From Saururus chinensis (Eukaryota; Streptophyta; Magnoliopsida; Piperales; Saururaceae): a stretch of 64,000 nt of DNA. The DNA lies in assembly GCA_035235625.1 (NCBI GenBank), contig CP141148.1:5699001-5763000 (forward strand), written 5' to 3'. The position numbers and the translations under genes were made by a program. Under the pieces are notes generated by a model that saw only the letters and a program-made list of their open reading frames with translations, ran no database searches and was not told where the DNA came from. Numbering within the stretch: the stretch's first letter is position 1; the number at the start of each line of letters is the position of its first letter. Shown piece by piece: positions 1-64,000 of this stretch.

Positions 1-157
1 GGTACTGGATAGCGTGATGACAGGCTGCACCGGGTTTTTTGCCCGGGCATGGGCCCCGTCCTATTAGATACGGACCTTCAAATATCAAGCTCGACCCTCA
101 AGTTAGCCCATAATGTGCAAGCTGGGCTCGCGGGTCGAGCCTCATAACTTGCACCCT
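1..157 (+). repeat. Dispersed GC-rich repeat, related to the palindrome centre
   Basis: This GC-rich stretch matches, with scattered mismatches, the minus strand of about 33,710-33,865. Both contain a CTGGATAGCG block, TGCACCGGG, ATGGGCCCCGTCCTATTAGA, and a tail ending GTCGAGCCTCATAACTTGC. So the tip of the large palindrome is made of a dispersed repeat family with a second copy here. The phrases GGGCC and GGGCTTGGGC recall hAT-type non-autonomous elements, but I could not define ends or a target duplication. Confidence 0.6.
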
Positions 158-2093
158 TTCAAATGTGACTGTAAAAAGATGTAATTAACCTTTAATTTTT
201 AATGTGTCACTGATTACATTTGCCTTTGTATGAACTTCTAGCTTGGCTTTTAATCAAGAACTTCTTTGAATTTTCAATAACTTCAGTCTTCAAAAGATTT
301 ATAAGTTCTTTTTGAAATCTTAAACGAACTCTGACTAATATAAGATACCAGATGGATTCCTTACAAATTTGTATGAATAATTTTGTTTAGAATTTGTCAC
401 TACATAATACTTTCTTTACCAAAGATATATGAGATGTCATTTACTTTAGAATATTTGTATACCTATGTTGTGACAATTGGCTTGTGCAGTTGACCTCGGT
501 TGGTAAGATATTTGTGCATCATGTAACTTATACTATATAGTTTAATGATCGTATGTGCCAAAAAATAGGATTGTTAGCCTGAGTAATAGTTTAATGGTAC
601 TTTATTTTATGCTTGCATTATTAAAATTATTTATATGCTTCTTTACACTTTGATGAATTTAAAAATTCCGAGCTGTGAAGCTCCAAAAATCTATTATGGC
701 CATTCGTGGCCCGATTTGACAATTCTTCATCATTTGCCTAGAGAGCCGAAAGAGATAAGTTACTAAAACCTGTATTACTTGCAAACGTTAGAGTTTGTTT
801 GAAGTTTTGTATAAGATGTTATTTTTTGTTGCTTACTATGTAGCGAGCCCCAACGTAGTTGACATCATGTCACCAGCCACTTAGAACATATTATCGCCAG
901 CTACACTTCCCCATATATAGATGCCTGTGAATATTTTTTGTTGTTGTAAAGAGCTTGGTACAATTGATCCATAAACTCGGCTTTCATTTGTTTTTCATGC
1001 ACACAAACTAAGGGAGACTAGTCACTTGCTAGCCGCGTAGCCCTTAGTTCCAAAGAGAATGATGGGAAGGTGAAAGTAACGTGTGTGCAAGAACATCATT
1101 TGTTTATTACAAGCTCTACATTGCTGATGGAGATGACAATTTTTGGTCATTGGATTCTGTTTCTACCAAACATGTAGCCGTGAATCAAGCCTTCTCGATG
1201 TACCACAGTTCTTGAGCCCAAGGACATTCTTCTTATTTTCCATTTAGTGGCAATATTATAATCCAAATATGAGCATATTTTTCTTACTTTTCTGTCAGAG
1301 GAATGTTGTTTTAGTTAGGGAGGTTGAAGACATGTTAAGTTTATGTGGGTCAGAAGAAAGTAATACAAGATAGGAGACTGGTAGGAATTATAGGTCAGGA
1401 GTTTTTATTAACTGAGAGTCTTAATTATGTGAAATTGGTATGAATCAGTGGGTTTACACTGTGAGTTGCTCAGGAAAGTAGGTGGGAATTAGACTAAAGG
1501 AGAGAAATAATGACAAATGGTAAGAGATGTGGGAAAATTAGATAAATTGGAAGAGATTTGGGTGAAATTTGAGAGAAGTTTAGGGGAGGAAGCAGGGAGG
1601 CTGGTCGTTAGAGAGTTTGAACTTCAAAATAACTCTCCACTAACTAAGGGATTGGGGAAGTTGGTTGTTAGAGGGGGGAGGTGGGTGTGTGTGTGAGAGG
1701 GAGGGAGGGAAGGAGGTAGAGAGAGAGAGAGAGAGGGTTGCAGTTGTGTGTAGCTCATGGTGTCGATAAATGTGTTTTACAACTGGAATTTTCTTCAGCT
1801 AGGAGTCTTTAAAAGTTAGGAGTCCCTAAAAATCAGGTTATATTTGTATATTTGATTGGGTTGTAGCCTAGAATCAGATAAGTTTTGTTTTTTAGTTATG
1901 AGATTAATGAAAATTTGTTTCTTTGTGTTTTTTTCTCTCTTTTCCTCTCTCTCACTCACTCTTCTCCTAATTCATATGCTGTCTGCGACCACTTGCGATG
2001 CCCCTGTTTCTTCTAGACTAGCTCTCCACAATCTTTTTCTTTCTTATTATTTTATTTACTGTTTCTCCTTTGCTCTATGAAGAGAGTGAAACA
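158..2093. other. Intergenic, no gene seen
   Basis: AT-rich sequence with no open frame showing codon bias or a recognisable motif. It holds one simple-sequence block at about 1,675-1,735, a G-rich GT/GA tract (GTGTGTGTGTG then GAGAGAGAGAGAGA). A short open frame at 1,856-2,080 lacks any family resemblance and is not called. Confidence 0.5.
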
Positions 2094-2655
2094 TACTACA
2101 ACAAAATGTAGTATTAGTAATGCATTTATTAGCGACGTAACTATAAGTATTGCTAAAAACCCATGCTTACGACGCATACAAAATTGTAGCAAAAAAATAA
2201 ACTATTAGCGACACATATTATTATGCGTCGCTAATAGTTATGTATTAGCAACGCTTAGTATAAAAGCGTCACTAATACTAATGATATTAATGATGGTTTA
2301 TACAAAACGTCATTAAAATATATATATTTTTATTAAAAAAAGAAAAAAAATCATAAATATTAGTGACGCTTAATTTAAGCATCGCTAATAGTACAGGTAT
2401 TAGCGACGCTAGTTACAGGCGTCGCTAATAATAGACTATTAGCAACGTTTGGACCAAGCGTCGCTAATAGTCCTGATATTAGTTATTAATTTAAAACCAA
2501 CAAAATTTACTAGCGTCGTATAGAACTATACGTCGCTAAGACCTGTATTATTAGCGACGTATATACTATATGTTGCTAATAGTATTTTTTTTATTTTTTC
2601 ATTTTTAAAATAAAATAATTTATAAAAAAATCTTAAAAATTTTATAATTATTTAA

Positions 2656-5523
2656 TGTCCCTCTCCCCTCTCTCTCCCTCTCCCTCTCCTCTCTCTCTCC
2701 CTCTCCCTCTCCTCTCTTTCTCCTCTCCTCTTTATCCTCTTTAAATAAGCGTTGTAAATAGTATTTGTTATAGCAACGGTCAATTATAAGCGTCACGAAT
2801 AGATTTATTAATTAATTTTATTTAATAAATAATTTTAAAAAAAATTCATAAATATAATATATATTTTATTCAACATTCACTATTTGTATATATAATAAAT
2901 AAATATTAAATATTTAATAAAAAGTAGTGTTAATAATAGATTAAACTTTCACTATTTAGATATAATATATTTTATTTCTTAAAATTTTTATTATTTTTAA
3001 AATATAATTTATAATAAAAGAGAGAAAGAAGAGAGGGATCGAAGAGAGAGAGAAAGGGAAGAGTGAGATGGAGGACAAAGAGGGTGAGGAGAGAGAGAGG
3101 ATAGAGGGAGGAGAGAGGAAGAGTAGAGAGAGGGGAGAGAGAGGGGAGAGAGAGAGAGGAGAAAGAGGAGATCAAGAGAGAGAGAGAGGAGAGGGGATAG
3201 AAGAGAGAGGAGAGGGAGAGAGAGAGAGGAGATAGAGAGGAGTGGGAGAGATAGAGAGAGAGAAAGAGGAGAGGGAAAGAGAGGAGAGGGGAGAGATAGA
3301 GGAGAGGAAAGAGTAGAGAGAGAGGAGATCAAGAGAGAGAGAGAGAGGAGAGGGAACAAGAGGAGAGGGGAGAGAGAGAGGAGAGGGAGAGGAAAGGGAG
3401 AGGGAATAGAAGAGAGAGGAAAGGGAGAGGAGAGAGAGAGGGGATATAAGAGATAGGAGAGGGAGAGAGAGAGGAGATAGAGAGGAGAGGGAGAGAGAGA
3501 GGAGAGGGGAGAAATAGAGGAGAGGGAGAGCAGAGAGAGGGGAGAGGGATATTATATAATTTTAATGTTTTACAAATTTTATTATAAATTATTTTATTTT
3601 ATAAATAAAAAAATAAAATAAACTAAATACTATTAGCGATGAATATTCCTATACGTCGCTATTAATATTTACTTTTTTTATTTTTTTAAAAAAAAAAAAT
3701 TATAAAAAATTGAAATTAGAGGAGAGAGGAGAGGGGAGAGAGAGAGGGAGGGAAAGAGAGGAGAGGGAGAGAGAGAGGGAAAGAGAGGAGAGGGAGAGAG
3801 AGAGGGAAAGAGAGGAGAGGGAGAGAGAGGAGAGAGGAGGGAAGAGAGAGGGGATAGGGAGGGAAGAGAGGGAGGGTGAGAGAAATTTTATTTTGAAAGA
3901 AAATACTAATAGCGACGTATAGCTATATGCGTTGCTATTAGTACATGTATTAGCGACGTATAACACTATACGTTGCTAATACCCATACTAATAGCGACAT
4001 ATAGCGAGGTATATTCCTATACGTCGCTACTTATATTTACTTTATTTTATTTTTTATTTTCAAAATTATTTTTTAAAAATAAAAAATTGAAATTAGAGGA
4101 GAGAGGAGAGGGAGGAGAGAGAGGTGAGCGGGAGGAGAGAGAGAGGGAGGGAGGAGAGAGGAGAGGGAGAGAGGAGAGGGGAGGGAAGAGAGAGGGGATA
4201 GGGGAGGGTGAGAGGAATTTTATTTTGAGTTTTTAAAATTTTTTATTAATTTTTTTATTTTTAAAGTAAAAAAATAATTAAAAAAAATACTAATAGCGAC
4301 GTATATTCCTATACGTTGCTATTAATATTTAATTTAATTTATTTTTTTATTTTCAAAATTAATTTTTTAAAATAAAAAATTAAAATTAGAGGAGAGGGAG
4401 GAGAGAGAGGGGATAGGGAGGAGAGAGATAGGGGAGGGGAGGGGAGAAAGAGGGGAGAGGGAGAAAGATGAATTTTATTTTGAGTTTTTAAAAATTTTTA
4501 AATTTTTTTTATTTTTTAAAGTAAAAAAATAATTAAAAGAAAATACTAAGAGTGACGGATAGCTATATGCATCGCTATTAGTACATGTATTAGTGATATA
4601 TAGCACTATACATTGCTAATACTTGTACTAATAGCGACATATATTCCTATACGTTGCTATTAATATTTATTTTATTTTCAAAAGTAATTTTGAAAAATAA
4701 AAAAATTATAAAAAATTGAAATTAGAGGAGAGGGGAGAGAGGAGAGGGAGGAGAGAGAGAGGAGAGAGGGGAGAGGGAGGAGAGAGAGAGAGGGAGGAGA
4801 GAGAGGGGAGAGTGGAGAGAGAGGAGAGGGAGAGAGAGAAGGAGGAGAGAGAGGGAGAGAGAGGAGAGAGAGGGGAGAGGGAGGAGTGAGAGGGGAGAGA
4901 GGAGAGAGAGGGGAGAGAGATAGGGAGGAGAGAGGGTAGAGAGTGAAGAAGTGGAGAGAGAAGGAGAAAAAATTAATTAAAATTTATTTTTTAAAAAAAT
5001 AAAAAATAGGTAGTAGTGACACATAGAACTATGTGTCGCTACTACTTGACAGTAGTAGTGACGTATATTTATATGCGTCGCTGCTAGTTTTAATAGTAGC
5101 GACGCATATAGATATGCGTTGCTACTACCAATTTTTTAAAAAAATTAAATTTAAATGAAAGAGATAGAGGAAGGGGAGAGAGAGGGGAGGGAAGAGAGAG
5201 GGAGAGAGAGAGAGAGAGGAGGGAGGAGAAAGAGAGAGGAGAGACAGAGAGGGGAGGAGAGAGATAGAGGGGAGGAGAGAGAGGAGGTGGGAGAGAGAGA
5301 GGAGAAAGAGGGAAGAGAGAGAGAGAGAGGGAGGAGAGAGAGAGAGAGAGAGAGGGAAGAGAGAGGCGGAGAGAGAGAGAGAGAGGAGAGAGAGGGAGGA
5401 GAGAGAGGGAAGAGAGAGAAAGGAGAGAGGAGAGAGAGGGAGGAGAGAGAGTGAGGAGGGAGAGAGAGAGAGGGGAGGGTGCAGAGAGAGGGGAGGGGGA
5501 GCGAGAGATAGAGATAGAGAGAA
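2656..5523 (+). repeat. Serial GA-rich (polypurine) tracts separated by AGCGACG hairpins
   Basis: Within the CACTA-like element are GA-only tracts at about 3,017-3,550, 3,718-3,890, 4,096-4,215, 4,389-4,470, 4,724-4,965 and 5,155-5,523, made of GAGAGAGG/GAGGGAGA words. A first tract at 2,656-2,731 is inverted (CCCTCTCTCC). Between tracts sit AT-rich linkers carrying TAGCGACGTAT...ATACGTCGCTA hairpins. The modular tract-linker-hairpin order suggests amplification of one module. All long open frames here (Arg/Glu/Gly or Ser/Leu/Pro repeats) are low-complexity artefacts. Confidence 0.85.
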
Positions 5524-5641
5524 GAAAAAAATAAAAAACAATTCTCTTTAGTGACGTGTATAAAGAAGCGCCGCTAAAGAAGGCTATAGCTAGCGATGTA
5601 TATTGCTATAAGTCGCTACTGTTTTTTTTTTTTTAAATTAG

Positions 5642-6322
5642 GCGTGGCAAAATTCTGCGTGCAGGGACGAAATTTCACCCGCGCCTTATAAAAAGGGAAC
5701 CCCTTTTCTCTGCTTCGCAGCTTGCTTCCCGGCCGTGTCGCCGCCTGCTGCCTCCCCTCCTTGCAGCCCGCCGCCTCGCTGCCTGCCTCTTCTCCGCATC
5801 AAACCCCTCTCTCCCCGGTTCTCCTTCTGCTGCCATTGAGTCATGCTGTCGTGCTGCCGTTCCGACGTGCCGCCCCTCCCCCAGCCAGCCCCCCCTTCCC
5901 GTCCCCCAGCACCCCCCCCCCCCTAGCTGCACCCCTCCCCCAGCCAGCCCCCTCTCCTCCTGGTCTGCCCCATCTCCCCCAGCTGCCCCCCCCTCCCCCA
6001 GCCCCCTCTACCCCCTGCCTCTGTCCACCGCCTTGCAGCCCCACATCCCCCTCCCCTTCTCTACCCTGCCTTGTTCCCCATCTCCCTCTACTCCGGTCCA
6101 CCCCCTCCGTCTACTCCCCCCTCCCCCTTCCCCCTTCCCTTTGCTCAAGCCACCCTCCGCCCACGGTCTCCATCTTCCACCGCCCTCCAACACCTCCCTC
6201 CCCCTTGCTCAGTCCCCCCTCCCTCCCCACCTGCTGGCCCCTCTCCCGCCCCCCTTTCCCTCACCTTCAGTTGATATATTGGATTCCAATCCCCCGTCAG
6301 TCGCTTTATGCCACCGGCAGGT
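5642..6322 (+). other. GC-rich, promoter-like captured segment inside the CACTA element
   Basis: An abrupt GC-rich island in an AT/GA-rich element. It opens with GGCGTGGCAAAATTC, a TATA-like TTATAAAAAG at 5,686-5,695, then C-rich sequence resembling the 5' end of a host gene. Open frames through it have no ATG at the start and give only Pro/Ser-rich low-complexity peptides, so no protein is called. It is most simply a transduplicated host fragment or the element's own promoter region. Confidence 0.45.
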
Positions 6323-6989
6323 TTTTTTTATTAATTTATTAAGTCAATAGCGACGCTTTTATAAAAGCGTCGCTAATGACTTTATTATTATTTTATTTTA
6401 TTTTACATTAGCGACACTTATAAAAGTTTCGCTAATGCTTTTCATTTTTATTTTTTTATTTCATAATAGCGACACTTACAAAAGCGTCGCTAATAGAAAA
6501 ATAAATTTTTTTTATTGTGTTTTTTGGAAATTTGTTTTTATTATTTTATTTTTAAAAATATTTTTTTATTATTAGTGACGCGTTAATAAGCGTTGCTAAT
6601 AGAAAAAAATTTATTTCATTTTTTAGAAAATTATTTTCATTATTTTTTTATTTTTAAATTTTTTTTTATCATTAGCGACGTATATTAAGCGTCGCTAATA
6701 AATAACTATTAGCAATGCTTAATGATAAGCGTCACTAATAGTAACGTATTAGCAACGCTTAATATGTGTCGTTAATAATATCTATTAGTGACACTTATCG
6801 TAAGCGTCGCTAATAAGGAATAACGACTGTACTTTTATCAACGTATGTAGCGAAGTTTTGTATGTGTCACTAATACTCATTAGCGACGCTTATGGTATTA
6901 TTAGTGAGGCATGTATGCGTCGCTAATACTGTAATGTGTTGTAGTGATATCTGATTGTCTTTTGCATAGAAAATGCTCTTATATTTCAC

Positions 6990-8850
6990 GTGATAAAAAA
7001 ATTGGAAATTGAAAGGTGGAATTTTGACAATTCAATGTTTAAAATCTTCAATTCACAAGACATCTTAATTGTATATGACATGTTGAGTGGACCAAACACA
7101 TGCTGTCATGATATGTGCCGAATGAACAAGGCCACCTTTATGCAACTATCCTATGAGGTGAGGGCTCGTAAGCTTTTAAAGACAAAAGACATGTGACTGT
7201 TGAAGAGCAAATGGGTAGTTTCCTTCAAATCTTAGGCCACAAGGATGGACAAAGGTTGATAGGTCACTTGATGTCATACTCAATTGAAACTGTGAACTAA
7301 CACTTTAATAAAATGTTACAGGCTCTCTTGGATTGCAAAGAACATGACCAAACACATAGTCCCACTAGAGCAAACTTGTTCACACATTAGTAAGGGTTTT
7401 GATGGGTAGGGTATGGGTCGGGTAAGGCTTTACTCACATCAATACCGCTTCCAAAAGAAATTTCCATACCCTACCCATTGCCCATTGGGTAAATGGGTGG
7501 GTAACAAGTAAACAACCAACTGATCAATAAACAAAAAATAATAACAAACAATACAAATTAAATTGTTGTAAATAATTTATATTTTTTAAAAGCCTATCTA
7601 ATGTATCATGAGTTCAATCTAATAAGGACATGAGTAATAATGCATACACAAACCTCATAGTTCGTACAAACAAAAAATAGCATAATAAGGATCGAACACC
7701 TTATATAAACTTATATAAAAAAAGATCAAGACTTGAAAGTAATTTCATTACTCTAAAGTCACTTGCTCATCATACCAAATTACTTCAAGATAGACTAATC
7801 TCATTACATATACAAACCTTACTCTTCCGATATAGCTATAACAAATTAAAAATTAGGTACTTATCGAAACCAAAGAACATGACACCAAAAACCAAAAAAC
7901 AAGATATGCAAGAGATTCTCCTTGGGGAACATATGCAACTATGTCTTTCTATATGATTCGAGTAAGCGGTAACGGGTGTGGATGAGAGGGTACTCATACC
8001 TTACCCACGTAATAAATGGGTAGGTAAAATTACCCACTTATTTTACTTGTTACCCATTTATCAATTACCCGCTCACAATGTTTGGATCGGGTGAGTGAGT
8101 GAGACAGGTAAATAGTTACCCATTGATAGCCCTTCACATTAGGAACAAACAAAAGTACTACTTATGGTTCAAGAATTGCATTGAAGCAATTGATGCATGG
8201 CACACACGTGGAGGTAGTGACAACTGGAGAGTAGCAACAAGCATACAGGGGGGAAACAAGGAAGGTGAGCCAAGCTACCGTGGCAGTGTGCAACTTTAGC
8301 TTGAGGTTCACCTTTGTCAAAGCTAGATGGAAGGGTTTGGCCGACGACTCAAAGGTGTTCAATTATGCTATCATCGACACAGAAGTTGACTACCCTAAAT
8401 TTCTCAAGGGCAAGAATTATGTGGTTGATGCAGGGTGCCTTAACATGAAAGGCTTTCTTGGGCCTTATAAAGGCACCAAGTATCATGTTCCAGAATACCG
8501 ACAACGAGGGCCAAGGGGGAGGAAGGAGAAGTTTAATCATCTTCATTCGTCTCTTAGAAATATACTAGAGAAGACATTCATTGTGTGGAAGTAACATTGA
8601 AAAGAAATGTCCTATAGTGATTGTATCAATGCCTATTCACAATTTCATTAAAGAGAAAAAAGGGGCTAGTAATGATGGTGATCTTGTTGATGCATTGTTT
8701 AGGAGATGGGAGAACAAGGACATGGGCAACAACATACCCCAAGAAGATACGAATGTCGGGCCTCTAGAGGTGAAGGATGATCGATATATGGCTCATGTCC
8801 GGGATAGGATTCGGGATGATATTGTTGATCACTTTCTAATACCACCTTAA
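6990..8850 (+). pseudogene. Decayed PIF/Harbinger (HARBI1-like) transposase, interrupted by a hAT element
   Basis: Successive frames resemble plant HARBI1/ALP1-like DDE nucleases. The N-terminal part has CRMNKATFMQLSYEVR followed, after a stop at about 7,194, by VTVEEQMGSFLQILGHKD. After the hAT insertion come WFKNCIEAIDAWHT (family pattern GAIDGTH, first catalytic Asp), GLADDSKVFNYAI (second Asp) and FNHLHSSLRNILEKTF (catalytic Glu). The block ends with a C-terminal segment finishing DRIRDDIVDHFLIPP at 8,848. Stops and frame changes split the coding region (for example at 7,194, 7,298 and 8,592), so it is not functional as read. This is established for the family; the catalytic assignments are by motif only. 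No Myb-like partner gene or Harbinger terminal repeats were identified. Confidence 0.8.
7391..8134. mobile_element. hAT-type non-autonomous element (744 bp) with 8-bp target duplication
   Basis: CACATTAG occurs perfectly at 7,383-7,390 and 8,135-8,142, the 8-bp duplication typical of hAT transposons. Ends are imperfect inverted repeats: TAAGGGTTTTGATGGGTA on the left and, read inward from the right, AAGGGCTATCAATGGGTA. The interior has subterminal GGGTAGGGTATGGGTCGGGTAA and its inverted counterparts (TTACCCACTTATTTTACTTG) and no transposase. It lies inside the Harbinger transposase remnant and is therefore younger than it. Confidence 0.85.
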
Positions 8851-9540
8851 GTTATGACTCATGTATATATGTATTTATGTGTATATGAATACTATACATT
8901 CTAAACACTTAATAGAATCAATCAATATTATCATGAGGTTGACCTAGTTCATGTCGTTTCATATAGTTTCATAATATTGTTACACAAGTGTATGTTGAAC
9001 GGCATTGAAATGAGTAAACGACATATTCTGCGTTGAATATATGCCAAAGAGATGTATGAATGACGACATGGGAATTATATTTGTTATGCAAATACGTGTG
9101 ATGAATATGTGAATTATGTGTTAATTATGTGTGTTGAAAAGTATGGGAATTATGTTTGAAGTATGTGTTGGACAGCATGGGAAAGGTATGAATTTTGTGT
9201 GTTGATTCGTACCATGTATATCAAGCAAAATCGAGTCCTTTAGATCCTACCACCTAAAATGAGAAGAGCAGCACTTTCATGTTCGAAGAATTTGCAAGCC
9301 CAATGATATCAGGAGCTGTTTGAGTTCCAAATATCTCTGACCCAAGAAAATTAGAGGGATATATCCAGATGGATTCATTTCAAGTATTAGTGAAATTACC
9401 AAGCTCAACACTATTGGGATCATCATGCGGGTATCTCCTCTGAGAACTTCAGGTTGGCTCCGCTGGATTTTTTTGCGTGTATGGGTTTATGTAATATGTC
9501 ACTAGTGCTCAACTTTCTTGATTGAAACGGCTGATAGAAA
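8851..9540. other. No gene seen
   Basis: AT-rich sequence with short repeated ATGTGTGTTGAAT-like words around 9,060-9,200. A stretch near 9,250-9,480 has mixed-composition codons in several frames but stops in all; it may belong to the gene relict that follows. Confidence 0.4.
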
Positions 9541-9975
9541 CTAGTTACAGTAGTGGACCATGTGTTGAGTCCAATATTTGAAAAGCTGAAAAACTAGATT
9601 GAGGAGCAAAGGAAAAACAATGAAATGAAACTAAAGAAGATTGAACAAGAGTTGGAGTTTGTAGAGGCCCAAATATGTCTTAGATGTCTGGAAGAAGCCA
9701 TGGAAGATTTGGAAATTGACCTTAAAGAGAAGTAAAAAGAAAAGATAAAAGCGGTGATGGAGCAGACTGATGAGGAGGACCTCTCAAATTTTTCTTATCA
9801 GAGTGATTTCAATTCAGATGAAGAACAAGACGAAGAAGAGGAGGATGAAGATGCACCTACAAGTTTTGGCTCGGTTTCTGAAGAGCAAGGTAAACAAAAC
9901 TTTAGAATAAATGACAAGGAAGCAAGCAAACCTGAAAAGTCTCCCTTTTCTGCTTCATCATCAGGGAATGCCTAA
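9541..9975 (+). pseudogene. Relict gene fragment: coiled coil plus acidic Ser-rich tail
   Basis: One frame reads through about 145 residues with two internal stops (one after KLKN near 9,592, one at 9,735). The first part, KNNEMKLKKIEQELEFVEA, is heptad-like and charged and probably a coiled coil. The second part, MEQTDEEDLSNFSYQSD onward, has a run DEEQDEEEEDEDAP and a Ser/Lys-rich end. Codon use looks like host coding DNA rather than transposon DNA. I do not recognise the family. It could be the accessory protein of a nearby transposon or a captured host exon. The stop codons and absence of a start argue against a working gene. Confidence 0.4.
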
Positions 9976-11579
9976 AACATGTTATTATCAAATACCATTG
10001 CAACTTTCAATTTATCCTGATGTTATTAGAAGATGTTATTTACTGTTGGTTTCAAATTATGTGAAATACTAATGTGAGTGGAGTGTATTAGACCAGTACC
10101 CTGCTTGCCTCTACCATCCTCCTGTGGTTAATTTTCCTCATACCAGAACTTAAAAACAGGTCATCATAGGTGATATGTTTTTATTAAGCGATCCATGTCT
10201 TATTCCACTGATTAGCCACATATCGTGAAGTTGTTGTGGCATAGTACCAAACTCGTTTCTGAGCTTGCAACTTGGGGATGGCATAGTACCAAACTAAAAG
10301 GTTTCTTTAATGTATGAGCTATTGTACTGTGCATGGCACCAAGTGAAGCTCAAATTGTGTTTATAAATGAGACAGTTTGATTCCCCTTCAAGAGAGCTAG
10401 AGGATAAAAAAAAACTAGCATATCATTTTAACCAAATCCCGGGCCACACATATCATTATAACCAAAACCCGTGAGACCATGATAGGCCGATAAACATATA
10501 TATCAAACATTAAGTGCAAGATACATACAACAAAAACCACTAACCCGAGCATATTAATCCTTCAGAATAAGATGTTGTAAGACAGACATTAAAATAGTAA
10601 TACACATAGTCATGGGGTTCGGCCTAATAAAATGCTCAATCGCCAAGGTATGTCCTGCAACTAGGGGGACTTCTTCGTGCTTAATTGTGGGCGATTGCAT
10701 ATTTCAACTGACTACTGTTTGAGCATGGCCATACAAGTTCATCACACCAATAAAAGTTTCCACATCAAGAACTGCCTTGCAATGTATAGAATAAAGAAAT
10801 TTTACAACTAATCAAACAAGGTGGACAAAGGCGTAACACTTAATCATTAATGGAAATGAACTACATAGACAACTATAGTCATATACATGTGTATTCTATT
10901 GTAGGGCATTTCTAGAAATGCATGCCCACATTCTTCGGTGTTTGAGACACCAATTGAATCATACAGTCATATCTGCAGTGACAATAAAGTTCTTCGGTGT
11001 TGTTGCGAGTTGAGTTGGATTCCATTCATCTAACCAAGTCATATTGACCACTATTATAGCATCTTACCCCATGGATATCTCAAATCAATGTAGTCAATGA
11101 TAAATTAATATAATTCAAAATGCAAGTGCAAAGTACTAAATATTAATACTTCAAATATATTGTATTAATATGGAAAGAATTAATATTATGTCGCAAGTCT
11201 TCAGAGTTGGTACGCTGGGCCAATTGACCATGATATTTTCCAAATCATAATCACATATATAATAAAAGTACAAAACTGTGACAAAAAAATGCATACAAAT
11301 TGTTTAAAGTGACAAAAACTGTTACAAAAAATGTGGCAAAAAATACTTAGATAACAGAAGCCAATGATAATATGTTTAGGATGGCCTTTGCAATGTCCGT
11401 ATAAAATGGTTATGATATTTTATTTAAAAGAATTACATTGACAAAATACGCACAATAAAATTATGGCCAAAACTTTTTTTTTCAATAAATTGACAAAAGA
11501 TTAGCAAATTCAAAAACATATAATATTTGGATAGTGTAGACGAGCAATATGATGTGGAGGGGAGAAAACATAAACATGT
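9976..11579. other. Intergenic, no gene seen
   Basis: AT-rich sequence without a credible open frame, RNA gene or defined element. From about 11,300 the sequence becomes A-rich and grades into the 114-bp array that begins near 11,580. Confidence 0.4.
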
Positions 11580-13170
11580 GGTTGGGGCATAGAGCAGCAA
11601 AACGACCATATCTTCAACCTAGCAAAAAAGGAAAGGCATGACCTAGCAGAAAAAAGATAATAGTTCATAACCTAGTAGAAAAGAATGACATGCAGCATAA
11701 AAGGGATTATAGTTCATGACCTAGCACAAAGGAATGGCATGTAGCATAAAATGTATTACATTTCATGACCTAGCAACAAATAATGTATCAAAGAAATAAA
11801 ATATTTCACAGTAAATTAACTTTAGGGCAACAACAATTAACTGAAATATAAAGGCATGCACCATAAAAAAATTACAATTCATGACCTAGTTAAAAAGCAT
11901 GCAACAATAAAAGAGCAAAATCATAGTACATTACTTTAAGGCGACAATAATTGATTAGAATCCAAAGATATGTAGCATAAAAAAGATTATAGTTCATGAC
12001 ATACCAGAATATCATGCATTGGAGAGAAAAATATTTATGGTAAATAACTTTGGGGCGACAACAATTGACTAGAATCCAAATGCATGTACCATAAAAAGAT
12101 TGTCGTTCATGACCTATCAGAAAAACATGTCATAAAATCATAGTATTAATTATGTTGGGGGGGATAGTATTGATTGGAATCCAAATCTATGAAACATTAA
12201 AATGATTAGGTTTTATTACCTAGCAGAAAATCATGCAGCATAATAAAAATTAATACATAATATAAATTACTTATGGGCGACAACAGTTGGCTCAAATCCA
12301 CAACAATGAAGCATAAAAAGCATTAGATTTTATGACTTAGCATAAACTCATGTCATATAATAAAAAAAATCAATATAAATTACTTTAGGGTGACAACAAT
12401 TGATTGGAAAGGCAAAGACATGCAGTATATAAAAAAGGATTACAGTTCATAACCTAGCAGAAAATTATGTAACACAACAAGAAAATATTCGTAGTAAATT
12501 ACGTTGGGGCAACAACAATTGACTCGAATTCAAAGGCATGCTGTATAAAAAGGATTACAAATCCTGCCCTAATAGAAAATCATGTAAAAAAAATTACAGA
12601 ATAAATTACTTTGGGGCTACAACATTTGACTCGAATCAAAAGCTATGAATCATTAAAATGATTTAATTACATGACCTAGCATAAAAACATGCAGCATAAT
12701 AAAAAAAATTCACAGTTCAAATTACTTTAGGGATACAATAGTTGACTCGAATCCAAAGCCATGAAGCATAAAAAGAATTAGATTTAATGACCTAGCATAA
12801 ACTCATGCAACATAATTAAAAAATCATTGTAAATTACTTTGGGGCGACAACAATTGGTTGGAATTCAAAGCCATGTAGAAATTCATGATGCATGATAGCA
12901 AAAATTCATGTTACAAAAAAAATCCCAGTAATTTGGTGAGCAAGATACAATTGATTATGATTCATGACCTAGCAGAAATTCAAAGCTTAAAATTAATTAT
13001 GATTCAGACCTAGCAAAAAATCATGATGCAAATAAGAAAAAAATCCCAGTAATTAGGCTGACAACAATTGACTAAAAAAGGAAAGACATGGAATATAAAA
13101 AACATTACAATTCCTGACCTAACAAAAAAGCATGGAGCATGAAATAAAAATTGACAATAAATTAACCATT
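11580..13170. repeat. Degenerate 114-bp tandem array (block L1)
   Basis: The phrase CATGACCTAGCAGAAAATCATG recurs at roughly 11,881, 11,995, 12,108, 12,218, 12,333, 12,448, 12,562, 12,675 and 12,788, spacing 110-115 bp. Each unit continues with AGTAAATTACTTTGGGGCGA and CAACAATTGACTCGAATCCA then AAAGCCATGAAGCATAAAAA. About 12-14 diverged units are present. The same array recurs at 18,260-18,960 and, inverted, at 48,560-49,215 and 60,850-61,320, always at the distal end of a NAC block. Confidence 0.85.
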
Positions 13171-14020
13171 GTAGCAAATATTTATACACATAAAAAATAA
13201 AAAATATACGAACAAATTTATAATCATATGTTATACAAATAAGACCATGAACAGTGCAAGCAAAGCCAAGTGCGTGAATCAGATAGTGGAGCTGTCAAAG
13301 AGTGACAGCTCAAATTGATATGTTGTCAACGCCGTCCATGACCTACACAAACCATCTGATGTTGCATTTTGTGGGCATGCTGGAGATTTTATGAAGGGGT
13401 GGAAGGGGCAAAATTTTGGAAGGGTAGATGGGGTTCGTTCATTTAATTCTTGTGGGGGAAAGGTGCAAATGTTCAGTGGATGGATAGCGAGAATGGCGGT
13501 GACTAGGGCAAAGATTAGGGCGAAGGGGCAAAGCTTATGCAGTGACAATGGATCATTTCATTTTTCTCTTATCTGTCAATTTGTAATCGCAGCCATTTAT
13601 TTGAGCATATGGTTACGATTGCTTTGCTTAAAGGGTATATGAGTAATATAACTTACATAAATCAGTTTTCCCATATGCTCCACCCAAACGTGATTCATGA
13701 CAATTCATGTCCAAATTTTGCTTTCCCAGCAATCGTTTTCCATAAAATCATGATTTTGATTTCTCAACAATTGTTACCCAAAACATACCCTTAAATGCTC
13801 TAACCTAGGTCAAAATAAGTTAAATAAAATACGTTGTGGAGGAGTAGTCTACCACAACATTTGGAAGATAATTGCAAATAGTTAGGCATTCAGGAAGGAA
13901 GGAGGGACTGCTGAAGGATTGGTAAAATGGTTCACAGACTCATTAGTAATTAGAAATTATTCCCTTCTTCTATCAAGATTTGGCATTTTTTTGCGGGGAA
14001 GCCTTGCAGTCGGGTCCATG

Positions 14021-14424
14021 TAGGGGTCAGGCTGGGCTGGCCAGCCCGCACTTCCAAAATGGAGGCTCAACACCACTTACATGCCTAATGTGTTGGGCCA
14101 TAGGTTAAATCAGCTTAGATTGTGGGCCTAGCCAAAAAAAAGTATTCTAAAAAAAAAAGATTATGTGCATAAGGCCGTTCAATCTTCGCATAAGGCCAAT
14201 CGATCAGGCCACATACATGCTCCCAATAGCCATGTCAGGCCCATTAGGGCTTATGGAAATCGGTTCGGGCCTTGGGCCATGCCCAAGGGTTGGCCCAACG
14301 AGCCTTGATTGGTCCCTCTTAAGCCCATGGGCCTCAATCTAGGGCCCGACATGACCTGGGGGCCAGGCCTAGTCATAAATGAGTCAACCTAGTTGTTGAC
14401 CTACCCGGCCCTTTACAACCTCTA
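14021..14424. mobile_element. GC-rich hAT-like MITE (copy L1)
   Basis: The element starts TAGGGGTCAGGCTGGGCTGG and, read inward from the other end, TAGAGGTTGTAAAGGGCCGG. The interior is full of GGCCCAT / ATGGGCC words. End sequences fit the TAGGG(G) class of hAT ends, but a convincing 8-bp target duplication is not visible. Equivalent copies are at 19,879-20,261, 47,278-47,649 and 59,537-59,907. Confidence 0.5.
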
Positions 14425-14535
14425 CTTGTGTATTGGATTTGCCATTTTCATGCAATAAAAAATGACAAATATGGCCCCACTTTTCGAGCAAAAAATTCTC
14501 GGGTACAGACTCTCTGCCCTTGATAAATTAAAATA

Positions 14536-14735
14536 CTCCCTCTGTCCTATATTAGTAACTACATTTGAAAAATAATAATTTTCATTAAATAGTAAAATAC
14601 ACATCTAAGAGAAGGGAAAATATACCAATGATACTCTTTTTTAAGTACTCAACTATTTAAATTGAACAAAATAAATACATTAATATGGAACAAACTTCTT
14701 TTTTAAATGGAGCAAATAATTTAAGATAGAGGGAG
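14536..14735. mobile_element. Stowaway-like MITE (L1, first)
   Basis: Ends are CTCCCTCTGTCC and, inverted, CTCCCTCTATCT, with TA on both sides: the Tc1/mariner-type Stowaway signature. It is about 200 bp, AT-rich, with no coding capacity. Orthologous copies occupy 20,365-20,564, 46,975-47,164 and 59,228-59,427. Confidence 0.75.
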
Positions 14736-14951
14736 TATTATTTTTATTGAAAGAAATAAAGTGGCAACCATTTGAGACAATCGAGTTGTCACTAGGCCGC
14801 GATGGCCAGTGTCATTGACCTGATGATGGTGATGACAAAAAGAGCTTTTTAACCCTAAAACTAAGCTTAGTAGCGAAAGATGAACCCTAGGGTATTTTTA
14901 TCTAAAAATATAACATGTGTGCCAAAAAAGTACTTCTTCCCTAACCTTGTA

Positions 14952-15119
14952 CTCTCTTCGTCCTAAATTAATAGCTCCATTAGGTGAAAAAGTTAGTTCC
15001 ATATTAATAAAACAGAATATTATAAGTTTGTTTTTATTTCTTTTAGATGTGTGTTTCATCATTCAATAAAAATTATTATTCTTCCAATTGGAGTTAATAA
15101 TAAGGGACATACCAGGGAG
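14952..15119. mobile_element. Stowaway-like MITE (L1, second)
   Basis: Begins CTCTCTTCGTCCTAAATTAA and ends ATACCAGGGAG, flanked by TA. Corresponding copies are at about 20,782-20,972, 46,557-46,748 and 58,808-59,011. The pair of Stowaway elements marks every copy of the block, so both insertions predate the block duplications. Confidence 0.65.
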
Positions 15120-16108
15120 TATGGTGTGCCCCTAAATCAAAATAGATTAGATTAGATCCCTACTTTAGGTTAGATTTGATTCTCTTTCTAATTCCTAATA
15201 CTTATATTCCTTATTTAGTTAAAATTAGATTAAAGACTGTCTCCTAGTTCTATTAACATTAGTTTAAATTTTCTTTATATATTGTGTACTTCAGAGAATA
15301 TTAACATTTCAAAAAATCAAAATCAAGTTGGTCGGTCTACACCAAATTAAGTAATATATTTTTTTCTAAAGTATTTATATTTATGTGATTAATATAATAG
15401 GGCTAGAGTTATGTCCGATTTTGTTTATTTAACCCTTTTTTAGTTATTAAATATCAAGTGTTAAATTATAATTTTATGCATATTAATTATCATCAGTGGC
15501 TTCATATAATTATCACATTTCAATCAATTGGGATTGGCGGTATGGACTAATAATGTTTGAACTACTTATCTATATGTCATCATTAAAGTTTTACTTTAAA
15601 AGTCGTCTAATAATAATACGAGCAACTTCTAGCGGTGGTAGTTGCTGTAATTAAAGATAACACTCAAACTGTAAATAACAGTAATGAAATTATAATAACT
15701 ATGAATGTAATAATATTAATTGACAATAATAAAAAACTAAGAAGAACAAAAATCACATATCTATTGTTACCTAATGATAAGATGGTCCTTAATTACATGT
15801 TGGCGTTCATCAATTAGTCACAAAAAAGATTAATGAAACTTATATATATGTATTTACTTTATACCAAAACATAATAGCATGTATTTGGAAACCAATTGAT
15901 CATGAAATAAGCAGTGTTGTGCCTTTTTTTTAAAAAAAAAATATTTTATAAGGTGGGGTTTTTGCTTGGACCCCTACTAGCTCATTAATATGAGGGATAT
16001 ATAAAAAGGTGTCTGGGGGGGACGTTAAAGCCTTACCCCAAAAAAAAAGACATGTCATAAACCAAAACTAAGAAAATATTTACATCACTACTAGTCAAAT
16101 GCAAACTC

Positions 16109-17518
16109 TCACACTACTACCACGTCAGGCAAGACTTTTATTAATGAGGATATGTCATCATCTTCTGAGACTTGATCTCCATGGGCAATCGCAGTGTCTT
16201 CTTCAATTTCTAGTGCCATAATTGAGAGTATGCCATTATTTTCTACGTACTCAAACAACTTCTCTAAATAAGCTTCTTCAGTTTCAGGTAATTGATCTCC
16301 ATAGTCAATTGCAGGAATTTCCATAATGTCTAGTTCCACTAGTTTAGTGATGGAATGTAAGTCTTCAGCAATGGTAGTGTGAGATGCTCCTTCCGATGCA
16401 GGGAATTGATATCCATTGGCAGTTTCAGGGTTTTCCAACATGCCTAGTTCCCTATGTTCGCTGATGGCCGGCAAGTCTTTCCAGATGGTAGTGTGAGGTG
16501 CTCCTTCCAATGCAGGGAATTGAACTCCATTGGCAGTAGGGTTTTTCAACACGCCATAGTTCCCCTTGTTCTATGTTGGCTGGCAAGTCTGTAGAGATGG
16601 TAGTGTGAGATGCTTCTTTCAATACAAGGAAGTGATCTCCATTGACAGTTGCAGGGTTTTCCAACATACCTAGTTCCCCTTGTTTAGAGATGATAGTGTG
16701 AGATGCTTCTTCCAATGCAGGGAAGTGATATCCATTGATAGTTGCAGGGTATTCCAACATGCCTAGTTCCCCTTGTTCGGTGATGGCCAACAAGTCTGTA
16801 GAGATAATAGTGTGAGATGCTTCTTCCAATGCAGGTAAGTGATCTCCATTGACAGTTGCAGGGTATTCCAACATGCCTAGTTCCCCTTGTTCGGTGATGG
16901 CTGGCAAGTCTGTAGAGATGATAGTGTGAGATGCTTCTTCCAATGCAGGGAAATGATCTCCATGGGCAGTTGCAGGGTTTTCCAACATGTCTAGTTCTCC
17001 TCGTTCATTGGGCAACTCTTCAACCATGGCAAGAAGGGCTTCTTCAAATCCTACTTCTCTTACATCGAGCCCTACCTGCCGATGTCTTATCTTACACAGA
17101 ACTACTTCCGCAAATTTTCCCACGTACAGGAATCAAAAGTTTAGAATAAGTTAGCTGAAAGAGATTTACAAATACGGCCACACAAGACATATTGATTCAA
17201 CCAAGTATAGGTTAGTTAAACTCTTCGTATATATGTTTTAGTATGAACTCACATTATTATCACGAGATGAGAGAGTGAATTCCTGCATGATCCAATTAGT
17301 CTTTTGAACACGTCCATCAACGTTTCGGTGGAATTTGAATGCCCCTATCTCGCCAATTAATCTACCATCTCTGTCATGCACCAGCTTCTTCCCGGCGATC
17401 TTATAGAACCCATTGCCAGCTTTTCTGCTTGCATTTTTGCCATTGCCTTCCCTTGCCATCTGAATTCTGCTAGAGAAATAATAACGTTCGTCCATCCACG
17501 CATTAGGACCATCAGCCC
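16109..17518 (-). pseudogene. 5'-truncated double-NAC gene copy (block L1)
   Basis: The copy keeps exon 4 (17,518-17,253, 266 nt, same length and splice sites as the intact genes), encoding MDERYYFSSRIQ through KTNWIMQEFTLSSRD. It also keeps exon 5 (17,123-16,109), beginning VGKFAEVVLCKIRHRQ and continuing as 37-39-residue acidic repeats. A frame change near 16,550 (GGAACTATGGCGTGTTG in place of GGAACTAGGCATGTTG) splits exon 5 into 17,123-16,452 and 16,552-16,109. The second frame still ends in the normal tail (EEAYLEKLFEYVENN). Exons 1-3 are absent. Upstream the sequence is instead fused, inside the intron, to a repeat-tail fragment from another copy. It therefore cannot make the double-NAC protein, although an exon 4-5 transcript is conceivable. 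Confidence 0.85.
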
Positions 17519-17588
17519 CTAATTAGAGAACAATGCAACAGTCAATTATCATACACATTTGATAAAGAATAAAAAACCCAATAAAGTC

Positions 17589-18256
17589 TGAGGCGACGGT
17601 AGTGTGAGATGCACCTTCCAATTCAGGGAATTGATTTCCATGGGCCGTTGTAGGGTTTTCCAACATGCCAAGTTCTCTTTGTTCAGTGATGGTCTGCAAG
17701 TCTTCCGCAAGGATAGCGTGAGATGCTCCTTCTGATGCAGGGAATTGATCTCCATTGGCATTTGCAGGGTTTTTTAACATGCCTTCTTCCCCTTGTTCAG
17801 TGATGGCCGGCAATTCTGTGGAGATGGTAGTGTGAGATGCTCCTTCTGATGCAGGGAATTGATCTCCATTGACAGTTGCAGGGTATTCCAACATGCCGAG
17901 TTCCCCTTGTTCGGAGATGGCCGGCAAGTCTGTAGAGATGATAGTGCGAGATGCTTCTTCCAATGCAAGGAAGTGATCTCCCAGCGTGTTTAGTTCTCCT
18001 AGTTCATCGGTCAACTCTTCAACCATGGCAAGGGCTTCTTCAAGTTCTATTTCTCTTACATCGGGCCCTAATTGATCTCCATTTGCAGTAGGGTTTTCCA
18101 ACATTCCTAGTTCCCCTTGTTCTGTGATGGCCGACAAGTCCGTAGAGATAGTGTGAGATGCTTCTTCCAATGCAAGGAAGTGATCTCCATTGATAGTTGC
18201 AGGGTTTTCCAACATGCCTAGTTCCCCTTGTTCGGTGATGGCCAACAAGTCTGTAG
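17589..18256 (-). pseudogene. Repeat-tail fragment of a NAC gene fused to intron sequence
   Basis: Read on the minus strand, this is an open frame of C-terminal repeats (GELGMLENPATINGDHFLAL and relatives, plus one LGPDVREIELEEALAMVEEL module). It corresponds to 49,327-50,003 in the right half. It begins directly in the satellite array (…GAAAGGTAAT/CCTACAGAC near 18,256). It ends after GTCGCCTCAGACTT, where it runs into intron DNA (TATTGGGTTTTTTATTC) of the L1 gene. No NAC exon precedes it. The junction marks the edge of the 6.7-kb deletion on this side. Confidence 0.85.
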
Positions 18257-18960
18257 GATTACCTTTCATAACCTAGCAGGAAACTATGTAACACAACAAG
18301 AAAATATTTACAGTAAATTATGTTGGGGCAACAATAATTGACTGGAATTCAAAGGCATGCTACATAAAAAGGATTACAAATCCTGCCCTAATAGAAAAGC
18401 ATGCAAAAATAAAAATGTTACAATATAAATTACTTTGGGGTTACAACATTTGACTAGAATCCAAAGCCATAAATCATTAAAATGATTAAATTTTATGACC
18501 TAGCATAAAAACATGTAACATAATAAAGAAATTCACTGTTCAAATTACTTTAGGGAGACAATAGTTGACTCGAATTCAAAGCCATGAAGCATAAAAAGGA
18601 TTAGATTTCATGACCTAGCATAAACTCATGCAACATAATTATGTTGGGGTGACAACAATTGGCGGGAATTCAAAGTCATATAGAAATTTATGATGCATGA
18701 TAGCGAAAATTCATAATAACAAAAAATACCAGTAATTAGGTGAGCAACATAAAATTGATTATGATTCATGACCTAGCAGAAATTCACAGCATAAAATTAA
18801 TTATGATTCAGACCTAGCACAAAATCATGATGCAAATAAGAAAAAAATCCCAGTAATTAGGCCGACAACAATTGACTAGAAAAGGAAAGACATGAAATAT
18901 AAAAAAATATTACAGTTCCTGACCTAACAAAAAAGCATGAGCATGAAATAAAAATTGACA
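18257..18960. repeat. 114-bp tandem array (block L2)
   Basis: Same repeat as 11,580-13,170 (CATGACCTAGCA…ATTACTTTGGGG…GACTCGAATTC), about six diverged units. It mirrors 48,560-49,215. Confidence 0.8.
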
Positions 18961-19878
18961 ATAAATTAACCATTGTTGCAAATATTTATACACATAAAAA
19001 ATAAAAAATATACAAACAGATTTATAATCATATGTTATACAAATAAGACCATGAACAGTGCAAGCAAAGACAAGTGCGAGAATCTAACAGTGGAGCTGCC
19101 AAAGAGTGACTGCTCAAATTGATATGTTTTCAACACCCTCCATGACCTACACAAACCATATGATGTTGCATTTTGTGGCTGTGTTGGAGATCTTATGAAG
19201 GGGTGGAAGGGGTAAAATTTTGGAAGGGCAGATTGGGTTCGTTCATTTAATTCTTGTGGGGGAAAGGTGCAAATGTTCGGTGGATGGATAGCGAGAATGG
19301 CAGTGAGTAGGGCAGCTATTAGGGCGAAGGGGCAAAGCTTATGGAATGACAATGGGTGATTTGGTTTTTCTCTTTTCGGTCAATTTGTAACCGCAGCCAT
19401 TTATTTCAGCAGATGGTTACAATTGCTTTGCTTAAAAGGTATATAACTTACATAAATCAGCTTTCCCATAAGCTCCACCCAAACGTGATTCATGACAAAT
19501 CATGTCCAAATTTTGCTTTCCCTATTTTGCAACCAAACATGATTTTGCATTCCCAACAATTGCTTTCTATAAAATCATGATTTTGATTTCCCAACAATTG
19601 TTACCCAAAACGTACCCTTAAATGCTCTAATCAAAATAAGTTAAATAAAATACGTTGTGGAGGAGTGGTCTGCCAAAACATTTGGACGATAATTGCAAAT
19701 AATTAGGCATTCAGGAAGGAGGGAGTGCTGAAGGATTGGTAAAATGGTTCACGGACTCATTTGTAATTAAAAATTATTCCCTTATTCTATCAGGATTTGG
19801 TATTTTTTTGCGGCAAAGCCTGACAATGTGGAGGCCTAGTATATATATCTCTGTAATAACGCCACGGTTGGGTCCGTG

Positions 19879-20261
19879 TAGGGGTCGGGCTGGGCTAGCC
19901 AGCCCACACTTCAAAAGTGGAGGCTCAGCACCACTTACATGCCTAATGTGTTGGGCCATAGGTCAAGTCAACTTGGATTATGGGCCTAGCCAAAAAAAAA
20001 TATTTTTTTTTAAAAATGATTACGTGCATAAGGCCAATCGATCTAGCCACATACATGCCCCCAATAGCCATGTCAAGCCCATTAGGGCTTATGGGGACGG
20101 TTCGGGCCTTGGGCCATGCCCAAAGGTTGGCCCAACAAGCCTTGACCGGGTCCTCTTAGACCCATGGGCCTCAATCTAGGGCCCGACATGACCTGGGGGC
20201 GAAGCTTGGTCACAAATGAGTCAACCTAGTTGTGGACCTACCCAGCCCTTTATGACCTCTA
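19879..20261. mobile_element. GC-rich hAT-like MITE (copy L2)
   Basis: Starts TAGGGGTCGGGCTGGGCTAG and ends …CCCTTTATGACCTCTA; interior GGCCCAT-rich. Orthologous to 14,021-14,424. Confidence 0.5.
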
Positions 20262-20364
20262 CTTGTGTCTTGGATTTGCCCTTTTCATGCATTACAAATT
20301 GACAAATATGACCCCACTTTTCGAGCAAAAAATTCTCACTATCTGCCACTGATAAATTAATATA

Positions 20365-20564
20365 ATCCCTATGTCCTAAATTAGTAGCTACATTTAAAAA
20401 ATAGTCTTTTTTATTAAATGGTGAAACACACATCTAAAAGAAGAGAAAATATGATTATGATACTCTTTTTTAAGTACTCAACTACTTAAATTAAACAAAA
20501 TGAATATATTAATATGGAACAAACTTTTTTTCCAAATGAAGCAAGTAATATAAGATGGAGGGGG
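20365..20564. mobile_element. Stowaway-like MITE (L2, first)
   Basis: Ends ATCCCTATGTCC and GATGGAGGGGG flanked by TA; orthologue of 14,536-14,735 with a decayed left end. Confidence 0.6.
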
Positions 20565-20781
20565 TATTATTTTTATTGAAAAAAATAAAGTGGAAACCAT
20601 TTGAGACAATTGAGTTGTGACTAGGCCGCACATGGCCAGTGTTGTCGACCTGATGATGGTGATGACAAGAAGAGCTTTTTAACCCTAAAACTAAACTTAG
20701 TAGGGAAAGATGAACCGTAGGGTATTTTTATCTAAAAATATAAAATTTGTGCCAAAAAAGTACTTCTTCCCTAACCTTGTG

Positions 20782-20972
20782 GTCTCTTCATCCTAAATTA
20801 ATAGCTCCACTTGGCGAAAAAGTTAGTTTCATATTAATAACTTCATTTTGTTCAATTTAAGTGATATGATACTTAAAAAAGAGTATCATAAGCTTATTTT
20901 TATTTCTTTCACCATTCAATAAAAATTACTATTCTTCCAATTGGAGTTAATAATATGGGGCATGTCAGGGAG
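20782..20972. mobile_element. Stowaway-like MITE (L2, second)
   Basis: Starts GTCTCTTCATCCTAAATTAA and ends CATGTCAGGGAG before TA; orthologue of 14,952-15,119. Confidence 0.55.
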
Positions 20973-21972
20973 TATGTTGTGCCCCTATATTATAATAGAA
21001 TAGATTAGATTCCTATTTTAGGTTAGATTTGATTCCCTTTCAAATTCTTAATAGTTATATTCCTTATTTAGTTAGAATTAGATTAAAGACTGTCTCCTAA
21101 TTCTATTAACATTAGTTTAGATTTTCTCTATATATTGTGTACTTCAGAAAAGATTAACAATTCATAAAAATATAATCAAGTTGGTCGGTCTACACCAAAT
21201 TAAGTAATATATTTTTCCTAACGTATTTATATTTATGTGATTAATATAATGGTGCTAGAGTTATGTGCGATTTTGTTCTAGTATGTATTTAACCCTTTTT
21301 TAGTTATTAAATATCAAGTGTTAAATTATAATTTTATGGATATTAATTATCATCACTGGCTTCATATATAATCATCACATTTCAATCAATTGGGATTGGC
21401 AGTATGGACTGATAATGTTTAAACTACTTATCTATATGTCATCACTGAAGTTTCACTTTAAAAGTCGTCTAATAATAATTGGAGCAACTTCTAGCGGTGG
21501 TAGTTGTTGTAATTAAAGATAACACTAATTGTAAATAACAGTAATGAAATTATAATAACTATAAAGGTAATAATATTAATTGACAATAATAAAAAACTAA
21601 GAAGAACAAAAATCACATATCTATTGTTACTTAATGATAAGATGGTCATTAATTACAAGTTAGCATTCATCAATTAGTCACAAAAAAGATTAATGAAGCT
21701 TATATATATGTATTTACTTTAGACCAAAACATAATAGCATGTAGTTGAAAACCAATTGATCATGAAATAGGCAGTGTTGTGCCTTTTTTTTTTAGAAAAA
21801 AAAAATCTTATAAGGTGGGGGGGTTTGCTTGGACCCCTACTAGCTCAATAATATGAGGGATGTATAAAAAAGGTGTATGGGGGGGACGTTAAAGCCTTAC
21901 CCCAGAAAAAAAGACATGTCTTGAACCAAAACTAAGAAAATATTTACATCACTACTAGTTAAATACAAACTC

Positions 21973-24825
21973 TCACACTACTGGCAGGTCAAGCAACATT
22001 TTTATTGATGAGGATATGCCATCATCTTCTGAGACTTGATCTCCATGGGCAATCGCAGTGTCTTCTTCGATATCTACTGCCATAATTGAGAGTATGTCAT
22101 TATTTTCTACGTATTCAAACAACTTCTCTAAATAAGCTTCTTCAGTTTCAGGTAATTGATCTCCATAGTCAATTGCAGGAATTTCCATAATGTCTAGTTC
22201 CGCTTGTTTAGTGATGGTCTGTAAGTCTTCAGCAATGGTAGTGTGAGATGCTCCTTCCAATGCAGGGAATTGATATCCATTGGCAGATGCAGGGTTTTCC
22301 AACATGCCTACTTCCCCTTGTTTGCTGATGGCTGGCAAGTCTGTCCAGAAGGTAGTGTGAGATGCTTCTTCCAATGCAGGTAAATGATCTCCATGGGCAG
22401 TGGCAGGGTTTTCCAACATGGCTAGTTCTCCTCGTTCATTGATCAACTCTTCAACCATTGCAAGGGCTTCTTCAAATCCTAGTTCTCTTACATCGGGCCC
22501 TAATTGATCTCCATTTGCAGTAAGGTTTTCCAACATGCTTAGTTCCCCTTGTTTTGTGATGGCCAGCAAGTCCATAGAGATGGTGTGAGAAGCTTCTTCC
22601 AATGCAGGGAAGTGATTTCCATGGGCAATTTCAGGGTTTTCCAACATGCCTAGTTCTCCTCGTTCATAGGGCAACTCTTCAACAATGGCAAGGGCTTCTT
22701 CAAATCCTACTTCTCTTGCATCGGGGCCTACCTGCCGATGTCTTATCTTACACAGAGCTACTTCCTCAAATTTTCCCACCTACAGGAATCAAAAGTTTAG
22801 AATAAGTTAGCTGAAAGAGATTTACAAATACGGCCGCAAGACCTATTCATTCAACCAAGTATAAGTTAGTTAAACTCTTCATATATATATTTTTGTATGA
22901 ACTCACATTCTTATCACGAGATGAGAGAGTGAATTCTTGCATGATCCAATTAGTCTTTTGAACACGTCCATCAACGTTTCGGTGGTATTTGAATGCCCCT
23001 ATCTCGCCAATTAATCTACCATCTCTGTCATGCACCTGCTTCTTCCCTGTGATCTTATAGAACCCATTGCCAGCTTTTCTGCTTGCATTTTTGCCATTGC
23101 CTTCCCTTGCCATCTGAATTCTGCTAGAGAAATAATACCGTTCGTCCATCCTCCCATTAGGACCATCAGCCCCTAATTAGAGAACAATGCAACAGTCAAT
23201 TATCATACACATTTGGTAAAGAATAAAACACCCAATGAAGACTGATTGCTTAATCTAATAGCAGATGTTTCAAGAAGATGAATGAAATAGCTACCAGTGA
23301 GGGCCCATGGCTCCATGTCGTAAACTCTTTTATCTTCAACAGCATCAGATGGGAGTGGAAGATCATCAACCTTTCTTTGGAGATAACGTCGAAGGAGTTC
23401 ATATGGGGTGGGCTTAAACCTATACCCCAGCGGCAGATATGCATAGTGCGAGGGAAGCAGGTTTTGCTCACCATCGTCATCAGGAAGTATTATCAGATCA
23501 TCATCCTCGTCCTCATCTTTCCCTGGTCTGCACTTGATTTTGCATATGGCATATGTCTGAAACTGCACAAGGGTTTCGGCCCAAGAATCCGTCAAACATC
23601 TTTTGTTACGTACTTGAAGATTAAACAAAATTCAATTGTTGATTGCAATATTATTTCTATTGCAATCAAGTTGAAAGAAGCGAAACAAAATTATTCAAAG
23701 GTGAACATATTATTTAGCACTAAACCTAACTTGGCACGTGACCCACGTATGAACATATTATTTAGCACTAAACCTAACTCGGCACGTGACCCACGTATGA
23801 TTCTTCTTGAATAGAAAGGAAAAGAAACTTTCCTAATATTAATAGGGAAAGAAACTTTCATAAAACTATAGTGTAAACTTGGCACGTGACCCATGTATGA
23901 AATTGTGATTCTTCTGTAATAGAAAGGGAAAGAAACCTTCCTAATCATAACTATGTAGTTATCTCAGCTAATAACTATTATTATCTTTTCATTATCATAA
24001 TTAATTACTGCTACTTCTCATATCAAGAAAAATAAAATTAGGCAATGCAACTTTATAAGAAGAGGTTATATATAAATACATATATATAGGCAAACAGATT
24101 AATGAATGATTAAGGCACTAATAAACTATGGCATAAGCAACGCAAGCTGGGGTTAGAAGAGAACATATATATATTTTGAGAGCAGAGGCCTGGCAAAAAC
24201 ATACAGAAGCAAAAATACGTAGAGAAAAGATGAAGTCTTGAATTGAAAGACGAACAAACCAAGTTAATACAAAGGGTAGCACATCAATGTATACGACTAA
24301 CAAATATAGGTTACCTTTGGATCGTCTTTCCTTGTAATTAGCGTATATTCATCCATGATCCAGTGGGTTCTGTTGCCCTTCTTCTTGCTGGAACCATCGC
24401 CCTCACCGTCGGTGAAATAAACAAAAGCTCTCTTCTCGGCTTGACCATCGCCGTCGGAGATGCTCTTCGGCTTTTGGGTTGCACTCCAGTGGCCCTTCCC
24501 CGCCCGCCGGTCTGGTCTTCTTCCATACCCCTTATTTCTGGTGCTGAAATAGTACCGAGCACCCCCAATTCTTGAACACTAGTCCCTTCCGGCACCTTAA
24601 TCAGAAAAGAAGTTAAGAACATGAGGCCAGGGAAAAAGAAGACATGCATTACGTAGCTGGCATGAGTGATATATTACCAGTCAGAAGCCATGGTTCTCCA
24701 GCGTAAACGTTGTCGGAGACGATTGGATAGCAGGGAATCGCGCCTTTAACTTGACAAACTTTGAGCAGCTCCCGGACGAGCATGGCGTCTGATGGATCAA
24801 ATCGGAACCCTGCATGGTATGCCAT
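21973..24825 (-). CDS. Double-NAC-domain transcription-factor-like protein, left copy (about 589 aa, 5 exons)
   Basis: Predicted exons on the minus strand are 24,825-24,678, 24,595-24,315, 23,562-23,295, 23,172-22,907 and 22,779-21,973. All have GT-AG borders and consistent phase, starting at ATG 24,825 and ending at a stop before 21,973. NAC proteins are nuclear plant transcription factors. Here a first NAC domain (residues about 4-160: GFRFDP, GEPWLLTG, RYYFSTRN, GHWSATQ, THWIMDEYTL, YAICKIK) is followed by an acidic linker (KDEDEDDD). A second NAC domain follows (about 186-337: LPLGYRFKP, MEPWALTG, RYYFSSR, GFYKITGK, TNWIMQEFTL, VALCKIRHRQ). The tail is acidic, with 37-39-residue repeats (ELGMLENP…GDHFPALEEASHTI). 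The usual WKATG motif is altered in both domains. The 1-kb scale repeat tail differs in module order from the right copy. Exon model is inferred; transcripts are not seen. Upstream TATA and intronic G-boxes are listed separately. Confidence 0.82.
23735..23888. promoter_or_regulatory. Three CACGTG G-boxes in NAC intron 2 (left copy)
   Basis: GGCACGTGACCCACGTATGA occurs at about 23,733 and 23,781, with a variant (CCATGTATGA) at 23,881; CACGTG cores lie at 23,735, 23,783 and 23,883. The first two sit in a roughly 50-bp tandem duplication (AACATATTATTTAGCACTAA…). Each also carries CACG/CGTA words like the NAC core site. Function is inferred only. Confidence 0.45.
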
Positions 24826-24872
24826 CTTCTCCTTACTTCCTCTCCAGTGACTTATGTTGCTTTATATGGAAT

Positions 24873-24882
24873 GCTTATATAG
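24873..24882 (-). promoter_or_regulatory. TATA box of the left double-NAC gene
   Basis: On the minus strand CTATATAAGC lies about 50 bp upstream of the ATG at 24,825, which would give a short 5' leader. The mirror copy is at 42,631-42,640. Confidence 0.5.
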
Positions 24883-27779
24883 TTATCGATATGGATTCCT
24901 TTTGTTACTAGAATTTTTGTCCTGTATTAAGTCCAAATCACTTAATCACTTACAACTCCGAGCTGTACTCTTAGGAAAGTTAAAAGTTAGGAAACATTCC
25001 TAATTAAGATTGTTGGACCAGGGTATAGCATCGGCCCGTTTCAGTCTAACATTATCGTGATCGGGTGAACCATTGGGTCCAAGGGTGATAGGGGCGATCG
25101 GGTGTACAGGTACGAGTCAATTTTTGTGTTGTTCACATGCTCAAGTTGGCTCAAAATGGTGCCCAGGACCAGAAGAAGAATCAAATCATCCCTAGCCATG
25201 TGCTTTAGACAATTCAGAATGATGAGGAGATTAGGGGGCTTTTGTGTGGTGTGACCATTACCCATGGGGGCGTTCTCTCCAACTTAAACTCAGTTCTTAT
25301 TCTCAAGAAAGCAGCCAAGGAACCTAGTCACCTAAGAAATTAGCATTTAGTATAGTTCCTCAAGTGGGGTCAATTTCCCCAATCTGATGTACTTATTATC
25401 TTTTTTTTTTTTGTTCTTATGGGGAAGATGGGGTTAGCTTCTGTAATTCAGTATTTCATATAGCGATGTAGTTTTCTATTTTATTGTAATTTCAAAAGAT
25501 TGGACCCTTGCAAGATTGATCGTGTAGATGACTTAAAATATGACTTGTTTATTTACTTATGTAAAAAAGCTTGCCTTCTGTGCACATATTACCCCAAGAA
25601 ATTTTTAAAATCAAATACATAAAGATATTGAAGAACAAAAACCAAAAGATTCGATAAGGTTGCATATTATGGGAGCTCAAGTTTGTAGTCGATGCTAATA
25701 ATACTATGTTAAATATAAAGTTAAAGGACTTGTTTTCTACTAGTTAAGCCAAGATTTATGTTAAGCACAATAACAGGGGAAGAGGAATAAAACATGAGGT
25801 GGTAGTTGTTTAGTGAGCAAGCACACTTGCAAGGGAGAAGGGGTCGCTGATCCCGATTTGAAAATAAGTGGGTGTCTTGTAGTAGGGAAATTAGATTGGA
25901 ATTGTACTCACAAGAATTCATTTGCATTTATGCCTTCCCACAATGGCTGCAAACAACTTTATAGATGCCTTCCCACAATGGTTGCAAACAACTTTTTAGA
26001 TTACAGGTGCTGCTATCTCTAACCTTGCCTTCTTTTTAATTATCTTCTTTGCATATGCTCCTATCAATCTCAAAAAAATTCAATATTATTAATGCAAAAT
26101 GTACTATATGACTTGGGACCAAAATGAACAATATCAAACTTGTGCAATTATGACCAAAATGTATTGTATGAGACTTGGGATTGGGAATGGAGGGAAGGCT
26201 CAGCTCATTACTTCTCAGTTCGGCCGCTAGCTTCATCTAGACTTGATATAAGTGGTGAAGTCCTTGCACTTGCATTGTTAGCTTCCAGGGTGATGAACAT
26301 TTGAATAAATGTCTTTGGATAGTTTCTATCAACAAATCGTTGGACAATTTTGTGCTAATAGGGGTGAATGAGCTGACCTATTCTTTGAAAAGTTCTTTTT
26401 GGTCGTAGTTGTATTGATCAAGTAGTTTATCCAAGTTTCCTTGAGCATCTCTAAAAACTTCTTCCGTCTTTCAAGCAAGTTCACACCATGGTCTAGATGT
26501 ATTCCCATACATGCATTCAAATTGAGAATTATCATGCACTCATTGAAAAGTACACATTAGAGCGAGAAATAATTGATTATTACCCAAGGGAAAAAGGCAT
26601 GCTTCATTTGTATGTCGTACATGTAGGTAAGAATTTTTGGCTTATAGAGTAAAATTATACTCTACAAATATTTATACAATTAAAATAAGTAAATCACCAA
26701 CCTAAAGTAAAAAATTAAATTATAAATCTAAAGTAAAATCATACTATGCAAAACAAAAGTAAAACATTAAAATCACAAATTTGTATAAAATTAAAAATTA
26801 TACTTTTTAAATGTTACAGAGTACAATAATATTCTATAACAATAGTAACATTATACTTTTAAAAAAATAAGACATGGTGAGAAGAAACAAGTGACAAGAA
26901 AAGTATACTTAATCCCTACTTAGTAAAAAAACATAAAACATTTACAACTACATAGAGTAAGACTCATGAATTTCCTGATACATCTAATATGAAAACCAAA
27001 TTGCAAAATTGAGTAAAGAATCAAACTATACAACCTTAAAACAAAATTGTAGTCTTTAAATACTTTTACTATTGTAAGAAGTAAATCATAAATTACTCAT
27101 CATTGAATTAAGTAAATCAAATCACCCTAATGTACATTGAAATTATACTCTGCATACGTTTTTATCATTGAAATATGTAAGTAGAAAACCTAAAATAAAA
27201 AAAACATCAAATCATAATCCTGACATGAAGTTGCACTTTGCTTTCAAAGTTCACCTTGAATTGTAGCTATATCTTGCTCAGTATTTGTGATTTATTAGCA
27301 TTAATATTTGTAAAGAATAATTATACTCAAGGTTTGAGACAATAAAATATGATTGGAATATATGTGTGTGAGTGTACAAAGATTTGATATTTTATTTTAT
27401 CATATTTATAGAGACATATTATAAAATCATTGAGTAATAAGTAATGTTATAAAAAAATACTTTCTTAAACCTAAAAAAATTACAACTCAATCCATAAAAA
27501 TGCAACTAAACCCTAATGGAAAAACAATTCTAGACTAATTTCTAGTTTGTCTCAAATATAAAACAGAAACATTGATCACTCAAATTAATCAAGTTGATCT
27601 TCAAACAAGGACAAACACAAATACTCTTTTAAAAGAAGTTAAAATTAATAACAAATAACAATTACACTTTCAGCTTTGGCCCCCAAACCAACTGAATTTG
27701 AATATTGTACTTAGAAAAATTAAAAATAATAAGATGAACAATACAAATCATGATGTCTTGAGAAAACCATTTATGAACA

Positions 27780-28050
27780 TGAAGCGCAAGACAACATGAT
27801 CATGTTGCCTTTTGATAATTTATCATATTACAAACAAAAAATTGCAGGACAACATGATCATGTTGCCCTATGATAAACTGTTGTATTATGAACAACAAAT
27901 TGCAAGACAACATGATCATGCTGCCCGTGATAATCTTCATATTATGAACATTAATGTTTAAGGCAACATGATCGTGTTACCATGTGATAATTAGTTGTAT
28001 TATGAACATTAATTTGCAAGATAACATGATTATACTATCATGTGATAATC
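27780..28050. repeat. 61-bp tandem array with palindromic ACATGATCATGT core (left arm)
   Basis: Four to five units of GACAACATGATCATGTTGCC followed by TGATAATTTATCATATTA(T)GAAC. Each unit contains the perfect 12-bp palindrome ACATGATCATGT or a one-base variant. Mirror copy at about 39,460-39,730. Confidence 0.75.
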
Positions 28051-30834
28051 AAGAATAAATAAAAGGCCACCATGAAGGCATGAACATTAGCTTTAGTACA
28101 TAGGGCAATGTTTCAAAAGTAGAACATAGGGCAATGCTGCAAAAGTACCCTCTAGAATGGGCAAAACAAAACTTTATACTTTTGTGTAAAAATGAAGCAA
28201 TGCATGACATATAGAAAAGAACAAAGTTTGATCTCCATTAGCTAAACAAGAAAACAACTCAAAATATTAAACTTAAAAATTATGCTTCCATTGAATAATA
28301 TTGTAAATGAGAGCATAGGGTGAAGATTGTAGTGCAAAATTTTTTAATGAACAATACTATAAATGATAACATAGGGCGATGATGCAAAAGGGGATAAATA
28401 GACTTCCTAAAATGGAATACATGAAGATCGAGAGGGATTTTTATAGAAGAGCAGTTAGAGATGGTTGTGGAGTATCCTCAACCAAAGATGTCAAAATCTC
28501 TATGTAATCAAAGGAAGGAGGAGAAATTGCCAAAGGACAGAAGAGAAATCGCCAGAGGACAAAGGAAAAATTGCCAAATGACATATAAAAAATCACCAAA
28601 GGACGGAGGACAAATCTATTGGAGGATAGATGAGAAATCGCCAAGATGGAGCAGCTTGACACTAGTAGATATACTTCAAATGGATAAGGTCTTCTACATT
28701 TTTGGGTAATGGTGGGTATTTTGTCCTTTTGGCCATTTGGTAGTTAAGGGTATTAATGTATGGAATAACCAGTGTCTTAATTATTTGTCGGGATTGATGG
28801 GAGATTACATACATTTTACTATCCTTATCAGTCACCATCCCTTTTTTAAATCACTTGAGCAACCTCCATATTCCTTTAACATTACATTATAGTGACCATA
28901 AGAAACATTGAGAAACAATAATACTTGAATATATGAAGTGAAATTTAATTGAAAGGAAAACACCTAAATGTCCAAATTATAAGGTTACCAAATAATTTCT
29001 ATAGGGTCATCAAAGTCAAAAGAACATGAATCCTTCCTTTCTTGTCTCCAATAAGTGGCTCAAGTTTTAATTCTTGTTATATAACTGCAAAGTACTCTAC
29101 ATTAATAAACAGATCAATCACAAGTAGGCACCAACGAGAAACATTACACTTGAGGTAATAAGAAGTATTTGATCATGCTTCAAGCTGACTATGTTAATAT
29201 AACTATATATTCATCATTCCACCCTGATATCAGATTGAACATACATATCCTCACACTAGTCAATTTGTCATTATTGGGTTTAGTCATTATATAATGATAT
29301 TTAAGCTACCTAATAAATGATTATTGACCAAATTTTATCTATTCATTTTTCTAACATAAAGTCACATTAATGCAAGTCATTATTAGCAAATAAGATCATT
29401 GAAAATAAACTAAGCTATCTAATTATATTTATGCATTAATAATTATTTAATTTTTATGTTTTCCCTCCTTTCTCATTGGGGCTTGGGATTGGAAACAAAG
29501 GAGTTTAAAACTTTTTTTTTGTTAGTAAACATAAAAAACAAAAAAAAAGAATTAATAAATGTATTAATACTCTTACAAGAGCTTCCCTACATTTAAGCTA
29601 CCTAATAAACTTATGTTTTTTGCTATTAATGCTCTTACAAGAGCTTCCCAACTAACTTATTGATCAAATTTAAAAATAGATGCATTACCAGAAATATATA
29701 GTACTTAAGAGTGGTTGTTTAGGATCTCTATGTGGTCCATTCTTACAAGAACTATTATTAATATATCTTGCTATATGAGTAATGCAGGGCTAGGATTGAT
29801 GGGATTCATGACATTCGACAAATCCATCTACATGCATACACATCTTTTATCTCTTGCAAATTTTAATAGTAAATTCACAAAAACATTGGGAAAACAATAG
29901 AGAAAGAAGTTATCTCTCTCTCTCTTCTTCTATATTTCAGAAACTTAGAGTGCTAATGGCTTCCATGAAAGAGCCAAGTTTTTATTCAATACTTAATGAT
30001 ATAATGGTAAATAAAAGTGTCTAATTTTTCACTACTTTAAGACTAACCAATCAAAATTAAGGAAAATGAGCTAGAAAATCCCTAAATAATTAAGATAACA
30101 TGGGCTAAAGACTCCTAGGAAAGTAAAAGACTCAAGATGAAACCAATCCTAAATCAAAATCTTGATCCAAAATTGAATTGGAGTTATCTGGTCAATGGGT
30201 TGATTGATCACCCGATAACCCCATCGTTCGTTCAGTTCTCGACCTAAATTTACACTAGACCGATTACCATACCAATCATCAACCGATAACCCCGATCAAT
30301 TGTTTGGTGGCTCAGTTTAAACAAGTGGAAATTAGTAGCATGCGATTGATCGCCTATAATGCCTGATCAATTGCTCAATAGAAAATTGTACATTTTTCTC
30401 TTCCAATTACATTGTTCAATGTTGCTCAAAGCTAGCTAGTTCACAACTTCACATCAATGAGTCGTACCATATCTACCAAGTCCAACAAACTTTGTTTTTC
30501 AACAATTGCATATTGCTTCTTTTACTCCATACACATCAAAAACTTTCTCAAAATGTTGTGACACATGTGGCAAACCTCAAATCTAATTTTTTCCTACCTT
30601 TGCTACTAGTTGCTGCTAAATCTGGGATAGGAGGGAGAGGGGGAGGTGTAGTGGTAGGGGGAACAACAAGTGTAAGGATGAGAGTGGAAGAATTGGCTAA
30701 TGTGGAAGAATTGACAGGGATAGAAAAATTGGCCAAGGTGGAAGAATTGGTTGGGGTGAAGAACTTATCAGGACAGAAGAACTGGTCATCTCTTGTAGAT
30801 AAGAAATTAGTACTTAGTAGACAAGAACAAATCA

Positions 30835-31150
30835 AGTAATAGAACAATAACTAGAATCAATTAACTAATAAAACATAGACATGAACAAATTAAATAAAAG
30901 AACAAAGACATGAACAAATTAAATAACATAATAGAGACAAGAAAAAATTAAATAATAGAGCAATGACAAGAATAGATTAAATATTATAATAGAAGAAGAC
31001 AAGAACAAATCAAGTAATACAAAGAAGACAAGAACAAATTAAATAAAAGACTAGAGATAAGAACAAATTAAATAACATAATAGAGACCTTGACAAATTAA
31101 ATAACAAAATATAGACAAGAACAAATTAAATAACATAACAGAGACAAGAA
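30835..31150. repeat. 31-36-bp AT-rich minisatellite (left arm)
   Basis: About nine or ten units of AATAACATAATAGAGACAAG AACAAATTAA, with interspersed variants AAGAAGACAAGAACAAATC. Mirror copy at about 36,360-36,675. Confidence 0.75.
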
Positions 31151-31431
31151 ATATTTATAGAGAAGAATAATATTGATTAAAAGTTTCCAAATATTATGTA
31201 TTAATAATAGACAAATATAGATCACAATAAGGTTCATATCTAAGAAACAAAATTAATAAGTATAATAGAGGAAAATAAATAACAAATCAAAGAAATATAA
31301 AAGAAAATAAATAATAAATAACCAAAATTAATAAGGTACAGTAGATGAAAATAAATAACAAATCAAAAAGAATAATAGAAATTGAATAACAAATCAACCA
31401 AAATTAATAAGTACAAAAAAGGAGGATGAAG

Positions 31432-32900
31432 TGTGATGCCCCTCATGCGTCATAATTCTTTTAACTATTTAATATTCAACCAAAGCTCATAAAACTCATT
31501 CATACATATAACAAAAGTTCACTACATCATATATTTATTATACCCAGCCCCCAAGACGACGGAGAGTTGATAATTTATGCAAATCATTGTTTAGGCATTA
31601 CTTACCTTCAAACATAGTCAAAATATTAACAAAAGTTCATTACAGTATCTACCATATAATTTCATTCAAAAACTCTTCTCTCTTCCTTCACCACTACATT
31701 GGTTATAGTCCCTGCAAAATCTGGTGGTGGGTGAGTATATTTATGCTCAGTAAGTTGTGCTAAATTCTATAAACATATTATATCAAAATCATTGAAAAAC
31801 ACTCATAATCATAGCATAAAATTTTTTTTGAAATAAATCATTTGACGAAAAACAAATCATCTCAGAACAGACTAAAATAGACTAAAATCAGATATTTGAA
31901 TCGTGATACCTAATGCTCTACTTCTGTACTTATAGGGTCACGAAAGCCAAAAGGATCAAAGTTTTCCTATGATACTCCTCATTTGTGCACTCCAGAGCTT
32001 TTATACGGCATATATATAAATTATAATTCCTCATGAAACTATACAAAGGGTTTAAGTACCCAAAACAAAGTGGACAACATTAAATCAATTCACCGATAGT
32101 ATTTTTGTCAAAAACATCATGCCATAAGGCTTATACTAATACGAGATTTTTAAATAATAAGAAAATCTTAATACAACATCAATTTAGAAATTAACACTCC
32201 TTACCATGACCTTTGAAGGTGATTTTCATGACTTCACAAGATTTAAACAAAGAAAATAACCCTACCAATATGTTCAATACGCTCGATATAGTTAGAAACG
32301 TCTCTTGAATCATTTGAATTAGACTGAGAGAGAAAGAAGAAAAAGAAATTTCTAAGGTGTGTAGAAGAAAAACTAGTGTGCTAGCTTATTTATAAGCTTG
32401 GTGCATGATACATCAACAGATACGTGTCGTGTGCCTGTTGGCACGTCATACACGCCGTAATGCATCGCAACAATGCTCCACATGGCAGGGATGGTGCCAT
32501 GATGCGGACGCGCGACCTGTGCACATTCATGCCCTCCGTCGTGCTCCGCCTCAATTTTTTTTTATTTTTTCAAATAAATGTAAAATTTTAAAACTATATC
32601 TTTTTATTCCGACTTCCGATTTGTGCGTTCCCAATACCATTAAGTTTGTTTTGACAAACCCTACAAAACTAGATCCTACATGAGCAAGTTATCTTGCATA
32701 TTTGAAACAAATCTCACCTATGTAATACATTTCCCGATGTCATAACTTTAAACCCTGTTTTTCGATTTATGCAATTCAAGTACCGTAGCATTTATTTTTC
32801 GAAGCTCTAATATGAACTAGAGACAAATTTATAAAAAAAAACAATTCAAAATTACTAAAACTTAGATATAAAATCTTACTAGAAATTCAGGGTCAATACA
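31432..32900 (-). mobile_element. Solo LTR of an LTR retrotransposon (left-arm copy)
   Basis: A fossil: TG…CA-bounded block of about 1.47 kb flanked by TGAAG on both sides (31,427-31,431 and 32,901-32,905), a 5-bp target duplication. It has a TATA-like promoter and leader region but no internal coding part, so it looks like the product of LTR-LTR recombination. The family is undetermined, with LTR layout resembling Ty3-type plant elements. The mirror copy has the same target duplication, so insertion predates the palindrome. Confidence 0.65.
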
Positions 32901-32905
32901 TGAAG

Positions 32906-33692
32906 GAATAAGGGAAAACCTAATTTTATTGCAAGAGAATTGGGGAAGTGAGATTGGAGGACTGGAATCTTTCACATGGCCAAGGGTGACCTCTCTTTCC
33001 CTCCCGCATGGCCAAGTGTGTCTATAATACGAAAACTGAGAATAATAAGCCAAGGAAAGGAAAGGCGATGAGCGTGCCCATATTAAAAATAGCGATAAGT
33101 ACGGATGTGTGGTAAAGATAATTTGAATATAATTTTCTAACTCTAAAACCAGATGACATAGGGATCAAACAGTGTACATAAAAAATAATATATTGTCTAT
33201 ATATTATGTTAAATCTAGCATAGTATATAAACAGTGTATTGTTTTTTTAAGTATAATGTTTGGAAGCCGGATTAAGTATCTTGGTCATGGCGCCTTTAAC
33301 CCAATCGCACACTCTAAGTTGATTAATATAAATTAAAAAGGATAATAGTATATTTTCTCTATTTTATATTAATTAATTATATTTAAAAAATAGTAATTTT
33401 TAATGAATGGTGAAACTTACAGAAGCAAATACTCTTTTTAAACTACGTAACTACTTAAATTGAACAAATTTTTGGAATCTGGAGATCGCTGGTGGAGGGC
33501 TGAACAGTGGGGAAGTGGAGACTGGAGAGGGGATCCAGAACCAGAGTCTAGAGATTGAACCGCTAATTGATTAATTGTTCTTGAGGGATTGGGTAGGATT
33601 GGGCTTGGGCTTGGGCTTAGGAATTTCTGGTTTATGGGTCCTGGATAGCGGGACGACAGGTTGCACCGGGTTTCATATATTTTTTCTCGTGC
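32906..33692. other. Tip-proximal left arm: Stowaway relic and dispersed-repeat segment
   Basis: The segment 33,320-33,475 has Stowaway-type text (TAATTTTTAATGAATGGTGA) without clear ends. From 33,476 to 33,692 comes the CTTGGGCTTGGGCTTAGGAA and CCTGGATAGCGGGACGACAG segment shared with window position 1. No gene is seen. Confidence 0.5.
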
Positions 33693-33813
33693 AGCCAGCC
33701 CAGCTTGCAGCAAGTTATGAGGCTCGACCAGCCAGCCCAGCTTGCACATTATGGGCTAACTTGAGGGTCGAGCTTGATATTTGAAGGCCCGTATCTAATA
33801 GGACGGGGCCCAT
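33693..33813. other. Palindrome spacer (121 bp) with a 17-bp internal duplication
   Basis: The unpaired centre between the arms (…TTTTTTCTCGTGC / GCACGAGAAAAAA…). It contains AGCCAGCCCAGCTTGCA twice, at 33,693-33,709 and 33,730-33,746. On the minus strand, the right arm plus spacer is collinear with window positions 1-157, which has the motif only once. So the spacer belongs ancestrally to the right arm, and the left-arm join at 33,692/33,693 is the new junction. Confidence 0.85.
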
Positions 33814-34605
33814 GCACGAGAAAAAATATATGAAACCCGGTGCAACCTGTCGTCCCGCTATCCAGGACCCATAAACCAGAAATCCCTAAGCCCAAGCCCA
33901 AGCCCAATCCTACCCAATCCCTCAAGAACAATTAATCAATTCGCGGTTCAATCTCTAGACTCTAGTTCTGGATCCCCTCTCCAATCTCCACTTCCCCACT
34001 GCTCAGCCCTCCACCAGTGATCTCCAGATTCCAAGAATTTGTTCAATTTAAGTAGTTAGGTAGTTTAAAAAGAGTATTTGCTTCAGTAAGTTTCACCATT
34101 CATTAAAAATTACTATTTTTTAGATATAATTAATTAATATAAAACAGAGAAAATATACTATTATCCTTTTTAATTTATATTAATCAACTTAGAGCGTGCA
34201 ATTGGGTTAAAGGCGCCATGACCAAGATACTTAATCCGGCTTCCAAACATCATACATAAAAAAACAATACACTATTTATATACTATGCTAGATTTAACAT
34301 AATATATAGATAATATATTATTTTTTATGTACACTGTTTCATCCCTATGTCATCTGGTTTTAGAGTTGGAAAATTATATTCAAATTATCTTTACCACACA
34401 TCCGTACTTATCGCTAATTTTAATATGGGCACGCTCGTCGCCTTTCCTTTCCTTGGCTTATTATTCTCAGTTTTCGTATTATAGACACACTTGGCCATGC
34501 GGGAGGGAAAGAGAGGTCACCCTTGGCCATGTGAAAGATTCCAGTCCTCCAATCTCACTTCCCCAATTCTCTTGCAATAAAATTAGGTTTTCCCTTATTC
34601 CTTCA

Positions 34606-36077
34606 TGTATTGACCTTGAATTTCTAGTAAGATTTTATATCTAAGTTTTAGTAATTTTGAATTGTTTTTTTATTATAAATTTGTCTCTAGTTCATATTAG
34701 AGCTTCGAAAAATGAATGCTACGGTACTTGAATTGCATAAATCGAAAAACAGGGTTTAAAGTTATGACATCAGGAAATGTATTACATAGGTGAGATTTGT
34801 TTCAAATATGCAGGATAACTTGCTCATGTAGGATCTAGTTTTGTAGGGTTTGTCAAAACAAACTTAATGGTATTGGGAACACACAAATCGGAAGTCGGAA
34901 TAAAAAGATATAGTTTTAAAATTTTACATTTATTTGAAAAAAATAATAAAAAAATTGAGGCGGAGCACGACGGAGGGCATGAATGTGCACAGGTCGCGCG
35001 TCCGCATCATGGCACCATCCCTGCCATGTGGAGCATTGTTGCGATGCATTACGGCGTGTATGACGTGCCAACAGGCACACGACACGTATCTGCTGATGTA
35101 TCATGCACCAAGCTTATAAATAGGCTAGCACACTAGTTTTTCTTCTACACACCTTAGAAATTTCTTTTTCTTCTTTCTCTCTCAGTCTAATTCAAATGAT
35201 TCAAGAGACGTTTCTAACTATATCGAGCGTATTGAACATATTGGTAGGGTTATTTTCTTTGTTTAAATCTTGTGAAGTCATGAAAATCACCTTCAAAGGT
35301 CAAGGTAAGGAGTTTTAATTTCTAAATTGATGTTGTATAAAGAGTTTCTTATTATTTAAAAATCTCGTATTAGTATAAGCCTTATGGCATGATGTTTTTG
35401 ACAAAAATACTATCGGTGAATTGATTTAATGTTGTCCACTTTGTTTTGGGTACTTAAACCCTTTGTATAGTTTCATGAGGAATTATAATTTATATATATG
35501 CCGTATAAAAGCTCTGGAGTGCACAAATGAGGAGTATCATAGGAAAACTTTGATCCTTTTGGCTTTCGTGACCCTATAAGTACAGAAGTAGAGCATTAGG
35601 TATCACGATTCAAATATCTGATTTTAGTCTATTTTAGTCTGTTCTGAGATGATTTGTTTTTCGTCAAATGATTTATTTCAAAAAAAAATTTATGCTATGA
35701 TTATGAGTGTTTTTCAATGATTTTGATATAATATGTTTATAGAATTTAGCACAACTTACTGAGCATAAATATACTCACCCACCACCAGATTTTGCAGGGA
35801 CTATAACCAATGTAGTGGTGAAGGAAGAGAGAAGAGTTTTTGAATGAAATTATATGGTAGATACTGTAATGAACTTTTGTTAATATTTTGACTATGTTTG
35901 AAGGTAAGTAATGCCTAAACAATGATTTGCATAAATTATCAACTCTCCGTCGTCTTGGGGGCTGGGTATAATAAATATATGATGTAGTGAACTTTTGTTA
36001 TATGTATGAATGAGTTTTATGAGCTTTGGTTGAATATTAAATAGTTAAAAGAATTATGACGCATGAGGGGCATCACA
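34606..36077 (+). mobile_element. Solo LTR of an LTR retrotransposon (right-arm copy)
   Basis: A fossil: TGTATTGACC…GGGCATCACA, about 1.47 kb, flanked by CTTCA at 34,601-34,605 and 36,078-36,082. A TATA-like TTATAAATAGG lies near 35,115, followed by a CT-rich leader, as expected for U3-R-U5 order. No internal region remains. It is the mirror of 31,432-32,900 and points away from the palindrome centre. Confidence 0.65.
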
Positions 36078-36359
36078 CTTCATCCTCCTTTTTTGTACTT
36101 ATTAATTTTGGTTGATTTGTTATTCAATTTCTATTATTCTTTTTGATTTGTTATTTATTTTCATCTACTGTACCTTATTAATTTTGGTTATTTATTATTT
36201 ATTTTCTTTTATATTTCTTTGATTTGTTATTTATTTTCCTCTATTATACTTATTAATTTTGTTTCTTAGATATGAACCTTATTGTGATCTATATTTGTCT
36301 ATTATTAATACATAATATTTGGAAACTTTTAATCAATATTATTCTTCTCTATAAATATT

Positions 36360-36675
36360 TCTTGTCTCTGTTATGTTATTTAATTTGTTCTTGTCTATAT
36401 TTTGTTATTTAATTTGTCAAGGCCTCTATTATGTTATTTAATTTGTTCTTATCTCTAGTCTTTTATTTAATTTGTTCTTGTCTTCTTTGTATTACTTGAT
36501 TTGTTCTTGTCTTCTTCTATTATAATATTTAATCTATTCTTGTCATTGCTCTATTATTTAATTTTTTCTTGTCTCTATTATGTTATTTAATTTGTTCATG
36601 TCTTTGTTCTTTTATTTAATTTGTTCATGTCTATGTTTTATTAGTTAATTGATTCTAGTTATTGTTCTATTACTT
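36360..36675. repeat. 31-36-bp AT-rich minisatellite (right arm)
   Basis: Units of TTATTTAATTTGTTCTTGTC with CTCTATTATG variants, the mirror of 30,835-31,150. Confidence 0.75.
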
Positions 36676-39459
36676 GATTTGTTCTTGTCTACTAAGTACT
36701 AATTTCTTATCTACAAGAGATGACCAGTTCTTCTGTCTCGATAAGTTCTTCACCCCAACCAATTCTTCCACCTTGGCCAATTTTTCTATCCCTGTCAATT
36801 CTTCCACATTAGCCAATTCTTCCACTCTCATCCTTACACTTGTTGTTCCCCCTACCACTACACCTCCCCCTCTCCCTCCTATCCCACATTTAGCAAAGAA
36901 CTAGTAGCAAAGGTAGGAAAAAATTAGATTTGAGGTTTGCCACATGTGTCACAACATTTTGAGAAAGTTTTTGATGTGTATGGAGTAAAAGAAGCAATAT
37001 GCAATTGTTGAAAAACAAAGTTTGTTGGACTTGGTAGATATGGTACGACTCATTGATGTGAAGTTGTGAACTAGCTAGCTTTGAGCAACATTGAACAATG
37101 TAATTGGAAGAGAAAAATGTACAATTTTCTATTGAGCAATTGATCAGGCATTATAGGCGATCAATCGCATGCTACTAATTTCCACTTGTTTAAACTGAGC
37201 CACCAAACAATTGATCGGGGTTATCGGTTGATGATTGGTATGGTAATCGGTCTAGTGTAAATTTAGGTCGAGAACTGAACGAACGATGGGGTTATCGGGT
37301 GATCAATCAACCCATTGACCAGATAACTCCAATTCAATTTTGGATCAAGATTTTGATTTAGGATTGGTTTCATCTTGAGTCTTTTACTTTCCTAGGAGTC
37401 TTTAGCCCATGTTATCTTAATTATTTAGGGATTTTCTAGCTCATTTTCCTTAATTTTGATTGGTTAGTCTTAAAGTAGTGAAAAATTAGACACTTTTATT
37501 TACCATTATATCATTAAGTATTGAATAAAAACTTGGCTCTTTCATGGAAGCCATTAGCACTCTAAGTTTCTGAAATATAGAAGAAGAGAGAGAGAGATAA
37601 CTTCTTTCTCTATTGTTTTCCCAATGTTTTTGTGAATTTACTATTAAAATTTGCAAGAGATAAAAGATGTGTATGCATGTAGATGGATTTGTCGAATGTC
37701 ATGAATCCCATCAATCCTAGCCCTGCATTACTCATATAGCAAGATATATTAATAATAGTTCTTGTAAGAATGGACCACATAGAGATCCTAAACAACCACT
37801 CTTAAGTACTATATATTTCTGGTAATGCATCTATTTTTAAATTTGATCAATAAGTTAGTTGGGAAGCTCTTGTAAGAGCATTAATAGCAAAAAAAAAAAG
37901 TTTATTAGGTAGCTTAAATGTAGGGAAGCTCTTGTAAGAGTATTAATACATTTATTAATTCTTTTTTTTTGTTTTTTATGTTTACTAACAAAAAAAAAGT
38001 TTTAAACTCCTTTGTTTCCAATCCCAAGCCCCAATGAGAAAGGAGGGAAAACATAAAAATTAAATAATTATTAATGCATAAATATAATTAGATAGCTTAG
38101 TTTATTTTCAATGATCTTATTTGCTAATAATGACTTGCATTAATGTGACTTTATGTTAGAAAAATGAATAGATAAAATTTGGTCAATAATCATTTATTAG
38201 GTAGCTTAAATATCATTATATAATGACTAAACCCAATAATGACAAATTGACTAGTGTGAGGATATGTATGTTCAATCTGATATCAGGGTGGAATGATGAA
38301 TATATAGTTATATTAACATAGTCAGCTTGAAGCATGATCAAATACTTCTTATTACCTCAAGTGTAATGTTTCTCGTTGGTGCCTACTTGTGATTGATCTG
38401 TTTATTAATGTAGAGTACTTTGCAGTTATATAACAAGAATTAAAACTTGAGCCACTTATTGGAGACAAGAAAGGAAGGATTCATGTTCTTTTGACTTTGA
38501 TGACCCTATAGAAATTATTTGGTAACCTTATAATTTGGACATTTAGGTGTTTTCCTTTCAATTAAATTTCACTTCATATATTCAAGTATTATTGTTTCTC
38601 AATGTTTCTTATGGTCACTATAATGTAATGTTAAAGGAATATGGAGGTTGCTCAAGTGATTTAAAAAAGGGATGGTGACTGATAAGGATAGTAAAATGTA
38701 TGTAATCTCCCATCAATCCCGACAAATAATTAAGACACTGGTTATTCCATACATTAATACCCTTAACTACCAAATGGCCAAAAGGACAAAATACCCACCA
38801 TTACCCAAAAATGTAGAAGACCTTATCCATTTGAAGTATATCTACTAGTGTCAAGCTGCTCCATCTTGGCGATTTCTCATCTATCCTCCAATAGATTTGT
38901 CCTCCGTCCTTTGGTGATTTTTTATATGTCATTTGGCAATTTTTCCTTTGTCCTCTGGCGATTTCTCTTCTGTCCTTTGGCAATTTCTCCTCCTTCCTTT
39001 GATTACATAGAGATTTTGACATCTTTGGTTGAGGATACTCCACAACCATCTCTAACTGCTCTTCTATAAAAATCCCTCTCGATCTTCATGTATTCCATTT
39101 TAGGAAGTCTATTTATCCCCTTTTGCATCATCGCCCTATGTTATCATTTATAGTATTGTTCATTAAAAAATTTTGCACTACAATCTTCACCCTATGCTCT
39201 CATTTACAATATTATTCAATGGAAGCATAATTTTTAAGTTTAATATTTTGAGTTGTTTTCTTGTTTAGCTAATGGAGATCAAACTTTGTTCTTTTCTATA
39301 TGTCATGCATTGCTTCATTTTTACACAAAAGTATAAAGTTTTGTTTTGCCCATTCTAGAGGGTACTTTTGCAGCATTGCCCTATGTTCTACTTTTGAAAC
39401 ATTGCCCTATGTACTAAAGCTAATGTTCATGCCTTCATGGTGGCCTTTTATTTATTCTT

Positions 39460-39730
39460 GATTATCACATGATAGTATAATCATGTTATCTTGCAAATTA
39501 ATGTTCATAATACAACTAATTATCACATGGTAACACGATCATGTTGCCTTAAACATTAATGTTCATAATATGAAGATTATCACGGGGCAGCATGATCATG
39601 TTGTCTTGCAATTTGTTGTTCATAATACAACAGTTTATCATAGGGCAACATGATCATGTTGTCCTGCAATTTTTTGTTTGTAATATGATAAATTATCAAA
39701 AGGCAACATGATCATGTTGTCTTGCAGTTT
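39460..39730. repeat. 61-bp array with ACATGATCATGT cores (right arm)
   Basis: Mirror of 27,780-28,050; units GGCAACATGATCATGTTGTC… with one base of length difference from the left arm in the compared 150 bp. Confidence 0.75.
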
Positions 39731-42630
39731 CATGTTCATAAATGGTTTTCTCAAGACATCATGATTTGTATTGTTCATCTTATTATTTTTAATTTTTCTA
39801 AGTACAATATTCAAATTCAGTTGGTTTGGGGGCCAAAGCTGAAAGTGTAATTGTTATTTGTTATTAATTTTAACTTCTTTTAAAAGAGTATTTGTGTTTG
39901 TCCTTGTTTGAAGATCAACTTGATTAATTTGAGTGATCAATGTTTCTGTTTTATATTTGAGACAAACTAGAAATTAGTCTAGAATTGTTTTTCCATTAGG
40001 GTTTAGTTGCATTTTTATGGATTGAGTTGTAATTTTTTTAGGTTTAAGAAAGTATTTTTTTATAACATTACTTATTACTCAATGATTTTATAATATGTCT
40101 CTATAAATATGATAAAATAAAATATCAAATCTTTGTACACTCACACACATATATTCCAATCATATTTTATTGTCTCAAACCTTGAGTATAATTATTCTTT
40201 ACAAATATTAATGCTAATAAATCACAAATACTGAGCAAGATATAGCTACAATTCAAGGTGAACTTTGAAAGCAAAGTGCAACTTCATGTCAGGATTATGA
40301 TTTGATGTTTTTTTTATTTTAGGTTTTCTACTTACATATTTCAATGATAAAAACGTATGCAGAGTATAATTTCAATGTACATTAGGGTGATTTGATTTAC
40401 TTAATTCAATGATGAGTAATTTATGATTTACTTCTTACAATAGTAAAAGTATTTAAAGACTACAATTTTGTTTTAAGGTTGTATAGTTTGATTCTTTACT
40501 CAATTTTGCAATTTGGTTTTCATATTAGATGTATCAGGAAATTCATGTGTCTTACTCTATGTAGTTGTAAATGTTTTATGTTTTTTTACTAAGTAGGGAT
40601 TAAGTATACTTTTCTTGTTACTTCGTTTCTTCTCACCATGTCTTATTTTTTTAAAAGTATATTGTTACTATTATTATAGAATATTATTGTACTCTGTAAC
40701 ATTTAAAAAGTATAATTTTTAATTTTATACAAATTTGTGATTTTAATGTTTTACTTTTGTTTTGCATAGTATGATTTTACTTTAGATTTATAATTTAATT
40801 TTTTACTTTAGGTTGGTGATTTACTTATTTTAATTGTATAAATATTTGTAGAGTATAATTTTACTCTATAAGCCAAAAATTCTTACCTACATGTACGACA
40901 TACAAATGAAGCATGCCTTTTTCCCTTGGGTAATAATCAATTATTTCTCGCTCTAATGTGTACTTTTCAATGAGTGCATGATAATTCTCAATTTGAATGC
41001 ATGTATGGGAATACATCTAGACCATGGTGTGAACTTGCTTGAAAGACGGAAGAAGTTTTTAGAGATGCTCAAGGAAACTTGGATAAACTACTTGATCAAT
41101 ACAACTACGACCAAAAAGAACTTTTCAAAGAATAGGTCAGCTCATTCACCCCTATTAGCACAAAATTGTCCAACGATTTGTTGATAGAAACTATCCAAAG
41201 ACATTTATTCAAATGTTCATCACCCTGGAAGCTAACAATGCAAGTGCAAGGACTTCACCACTTATATCAAGTCTAGATGAAGCTAGCGGCCGAACTGAGA
41301 AGTAATGAGCTGAGCCTTCCCTCCATTCCCAATCCCAAGTCTCATACAATACATTTTGGTCATAATTGCACAAGTTTGATATTGTTCATTTTGGTCCCAA
41401 GTCATATAGTACATTTTGCATTAATAATATTGAATTTTTTTGAGATTGATAGGAGCATATGCAAAGAAGATAATTAAAAAGAAGGCAAGGTTAGAGATAG
41501 CAGCACCTGTAATCTAAAAAGTTGTTTGCAACCATTGTGGGAAGGCATCTATAAAGTTGTTTGCAGCCATTGTGGGAAGGCATAAATGCAAATGAATTCT
41601 TGTGAGTACAATTCCAATCTAATTTCCCTACTACAAGACACCCACTTATTTTCAAATCGGGATCAGCGACCCCTTCTCCCTTGCAAGTGTGCTTGCTCAC
41701 TAAACAACTACCACCTCATGTTTTATTCCTCTTCCCCTGTTATTGTGCTTAACATAAATCTTGGCTTAACTAGTAGAAAACAAGTCCTTTAACTTTATAT
41801 TTAACATAGTATTATTAGCATCGACTACAAACTTGAGCTCCCATAATATGCAACCTTATCGAATCTTTTGGTTTTTGTTCTTCAATATCTTTATGTATTT
41901 GATTTTAAAAATTTCTTGGGGTAATATGTGCACAGAAGGCAAGCTTTTTACATAAGTAAATAAACAAGTCATATTTTAAGTCATCTACACGATCAATCTT
42001 GCAAGGGTCCAATCTTTTGAAATTACAATAAAATAGAAAACTACATCGCTATATGAAATACTGAATTACAGAAGCTAACCCCATCTTCCCCATAAGAACA
42101 AAAAAAAAAAAAGATAATAAGTACATCAGATTGGGGAAATTGACCCCACTTGAGGAACTATACTAAATGCTAATTTCTTAGGTGACTAGGTTCCTTGGCT
42201 GCTTTCTTGAGAATAAGAACTGAGTTTAAGTTGGAGAGAACGCCCCCATGGGTAATGGTCACACCACACAAAAGCCCCCTAATCTCCTCATCATTCTGAA
42301 TTGTCTAAAGCACATGGCTAGGGATGATTTGATTCTTCTTCTGGTCCTGGGCACCATTTTGAGCCAACTTGAGCATGTGAACAACACGAAAATTGACTCG
42401 TACCTGTACACCCGATCGCCCCTATCACCCTTGGACCCAATGGTTCACCCGATCACGATAATGTTAGACTGAAACGGGCCGATGCTATACCCTGGTCCAA
42501 CAATCTTAATTAGGAATGTTTCCTAACTTTTAACTTTCCTAAGAGTACAGCTCGGAGTTGTAAGTGATTAAGTGATTTGGACTTAATACAGGACAAAAAT
42601 TCTAGTAACAAAAGGAATCCATATCGATAA

Positions 42631-42640
42631 CTATATAAGC
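42631..42640 (+). promoter_or_regulatory. TATA box of the right double-NAC gene
   Basis: CTATATAAGC about 50 bp upstream of the ATG at 42,688; a second CATATAAAG lies 14 bp further on. Exact mirror of the left copy. Confidence 0.5.
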
Positions 42641-42687
42641 ATTCCATATAAAGCAACATAAGTCACTGGAGAGGAAGTAAGGAGAAG

Positions 42688-45545
42688 ATGGCATACCATG
42701 CAGGGTTCCGATTTGATCCATCAGACGCCATGCTCGTCCGGGAGCTGCTCAAAGTTTGTCAAGTTAAAGGCGCGATTCCCTGCTATCCAATCGTCTCCGA
42801 CAACGTTTACGCTGGAGAACCATGGCTTCTGACTGGTAATATATCACTCATGCCAGCTACGTAATGCATGTCTTCTTTTTCCCTGGCCTCATGTTCTTAA
42901 CTTCTTTTCTGATTAAGGTGCCGGAAGGGACAAGTGTTCAAGAATTGGGGGTGCTCGGTACTATTTCAGCACCAGAAATAAGGGGTATGGAAGAAGACCA
43001 GACCGGCGGGCGGGGAAGGGCCACTGGAGTGCAACCCAAAAGCCGAAGAGCATCTCCGACGGCGATGGTCAAGCCGAGAAGAGAGCTTTTGTTTATTTCA
43101 CCGACGGTGAGGGCGATGGTTCCAGCAAGAAGAAGGGCAACAGAACCCACTGGATCATGGATGAATATACGCTAATTACAAGGAAAGACGATCCAAAGGT
43201 AACCTATATTTGTTAGTCGTATACATTGATGTGCTACCCTTTGTATTAACTTGGTTTGTTCGTCTTTCAATTCAAGACTTCATCTTTTCTCTACGTATTT
43301 TTGCTTCTGTATGTTTTTGCCAGGCCTCTGCTCTCAAAATATATATATGTTCTCTTCTAACCCCAGCTTGCGTTGCTTATGCCATAGTTTATTAGTGCCT
43401 TAATCATTCATTAATCTGTTTGCCTATATATATGTATTTATATATAACCTCTTCTTATAAAGTTGCATTGCCTAATTTTATTTTCTTGATATGAGAAGTA
43501 GCAGTAATTAATTATGATAATGAAAAGATAATAATAGTTATTAGCTGAGATAACTACATAGTTATGATTAGGAAGGTTTCTTTCCCTTTCTATTACAGAA
43601 GAATCACAATTTCATACATGGGTCACGTGCCAAGTTTACACTATAGTTTTATGAAAGTTTCTTTCCCTATTAATATTAGGAAAGTTTCTTTTCCTTTCTA
43701 TTCAAGAAGAATCATACGTGGGTCACGTGCCGAGTTAGGTTTAGTGCTAAATAATATGTTCATACGTGGGTCACGTGCCAAGTTAGGTTTAGTGCTAAAT
43801 AATATGTTCACCTTTGAATAATTTTGTTTCGCTTCTTTCAACTTGATTGCAATAGAAATAATATTGCAATCAACAATTGAATTTTGTTTAATCTTCAAGT
43901 ACGTAACAAAAGATGTTTGACGGATTCTTGGGCCGAAACCCTTGTGCAGTTTCAGACATATGCCATATGCAAAATCAAGTGCAGACCAGGGAAAGATGAG
44001 GACGAGGATGATGATCTGATAATACTTCCTGATGACGATGGTGAGCAAAACCTGCTTCCCTCGCACTATGCATATCTGCCGCTGGGGTATAGGTTTAAGC
44101 CCACCCCATATGAACTCCTTCGATGTTATCTCCAAAGAAAGGTTGATGATCTTCCACTCCCATCTGATGCTGTTGAAGATAAAAGAGTTTACGACATGGA
44201 GCCATGGGCCCTCACTGGTAGCTATTTCATTCATCTTCTTGAAACATCTGCTATTAGATTAAGCAATCAGTCTTCATTGGGTGTTTTATTCTTTACCAAA
44301 TGTGTATGATAATTGACTGTTGCATTGTTCTCTAATTAGGGGCTGATGGTCCTAATGGGAGGATGGACGAACGGTATTATTTCTCTAGCAGAATTCAGAT
44401 GGCAAGGGAAGGCAATGGCAAAAATGCAAGCAGAAAAGCTGGCAATGGGTTCTATAAGATCACAGGGAAAAAGCAGGTGCATGACAGAGATGGTAGATTA
44501 ATTGGCGAGATAGGGGCATTCAAATACCACCGAAACGTTGATGGACGTGTTCAAAAGACTAATTGGATCATGCAGGAATTCACTCTCTCATCTCGTGATA
44601 ATAATGTGAGTTCATACGAAAATTTATATATGAAGAGTTTAACTAACCTATACTTGGTTGAATCAATAGGTCTTGTGGCCGTATTTGTAAATCTCTTTCA
44701 GCTAACTTATTCTAAACTTTTGATTCCTGTAGGTGGGAAAATTTGAGGAAGTAGTTCTGTGTAAGATAAGACATCGGCAGGTAGGCCCCGATGCAAGAGA
44801 AGTAGGATTTGAAGAAGCCCTTGCCATGGTTGAAGAGTTGCCTTATGAACGAAGAGAACTAGGCATGTTGGAAAACCAGGCAACTGTCAATGGAGATCAA
44901 TTAGGGCCTGGTATAAGAGAAATAGGATTTGAAGAAGCCCTTGCCATGGTTGAAGAGTTGACCAATGAACGAGGAGAACTAGACATGTTGGAAAACCCTT
45001 CAATTGCCTATGGAGACCACTTCCCTGCATTGGAAGAAGCTTCTCACACCATCTCTATGGACTTGACAGCCATCACAGAACAAGGGGAACAAACCATGTT
45101 GGAAAACCCAACTGCAAATGGAGATCAATTAGGGCCCGATGTAGGAGAAATAGGATTTGAAGAAGCCCTTGCCATGGTTGAAGAGTTGACCAATGAACGA
45201 GGAGAACTAGCCATGTTGGAAAACCTTGCAACTGCCCATGGAGATCATTTACCTGCATTGGAAGAAGCATCTCACACTACCATTGCTGAAGACTTACAGT
45301 CCATCACTAAACAAGCGGAACTGGACATTATGGAAATTCTTGCAATTGACTATGGAGATCAATTACCTGAAACTGAAGAAGCTTATTTAGAGAAGTTGTT
45401 TGAATACGTAGAAAATAATGACATACTCTCAATTATGGCGGTAGATATTGAAGAAGACACTGCGATTGCCCATGGAGATCAAGTCTCAGAAGATGATGAC
45501 ATATCCTCATCAATAAAAATGTTGCCTGACGTGCCACTAGTGTGA
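42688..45545 (+). CDS. Double-NAC-domain transcription-factor-like protein, right copy (about 591 aa, 5 exons)
   Basis: Predicted exons are 42,688-42,835, 42,918-43,198, 43,950-44,217, 44,340-44,605 and 44,733-45,545, all GT-AG and in phase (1,776 nt). NAC-1 spans residues about 4-160. Exon 1 has AGFRFDPSD and exon 2 RYYFSTRNKGYG, HWSATQ at 85-90 and THWIMDEYTL at 126-135. Exon 3 opens with FQTYAICKIKCRPGK, the last NAC subdomain, then KDEDEDDD, then begins NAC-2 with LPLGYRFKPTPYELL at 186. Exon 4 has GFYKITGK at 269-276 and KTNWIMQEFTL; exon 5 starts VGKFEEVVLCKIRHRQ. Residues 338-591 are acidic repeats of two module types (MLENP…ALEEASHTI and LGP…GFEEALAMVEEL) and a unique tail with EEAYLEKLFEYVENN. 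NAC proteins bind DNA as dimers through this fold; two domains in one chain could act as an internal dimer (inference). I chose this ATG because it precedes subdomain A by only three residues and follows a TATA box. Confidence 0.85.
43624..43777. promoter_or_regulatory. Three CACGTG G-boxes in NAC intron 2 (right copy)
   Basis: CACGTG at 43,624-43,629, 43,724-43,729 and 43,772-43,777 in TACGTGGGTCACGTGCC contexts (the first is ATGGGTCACGTGCC). Mirror of the left copy. Confidence 0.45.
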
Positions 45546-46556
45546 GAGTTTGTATTTGACTAGTAGTGATGTAAATATTTTCTTAGTTTTGGTTCAAGAC
45601 ATGTCTTTTTTTCTGGGGTAAGGCTTTAACGTCCCCCCCAGACACCTTTTTATATATCCCTCATATTAATGAACTAGTAGGGGTCCAAGCAAACCCCCCC
45701 ACCTTATAAGATGTTTTTTCTTTCTAAAAAAAAAAGGCACAACACTGCCTATTTCATGATCAATTGGTTTCCAACTACATGCTATTATGTTTTGGTCTAA
45801 AGTAAATACATATATAAAAGCTTCATTAATCTTTTTTGTGACTAATTGATGAACACTAACATGTAATTAATGTCCATCTTATCATTAAGTAACAATAGAT
45901 ATGTGATTTTTGTTCTTCTTAGTTTTTTATTGTGGTCAATTAATATTATTACCTTTATAGTTATTATAATTTCATTACTGTTATTTACAGTTAGTGTTAT
46001 CTTTAATTACAACAACTACCACCGCTAGAAGTTGCTCTAATTATTATTAGACGACTTTTAAAGTGAAACTTTAGTGATGACTTATAGATAAGTGGTTTAA
46101 ACATTATGAGTCCATACTACCTATCCCAATTGATTGAAATGTGATAATTATATATGAAGCTAGTGATGATAATTAATATCCATAAAATTATAATTTAACG
46201 CTTGATATTTAAGAACTAAACAAGGGTTAAATACATTTAAAGACATACTAGAACAAAATCGCACATAACTCTAGCCCTATTATATTAATCACATAAATAT
46301 AAATACTTTAAGAAAAATATATTACTTAATTTGGTGTAGACCGACCAACTTGATTCTGATTTTATGAATTGTTAATCTTTTCTGAAGTACACAATATACA
46401 GAGAAAATCTAAACTAATATTAATAGAACCAGAAGACAGTTTTTAATCTAATTCTAACTAAATAAGGACTATAACTATTAGGAATTTGAAAGGGAATCAA
46501 ATCTAACCTAAAATAGGATTCTAATATATTCTATTATAATTTAGGGGCACAACATA

Positions 46557-46748
46557 GTCCTTGACATGCCCCATATTATTAACTCCAATTGGAGGAATAT
46601 TAACTTTTATTGAATGGTGAAAGAAATGAAAATAAGCTTATGATACTCTTTTTTAAGTATCATATCACTTAAATTGAACAAAATAAAGTTATTAATATGA
46701 AACTAACTTTTTCGCCAAATGAAGCTATTAATTTAGGATGAAGAGAGC
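46557..46748. mobile_element. Stowaway-like MITE (R1, second type)
   Basis: Starts GTCCTTGACATGCCCC after TA and ends near GATGAAGAGAG; orthologue of 14,952-15,119, inverted. Confidence 0.5.
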
Positions 46749-46974
46749 ACAAGGTTAGGGAAGAAGTACTTTTCTGGCACGAATTTTATATTTTTAGACA
46801 AAAATACCCTATGGTTCAACTTTCCTTACTAAGCTTAGTTTTAGGGTTAAAAAGCTCTTCTTGTCATCACCATCATCAGGTCGATGACACTGGCCATGTG
46901 CGTCCTAGGCACAACTCGATTGTCTCAAATGGTTGCCACTTTATTTCTTTCAATAAAAATAATACTCCCTCCAT

Positions 46975-47164
46975 CTTAAATTACTAGCACCATTTGGAAA
47001 AAAAGTTTGTTCCATATTAATATATTCATTTTGTTTAATTTAAGTAGTTGAGTACTTAAAAAAGAGTATCATAAGCATATTTTTCCTTCTTTTAGATGTG
47101 TGTTTTAACATTTAATAAAAGATACTATTTTTTAAATGTAGCTACCAATATAGGACATAGGGAG
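46975..47164. mobile_element. Stowaway-like MITE (R1, first type)
   Basis: CTCCCTCCATCTTAAATTAC … ATATAGGACATAGGGAG flanked by TA; orthologue of 14,536-14,735. Confidence 0.7.
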
Positions 47165-47277
47165 TATTTTAATTTATCAGTGGTAGAGAGTGAGAATTTT
47201 TTGCTCGAAAAATGGGGTCATTTTTGTCAATTTGTATTGCATGAAAAGGGCAAATCCAAGACACAAGTAGAGGTCAT

Positions 47278-47649
47278 AAAGGGCCGGGTAGGTCCACAAT
47301 TAGGTTGACTCATTTGTGACTAAGCTTGGCCCCCATGTCATGTCGGGCCCTAGATTGAGGCCCATGGGCCTAAGAGGGCCCGGTCAAGGCTTGTTGGGCC
47401 AACCCTTGGGCATGGCCCAACGCCCGAACCGTCCCCATAAGCCCTAATGGGCCTGACATGGCTATTGGGGGCATGTATGTGGCCCGATCGATTGGCCTTA
47501 TGCACGTAATCTTTTTTTAAAAAAATAAAATTTTTTGGCTAGGCCCATAATCCAAGCTGACTTGACCCATGGCCCAACACATTAGGCATGTAAGTGGTGC
47601 TGAGCCTCCACTTTGGAAGTGTGGGCTGGCCAGCCCAGCCCGACCCCTA
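47278..47649. mobile_element. GC-rich hAT-like MITE (copy R1)
   Basis: Starts TAGAGGTCATAAAGGGCCGG and ends CAGCCCGACCCCTA; inverted relative to the left copies. Confidence 0.5.
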
Positions 47650-48559
47650 CACGGATCCAACCATGGCGTTACTACAAAGATATATATACTAGGCCTCCAC
47701 ATTGTGCCAAATCCTGATAGAATAAGGGAATAATTTTTAATTACAAATGAGTCTGTGAACCATTTTACCAATCCTTCAACACTCCCTCTTTCCTGAATGC
47801 CTAAATATTTGCAATTATTGTCCAAATGTTTTGGCAGACCACTCCTCCACAACGTATTTTATTTAACTTATTTTGACATAGGTTAGAGCATTTAAGGGTA
47901 AGTTTTGGGTAACAATTGTTGGGAAATCAAAGTCATGATTTTATGGAAAGCGATTGTTGGGAAAGCAAAATCATGTTTGGTTGCAACATGGGGAAAGCAA
48001 AATTTGGACATGATTTGTCATGAATCACGTTTGGGTGGAGCTTATGGGAAAGCTGATTTATGTAAGTTATATTACTCATATACCCTTTAAGCAAAGCAAT
48101 TGTAACCATATGCTCAAATAAACAGCTGCGATTACAAATTGACCGATAAGAGAAAAACCAAATGACCCATTGTCATTCCATAAGCTTTGCCCCTTCGCCC
48201 TAATCGCTGCCCTACTCACCGCCATTCTTGCTATCCATCCAATGAACATTTGCAGCATTCCCCCACAAGAATTAAATGAACGAACCCAATCTGCCCTTCC
48301 AAAATTTTGCCTCTTCCACCCCTTCATAAGATCTTCAGCACGGCCACAAAATGCAACATCATATGGTTTTTGTAGGTCATGGAGGGTCTTGAAAACATAT
48401 CAATTTGAGCGATCACTCTTTGGCAGCTCCACTGTTAGATTCTTGTACTTGTCTTTGCTTGCACTATTCATGGTCTTATTTGTATAACATATGATTATAA
48501 ATCTGTTTGTATATTTTTGATTTTTTATGTGTATAAATATTTACTACAATGGTTAATTT

Positions 48560-49215
48560 ATTGTCAATTTTTATTTCATGCTCCATGGTTTTTTGTTAGG
48601 TCAGAAACTATAATGTTTTTTTATATTTCATGTCTTTCCTTTTCTAGCCAATTGTTTTTGCCCCAACATAATTATGTTGCATGAGTTTATGCTAGGTCAT
48701 GAAATCTAATCATTTTTATGCTTCATGGCTTTGAATTAAAGTCAACTATTCTCTCCCTAAAGTAATTTAAACTGTGAATTTTTTTATTATGCTGCATGTT
48801 TTTATGCTAGGTCATGAAATTTAATCATTTTAATGATTCATGGCTTTGGATTCCAGTCAAATGTTGTAACCCCAAAGTAATTTATATTGTAACTTTTTTA
48901 TATTTGCATGTTTTTCTATTAGGGCAGGATTTGTAATCCCTTTTATGCAGCATACCTTTGAATTCCAGTCAATTGTTTTTGCCCCAACATAATTTACTAT
49001 GAATATTTTCTTGTTGTGTTACATAATTTCCTGCTAGGTCATGAAATGTAATCCTTTTTATGTTGTATGTCTTTGCCTTTCCAATCAATTGTTGTCACCC
49101 TAAAGTAATTTACATTGATTTTTTTTATTATACGACATGAGTTTATGGTAAGTCATAAAATCTAATGCTTTTTATGCTTCATTGTTGTAGATTTGAGTCA
49201 ACTATTGTGGCCCAA
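48560..49215. repeat. 114-bp tandem array (block R1)
   Basis: Inverted copy of the array at 18,257-18,960: TTATGCTAGGTCATGAAATC … CCAGTCAATTGTTGTCGCCC … AAAGTAATTTA. About six units; it stops at AAAAGTAATTTATAACA where NAC repeat-tail sequence begins. Confidence 0.8.
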
Positions 49216-49222
49216 AAGTAAT

Positions 49223-50195
49223 TTATAACAATGAATGAGAAGAAGTAGACATGTTGGAAAACCTTTCAACTGCCTATGGAGATCACTTCCCTGCAGCATT
49301 GGAAGAAGCATCTCACACTATCATCTCTACAAACTTGTTGGCCATCACCGAACAAGGGGAACTAGGCATGTTGGAAAACCCTGAAACTATCAATGGAGAT
49401 CACTTCCTTGCATTGGAAGAAGCATCTCATACCATCTCTACAGACTTGCCGGCCGTCACAGAACAAGGCGAACTAGGAATGTTGGAAAACCCTACTGCAA
49501 ATGGAGATCAATTAGGGCCCGATGTAAGAGAAATAGAACTTGAAGAAGCCCTTGCCATGGTTGAAGAATTAACCGATGAACTAGGAGAACTAAACACGTT
49601 GGAAAACCCTGCAACTGTCCATGGAGATCACTTCCTTGCATGAGAAGAAGCATCTCACACTATCATCTCTACATACTTGCCGGCCATCTCCAAAAAAGGG
49701 GAACTTTGCATGTTGGAATACCTTGCAACTGTCAATGGAGATCAATTCCCTGCATCAGAAGGAGCATCTCACACTACCATCTCCACAGAATTGCCGGCCA
49801 TCACTAAACAAGGGGAAGTAGGCATGTTGGAAAACCCTGCAAATGCCAATGGAGATCAATTTCCTGCATTAGAAGGAGCATCTCACGCTATCCTTGCGGA
49901 AGACTTGCATACCATCACTCAACAAAGAGAACTTGGCATGTTGGAAAACCCTACAACGGCCCATGGAAATCAATTCCCTGAATTGGAAGGTGCATCTCAC
50001 ACTACTGTCGCCTCAGACTTGCATACCATATACACTGAACAGGGGGAGCTTGACATGTTGGAAATTCCCGGAACTGACTATAGAGATCAATTTCTTGCAG
50101 TGGATGAAGCTTATCTAGAGAAGTGGTGGTCACACTCAGAACAGGATGACATATTCTTTTCAACAGAAGAGTTGCTTGACGAGGGAGTAGTGTGA
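49223..50195 (+). pseudogene. Repeat-tail fragment of a third NAC gene copy
   Basis: This copy has only C-terminal coding sequence. Acidic repeats (AALEEASHTIISTNLLAITE, LGMLENPETINGDHF, LGPDVREIELEEALAMVEEL…) lead to a distinct tail, EEAYLEKWWSHSEQDD…STEELLDEGVV. One in-frame stop (TGA in place of TTG at 49,641) lies inside. It starts directly from the satellite array with no NAC exons, so no complete product is possible. The tail (LEKWWSHSEQ) differs from the intact genes (LEKLFEYVEN), showing a separate paralogue. The left half retains only its first two thirds (17,589-18,256). Confidence 0.85.
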
Positions 50196-50209
50196 GACTT
50201 TTTCTTTGA

Positions 50210-50372
50210 CTAGTAGTGGTGTAAATATTTTCTTAGCTTTGGTTCATGACATGTATTCTTTATGGGGTGGTAGTGGTGTATTCTTTATGGGGTAATTCAT
50301 GACATGTATTCTTTATGGGGTAGTAGTGGTGTATTCTTTATGGGGTAGTAGTGGTGTATTCTTTATGGGGTA
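50210..50372 (+). repeat. Short tandem repeat TTCTTTATGGGGTAGTAGTGGTGTA
   Basis: Four to five near-identical units of about 27 bp (TTCTTTATGGGG then TAGTAGTGGTGTA), just after the stop of the repeat-tail fragment. Confidence 0.8.
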
Positions 50373-50674
50373 AGGCTTAAGTCCCCCTCCCGGTAGGGGT
50401 TTAAGCCAAACTCCCCACCAAATAAGGTGTTTAAAAAAATTATTTTAAATGATCGTCTTATCACCAAGTCACAATAGAGTTGTGGAAGACACTGCCAGGA
50501 CCATTTCAAGGAGAGAACGGAGCATTTTCAGAACAAGCCATCAATAATAGTAATGCTATGACATGGACATTAGAAGAATTGGTTGCCCACTTAGATTGAA
50601 ACTAGAGCCTGAGTATATTGTAATGGAATTGAAAGAAGACACTAAAGTGGAAGATTTAGACTGGCTGGTCATCA

Positions 50675-51040
50675 TTTTTTTTTTTATAAATGAAAAATTA
50701 TATTAAACCTAAGCAAAAAGAGTAGACAAGAAAGAATATCAGCTCCCCTTACAAGAGCAGGCACAAAGAAAACAAAAGGGAGCAAGAGCCAAAAGGCTCA
50801 AACAAAACACCCTATCCTGCAGTTGGATTTCATCTTTCAAGGCAAATGCATCCACAATATATGTGACGGATTTGTTTAATAATGGCAGAGGTAATCTCAT
50901 TTCTTCCATAAAGTCACGCACAATGGGCAAGATATTACATTTTGCCAGTGATTGCTACCTGATAAGTGGCTGCAATTCCCTGCTAAAGTGCAATCTCAAG
51001 AAAAGGACTTGGATGACTCCATTCTACCAAAAAGTTGTAG
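50675..51040 (-). mobile_element. Probable 3' end of a LINE, antisense
   Basis: A T-run at 50,675-50,686 begins a segment whose minus strand ends …TTTAATATAATTTTTCATTT then poly(A). It is preceded by GAGCCTTTTGGCTCTTGCTC and CTCTTGTAAGGGGAGCTGAT, a layout I associate with the 3' ends of plant non-LTR elements. The right boundary and target duplication are not visible. No reverse-transcriptase frame remains. Confidence 0.4.
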
Positions 51041-52639
51041 ATGAAATGGGTGTATGACAAAAGCAAGATCAGTTCCCAACTATATATATGCTGTAATATT
51101 TTCATCTTAATGAGATCCCTATCACGAACTAATATAAATCTTTTATGACTGAATGATCAATGCCTACATGTACTTCATGACAATCTTGTAAATGAATAGA
51201 CACGGGATTTTTGTTCTCTTTTTTTTTATTGTCAAATACTATTATTACTTTCATCGTTATTATAATTAAGTATTGTTTATTATAGTTACTGTTATCATTA
51301 TTGTTGTTAATAATTACAAGATTAACTACTACTACTAGTACTTGCTCTAATAATTATTAGTAGCCTTTTAAAGTAAAAATTAACAATTGACATATAGATA
51401 ATTAATTTAAACATTAGGATGATCCATCATCAAGTGGCCAGTGAGATGAAATCCAAGTCGCCAATCCCAATTGACTGGAACGTGATAACATGATAATTAA
51501 TATCCATAAAATTATTATTGAATGTTTGATATTTGCTAATTAGATAAGGGTTAAATACATTTTATGGACATACGAAACTACAAAATTACTCTCTAGCCCC
51601 TATTTTTTTAATCACATGAAAGGAAAAATATTTCAAGAGAAATCTATTACTAGGTTTGGGAAGAGGTACTTTTCTGGTGCTGAGTATGGGGGTATCTTTA
51701 AATATTTTATTAAGGACACAAATTTTATATTTTTAGACAAAAATACCCCCTAGGGTTCATCTTTCCATGCCATGCTTACTTTCAGGGTCAAAAAATAATT
51801 TTTTTGTCATCATCATCACTACGCCAACGGAATTCGCTGTCTAGCCTGACCAAGCTTCCCGTTATACATGTGGGTTTATAGCTCTACTAATAACTTCCTT
51901 TTATTTAATTTAAGTAATTGGGCACTTAAAAATGAGTATCATAAGCTTATTTTCCATTCTTTTACATGTGGGTTTCACCATTCAATAAAAATCACTATTA
52001 AATATGCTTTTAATATTGGACAAATGCAGTATCAAGTTAGGTAGTCATGCCTAAGAAGAAAAATATTCATTTTTAAAAAAACATATAGGATACTATGGGA
52101 TGAAGGAGTATTAAGTTTAGCTTGGTTAATACCAAAAATCTACTTCAAGCGTTTTGGAAGAGATAGGCAATCAGCGTCAGTATCAAATCTTAAGCAATCA
52201 ATTTGAAAACCAATTGATGCGTCACTGAAATATTGTCTCACAAATTTACATAGGAGTAAACACTAGGAACCTATTGTGCTGATTAAGGTAGACACAATGC
52301 GAGAAGCCGTGGCAAACAAAAATTGTTGAATGTGGGCAATGCTGAGGGGAAAATTTTTCACATGGAGCTAAAAATGTTTTCGATACTGATCAATATTGTT
52401 TGAAAAAGAAAGATATATTTCTCTATTACATGACCAAGATATAAATATTTCATATTCCTTGAATTTTAATATTTAATCATATATAATCTGATTTAGGACA
52501 AATATACCTTTAGGTCATAAATGAACTCATACCCATGTTCTTATCTCATGAATGAATAATAGAAAGGGGTGGCCGGAGAAGTAAAAACCTTATTTTTTAT
52601 TTTTTCCTCCACAGAAGCTTTCCCGATAGGAAAAAATTA

Positions 52640-53600
52640 TCCTTTCTATGGTGCCAGTGACCTATCCTCTGGCATAATGTACAAAGTGACTCATAATATG
52701 ATGTGACTCATATTACATCAATGATAATACGATATGCCAAGAATATATTTTATTGATTATGCAATATGTGTCATACTGTGCTAGCTATAACACGCTGTGT
52801 TCTTTGTGCTAGCGACCCATAATACGATGTAGCTTATATCACATATATGATACCACAACATGTCAACAACACACAATACATGCTATTGATAATTCGATAT
52901 GCTCCATATCGCATATAGGATAACACAATATTTACGATATCGTGTTAACGATAATACGATATGTGTTCTTTGAGCTGATAACCCTTGATACGATATGCTC
53001 CATGTCGCATATACGATAACACGATATTTGTCATATCATATTAACAATAACACGATATGTGTTCTTTGAGTCAATGGCCTACAATACGATATGCTCCATA
53101 TTGCATATACGATAAAAAGATATTCGTCATATAATGTTAATGATAACACGATATTTGTTCTTTGAGTCAACAACCCATAATATGATATGTTCTATATCGC
53201 ATATATGATAACACGATATTCATCATGTCATGTTAATGATAACAAGATATGTGTTCTTTAAGTTAACGACCTATAATATGATATACTTTATATTGCATAT
53301 AGGATAGCACGATATTCGCCTTATTGTGTTAACGATAATACGATATGTGTTCTTTGAGTTAGTGACCTATATGACGATATGCTACAATCGCATATATGTT
53401 AACATGATATTTGCCTTATAGTGTTAATGATATTTTTACGATATGCTCCATATTACATATACGATAACACAATATGTCAACAATATGTGTTATTGATAAT
53501 TTGATATGCTCTATATCGAATATATAATAATAAGATATGCGTTTTTTACATATATTCTAAAACATGACATTCATGACATTTGCCAATATGTATTATTGAT
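52640..53600. repeat. 96-bp satellite rich in CGATAT motifs
   Basis: GTGTTCTTTGAG recurs at 52,964, 53,060, 53,156, 53,252 and 53,348: exact 96-bp spacing. Units contain ACGATATGCTCCATATCGCA, TATACGATAACACGATATT and GTCATAT…GTTAAC. About eight units, the outer ones degenerate. It exists only in the right half. Confidence 0.85.
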
Positions 53601-56573
53601 ACAAGTGTTCATCAAGTCGGGGGATGAACATGTATATGCGTACTTAAGAGGTTCTACATAATAAAACTTGCATACAAAAAACCATACTAGAGTCCCTCTT
53701 TATATAGTAGGGTAGGAGGCTATCAAGGCTATACAACAGTGTCCTCCTTAGTATCCACATCACTTTTCATTCTTATATATTCTTGTTTTCTCTTGTTAGC
53801 CCCTTATGATTCATTTTTGGAGTTGTAGGTGTCATCCTCTTCTTTGTAGGGATAAATGGTTAGAAATGTTTGGACAAAAAACAAAGGAGAAAGATTGCTA
53901 ATGAAGTGACAGAGGCCAACAATCACTAGATGAAAATCAGAATTTGCTCCTTATGGGAATCATCTCACGAAATTTGCAAATTGCCATTGAGCTCAACCTC
54001 TTGTGTCGTTGTGACGGGTCAACTCCTGCTACAGGGGTATTTTTGTTTGATTATTTCAAAATTTCTTGCAAACCTTGGTTCTATGGAATATTTTTCATAA
54101 AACTAGGGAGTATGATATATTTGCATCTTAGACTAAGTAATATGGAAAAAATCTCAAAAGGTAATAGTTGAAAAAATATGGAATGTAAAATTTCGAAATG
54201 GAGAACCGGAATCACCTTGTGAGGTAATTCGGTGATTTTGTCGGAATTGAGTTTGAATCTTTATTCCAACATATTTTTTAATTCTATAATACTCTATATC
54301 CAACCACAATTTCTAATAAAATTATGGTGGAATCCTAGAACAATGATCTAGCCAAACATCTTTTGAAGAGTCTCTTGTGTACCTATATCTCACTCATTTT
54401 TATTTTAAATTTTTGATAAAATATCTTACTCATTTTCAATGAGACCAAGGGGTGTGGAGAATCATAAAAGCCTGCTTTTGCCGTGTCCAAGATTGAAGCA
54501 AAAGATTTTTGCAGGACATCAAAGCTACATATCGATGTCCCCTCATATTTTTCCTAGTTTGAAAAGTAGATGGACATTGTAATTTTCTTCCTTTTCTTTT
54601 GATCTAACTCATGCAGTCATTCCTTATTTTTTTTGTTTTTTTAATAAATTGAAATGTTATCGAGCGAAAAAAGGAAAAGAGATCCCTAACCATATATGTT
54701 AAGGAGAATATTGTTAGAAGATTTTTATATTTTTAATCTATATATGGAGGAATTATTTGGTACTACTGTAGTACTACATGGGAGATACTCCCACTTTATA
54801 AGTCCCATATATTGATTATCCAGATCAAGCACAAGGCAGAGAGCTAATAAGATATCTCACTTGTGCTAATGTGTGTTAGTGTGTTTACTATTAATCTTGA
54901 AGAGGAACTCCCAAAGGTTACTTAAGAAGTACTCAATAGTTTCTCCTACATATGAGAAGAATTCTGCTGTGTTGGCGAGGCTGCAAGCCACATGAGCAAT
55001 CATTGTCCAACCATGGTCCCAAGAGATGGGACAGAAAAGTTTTTTATGCTCCTCTATGACAATAAGCCCAATGTAAGTTAAGCACGGGAGCCGTCCATCT
55101 ACGAGATCGATGGTGCACACGTTAATATATGTATCACTTATACTAATGTGCGGAGCATGGGAACTCCTCTGAGATTGGATTAAGGAGTATAGAAAGAGGA
55201 CTCTCCATATAAAGGATCCAAAATGGAGAAAAATGGCTAGGAATACTACAGCCAACCCAACCAGCCTAACCCACAACCATACAATAAAAAAGGTTAGGGT
55301 GTGGGTCTAAAAAATTTTTCCTGAAAAAAAAGTCTTATGTAACCCGTGTAACCAAACCATAACCCATTTTTAACTTTTAAAATGCCACTTATAGCAACAT
55401 GTCAAGAATATATTAAGTAATTTAAGTATTCCAGAAAGATAAACATCTTAAAAAATGTTTGAGTGACCTTGACTGTCACAAGTAAAAAATTAGCCCTAAA
55501 CTCATCAATGTTGTTAAAATAATGAGAAGTAGAGTTTTAAAGTGTAAAAATTAACGTCATTACTCAAACATTTTCTACATATGGATTTCTTTCCTGCAAT
55601 AACAAAGAAAATAGAACTAAAATTTTCATGGCACTCAAATTCCCCTCTAAATTCTTTTATTCCCCAGCCCTACCAAGATAAGGTATAAATTAAATATAAC
55701 TTTAACAAAAAAAAAACTCAATTGAAGAAAAAAAATATGGTTACCCTCAACTCGTCCTAAGTAGGATTAAAATTTTAACGTCAACCTGTGTAATGAATAG
55801 GGTCAAGATGCAACCCTCCTTAGGGTCAAGGCCAACCAGACCGTGATCCCAGTCCTAGGCCGCAAATTGTGCGCCTCTCTCAATTTAGTGGTACGCTTTC
55901 CATCCGGCCTCAAGTAGCCTGGGGGCTGCAGTACACATGCGATGCACAAGCTAGCACATTAAAAATCCTTCCTATAGAAACATCCTCCTTGTATAACAGA
56001 TGACAATCAGAAAAAGGTTCCCCACAATCTAAATAAAGGTCAGCTCACATTTATTGAACGAAAAAAATTAATTTATAAATTCGTACATAAATTTCAGTCT
56101 GAAATATACACCAAATTAAGAAAACCCAATTCCAAACAGAAGACAAGATTCCTATGTGAGAAATGGCATTAAAACCACATTACTATTATACTATAAAGAT
56201 ATTTGAAGAATATACAATACGCATGAGAAAATCTGAAACCACCAACGCAAGCAGAAGAAGCCCCACCGGAGTATTCACTTCTTCAACACTGTCAAATGAA
56301 AAAAGAAAACGACATTAGAACAATGTGCTCTGCCATTTACTGTGCTAGAAACCGAAAAATAGTTATATGTTTCGTTCAGCCTTATATTAGTGTTTTTTAG
56401 ATTTGCATTTGCCTTGTCCAGCTGCAATGAAGTGCATTGACAAGCAAATAAATCTTCTACTAAGATCTTGCCAGTATGTTTTCACATGGAATTTGTATTA
56501 TCATTTTGAGAATGAGTCACATGGTGATATAAAATACCCGTTGGCAACCCCATATGGAATTTGTATTATCATT
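53601..56573. other. Right-half-specific stretch, no gene supported
   Basis: AT-rich sequence missing from the left half. The largest open frame (55,276-54,866, minus, 136 codons) begins MWVRLVGLAVVFLAIF, hydrophobic at the N-terminus, with no family resemblance. Its surroundings (CATGGGAGATACTCCCACTT, near 54,776) look repeat-derived. I do not call it. Confidence 0.4.
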
Positions 56574-57893
56574 ACGATATGGAGCCATGGGCCCTCACTG
56601 GTAGCTATTTCATTCATCTTCTTGAAACATCTGCTATTAGATTAAGCAATCTGTCTTTATTGGGTTTTTTATTCTTTACCAAATGTGTATGATAATTGAC
56701 TGTTGCAATGTTCTTTAATTAGGGGCTGATGGTCCTAATGGGTGGATGGACGAGCGTTATTATTTCTCTAGCAGAATTCAGATGGCAAGGGAAGGCAATG
56801 GCAAAAATGCAAGCAGAAAAGCTGGCAATGGGTTCTATAAGATCACCGGGAAGAAGCTGGTGCATGACAGAGATGGTAGATTAATTGGCGAGAAAGGGGC
56901 ATTCAAATACCACCGAAACGTTGATGGACATGTTCAAAAGACTAATTGGATCATGCAGGAATTCACTCTCTCGTCTTGTGATAATAATGTGAGTTCATAC
57001 GAAAATATATATACAAAGAGTTTATCTAACCTATACTTGGTTGAATCAATATGTCTTGTGTGGCCGTATTTGTAAGTCTCTTTCAGCTTACTTATTCTAA
57101 AATTTTGGTTCCTGTAGGTGGGAAAATTTGAGGAAGTAGTTCTGTGTAAGATAAGACATCGGCAGGTAGGGCCCGATGTAAGAGAAGTAGGATTTGAAGA
57201 AGCCCTTCTTGCCATGGTTGAAGAGTTGCCCAATGAACGAGGAGAACTAGACATGTTGGAAAACCCTGCAACTGCCTATGGAGATCATTTCCCTGCATTG
57301 GAAGAAGCAAGCATCTCACACTATCATCTCTACGGACTTGCTGGCCATCACCAACCGAGGAGAACTAGGCATGTTAGAATACCCTCCAACTGTCAATGGA
57401 GATCACTTCCTTGCATTGGAAGAAACATCTCACACTATCATCTCTACAGACTTGCTGGCCATCACCAAACAAGGGGAACTAGGCAAGTTGGAAAACCCTG
57501 CAACTATTAATGGAGATCACTTCCGTGTATTGGAGGAAGCATCTCACACTCTCAACTCTACAGACTTGCCGGCCAACACAAAACAAGGGGAACTAGGTAT
57601 GTTGGAAAACCCTATTGCCAATGGAGTTCAATTCCCTGCATGGGAAGGAGCATCTCACGCTACCATCTGGAAAGACTTGCCGGCCATCAGCGAACAAGGG
57701 GAACTAGGCATGTTGGAAAACCCTAAAACTGCCAATGGATATCAATTCCCTGCATCAGAAGGAGCATCTCACACTACCATTGCTGAAGACTTATAGACCA
57801 TCACTAAACAAGTGGAACTAGACATTATGGAAATTCCTGCAATTGACTATGGAGATCAATTACCTGAAACAGAAGAAGCTTATTTAGAGAAGT
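56574..57893 (+). pseudogene. 5'-truncated, frameshifted double-NAC gene copy (block R2)
   Basis: It retains the last residues of exon 3 (YDMEPWALTG, ending 56,600), exon 4 (56,723-56,988, 266 nt, with ERYYFSSRIQMAREGNG, GFYKITGKK and TNWIMQEFTLSSCD) and exon 5 from 57,118 (VGKFEEVVLCKIRHRQ). A 4-bp gain near 57,310 (GAAGCAAGCATCT for GAAGCATCT) shifts the frame, and a stop follows SHTTIAEDL at 57,796. The sequence remains recognisable to LPETEEAYLEKLFE before it breaks at a poly(C) run. Exons 1, 2 and most of 3 are absent, replaced by unrelated DNA left of 56,574. This is the counterpart of L1 (16,109-17,518). Confidence 0.85.
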
Positions 57894-57914
57894 TGTTTGA
57901 ATAAGTAGAAAATA

Positions 57915-57930
57915 CCCCCCCCCCCCCCCC
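57915..57930 (+). repeat. Poly(C) run of 16 at a deletion junction
   Basis: Sequence passes from GTAGAAAATA (coding tail) straight to C16 and AAGATACCTTTTTATATG. In the intact copy these are separated by about 225 bp containing the stop codon and GTCCCCCCCAGACACC. Confidence 0.8.
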
Positions 57931-58807
57931 AAGATACCTTTTTATATGTCCCTTATATTAATGAGCTAGTAGGGGTCCAAGCAAAAACCCCACCTTATAA
58001 GATGTGTTTTTTCTAAAAAAAATGGCACAACACTGCCTATTTCATGATCAATTGGTTTCCAACTACATGCTATTATGTTTTGGTCTAAAGTAAATACATA
58101 TATATAAGCTTCATTAATCTTTTTTGTGACTAATTGATGAACACCAACATATAATCAATGACCATATTATCATTAAGTAACAATAAATATGTGATTTTTG
58201 TTCTTAGTTTTTTGTTATTGTCAATAAATATTATTACCTTCATAGTTATTATAATTTCGTTACTGTTATTTACAGCTAGTGTTATCTTTAATTACAGCAA
58301 CTACCACCTCTAGAAGTTGCTCCAATTATTATTAGATGACTTTTAAAGTGAAACTTTAGTGATGACATATAGATAAGTAGTCCAAACATTATTAGTCCAT
58401 ACTGCCAATCCCAATATATGAAATTAATATCTATAAAATTATAATTTAACATTTGATATTTAATAACTAAACAAGGGTTAAATACATTTAAAGGCACACT
58501 AGAACAAAATCGCACATAATTCTTGCCCTATTTTATTAATCACATAAATATAAATACTTTAGGAAAAATATATTACTTAATTTAGTGTAGACAGACCAAG
58601 TTGGTTTTGATTTTCTGAAATGTTAATCTTCTTTGAAGTATACAATATATAGATAAAATCTAAACTAATGTTAATAGAATTATGAGATAGTCTTTTATCT
58701 AATTCTAACTAAATAAGGAATATAAGTATTATGAATTAGAAAGGGAATCAAATCTAACCTAAAATACGAATCTAATCTAATCTATTCTAATTTAGGGGCA
58801 CAACATA

Positions 58808-59011
58808 CTCCTTGATATGTCCCATATTATTAACTCCAATTGGAATAATAGTAATTTTTATTAAATGATGAAACACACATCTAAAAGAAATGAAAATAAG
58901 CTTATGATACTCTTTTTTAAGTACCGTATCACTTAAATTGAACAAAATGAAACTATTAATATGGAGCTAACTTTTTCGCTGAATGGAGCTATTAATTTAG
59001 GACGAAGAGAG
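58808..59011. mobile_element. Stowaway-like MITE (R2, second type)
   Basis: CTCCTTGATATGTCCCATAT … GGACGAAGAGAG next to TA; orthologue of 14,952-15,119. Confidence 0.55.
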
Positions 59012-59227
59012 CACAAGGTTAGGGAAGAAGTACTTTTTTGACACAAATTCTAGATTTTTATATAGAAATACCCTAGGGTTCATCTTTCCCTTCTAAGCTT
59101 AATTTTAGGGTTAAAAAGCTCTTCTTGTCATCACCATCATCAGGTTGACGACACTGGCCATGCGTGGCCTAGTCACAACTCGATTGTCTCAAATGGTTGA
59201 CACTTTATTTCTTTCAATAAAACAATA

Positions 59228-59427
59228 CTCTCTCCATCTTAAATTATTAGCTTCATTTGGAAAAAAACTTTGTTCTTTATTAATATATTTATTTTGTTTA
59301 ATTTAAGTAGTTAAGTACTTAAAAAAGAGTATCATAAGTATATTTTCCCTTCTCTTAGATGTGTGTTTTACCATTTAATAAAAATTACTATTTTTCAAAT
59401 GTAGCTACTAATATAGGACAGATGGAG
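59228..59427. mobile_element. Stowaway-like MITE (R2, first type)
   Basis: CTCTCTCCATCTTAAATTAT … TAGGACAGATGGAG flanked by TA; orthologue of 14,536-14,735. Confidence 0.7.
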
Positions 59428-59536
59428 TATTTTAATTTATCAAGGGTAGTGAGGGCACCCGAGAATTTTTTGCTCGAAAAGTGGGGCCATATTTGTCAAT
59501 TTATATTGCATGAAGAGGGCAAATCCAAGGTACAAG

Positions 59537-59907
59537 TAGAGGTCATAAAGGGCCGGGTAGGTCCACAACTAGGTTGACTCATATTTGTCCCTAGATTGAC
59601 CCATGGGCCTAAGAGGGCCCGCTTAAGGGTCGTTGGGCCAACCCTCGGGCATGCAAGGCCCGAACTGATCTCCATAAGCCCCAATGGGCCTGACATGGCT
59701 ATTGGGGGCATGTATGTGGCCCGATCGATTGGCCTTATGCGAAGATTGAATGGACTTATGCATGTAATCATTTTTTTGCAAAATAATTTTTTTTGGCTAG
59801 GCCCACAATCTAAGCTGACTTTGACCTATGGCCCAACACATTAGGCATGTAGTGGTGCTGAGCCTCCACTTTGGAAGTGTGGGCTGGCTAGCCCAGCCCG
59901 ACCCCTA
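59537..59907. mobile_element. GC-rich hAT-like MITE (copy R2)
   Basis: Starts TAGAGGTCATAAAGGGCCGG, ends AGCCCGACCCCTA; interior GGCCCAT-rich like its three siblings. Confidence 0.5.
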
Positions 59908-59928
59908 CACGGACCCGGCCGCAGCATT

Positions 59929-59933
<5 letters not shown>

Positions 59934-60023
<90 letters not shown>
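59934..60023. repeat. (TA)n microsatellite, about 45 units
   Basis: An uninterrupted TATATA tract just outside the hAT-like element. The L2 and R1 copies have only TATATATA-scale remnants at the same place, so this is a local expansion. Confidence 0.95.
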
Positions 60024-60026
<3 letters not shown>

Positions 60027-60849
60027 GCTTCCCCGCAAAAAAATGCCAAATCCAGATAGAAGAAAGGAATAATTTTTAATTACAAATGAGTCTGTGAACC
60101 ATTTTACCAATCCTTTAGCACTCCCTCCTTCCAGAATGCCTAACTATTTGCAATTATCTTCCAAATGTTGTGGGAGACAACTCCTCCACAACATATTTTA
60201 TTTAACTTATTTTGACATAGGTTAGAGCATTTAAGGGCATGTTTTAGGTAACAATTGTTGGGAAATCAAAATCATGATTTTATGGAAAGCGATTGTTGGC
60301 AAAGAAAAATCATGTTTGATTGCAACCTAGGGAAAGCAAATTTTGGACATGATTTGTCATGAATCATGTTTGGGTGGAGCATATGGGAAATCTGATTTTT
60401 GTAACCATCTGCTGAAATAAACGGCTACGATTACAAATTGACAAATAAGAGAAAACCCAAATGACCCATTGTCATTCCATAAGCTTTTCCCTTTTGCCCT
60501 AATCGCTGCCCTACTCACCTCCATTCTAGCTATCCATCCAACAAACATTTGCACCTTTCCCCTACAAGAATTAAATGATCAAACCCCATCTGCCCTCCCC
60601 AAATTTTGCCCCTTCCACCCTTCATAAGATCTCCAGCAGGCCCACAAAATGCAACATCAGATGGTTTGTATAGGTCATGGATGGTGTTGACAACATATCA
60701 ATTTGAGCGGTAACTCTTCGGCAACTCCACTGTTAGAATCTCGCACTTGGCTTTGCTTGCATTGTGCATGGTCTTATTTGTATAACATATGATTATAAAT
60801 CTATTGGTATATTTTTAATTTTTATGTGTATAAATATTTGCTACAATGG

Positions 60850-61320
60850 TTAATTTATTGTCAGTTTTTATTTCATGCTACATGATTTTTTGTTAGGTCA
60901 GGAACTATAATGTTTTTTATATTCCATGTCTTTCCTTTTATAGTCAATTGTTGTAAGCCTAATTACTGAGATTTTTTTCTTATTTGCATCATGATTTTTT
61001 GCTAGGTCTGAATTATAATTAATTTTATGATGTGAATTTCTGCTAGGTCCTGAATCATAATCAATTGTATGTTGCTCACCAAATTAGTGGGATTTTCTTT
61101 GCATCACAAATTTTTGCTAGCATGCATCAAGAATTTCTGCATGGCTTTGAATTCCAACCAATTGTTGTCGCCCCAAAGTAATTTACAATACCTTTTTTTT
61201 TTAAAAATTATGTTGCATGAGTTTATGCTAGGTCATGAAATCTAATCCTTTTTATGCTTCATAGCTTTGGATTCAAGTGAACTATTGTCTCCCTAAAGTA
61301 CTTTAAACTGTAATATTTTT
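60850..61320. repeat. 114-bp tandem array (block R2), outer edge of the inverted duplication
   Basis: Units TTTATGCTAGGTCATGAAAT … CCAACCAATTGTTGTCGCCC … AAAGTAATTTA as in the other arrays. It ends at about 61,320, after which homology to the left half stops. Confidence 0.75.
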
Positions 61321-62498
61321 ATGAACGTAGCTATCTGCACCCCTAAAAACTCCTCAGTACCCCTCTATGGAGAAAAAATTGCCTAATTTTTTTATTTCTC
61401 TTGTACCCCATCTACCCTAAAAAAAATTCCATGTCATTACCCCTCAATTTATAGAAAATACCATGATGTATCGTTTCCCATGCATATCTTACATCGGTAG
61501 CCATCCTCCCGGAGTTCATACCGGCGACCTTCTAGGAAAGCAATGAATTTTTGTAACATCATCGCTTCACCCTGTATGGTTTTTGGTTTGACTGGTATTC
61601 ACATTCAAGTGGGCGTCGGGGCTTCGTTTCAAGCATTGTACTTTAGTGGGCGAACATAGATGCAGAGTGATTACGAAAGATTTGATCTACTGGGGAAGAA
61701 GAAGGACTTAGCACAGTAAGCAAGGGATGACCAACCAATTTTCAAGGGACAAACAGGTTTTAATCTACTGTTTTTTATTTTCGTTTTTGTCTATCTTTGC
61801 ATGTATGCTGGTGGTTTCTCAATGCTATATTTCTAATTTACTGTCTGAAAGTTCTTTGCCTCCGCCCATTATATTCTTAATGTTTTTTCCCCTCTTTTGC
61901 TTGCTTGTTTAGTTAAACGAAACCATACTATGAGATACCCAATTAATAGTGGATAAAATTTTCCAACTACAATCTCCTTACATTATCATATGCTCTGAAA
62001 GTTTTCTCACGAAATATGGAATGCAAGATGCCACTATTGTCTTTGTCAAGCCTGTGTACCTATCACATCAAACAATTTCCATGACATACATTCAAAATTT
62101 TGAAATTGTCTCTTGCTGCATAGCTTTTATGTATTAGCAATACCTATGGTTTAAGTACACTAGGAAACTTTAAATTTGAAAATTAGAAATATAATTAGCC
62201 TTCCAATGGGTTGCGATCATTCAGGTCTATTTTTCCAGGAAAGCCACCAACAGGCAGCAGGCTTTTATTATATCATAAAACAAAAGTAAACATAACTTTA
62301 ATTAGCCTTACCTCATCCAATATTTGTAATATGAATAAACAAAGGTTGAAAGAAAAACTAATAGCCTCCTTTGCAACATATGTTGAGGAATGATCTATTA
62401 ATGGCTCCATAATAGATACATGATGAATTTCACAAATAAATGAACTAATTGACAAAGATACGTAAGTAACTTATTTGGAACAATTAGGTCTGACTCAC
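61321..62498. other. Flank outside the inverted duplication, no gene supported
   Basis: Mixed sequence. A less AT-rich part at 61,500-61,720 could be exonic but has no readable family motif. I searched by eye for the missing pseudouridine synthase exon starting VHRLDR on the minus strand and did not find it. Confidence 0.4.
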
Positions 62499-62960
62499 TA
62501 GCCTTGGAGGTTCTGCATATTCATATCTTAAAGCTGTTGCAGCTAATACATCCAAACTTCTTCTAATTCCAATGCCGCCCTGATCATGCAAAAGAAATGG
62601 GAATGATATTGTTATGAGTTTTCCAGAAAAAGAAAAATGCACTGAATCACAATCAGAGTTTTTAATTCACCTGAACAAGTAAACCAGCAGGCTTGTTTTC
62701 TATAATTATAGTAGGATCCTGCTTATGAAAGCATCAAATAGAATATTCATATTAAAAGAATATCTACACTTGATTAAAAAAAAGATAGGAGAGATATGGA
62801 CCTGAAACTCAAAGAACCAGACCTTGTGTAATTCTAGACTTTGAAGGAACTTTATTTCATCTTCAGTGCAGGGATCATGCTTCGATTTAGGAGGCAACTC
62901 TTGCACACTGATTGGAAGAGAAATTCAATCTCCCAAATTCAAGGTATCTTTTGCTGTCAC
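62499..62960 (-). pseudogene. Partial RluA-type RNA pseudouridine synthase (three exons)
   Basis: Three consecutive minus-strand exons with GT-AG borders and phase 0: 62,960-62,823, 62,718-62,671 and 62,579-62,499. They encode …ISVQELPPKSKHDPCTEDE, DPTIIIENKPAGLLVQ and GGIGIRRSLDVLAATALRYE-YAEPPRL. This matches the plant organellar-type RluA family pattern: linker, NKP-G--VQGG core strand, then the helix leading to L-VHRLDR. Such enzymes isomerise uridine in RNA. The exon carrying the catalytic Asp (HRLDR) and all later ones are not found, and a TGA stands where the family has a coding codon just before ISLP in the first exon. So it is either a broken fragment or a gene whose remaining exons lie elsewhere. 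Frames and splice sites are seen; function is by family resemblance. Confidence 0.65.
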
Positions 62961-64000
62961 CTTACAAAATTAGAAAATTAGAATGACAGTCATTGAGAAT
63001 AAAATAATTTTTGAAGTACTCCCTCTATCCCATTTCTCTTACTTAAAAAACATTTGTCCCACATTAAGGTTCCTATTTCCCATACTTCTACCAAGTAGAT
63101 AGTGTCTAATATGCTTCTTACCATAGCAGGAGGAGCATGAGAATCTAAGTTAGAGTTATGAGAATCTAAGTTACTTAACTGAGTTAAGAGTATTGTCTTT
63201 CTTGTGGTACAGAAGTGCTCAAAGATGAGCTAGATTGAAAATTTAAGCTTCTGGATGGCAATAGTTTATTTACCCTTCTTAGTTGCCTTTGTTGAGCTTA
63301 CTGTTTAAGGAATGAAGTAGAAGTGGTGCCTGCTGATTCTCTTGTAACATGTCGTAAATAAGGGTATATGTCTTCACATTTAGAAAAATCAACATGAAAA
63401 AGTAATAGTTATATTGTTTCGTCAACATTTGATGCTCCTCCACAGAGGGATGTAAAGCTTAACCTCTACTTCACTAGTATAAGTTTTTTTTTATATACAA
63501 CACTGGTATAGGTCTTGGGAATTCCAAAGAATGGACAAAAGAACTCCTGAGTATTCATGAGCCATTACCCATCCCGATAAATCTCGTCAAATATTTTTCT
63601 ATACAATCAACCAAGCCACTGCTACTTATTTTTCTATACAGAAGTCGTCAACTGGGAAGAACTTGCTCACATTGTGATTATATATTAATATAAACTAAAA
63701 CCAAGACATAAACATCATATATGCATTGGTGCCATCAATTAGACAAAACTAGTACTTCTAGTTATTCCAGTACTTCTAGTTATTCTGTTTTGTTAAATGC
63801 AAAGAATATTACTAAATAGCTCTAGTCCGTCATGCCTCACCTAAGACATTGGGTAGACACATATTCAACTCTAGAAAATGACCTAAAAAGAGCCAAATTA
63901 GTGAGGGTATCAAGTGTCATTTTAGAAACCTTCATGAAGAAACAAAAAAAAAATTAATATGGATAGAAAAATTAAAATGCATAGACATAAAGGCACGTCA
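62961..64000. other. Right end of window, no gene supported
   Basis: AT-rich. TACTCCCTCTATCCCATTTC at 63,016-63,036 is a Stowaway-type left end, but I could not place its partner. Upstream exons of the pseudouridine synthase, expected here, were not recognised. Confidence 0.4.

Follow-up and report, generated by a model that had tools for sequence, protein, structure and literature searches.

NAC factors act as dimers. Where a single protein carries two NAC domains, one may therefore ask if its second copy serves as an internal partner or has been altered. Proteins of this type are already known, if little studied, and the accessible part of one survey records them from no fewer than 77 of the 160 species covered (PMC7147800); the double-domain column of its Table 1, as far as that table could be consulted, has no entry for Eucalyptus grandis, Phaseolus vulgaris or Coffea canephora and gives 2 for Vigna radiata. 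The available portions of other reports give two double-NAC proteins among 147 NACs in foxtail millet (PMC3654982), eight among 488 sequences in wheat (PMC6402696) and one, PmNAC098, in Prunus mume (PMC6209978), while tandem-NAC proteins are named as an atypical class in the portions of three further papers that we could consult (PMC10651149, PMC12175250, PMC5054944). An earlier note on the locus described here, made from its DNA, had called a protein with two NAC domains unusual, a view that these counts do not bear out. In the partial descriptions through which the known tandem-NAC proteins could be compared, they resemble ours in having both NAC domains at the N-terminal end. As they are mainly counted in the surveys, so far as the accessible text of these goes, we suggest that they be read domain by domain, as is done below.

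The gene under consideration lies in a window of 64,000 nucleotides (C9:5699001-5763000), the whole stretch of DNA that was analysed, and its relatives were sought in the entire genome (516 Mb, 11 contigs). We read it, with a probability of roughly 0.7, as a five-exon gene for an atypical tandem-NAC factor, belonging to an old family that was made once and whose halves have since specialised, the second domain (NAC2) being the main one and the first (NAC1) being altered. It adds an old, asymmetric family to a type that is already known, and it answers part of the above question from sequence: the doubling is ancient, took place a single time and has become asymmetric.

Gene structure and domain architecture

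The spliced model (42688-45545, + strand) comprises five exons with a 1770-nt CDS encoding 589 aa and no internal stops; its introns of 82, 757, 122 and 127 bases are all GT-AG and lie in phases 1, 0, 1 and 0. Exon 1 (42688..42835) begins at the ATG and encodes subdomains A-B of NAC1, and the same sequence recurs in two further loci of this contig, L009 and L010. Exon 2 (42918..43198) encodes NAC1 subdomains C-D, where GHWSATQK replaces the usual GYWKATGxD, and is separated by the phase 0 intron 2 (43199..43955) from exon 3 (43956..44217), which contains the end of NAC1 (TYAICKIKCR), an acidic linker some 30 aa long and the beginning of NAC2 (LPLGYRFKP...PWALTG). Exon 4 (44340..44605) encodes NAC2 subdomains C-D, with GFYKITGKK, and exon 5 (44733..45545) encodes NAC2 subdomain E (VVLCKIRHRQ) followed by an acidic tail up to the stop.

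The anatomy of the product is NAC1, a short acidic linker, NAC2 and an acidic, repetitive tail. With the domain boundaries used here, the linker is 31 aa long on C9 and 21 aa in the related genes on C10. The tail is a 120-bp coding repeat (44795-45251, 3.9 copies) and has 63 D/E versus 9 K/R among 253 residues. Exon 5 varies in length among the paralogues, with 270 aa in the gene under study, 308 in L010 and 268 in an inverted copy within the window.

Searches with hmmscan recovered the Pfam NAM domain (PF02365) twice along the full-length protein (7.1e-47). Each half is also recognised by itself, NAC1 with 78.8 bits (6e-22) and NAC2 with 87.3 bits (1.5e-24), both beyond the curated NAM cut-off of 27 bits. 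The two domains are 34% identical to each other (58/170 columns, E 6e-19) and their introns occupy matching places, in phase 1 after PWxLT and in phase 0 before subdomain E, which are also the usual places in NAC genes; subdomain E itself is present. Most of what the earlier note had drawn from the letters stands: its coordinates and motifs are correct, the five exons join in consistent phase, the NAC1 end and the NAC2 start share exon 3 with no stop between them, the introns are similarly placed in both copies, both domains are full-length, and the two NAM matches that it expected of a domain search are found in the predicted spliced protein. L009, L010 and the C10 gene L016 likewise encode an N-terminal pair of NAC domains within a single open frame.

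By sequence, ANAC019 (1ut4) is the same domain as NAC1 (E 1.1e-12) and as NAC2 (E 1.9e-18). The solved NACs ANAC019, SNAC1 and NAC92 (1ut4, 3ulx, 7xlj) are matched by both domains and show the same subdomain order, but they have one domain each, whereas our protein has two.

Copies on the same contig and on others

The genome was searched with NAC1 and with NAC2 as queries, and the copy numbers given here are lower bounds. Six longer loci were modelled on C9, three of which (the gene under study, L009 and L010) are full-length and open from exons 1-4 through the tail stop. Among the others is a second, inverted version of this five-exon gene, also inside the window (21976..24825, - strand), which has a TAG stop in exon 2 and stands head to head with the intact gene, about 18 kb apart; its intron 2 shows no base differences, only a one-base gap. 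The remaining two are L011, without exon 2, and L012, from which exon 1 and the greater part of exon 2 are missing. The other C9 pieces, L024 among them, are partial: within the window these are the end of exon 3 with exons 4-5 and a stop in the tail (56572..58330, + strand), copies of exon 4 with tail pieces (15612..18233, - strand) and a fragment of the exon 5 tail (49239..50268, + strand).

On C10, four longer loci were found (the first gene of L015, L016, L017 and L018), of which L016 is the sole intact model, with 447 aa, five exons, phases 1, 0, 1 and 0, and NAM in two stretches. The first L015 gene carries a stop within NAC2 subdomain E, no exon 1 is recognised in L017, and L018 combines a stop with losses; the second L015 locus is a fragment, as are L019 and L022. 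Over the aligned part, the genes of L015-L017 are about 50% identical to the C9 protein, and the tail of the C10 group, 112 aa long in L016, differs from the one on C9. The gene on C11 has both domains, with exon 4 of NAC2 split by a transposon-like insertion of about 3.4 kb (L021:4758-8184). This is flanked by 8-bp target duplications, CAGCCGGC, at L021:4758 and 8177, and when the flanks are joined the empty site gives an in-frame reading through NAC2. The insertion has an open frame with DUF4371, which together with such ends we take to suggest an hAT-type element. Partial copies were also recovered on C3 (L013) and C5 (L023). The broken loci on C9, C10 and C11 indicate that the double-NAC family often decays.

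Probably one gene rather than two

The recurrence of the layout at unlinked loci rules out a one-off assembly join. It also bears on the proposal that two single-NAC genes have been wrongly joined, because the identical exon fusion is seen in C9, C10 and C11. No in-frame ATG precedes NAC2 in the open sequence leading up to it, and the modelled exon 3 before NAC2 similarly has none in L016 and in the C11 gene, so that all three lineages agree. Moreover, L016 has an intron 2 of just 214 bases, which leaves scant space for a terminator and a promoter, and a NAC1 without exon 3 would have no subdomain E. What the proposal has in its favour is that the frame would end after five codons ('VTYIC') if intron 2 of the C9 gene were retained. 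Given the missing ATG, the common exon fusion and the short intron of L016, we reject two separate genes as very improbable. Within the one-gene reading, retention of intron 2 might give rise to a NAC1-only isoform without subdomain E.

Origin of the doubling

The exon layout can be compared with that of 48 further NAC loci in the genome, which were modelled with a single-domain query. Their first intron is in phase 1 in 45 of 48 cases, and the second, where modelled, is in phase 0 in 15 of 18. This single-NAC layout is the parent layout, so that the double gene corresponds to two standard NAC structures joined; exon 3 of the first NAC, after subdomain E, appears to be fused to exon 1 of the second. 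A second pass over the 48 fetched stretches, with the first model masked and a threshold of 80, recovered a second NAC domain in none of them, with three double-NAC controls scoring 127-128. Hidden doubles among the supposed single NACs are thereby ruled out within the fetched stretches.

A maximum-likelihood tree was computed for 56 domains, namely 45 singles (L002, L003 and L065 having been dropped), six NAC1 and five NAC2. It covers all 14 single-NAC loci matched by the NAC1 query and 19 of the 26 matched by the NAC2 query, the seven outside it being six that were not fetched and the dropped L002. Each of the three sets, singles, NAC1 and NAC2, is separated from all other rows by a single branch (100/99, 98/95 and 98/90, respectively). 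The pattern held in a repeat tree of 52 rows, for which seven rows were removed and three PDB NACs brought in (100/99, 99/94 and 99/95). Independent doubling, with NAC1 and NAC2 held together, is rejected for C9 (p-AU 2.8e-7) and for C10 (p-AU 2.3e-6), which rules out a recent lineage-specific duplication in either. As the sampled NAC1 copies form one clade and the NAC2 copies another, and separate duplications on C9 and C10 are rejected, the trees point to a doubling that is ancient and happened a single time. Long branches are flagged in both trees, and a sister relationship between NAC1 and NAC2 is therefore less certain than a single early doubling.

That qualification matters for a different origin, in which two unlike NAC genes were fused instead of one being duplicated. 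The identity of just 34% between NAC1 and NAC2 would suit such a fusion, which we nonetheless regard as distinctly unlikely in view of the placement of 45 of 45 singles beyond the 100/99 branch, with NAC1 and NAC2 together on its other side, and of the same result in the repeat tree; this sampling comprises part of the NACs of the genome plus three PDB NACs, and long branches could produce the grouping. An origin by internal duplication and fusion, as the earlier note proposed, is thus favoured by the gene model, the NAM matches and the trees. The family would go back to one early event, in which exon 3 of one NAC copy became joined to exon 1 of a second copy.

Residue asymmetry between the two domains

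The two halves of the predicted proteins differ from each other at residues that single NACs keep. Positions 85, 88 and 96 in ANAC019 are reported, from its structure, to contact DNA. Residues were numbered after ANAC019 by alignment to the 1ut4 chain, with an offset that places Arg19 and Glu26 as they are named in the accessible part of PMC11644316, which also assigns Arg19-Glu26 salt bridges their role in the NAC dimer. Among the single NACs, K96 and G99 are present in 45/45 and E26 in 44/45. In the six NAC1 rows, each site being missing from one, the counts are S96 5/5, Q99 5/5 and E26 0/5. In the NAC2 rows they are E26 5/5, G99 5/5 and K96 4/5; the fifth row, that of C11, runs into the insertion at 96-99, and the corresponding empty site, GYWKMNGG, keeps the K and the G. 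NAC2 has its own departures from the canon, with Asn85 in four of the five rows and Tyr95 and Ile97 in C9. As three C10 rows are near copies of one another, the pattern rests on three lineages.

In the C9 gene itself, compared with ANAC019, SNAC1 and NAC92, NAC1 has S/Q for K96/G99 and lacks Glu26, and in NAC2 N replaces R85 and Y replaces W95. The WKATG core is thus not intact in either domain: NAC1 has the S/Q pair, and NAC2 keeps K96 and G99 with Y95 and I97. For NAC1 this weakens the claim to DNA binding of the typical NAC kind, and it leaves the membership of the protein among the NACs unaffected. At the dimer sites, NAC2 has both Arg19 and Glu26, and NAC1 has Arg19 and Met26. Arg19 is kept by both domains in the C9 gene, L015 and L016, and C11 NAC2 has Ala19. 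In the accessible portions of the double-NAC literature surveyed, no description of such an asymmetry was found.

Selection and decay

The C9 gene and L010 differ by six synonymous and no nonsynonymous changes over 336 codons; a hand calculation from site counts puts the chance of all six being synonymous under neutrality at about 1 in 10,000. Compared with L009, differences number 1/757 in intron 2, 0/957 in exons 1-4 and 23/813 in exon 5. As conservation of the C9 introns roughly equals that of exons 1-4, these copies are young or homogenised and give only a weak measure of selection. In these codon comparisons, from which L011 was left out, NAC2 of the C9 gene differs from that of the inverted copy by two synonymous and three nonsynonymous changes, and from that of L012 by four and two.

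At greater distances, the C9 gene and the C11 gene give a dS of 0.76-0.91 and a dN of 0.37-0.40 in the two domains, and C9 versus C11 a dN/dS of 0.44-0.49 (the NAC2 values including a few codons inside the insertion); synonymous sites are near saturation against C10. Within C10, L015 and L016 are separated by 5.8 synonymous and 9.2 nonsynonymous changes in NAC1 and by four and none in NAC2, and the pairs with L017, in whose model the first codons are doubtful, have dN/dS values of 0.72 and 0.59 in NAC1 and of 0.58 and 0.30 in NAC2. Judged by the dN/dS of the C9-C11 and C10-L017 pairs, selection is relaxed. NAC2 looks like the more constrained half among the C10 copies, though the constraint is weak.

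These figures raise the prospect that the C9 gene is a recent, functionless copy of a decaying family, open merely because it is young. We consider this unlikely: open copies persist on C9 (three) and on C10 (one), the changes relative to L010 are all synonymous, and the frames of C9 and of L016 are open despite the near-saturated synonymous sites between them. The points that lend it some weight are the many broken copies inside and outside the window, the about equal likeness of the C9 copies in exons 1-4 and in introns, and dN/dS values that are not low between the older lineages or within C10.

Predicted function of the two halves

Transcription, DNA binding and a division of labour between the halves are predicted for this protein. 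After the doubling the halves would have specialised, with NAC2 staying the more canonical. By retaining the WK-TG core (YK-TG in C9) and the dimer Glu, NAC2 would be the main dimerising and DNA-binding half. NAC1 has WSA[T/S]Q as its core and has lost the Glu, and from these changes we infer that it is tethered to NAC2 as a partner and would modify specificity, affinity or protein contacts. The regulatory (activation) region would be the acidic tail.

How the chain dimerises is a further matter. The earlier note had envisaged a covalent, built-in dimer, an idea that is weakened by the absence of Glu26 from NAC1, as a NAC1-NAC2 pair could form at most one of the two salt bridges within a chain. 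That both NAC domains within a single chain fold against each other as a covalent pseudo-dimer is, in our estimate, rather doubtful: the reciprocal bridge is missing in 5/5 NAC1 rows holding the site and C11 NAC2 has Ala19, even if one intrachain bridge could form from NAC2 Glu26 and the Arg19 of both domains in the C9 gene, L015 and L016, and even if linkers of 21 aa (C10) and 31 aa (C9) connect the domains. Two NAC2 domains of two molecules could, going by their residues, form both Arg19-Glu26 bridges. We tentatively propose, at somewhat less than even odds, that NAC1, with its fixed Ser/Gln and without the dimer Glu, is a covalently attached non-canonical partner, such that the chain would dimerise via NAC2 and NAC1 would read DNA or bind a partner differently. 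Residues 96, 99 and 26 (ANAC019 numbering) offer precise sites for testing this.

A separate observation concerns intron 2 of the C9 gene (757 bases), in which a 48-bp tandem duplication (43712-43810) occurs along with three CACGTG palindromes. Of the eight CACGTG occurrences in the window, six fall in intron 2 of this gene and of the inverted copy (43615-43810 and 23735-23888). The cluster is possibly a regulatory element, or else the outcome of chance and duplication.
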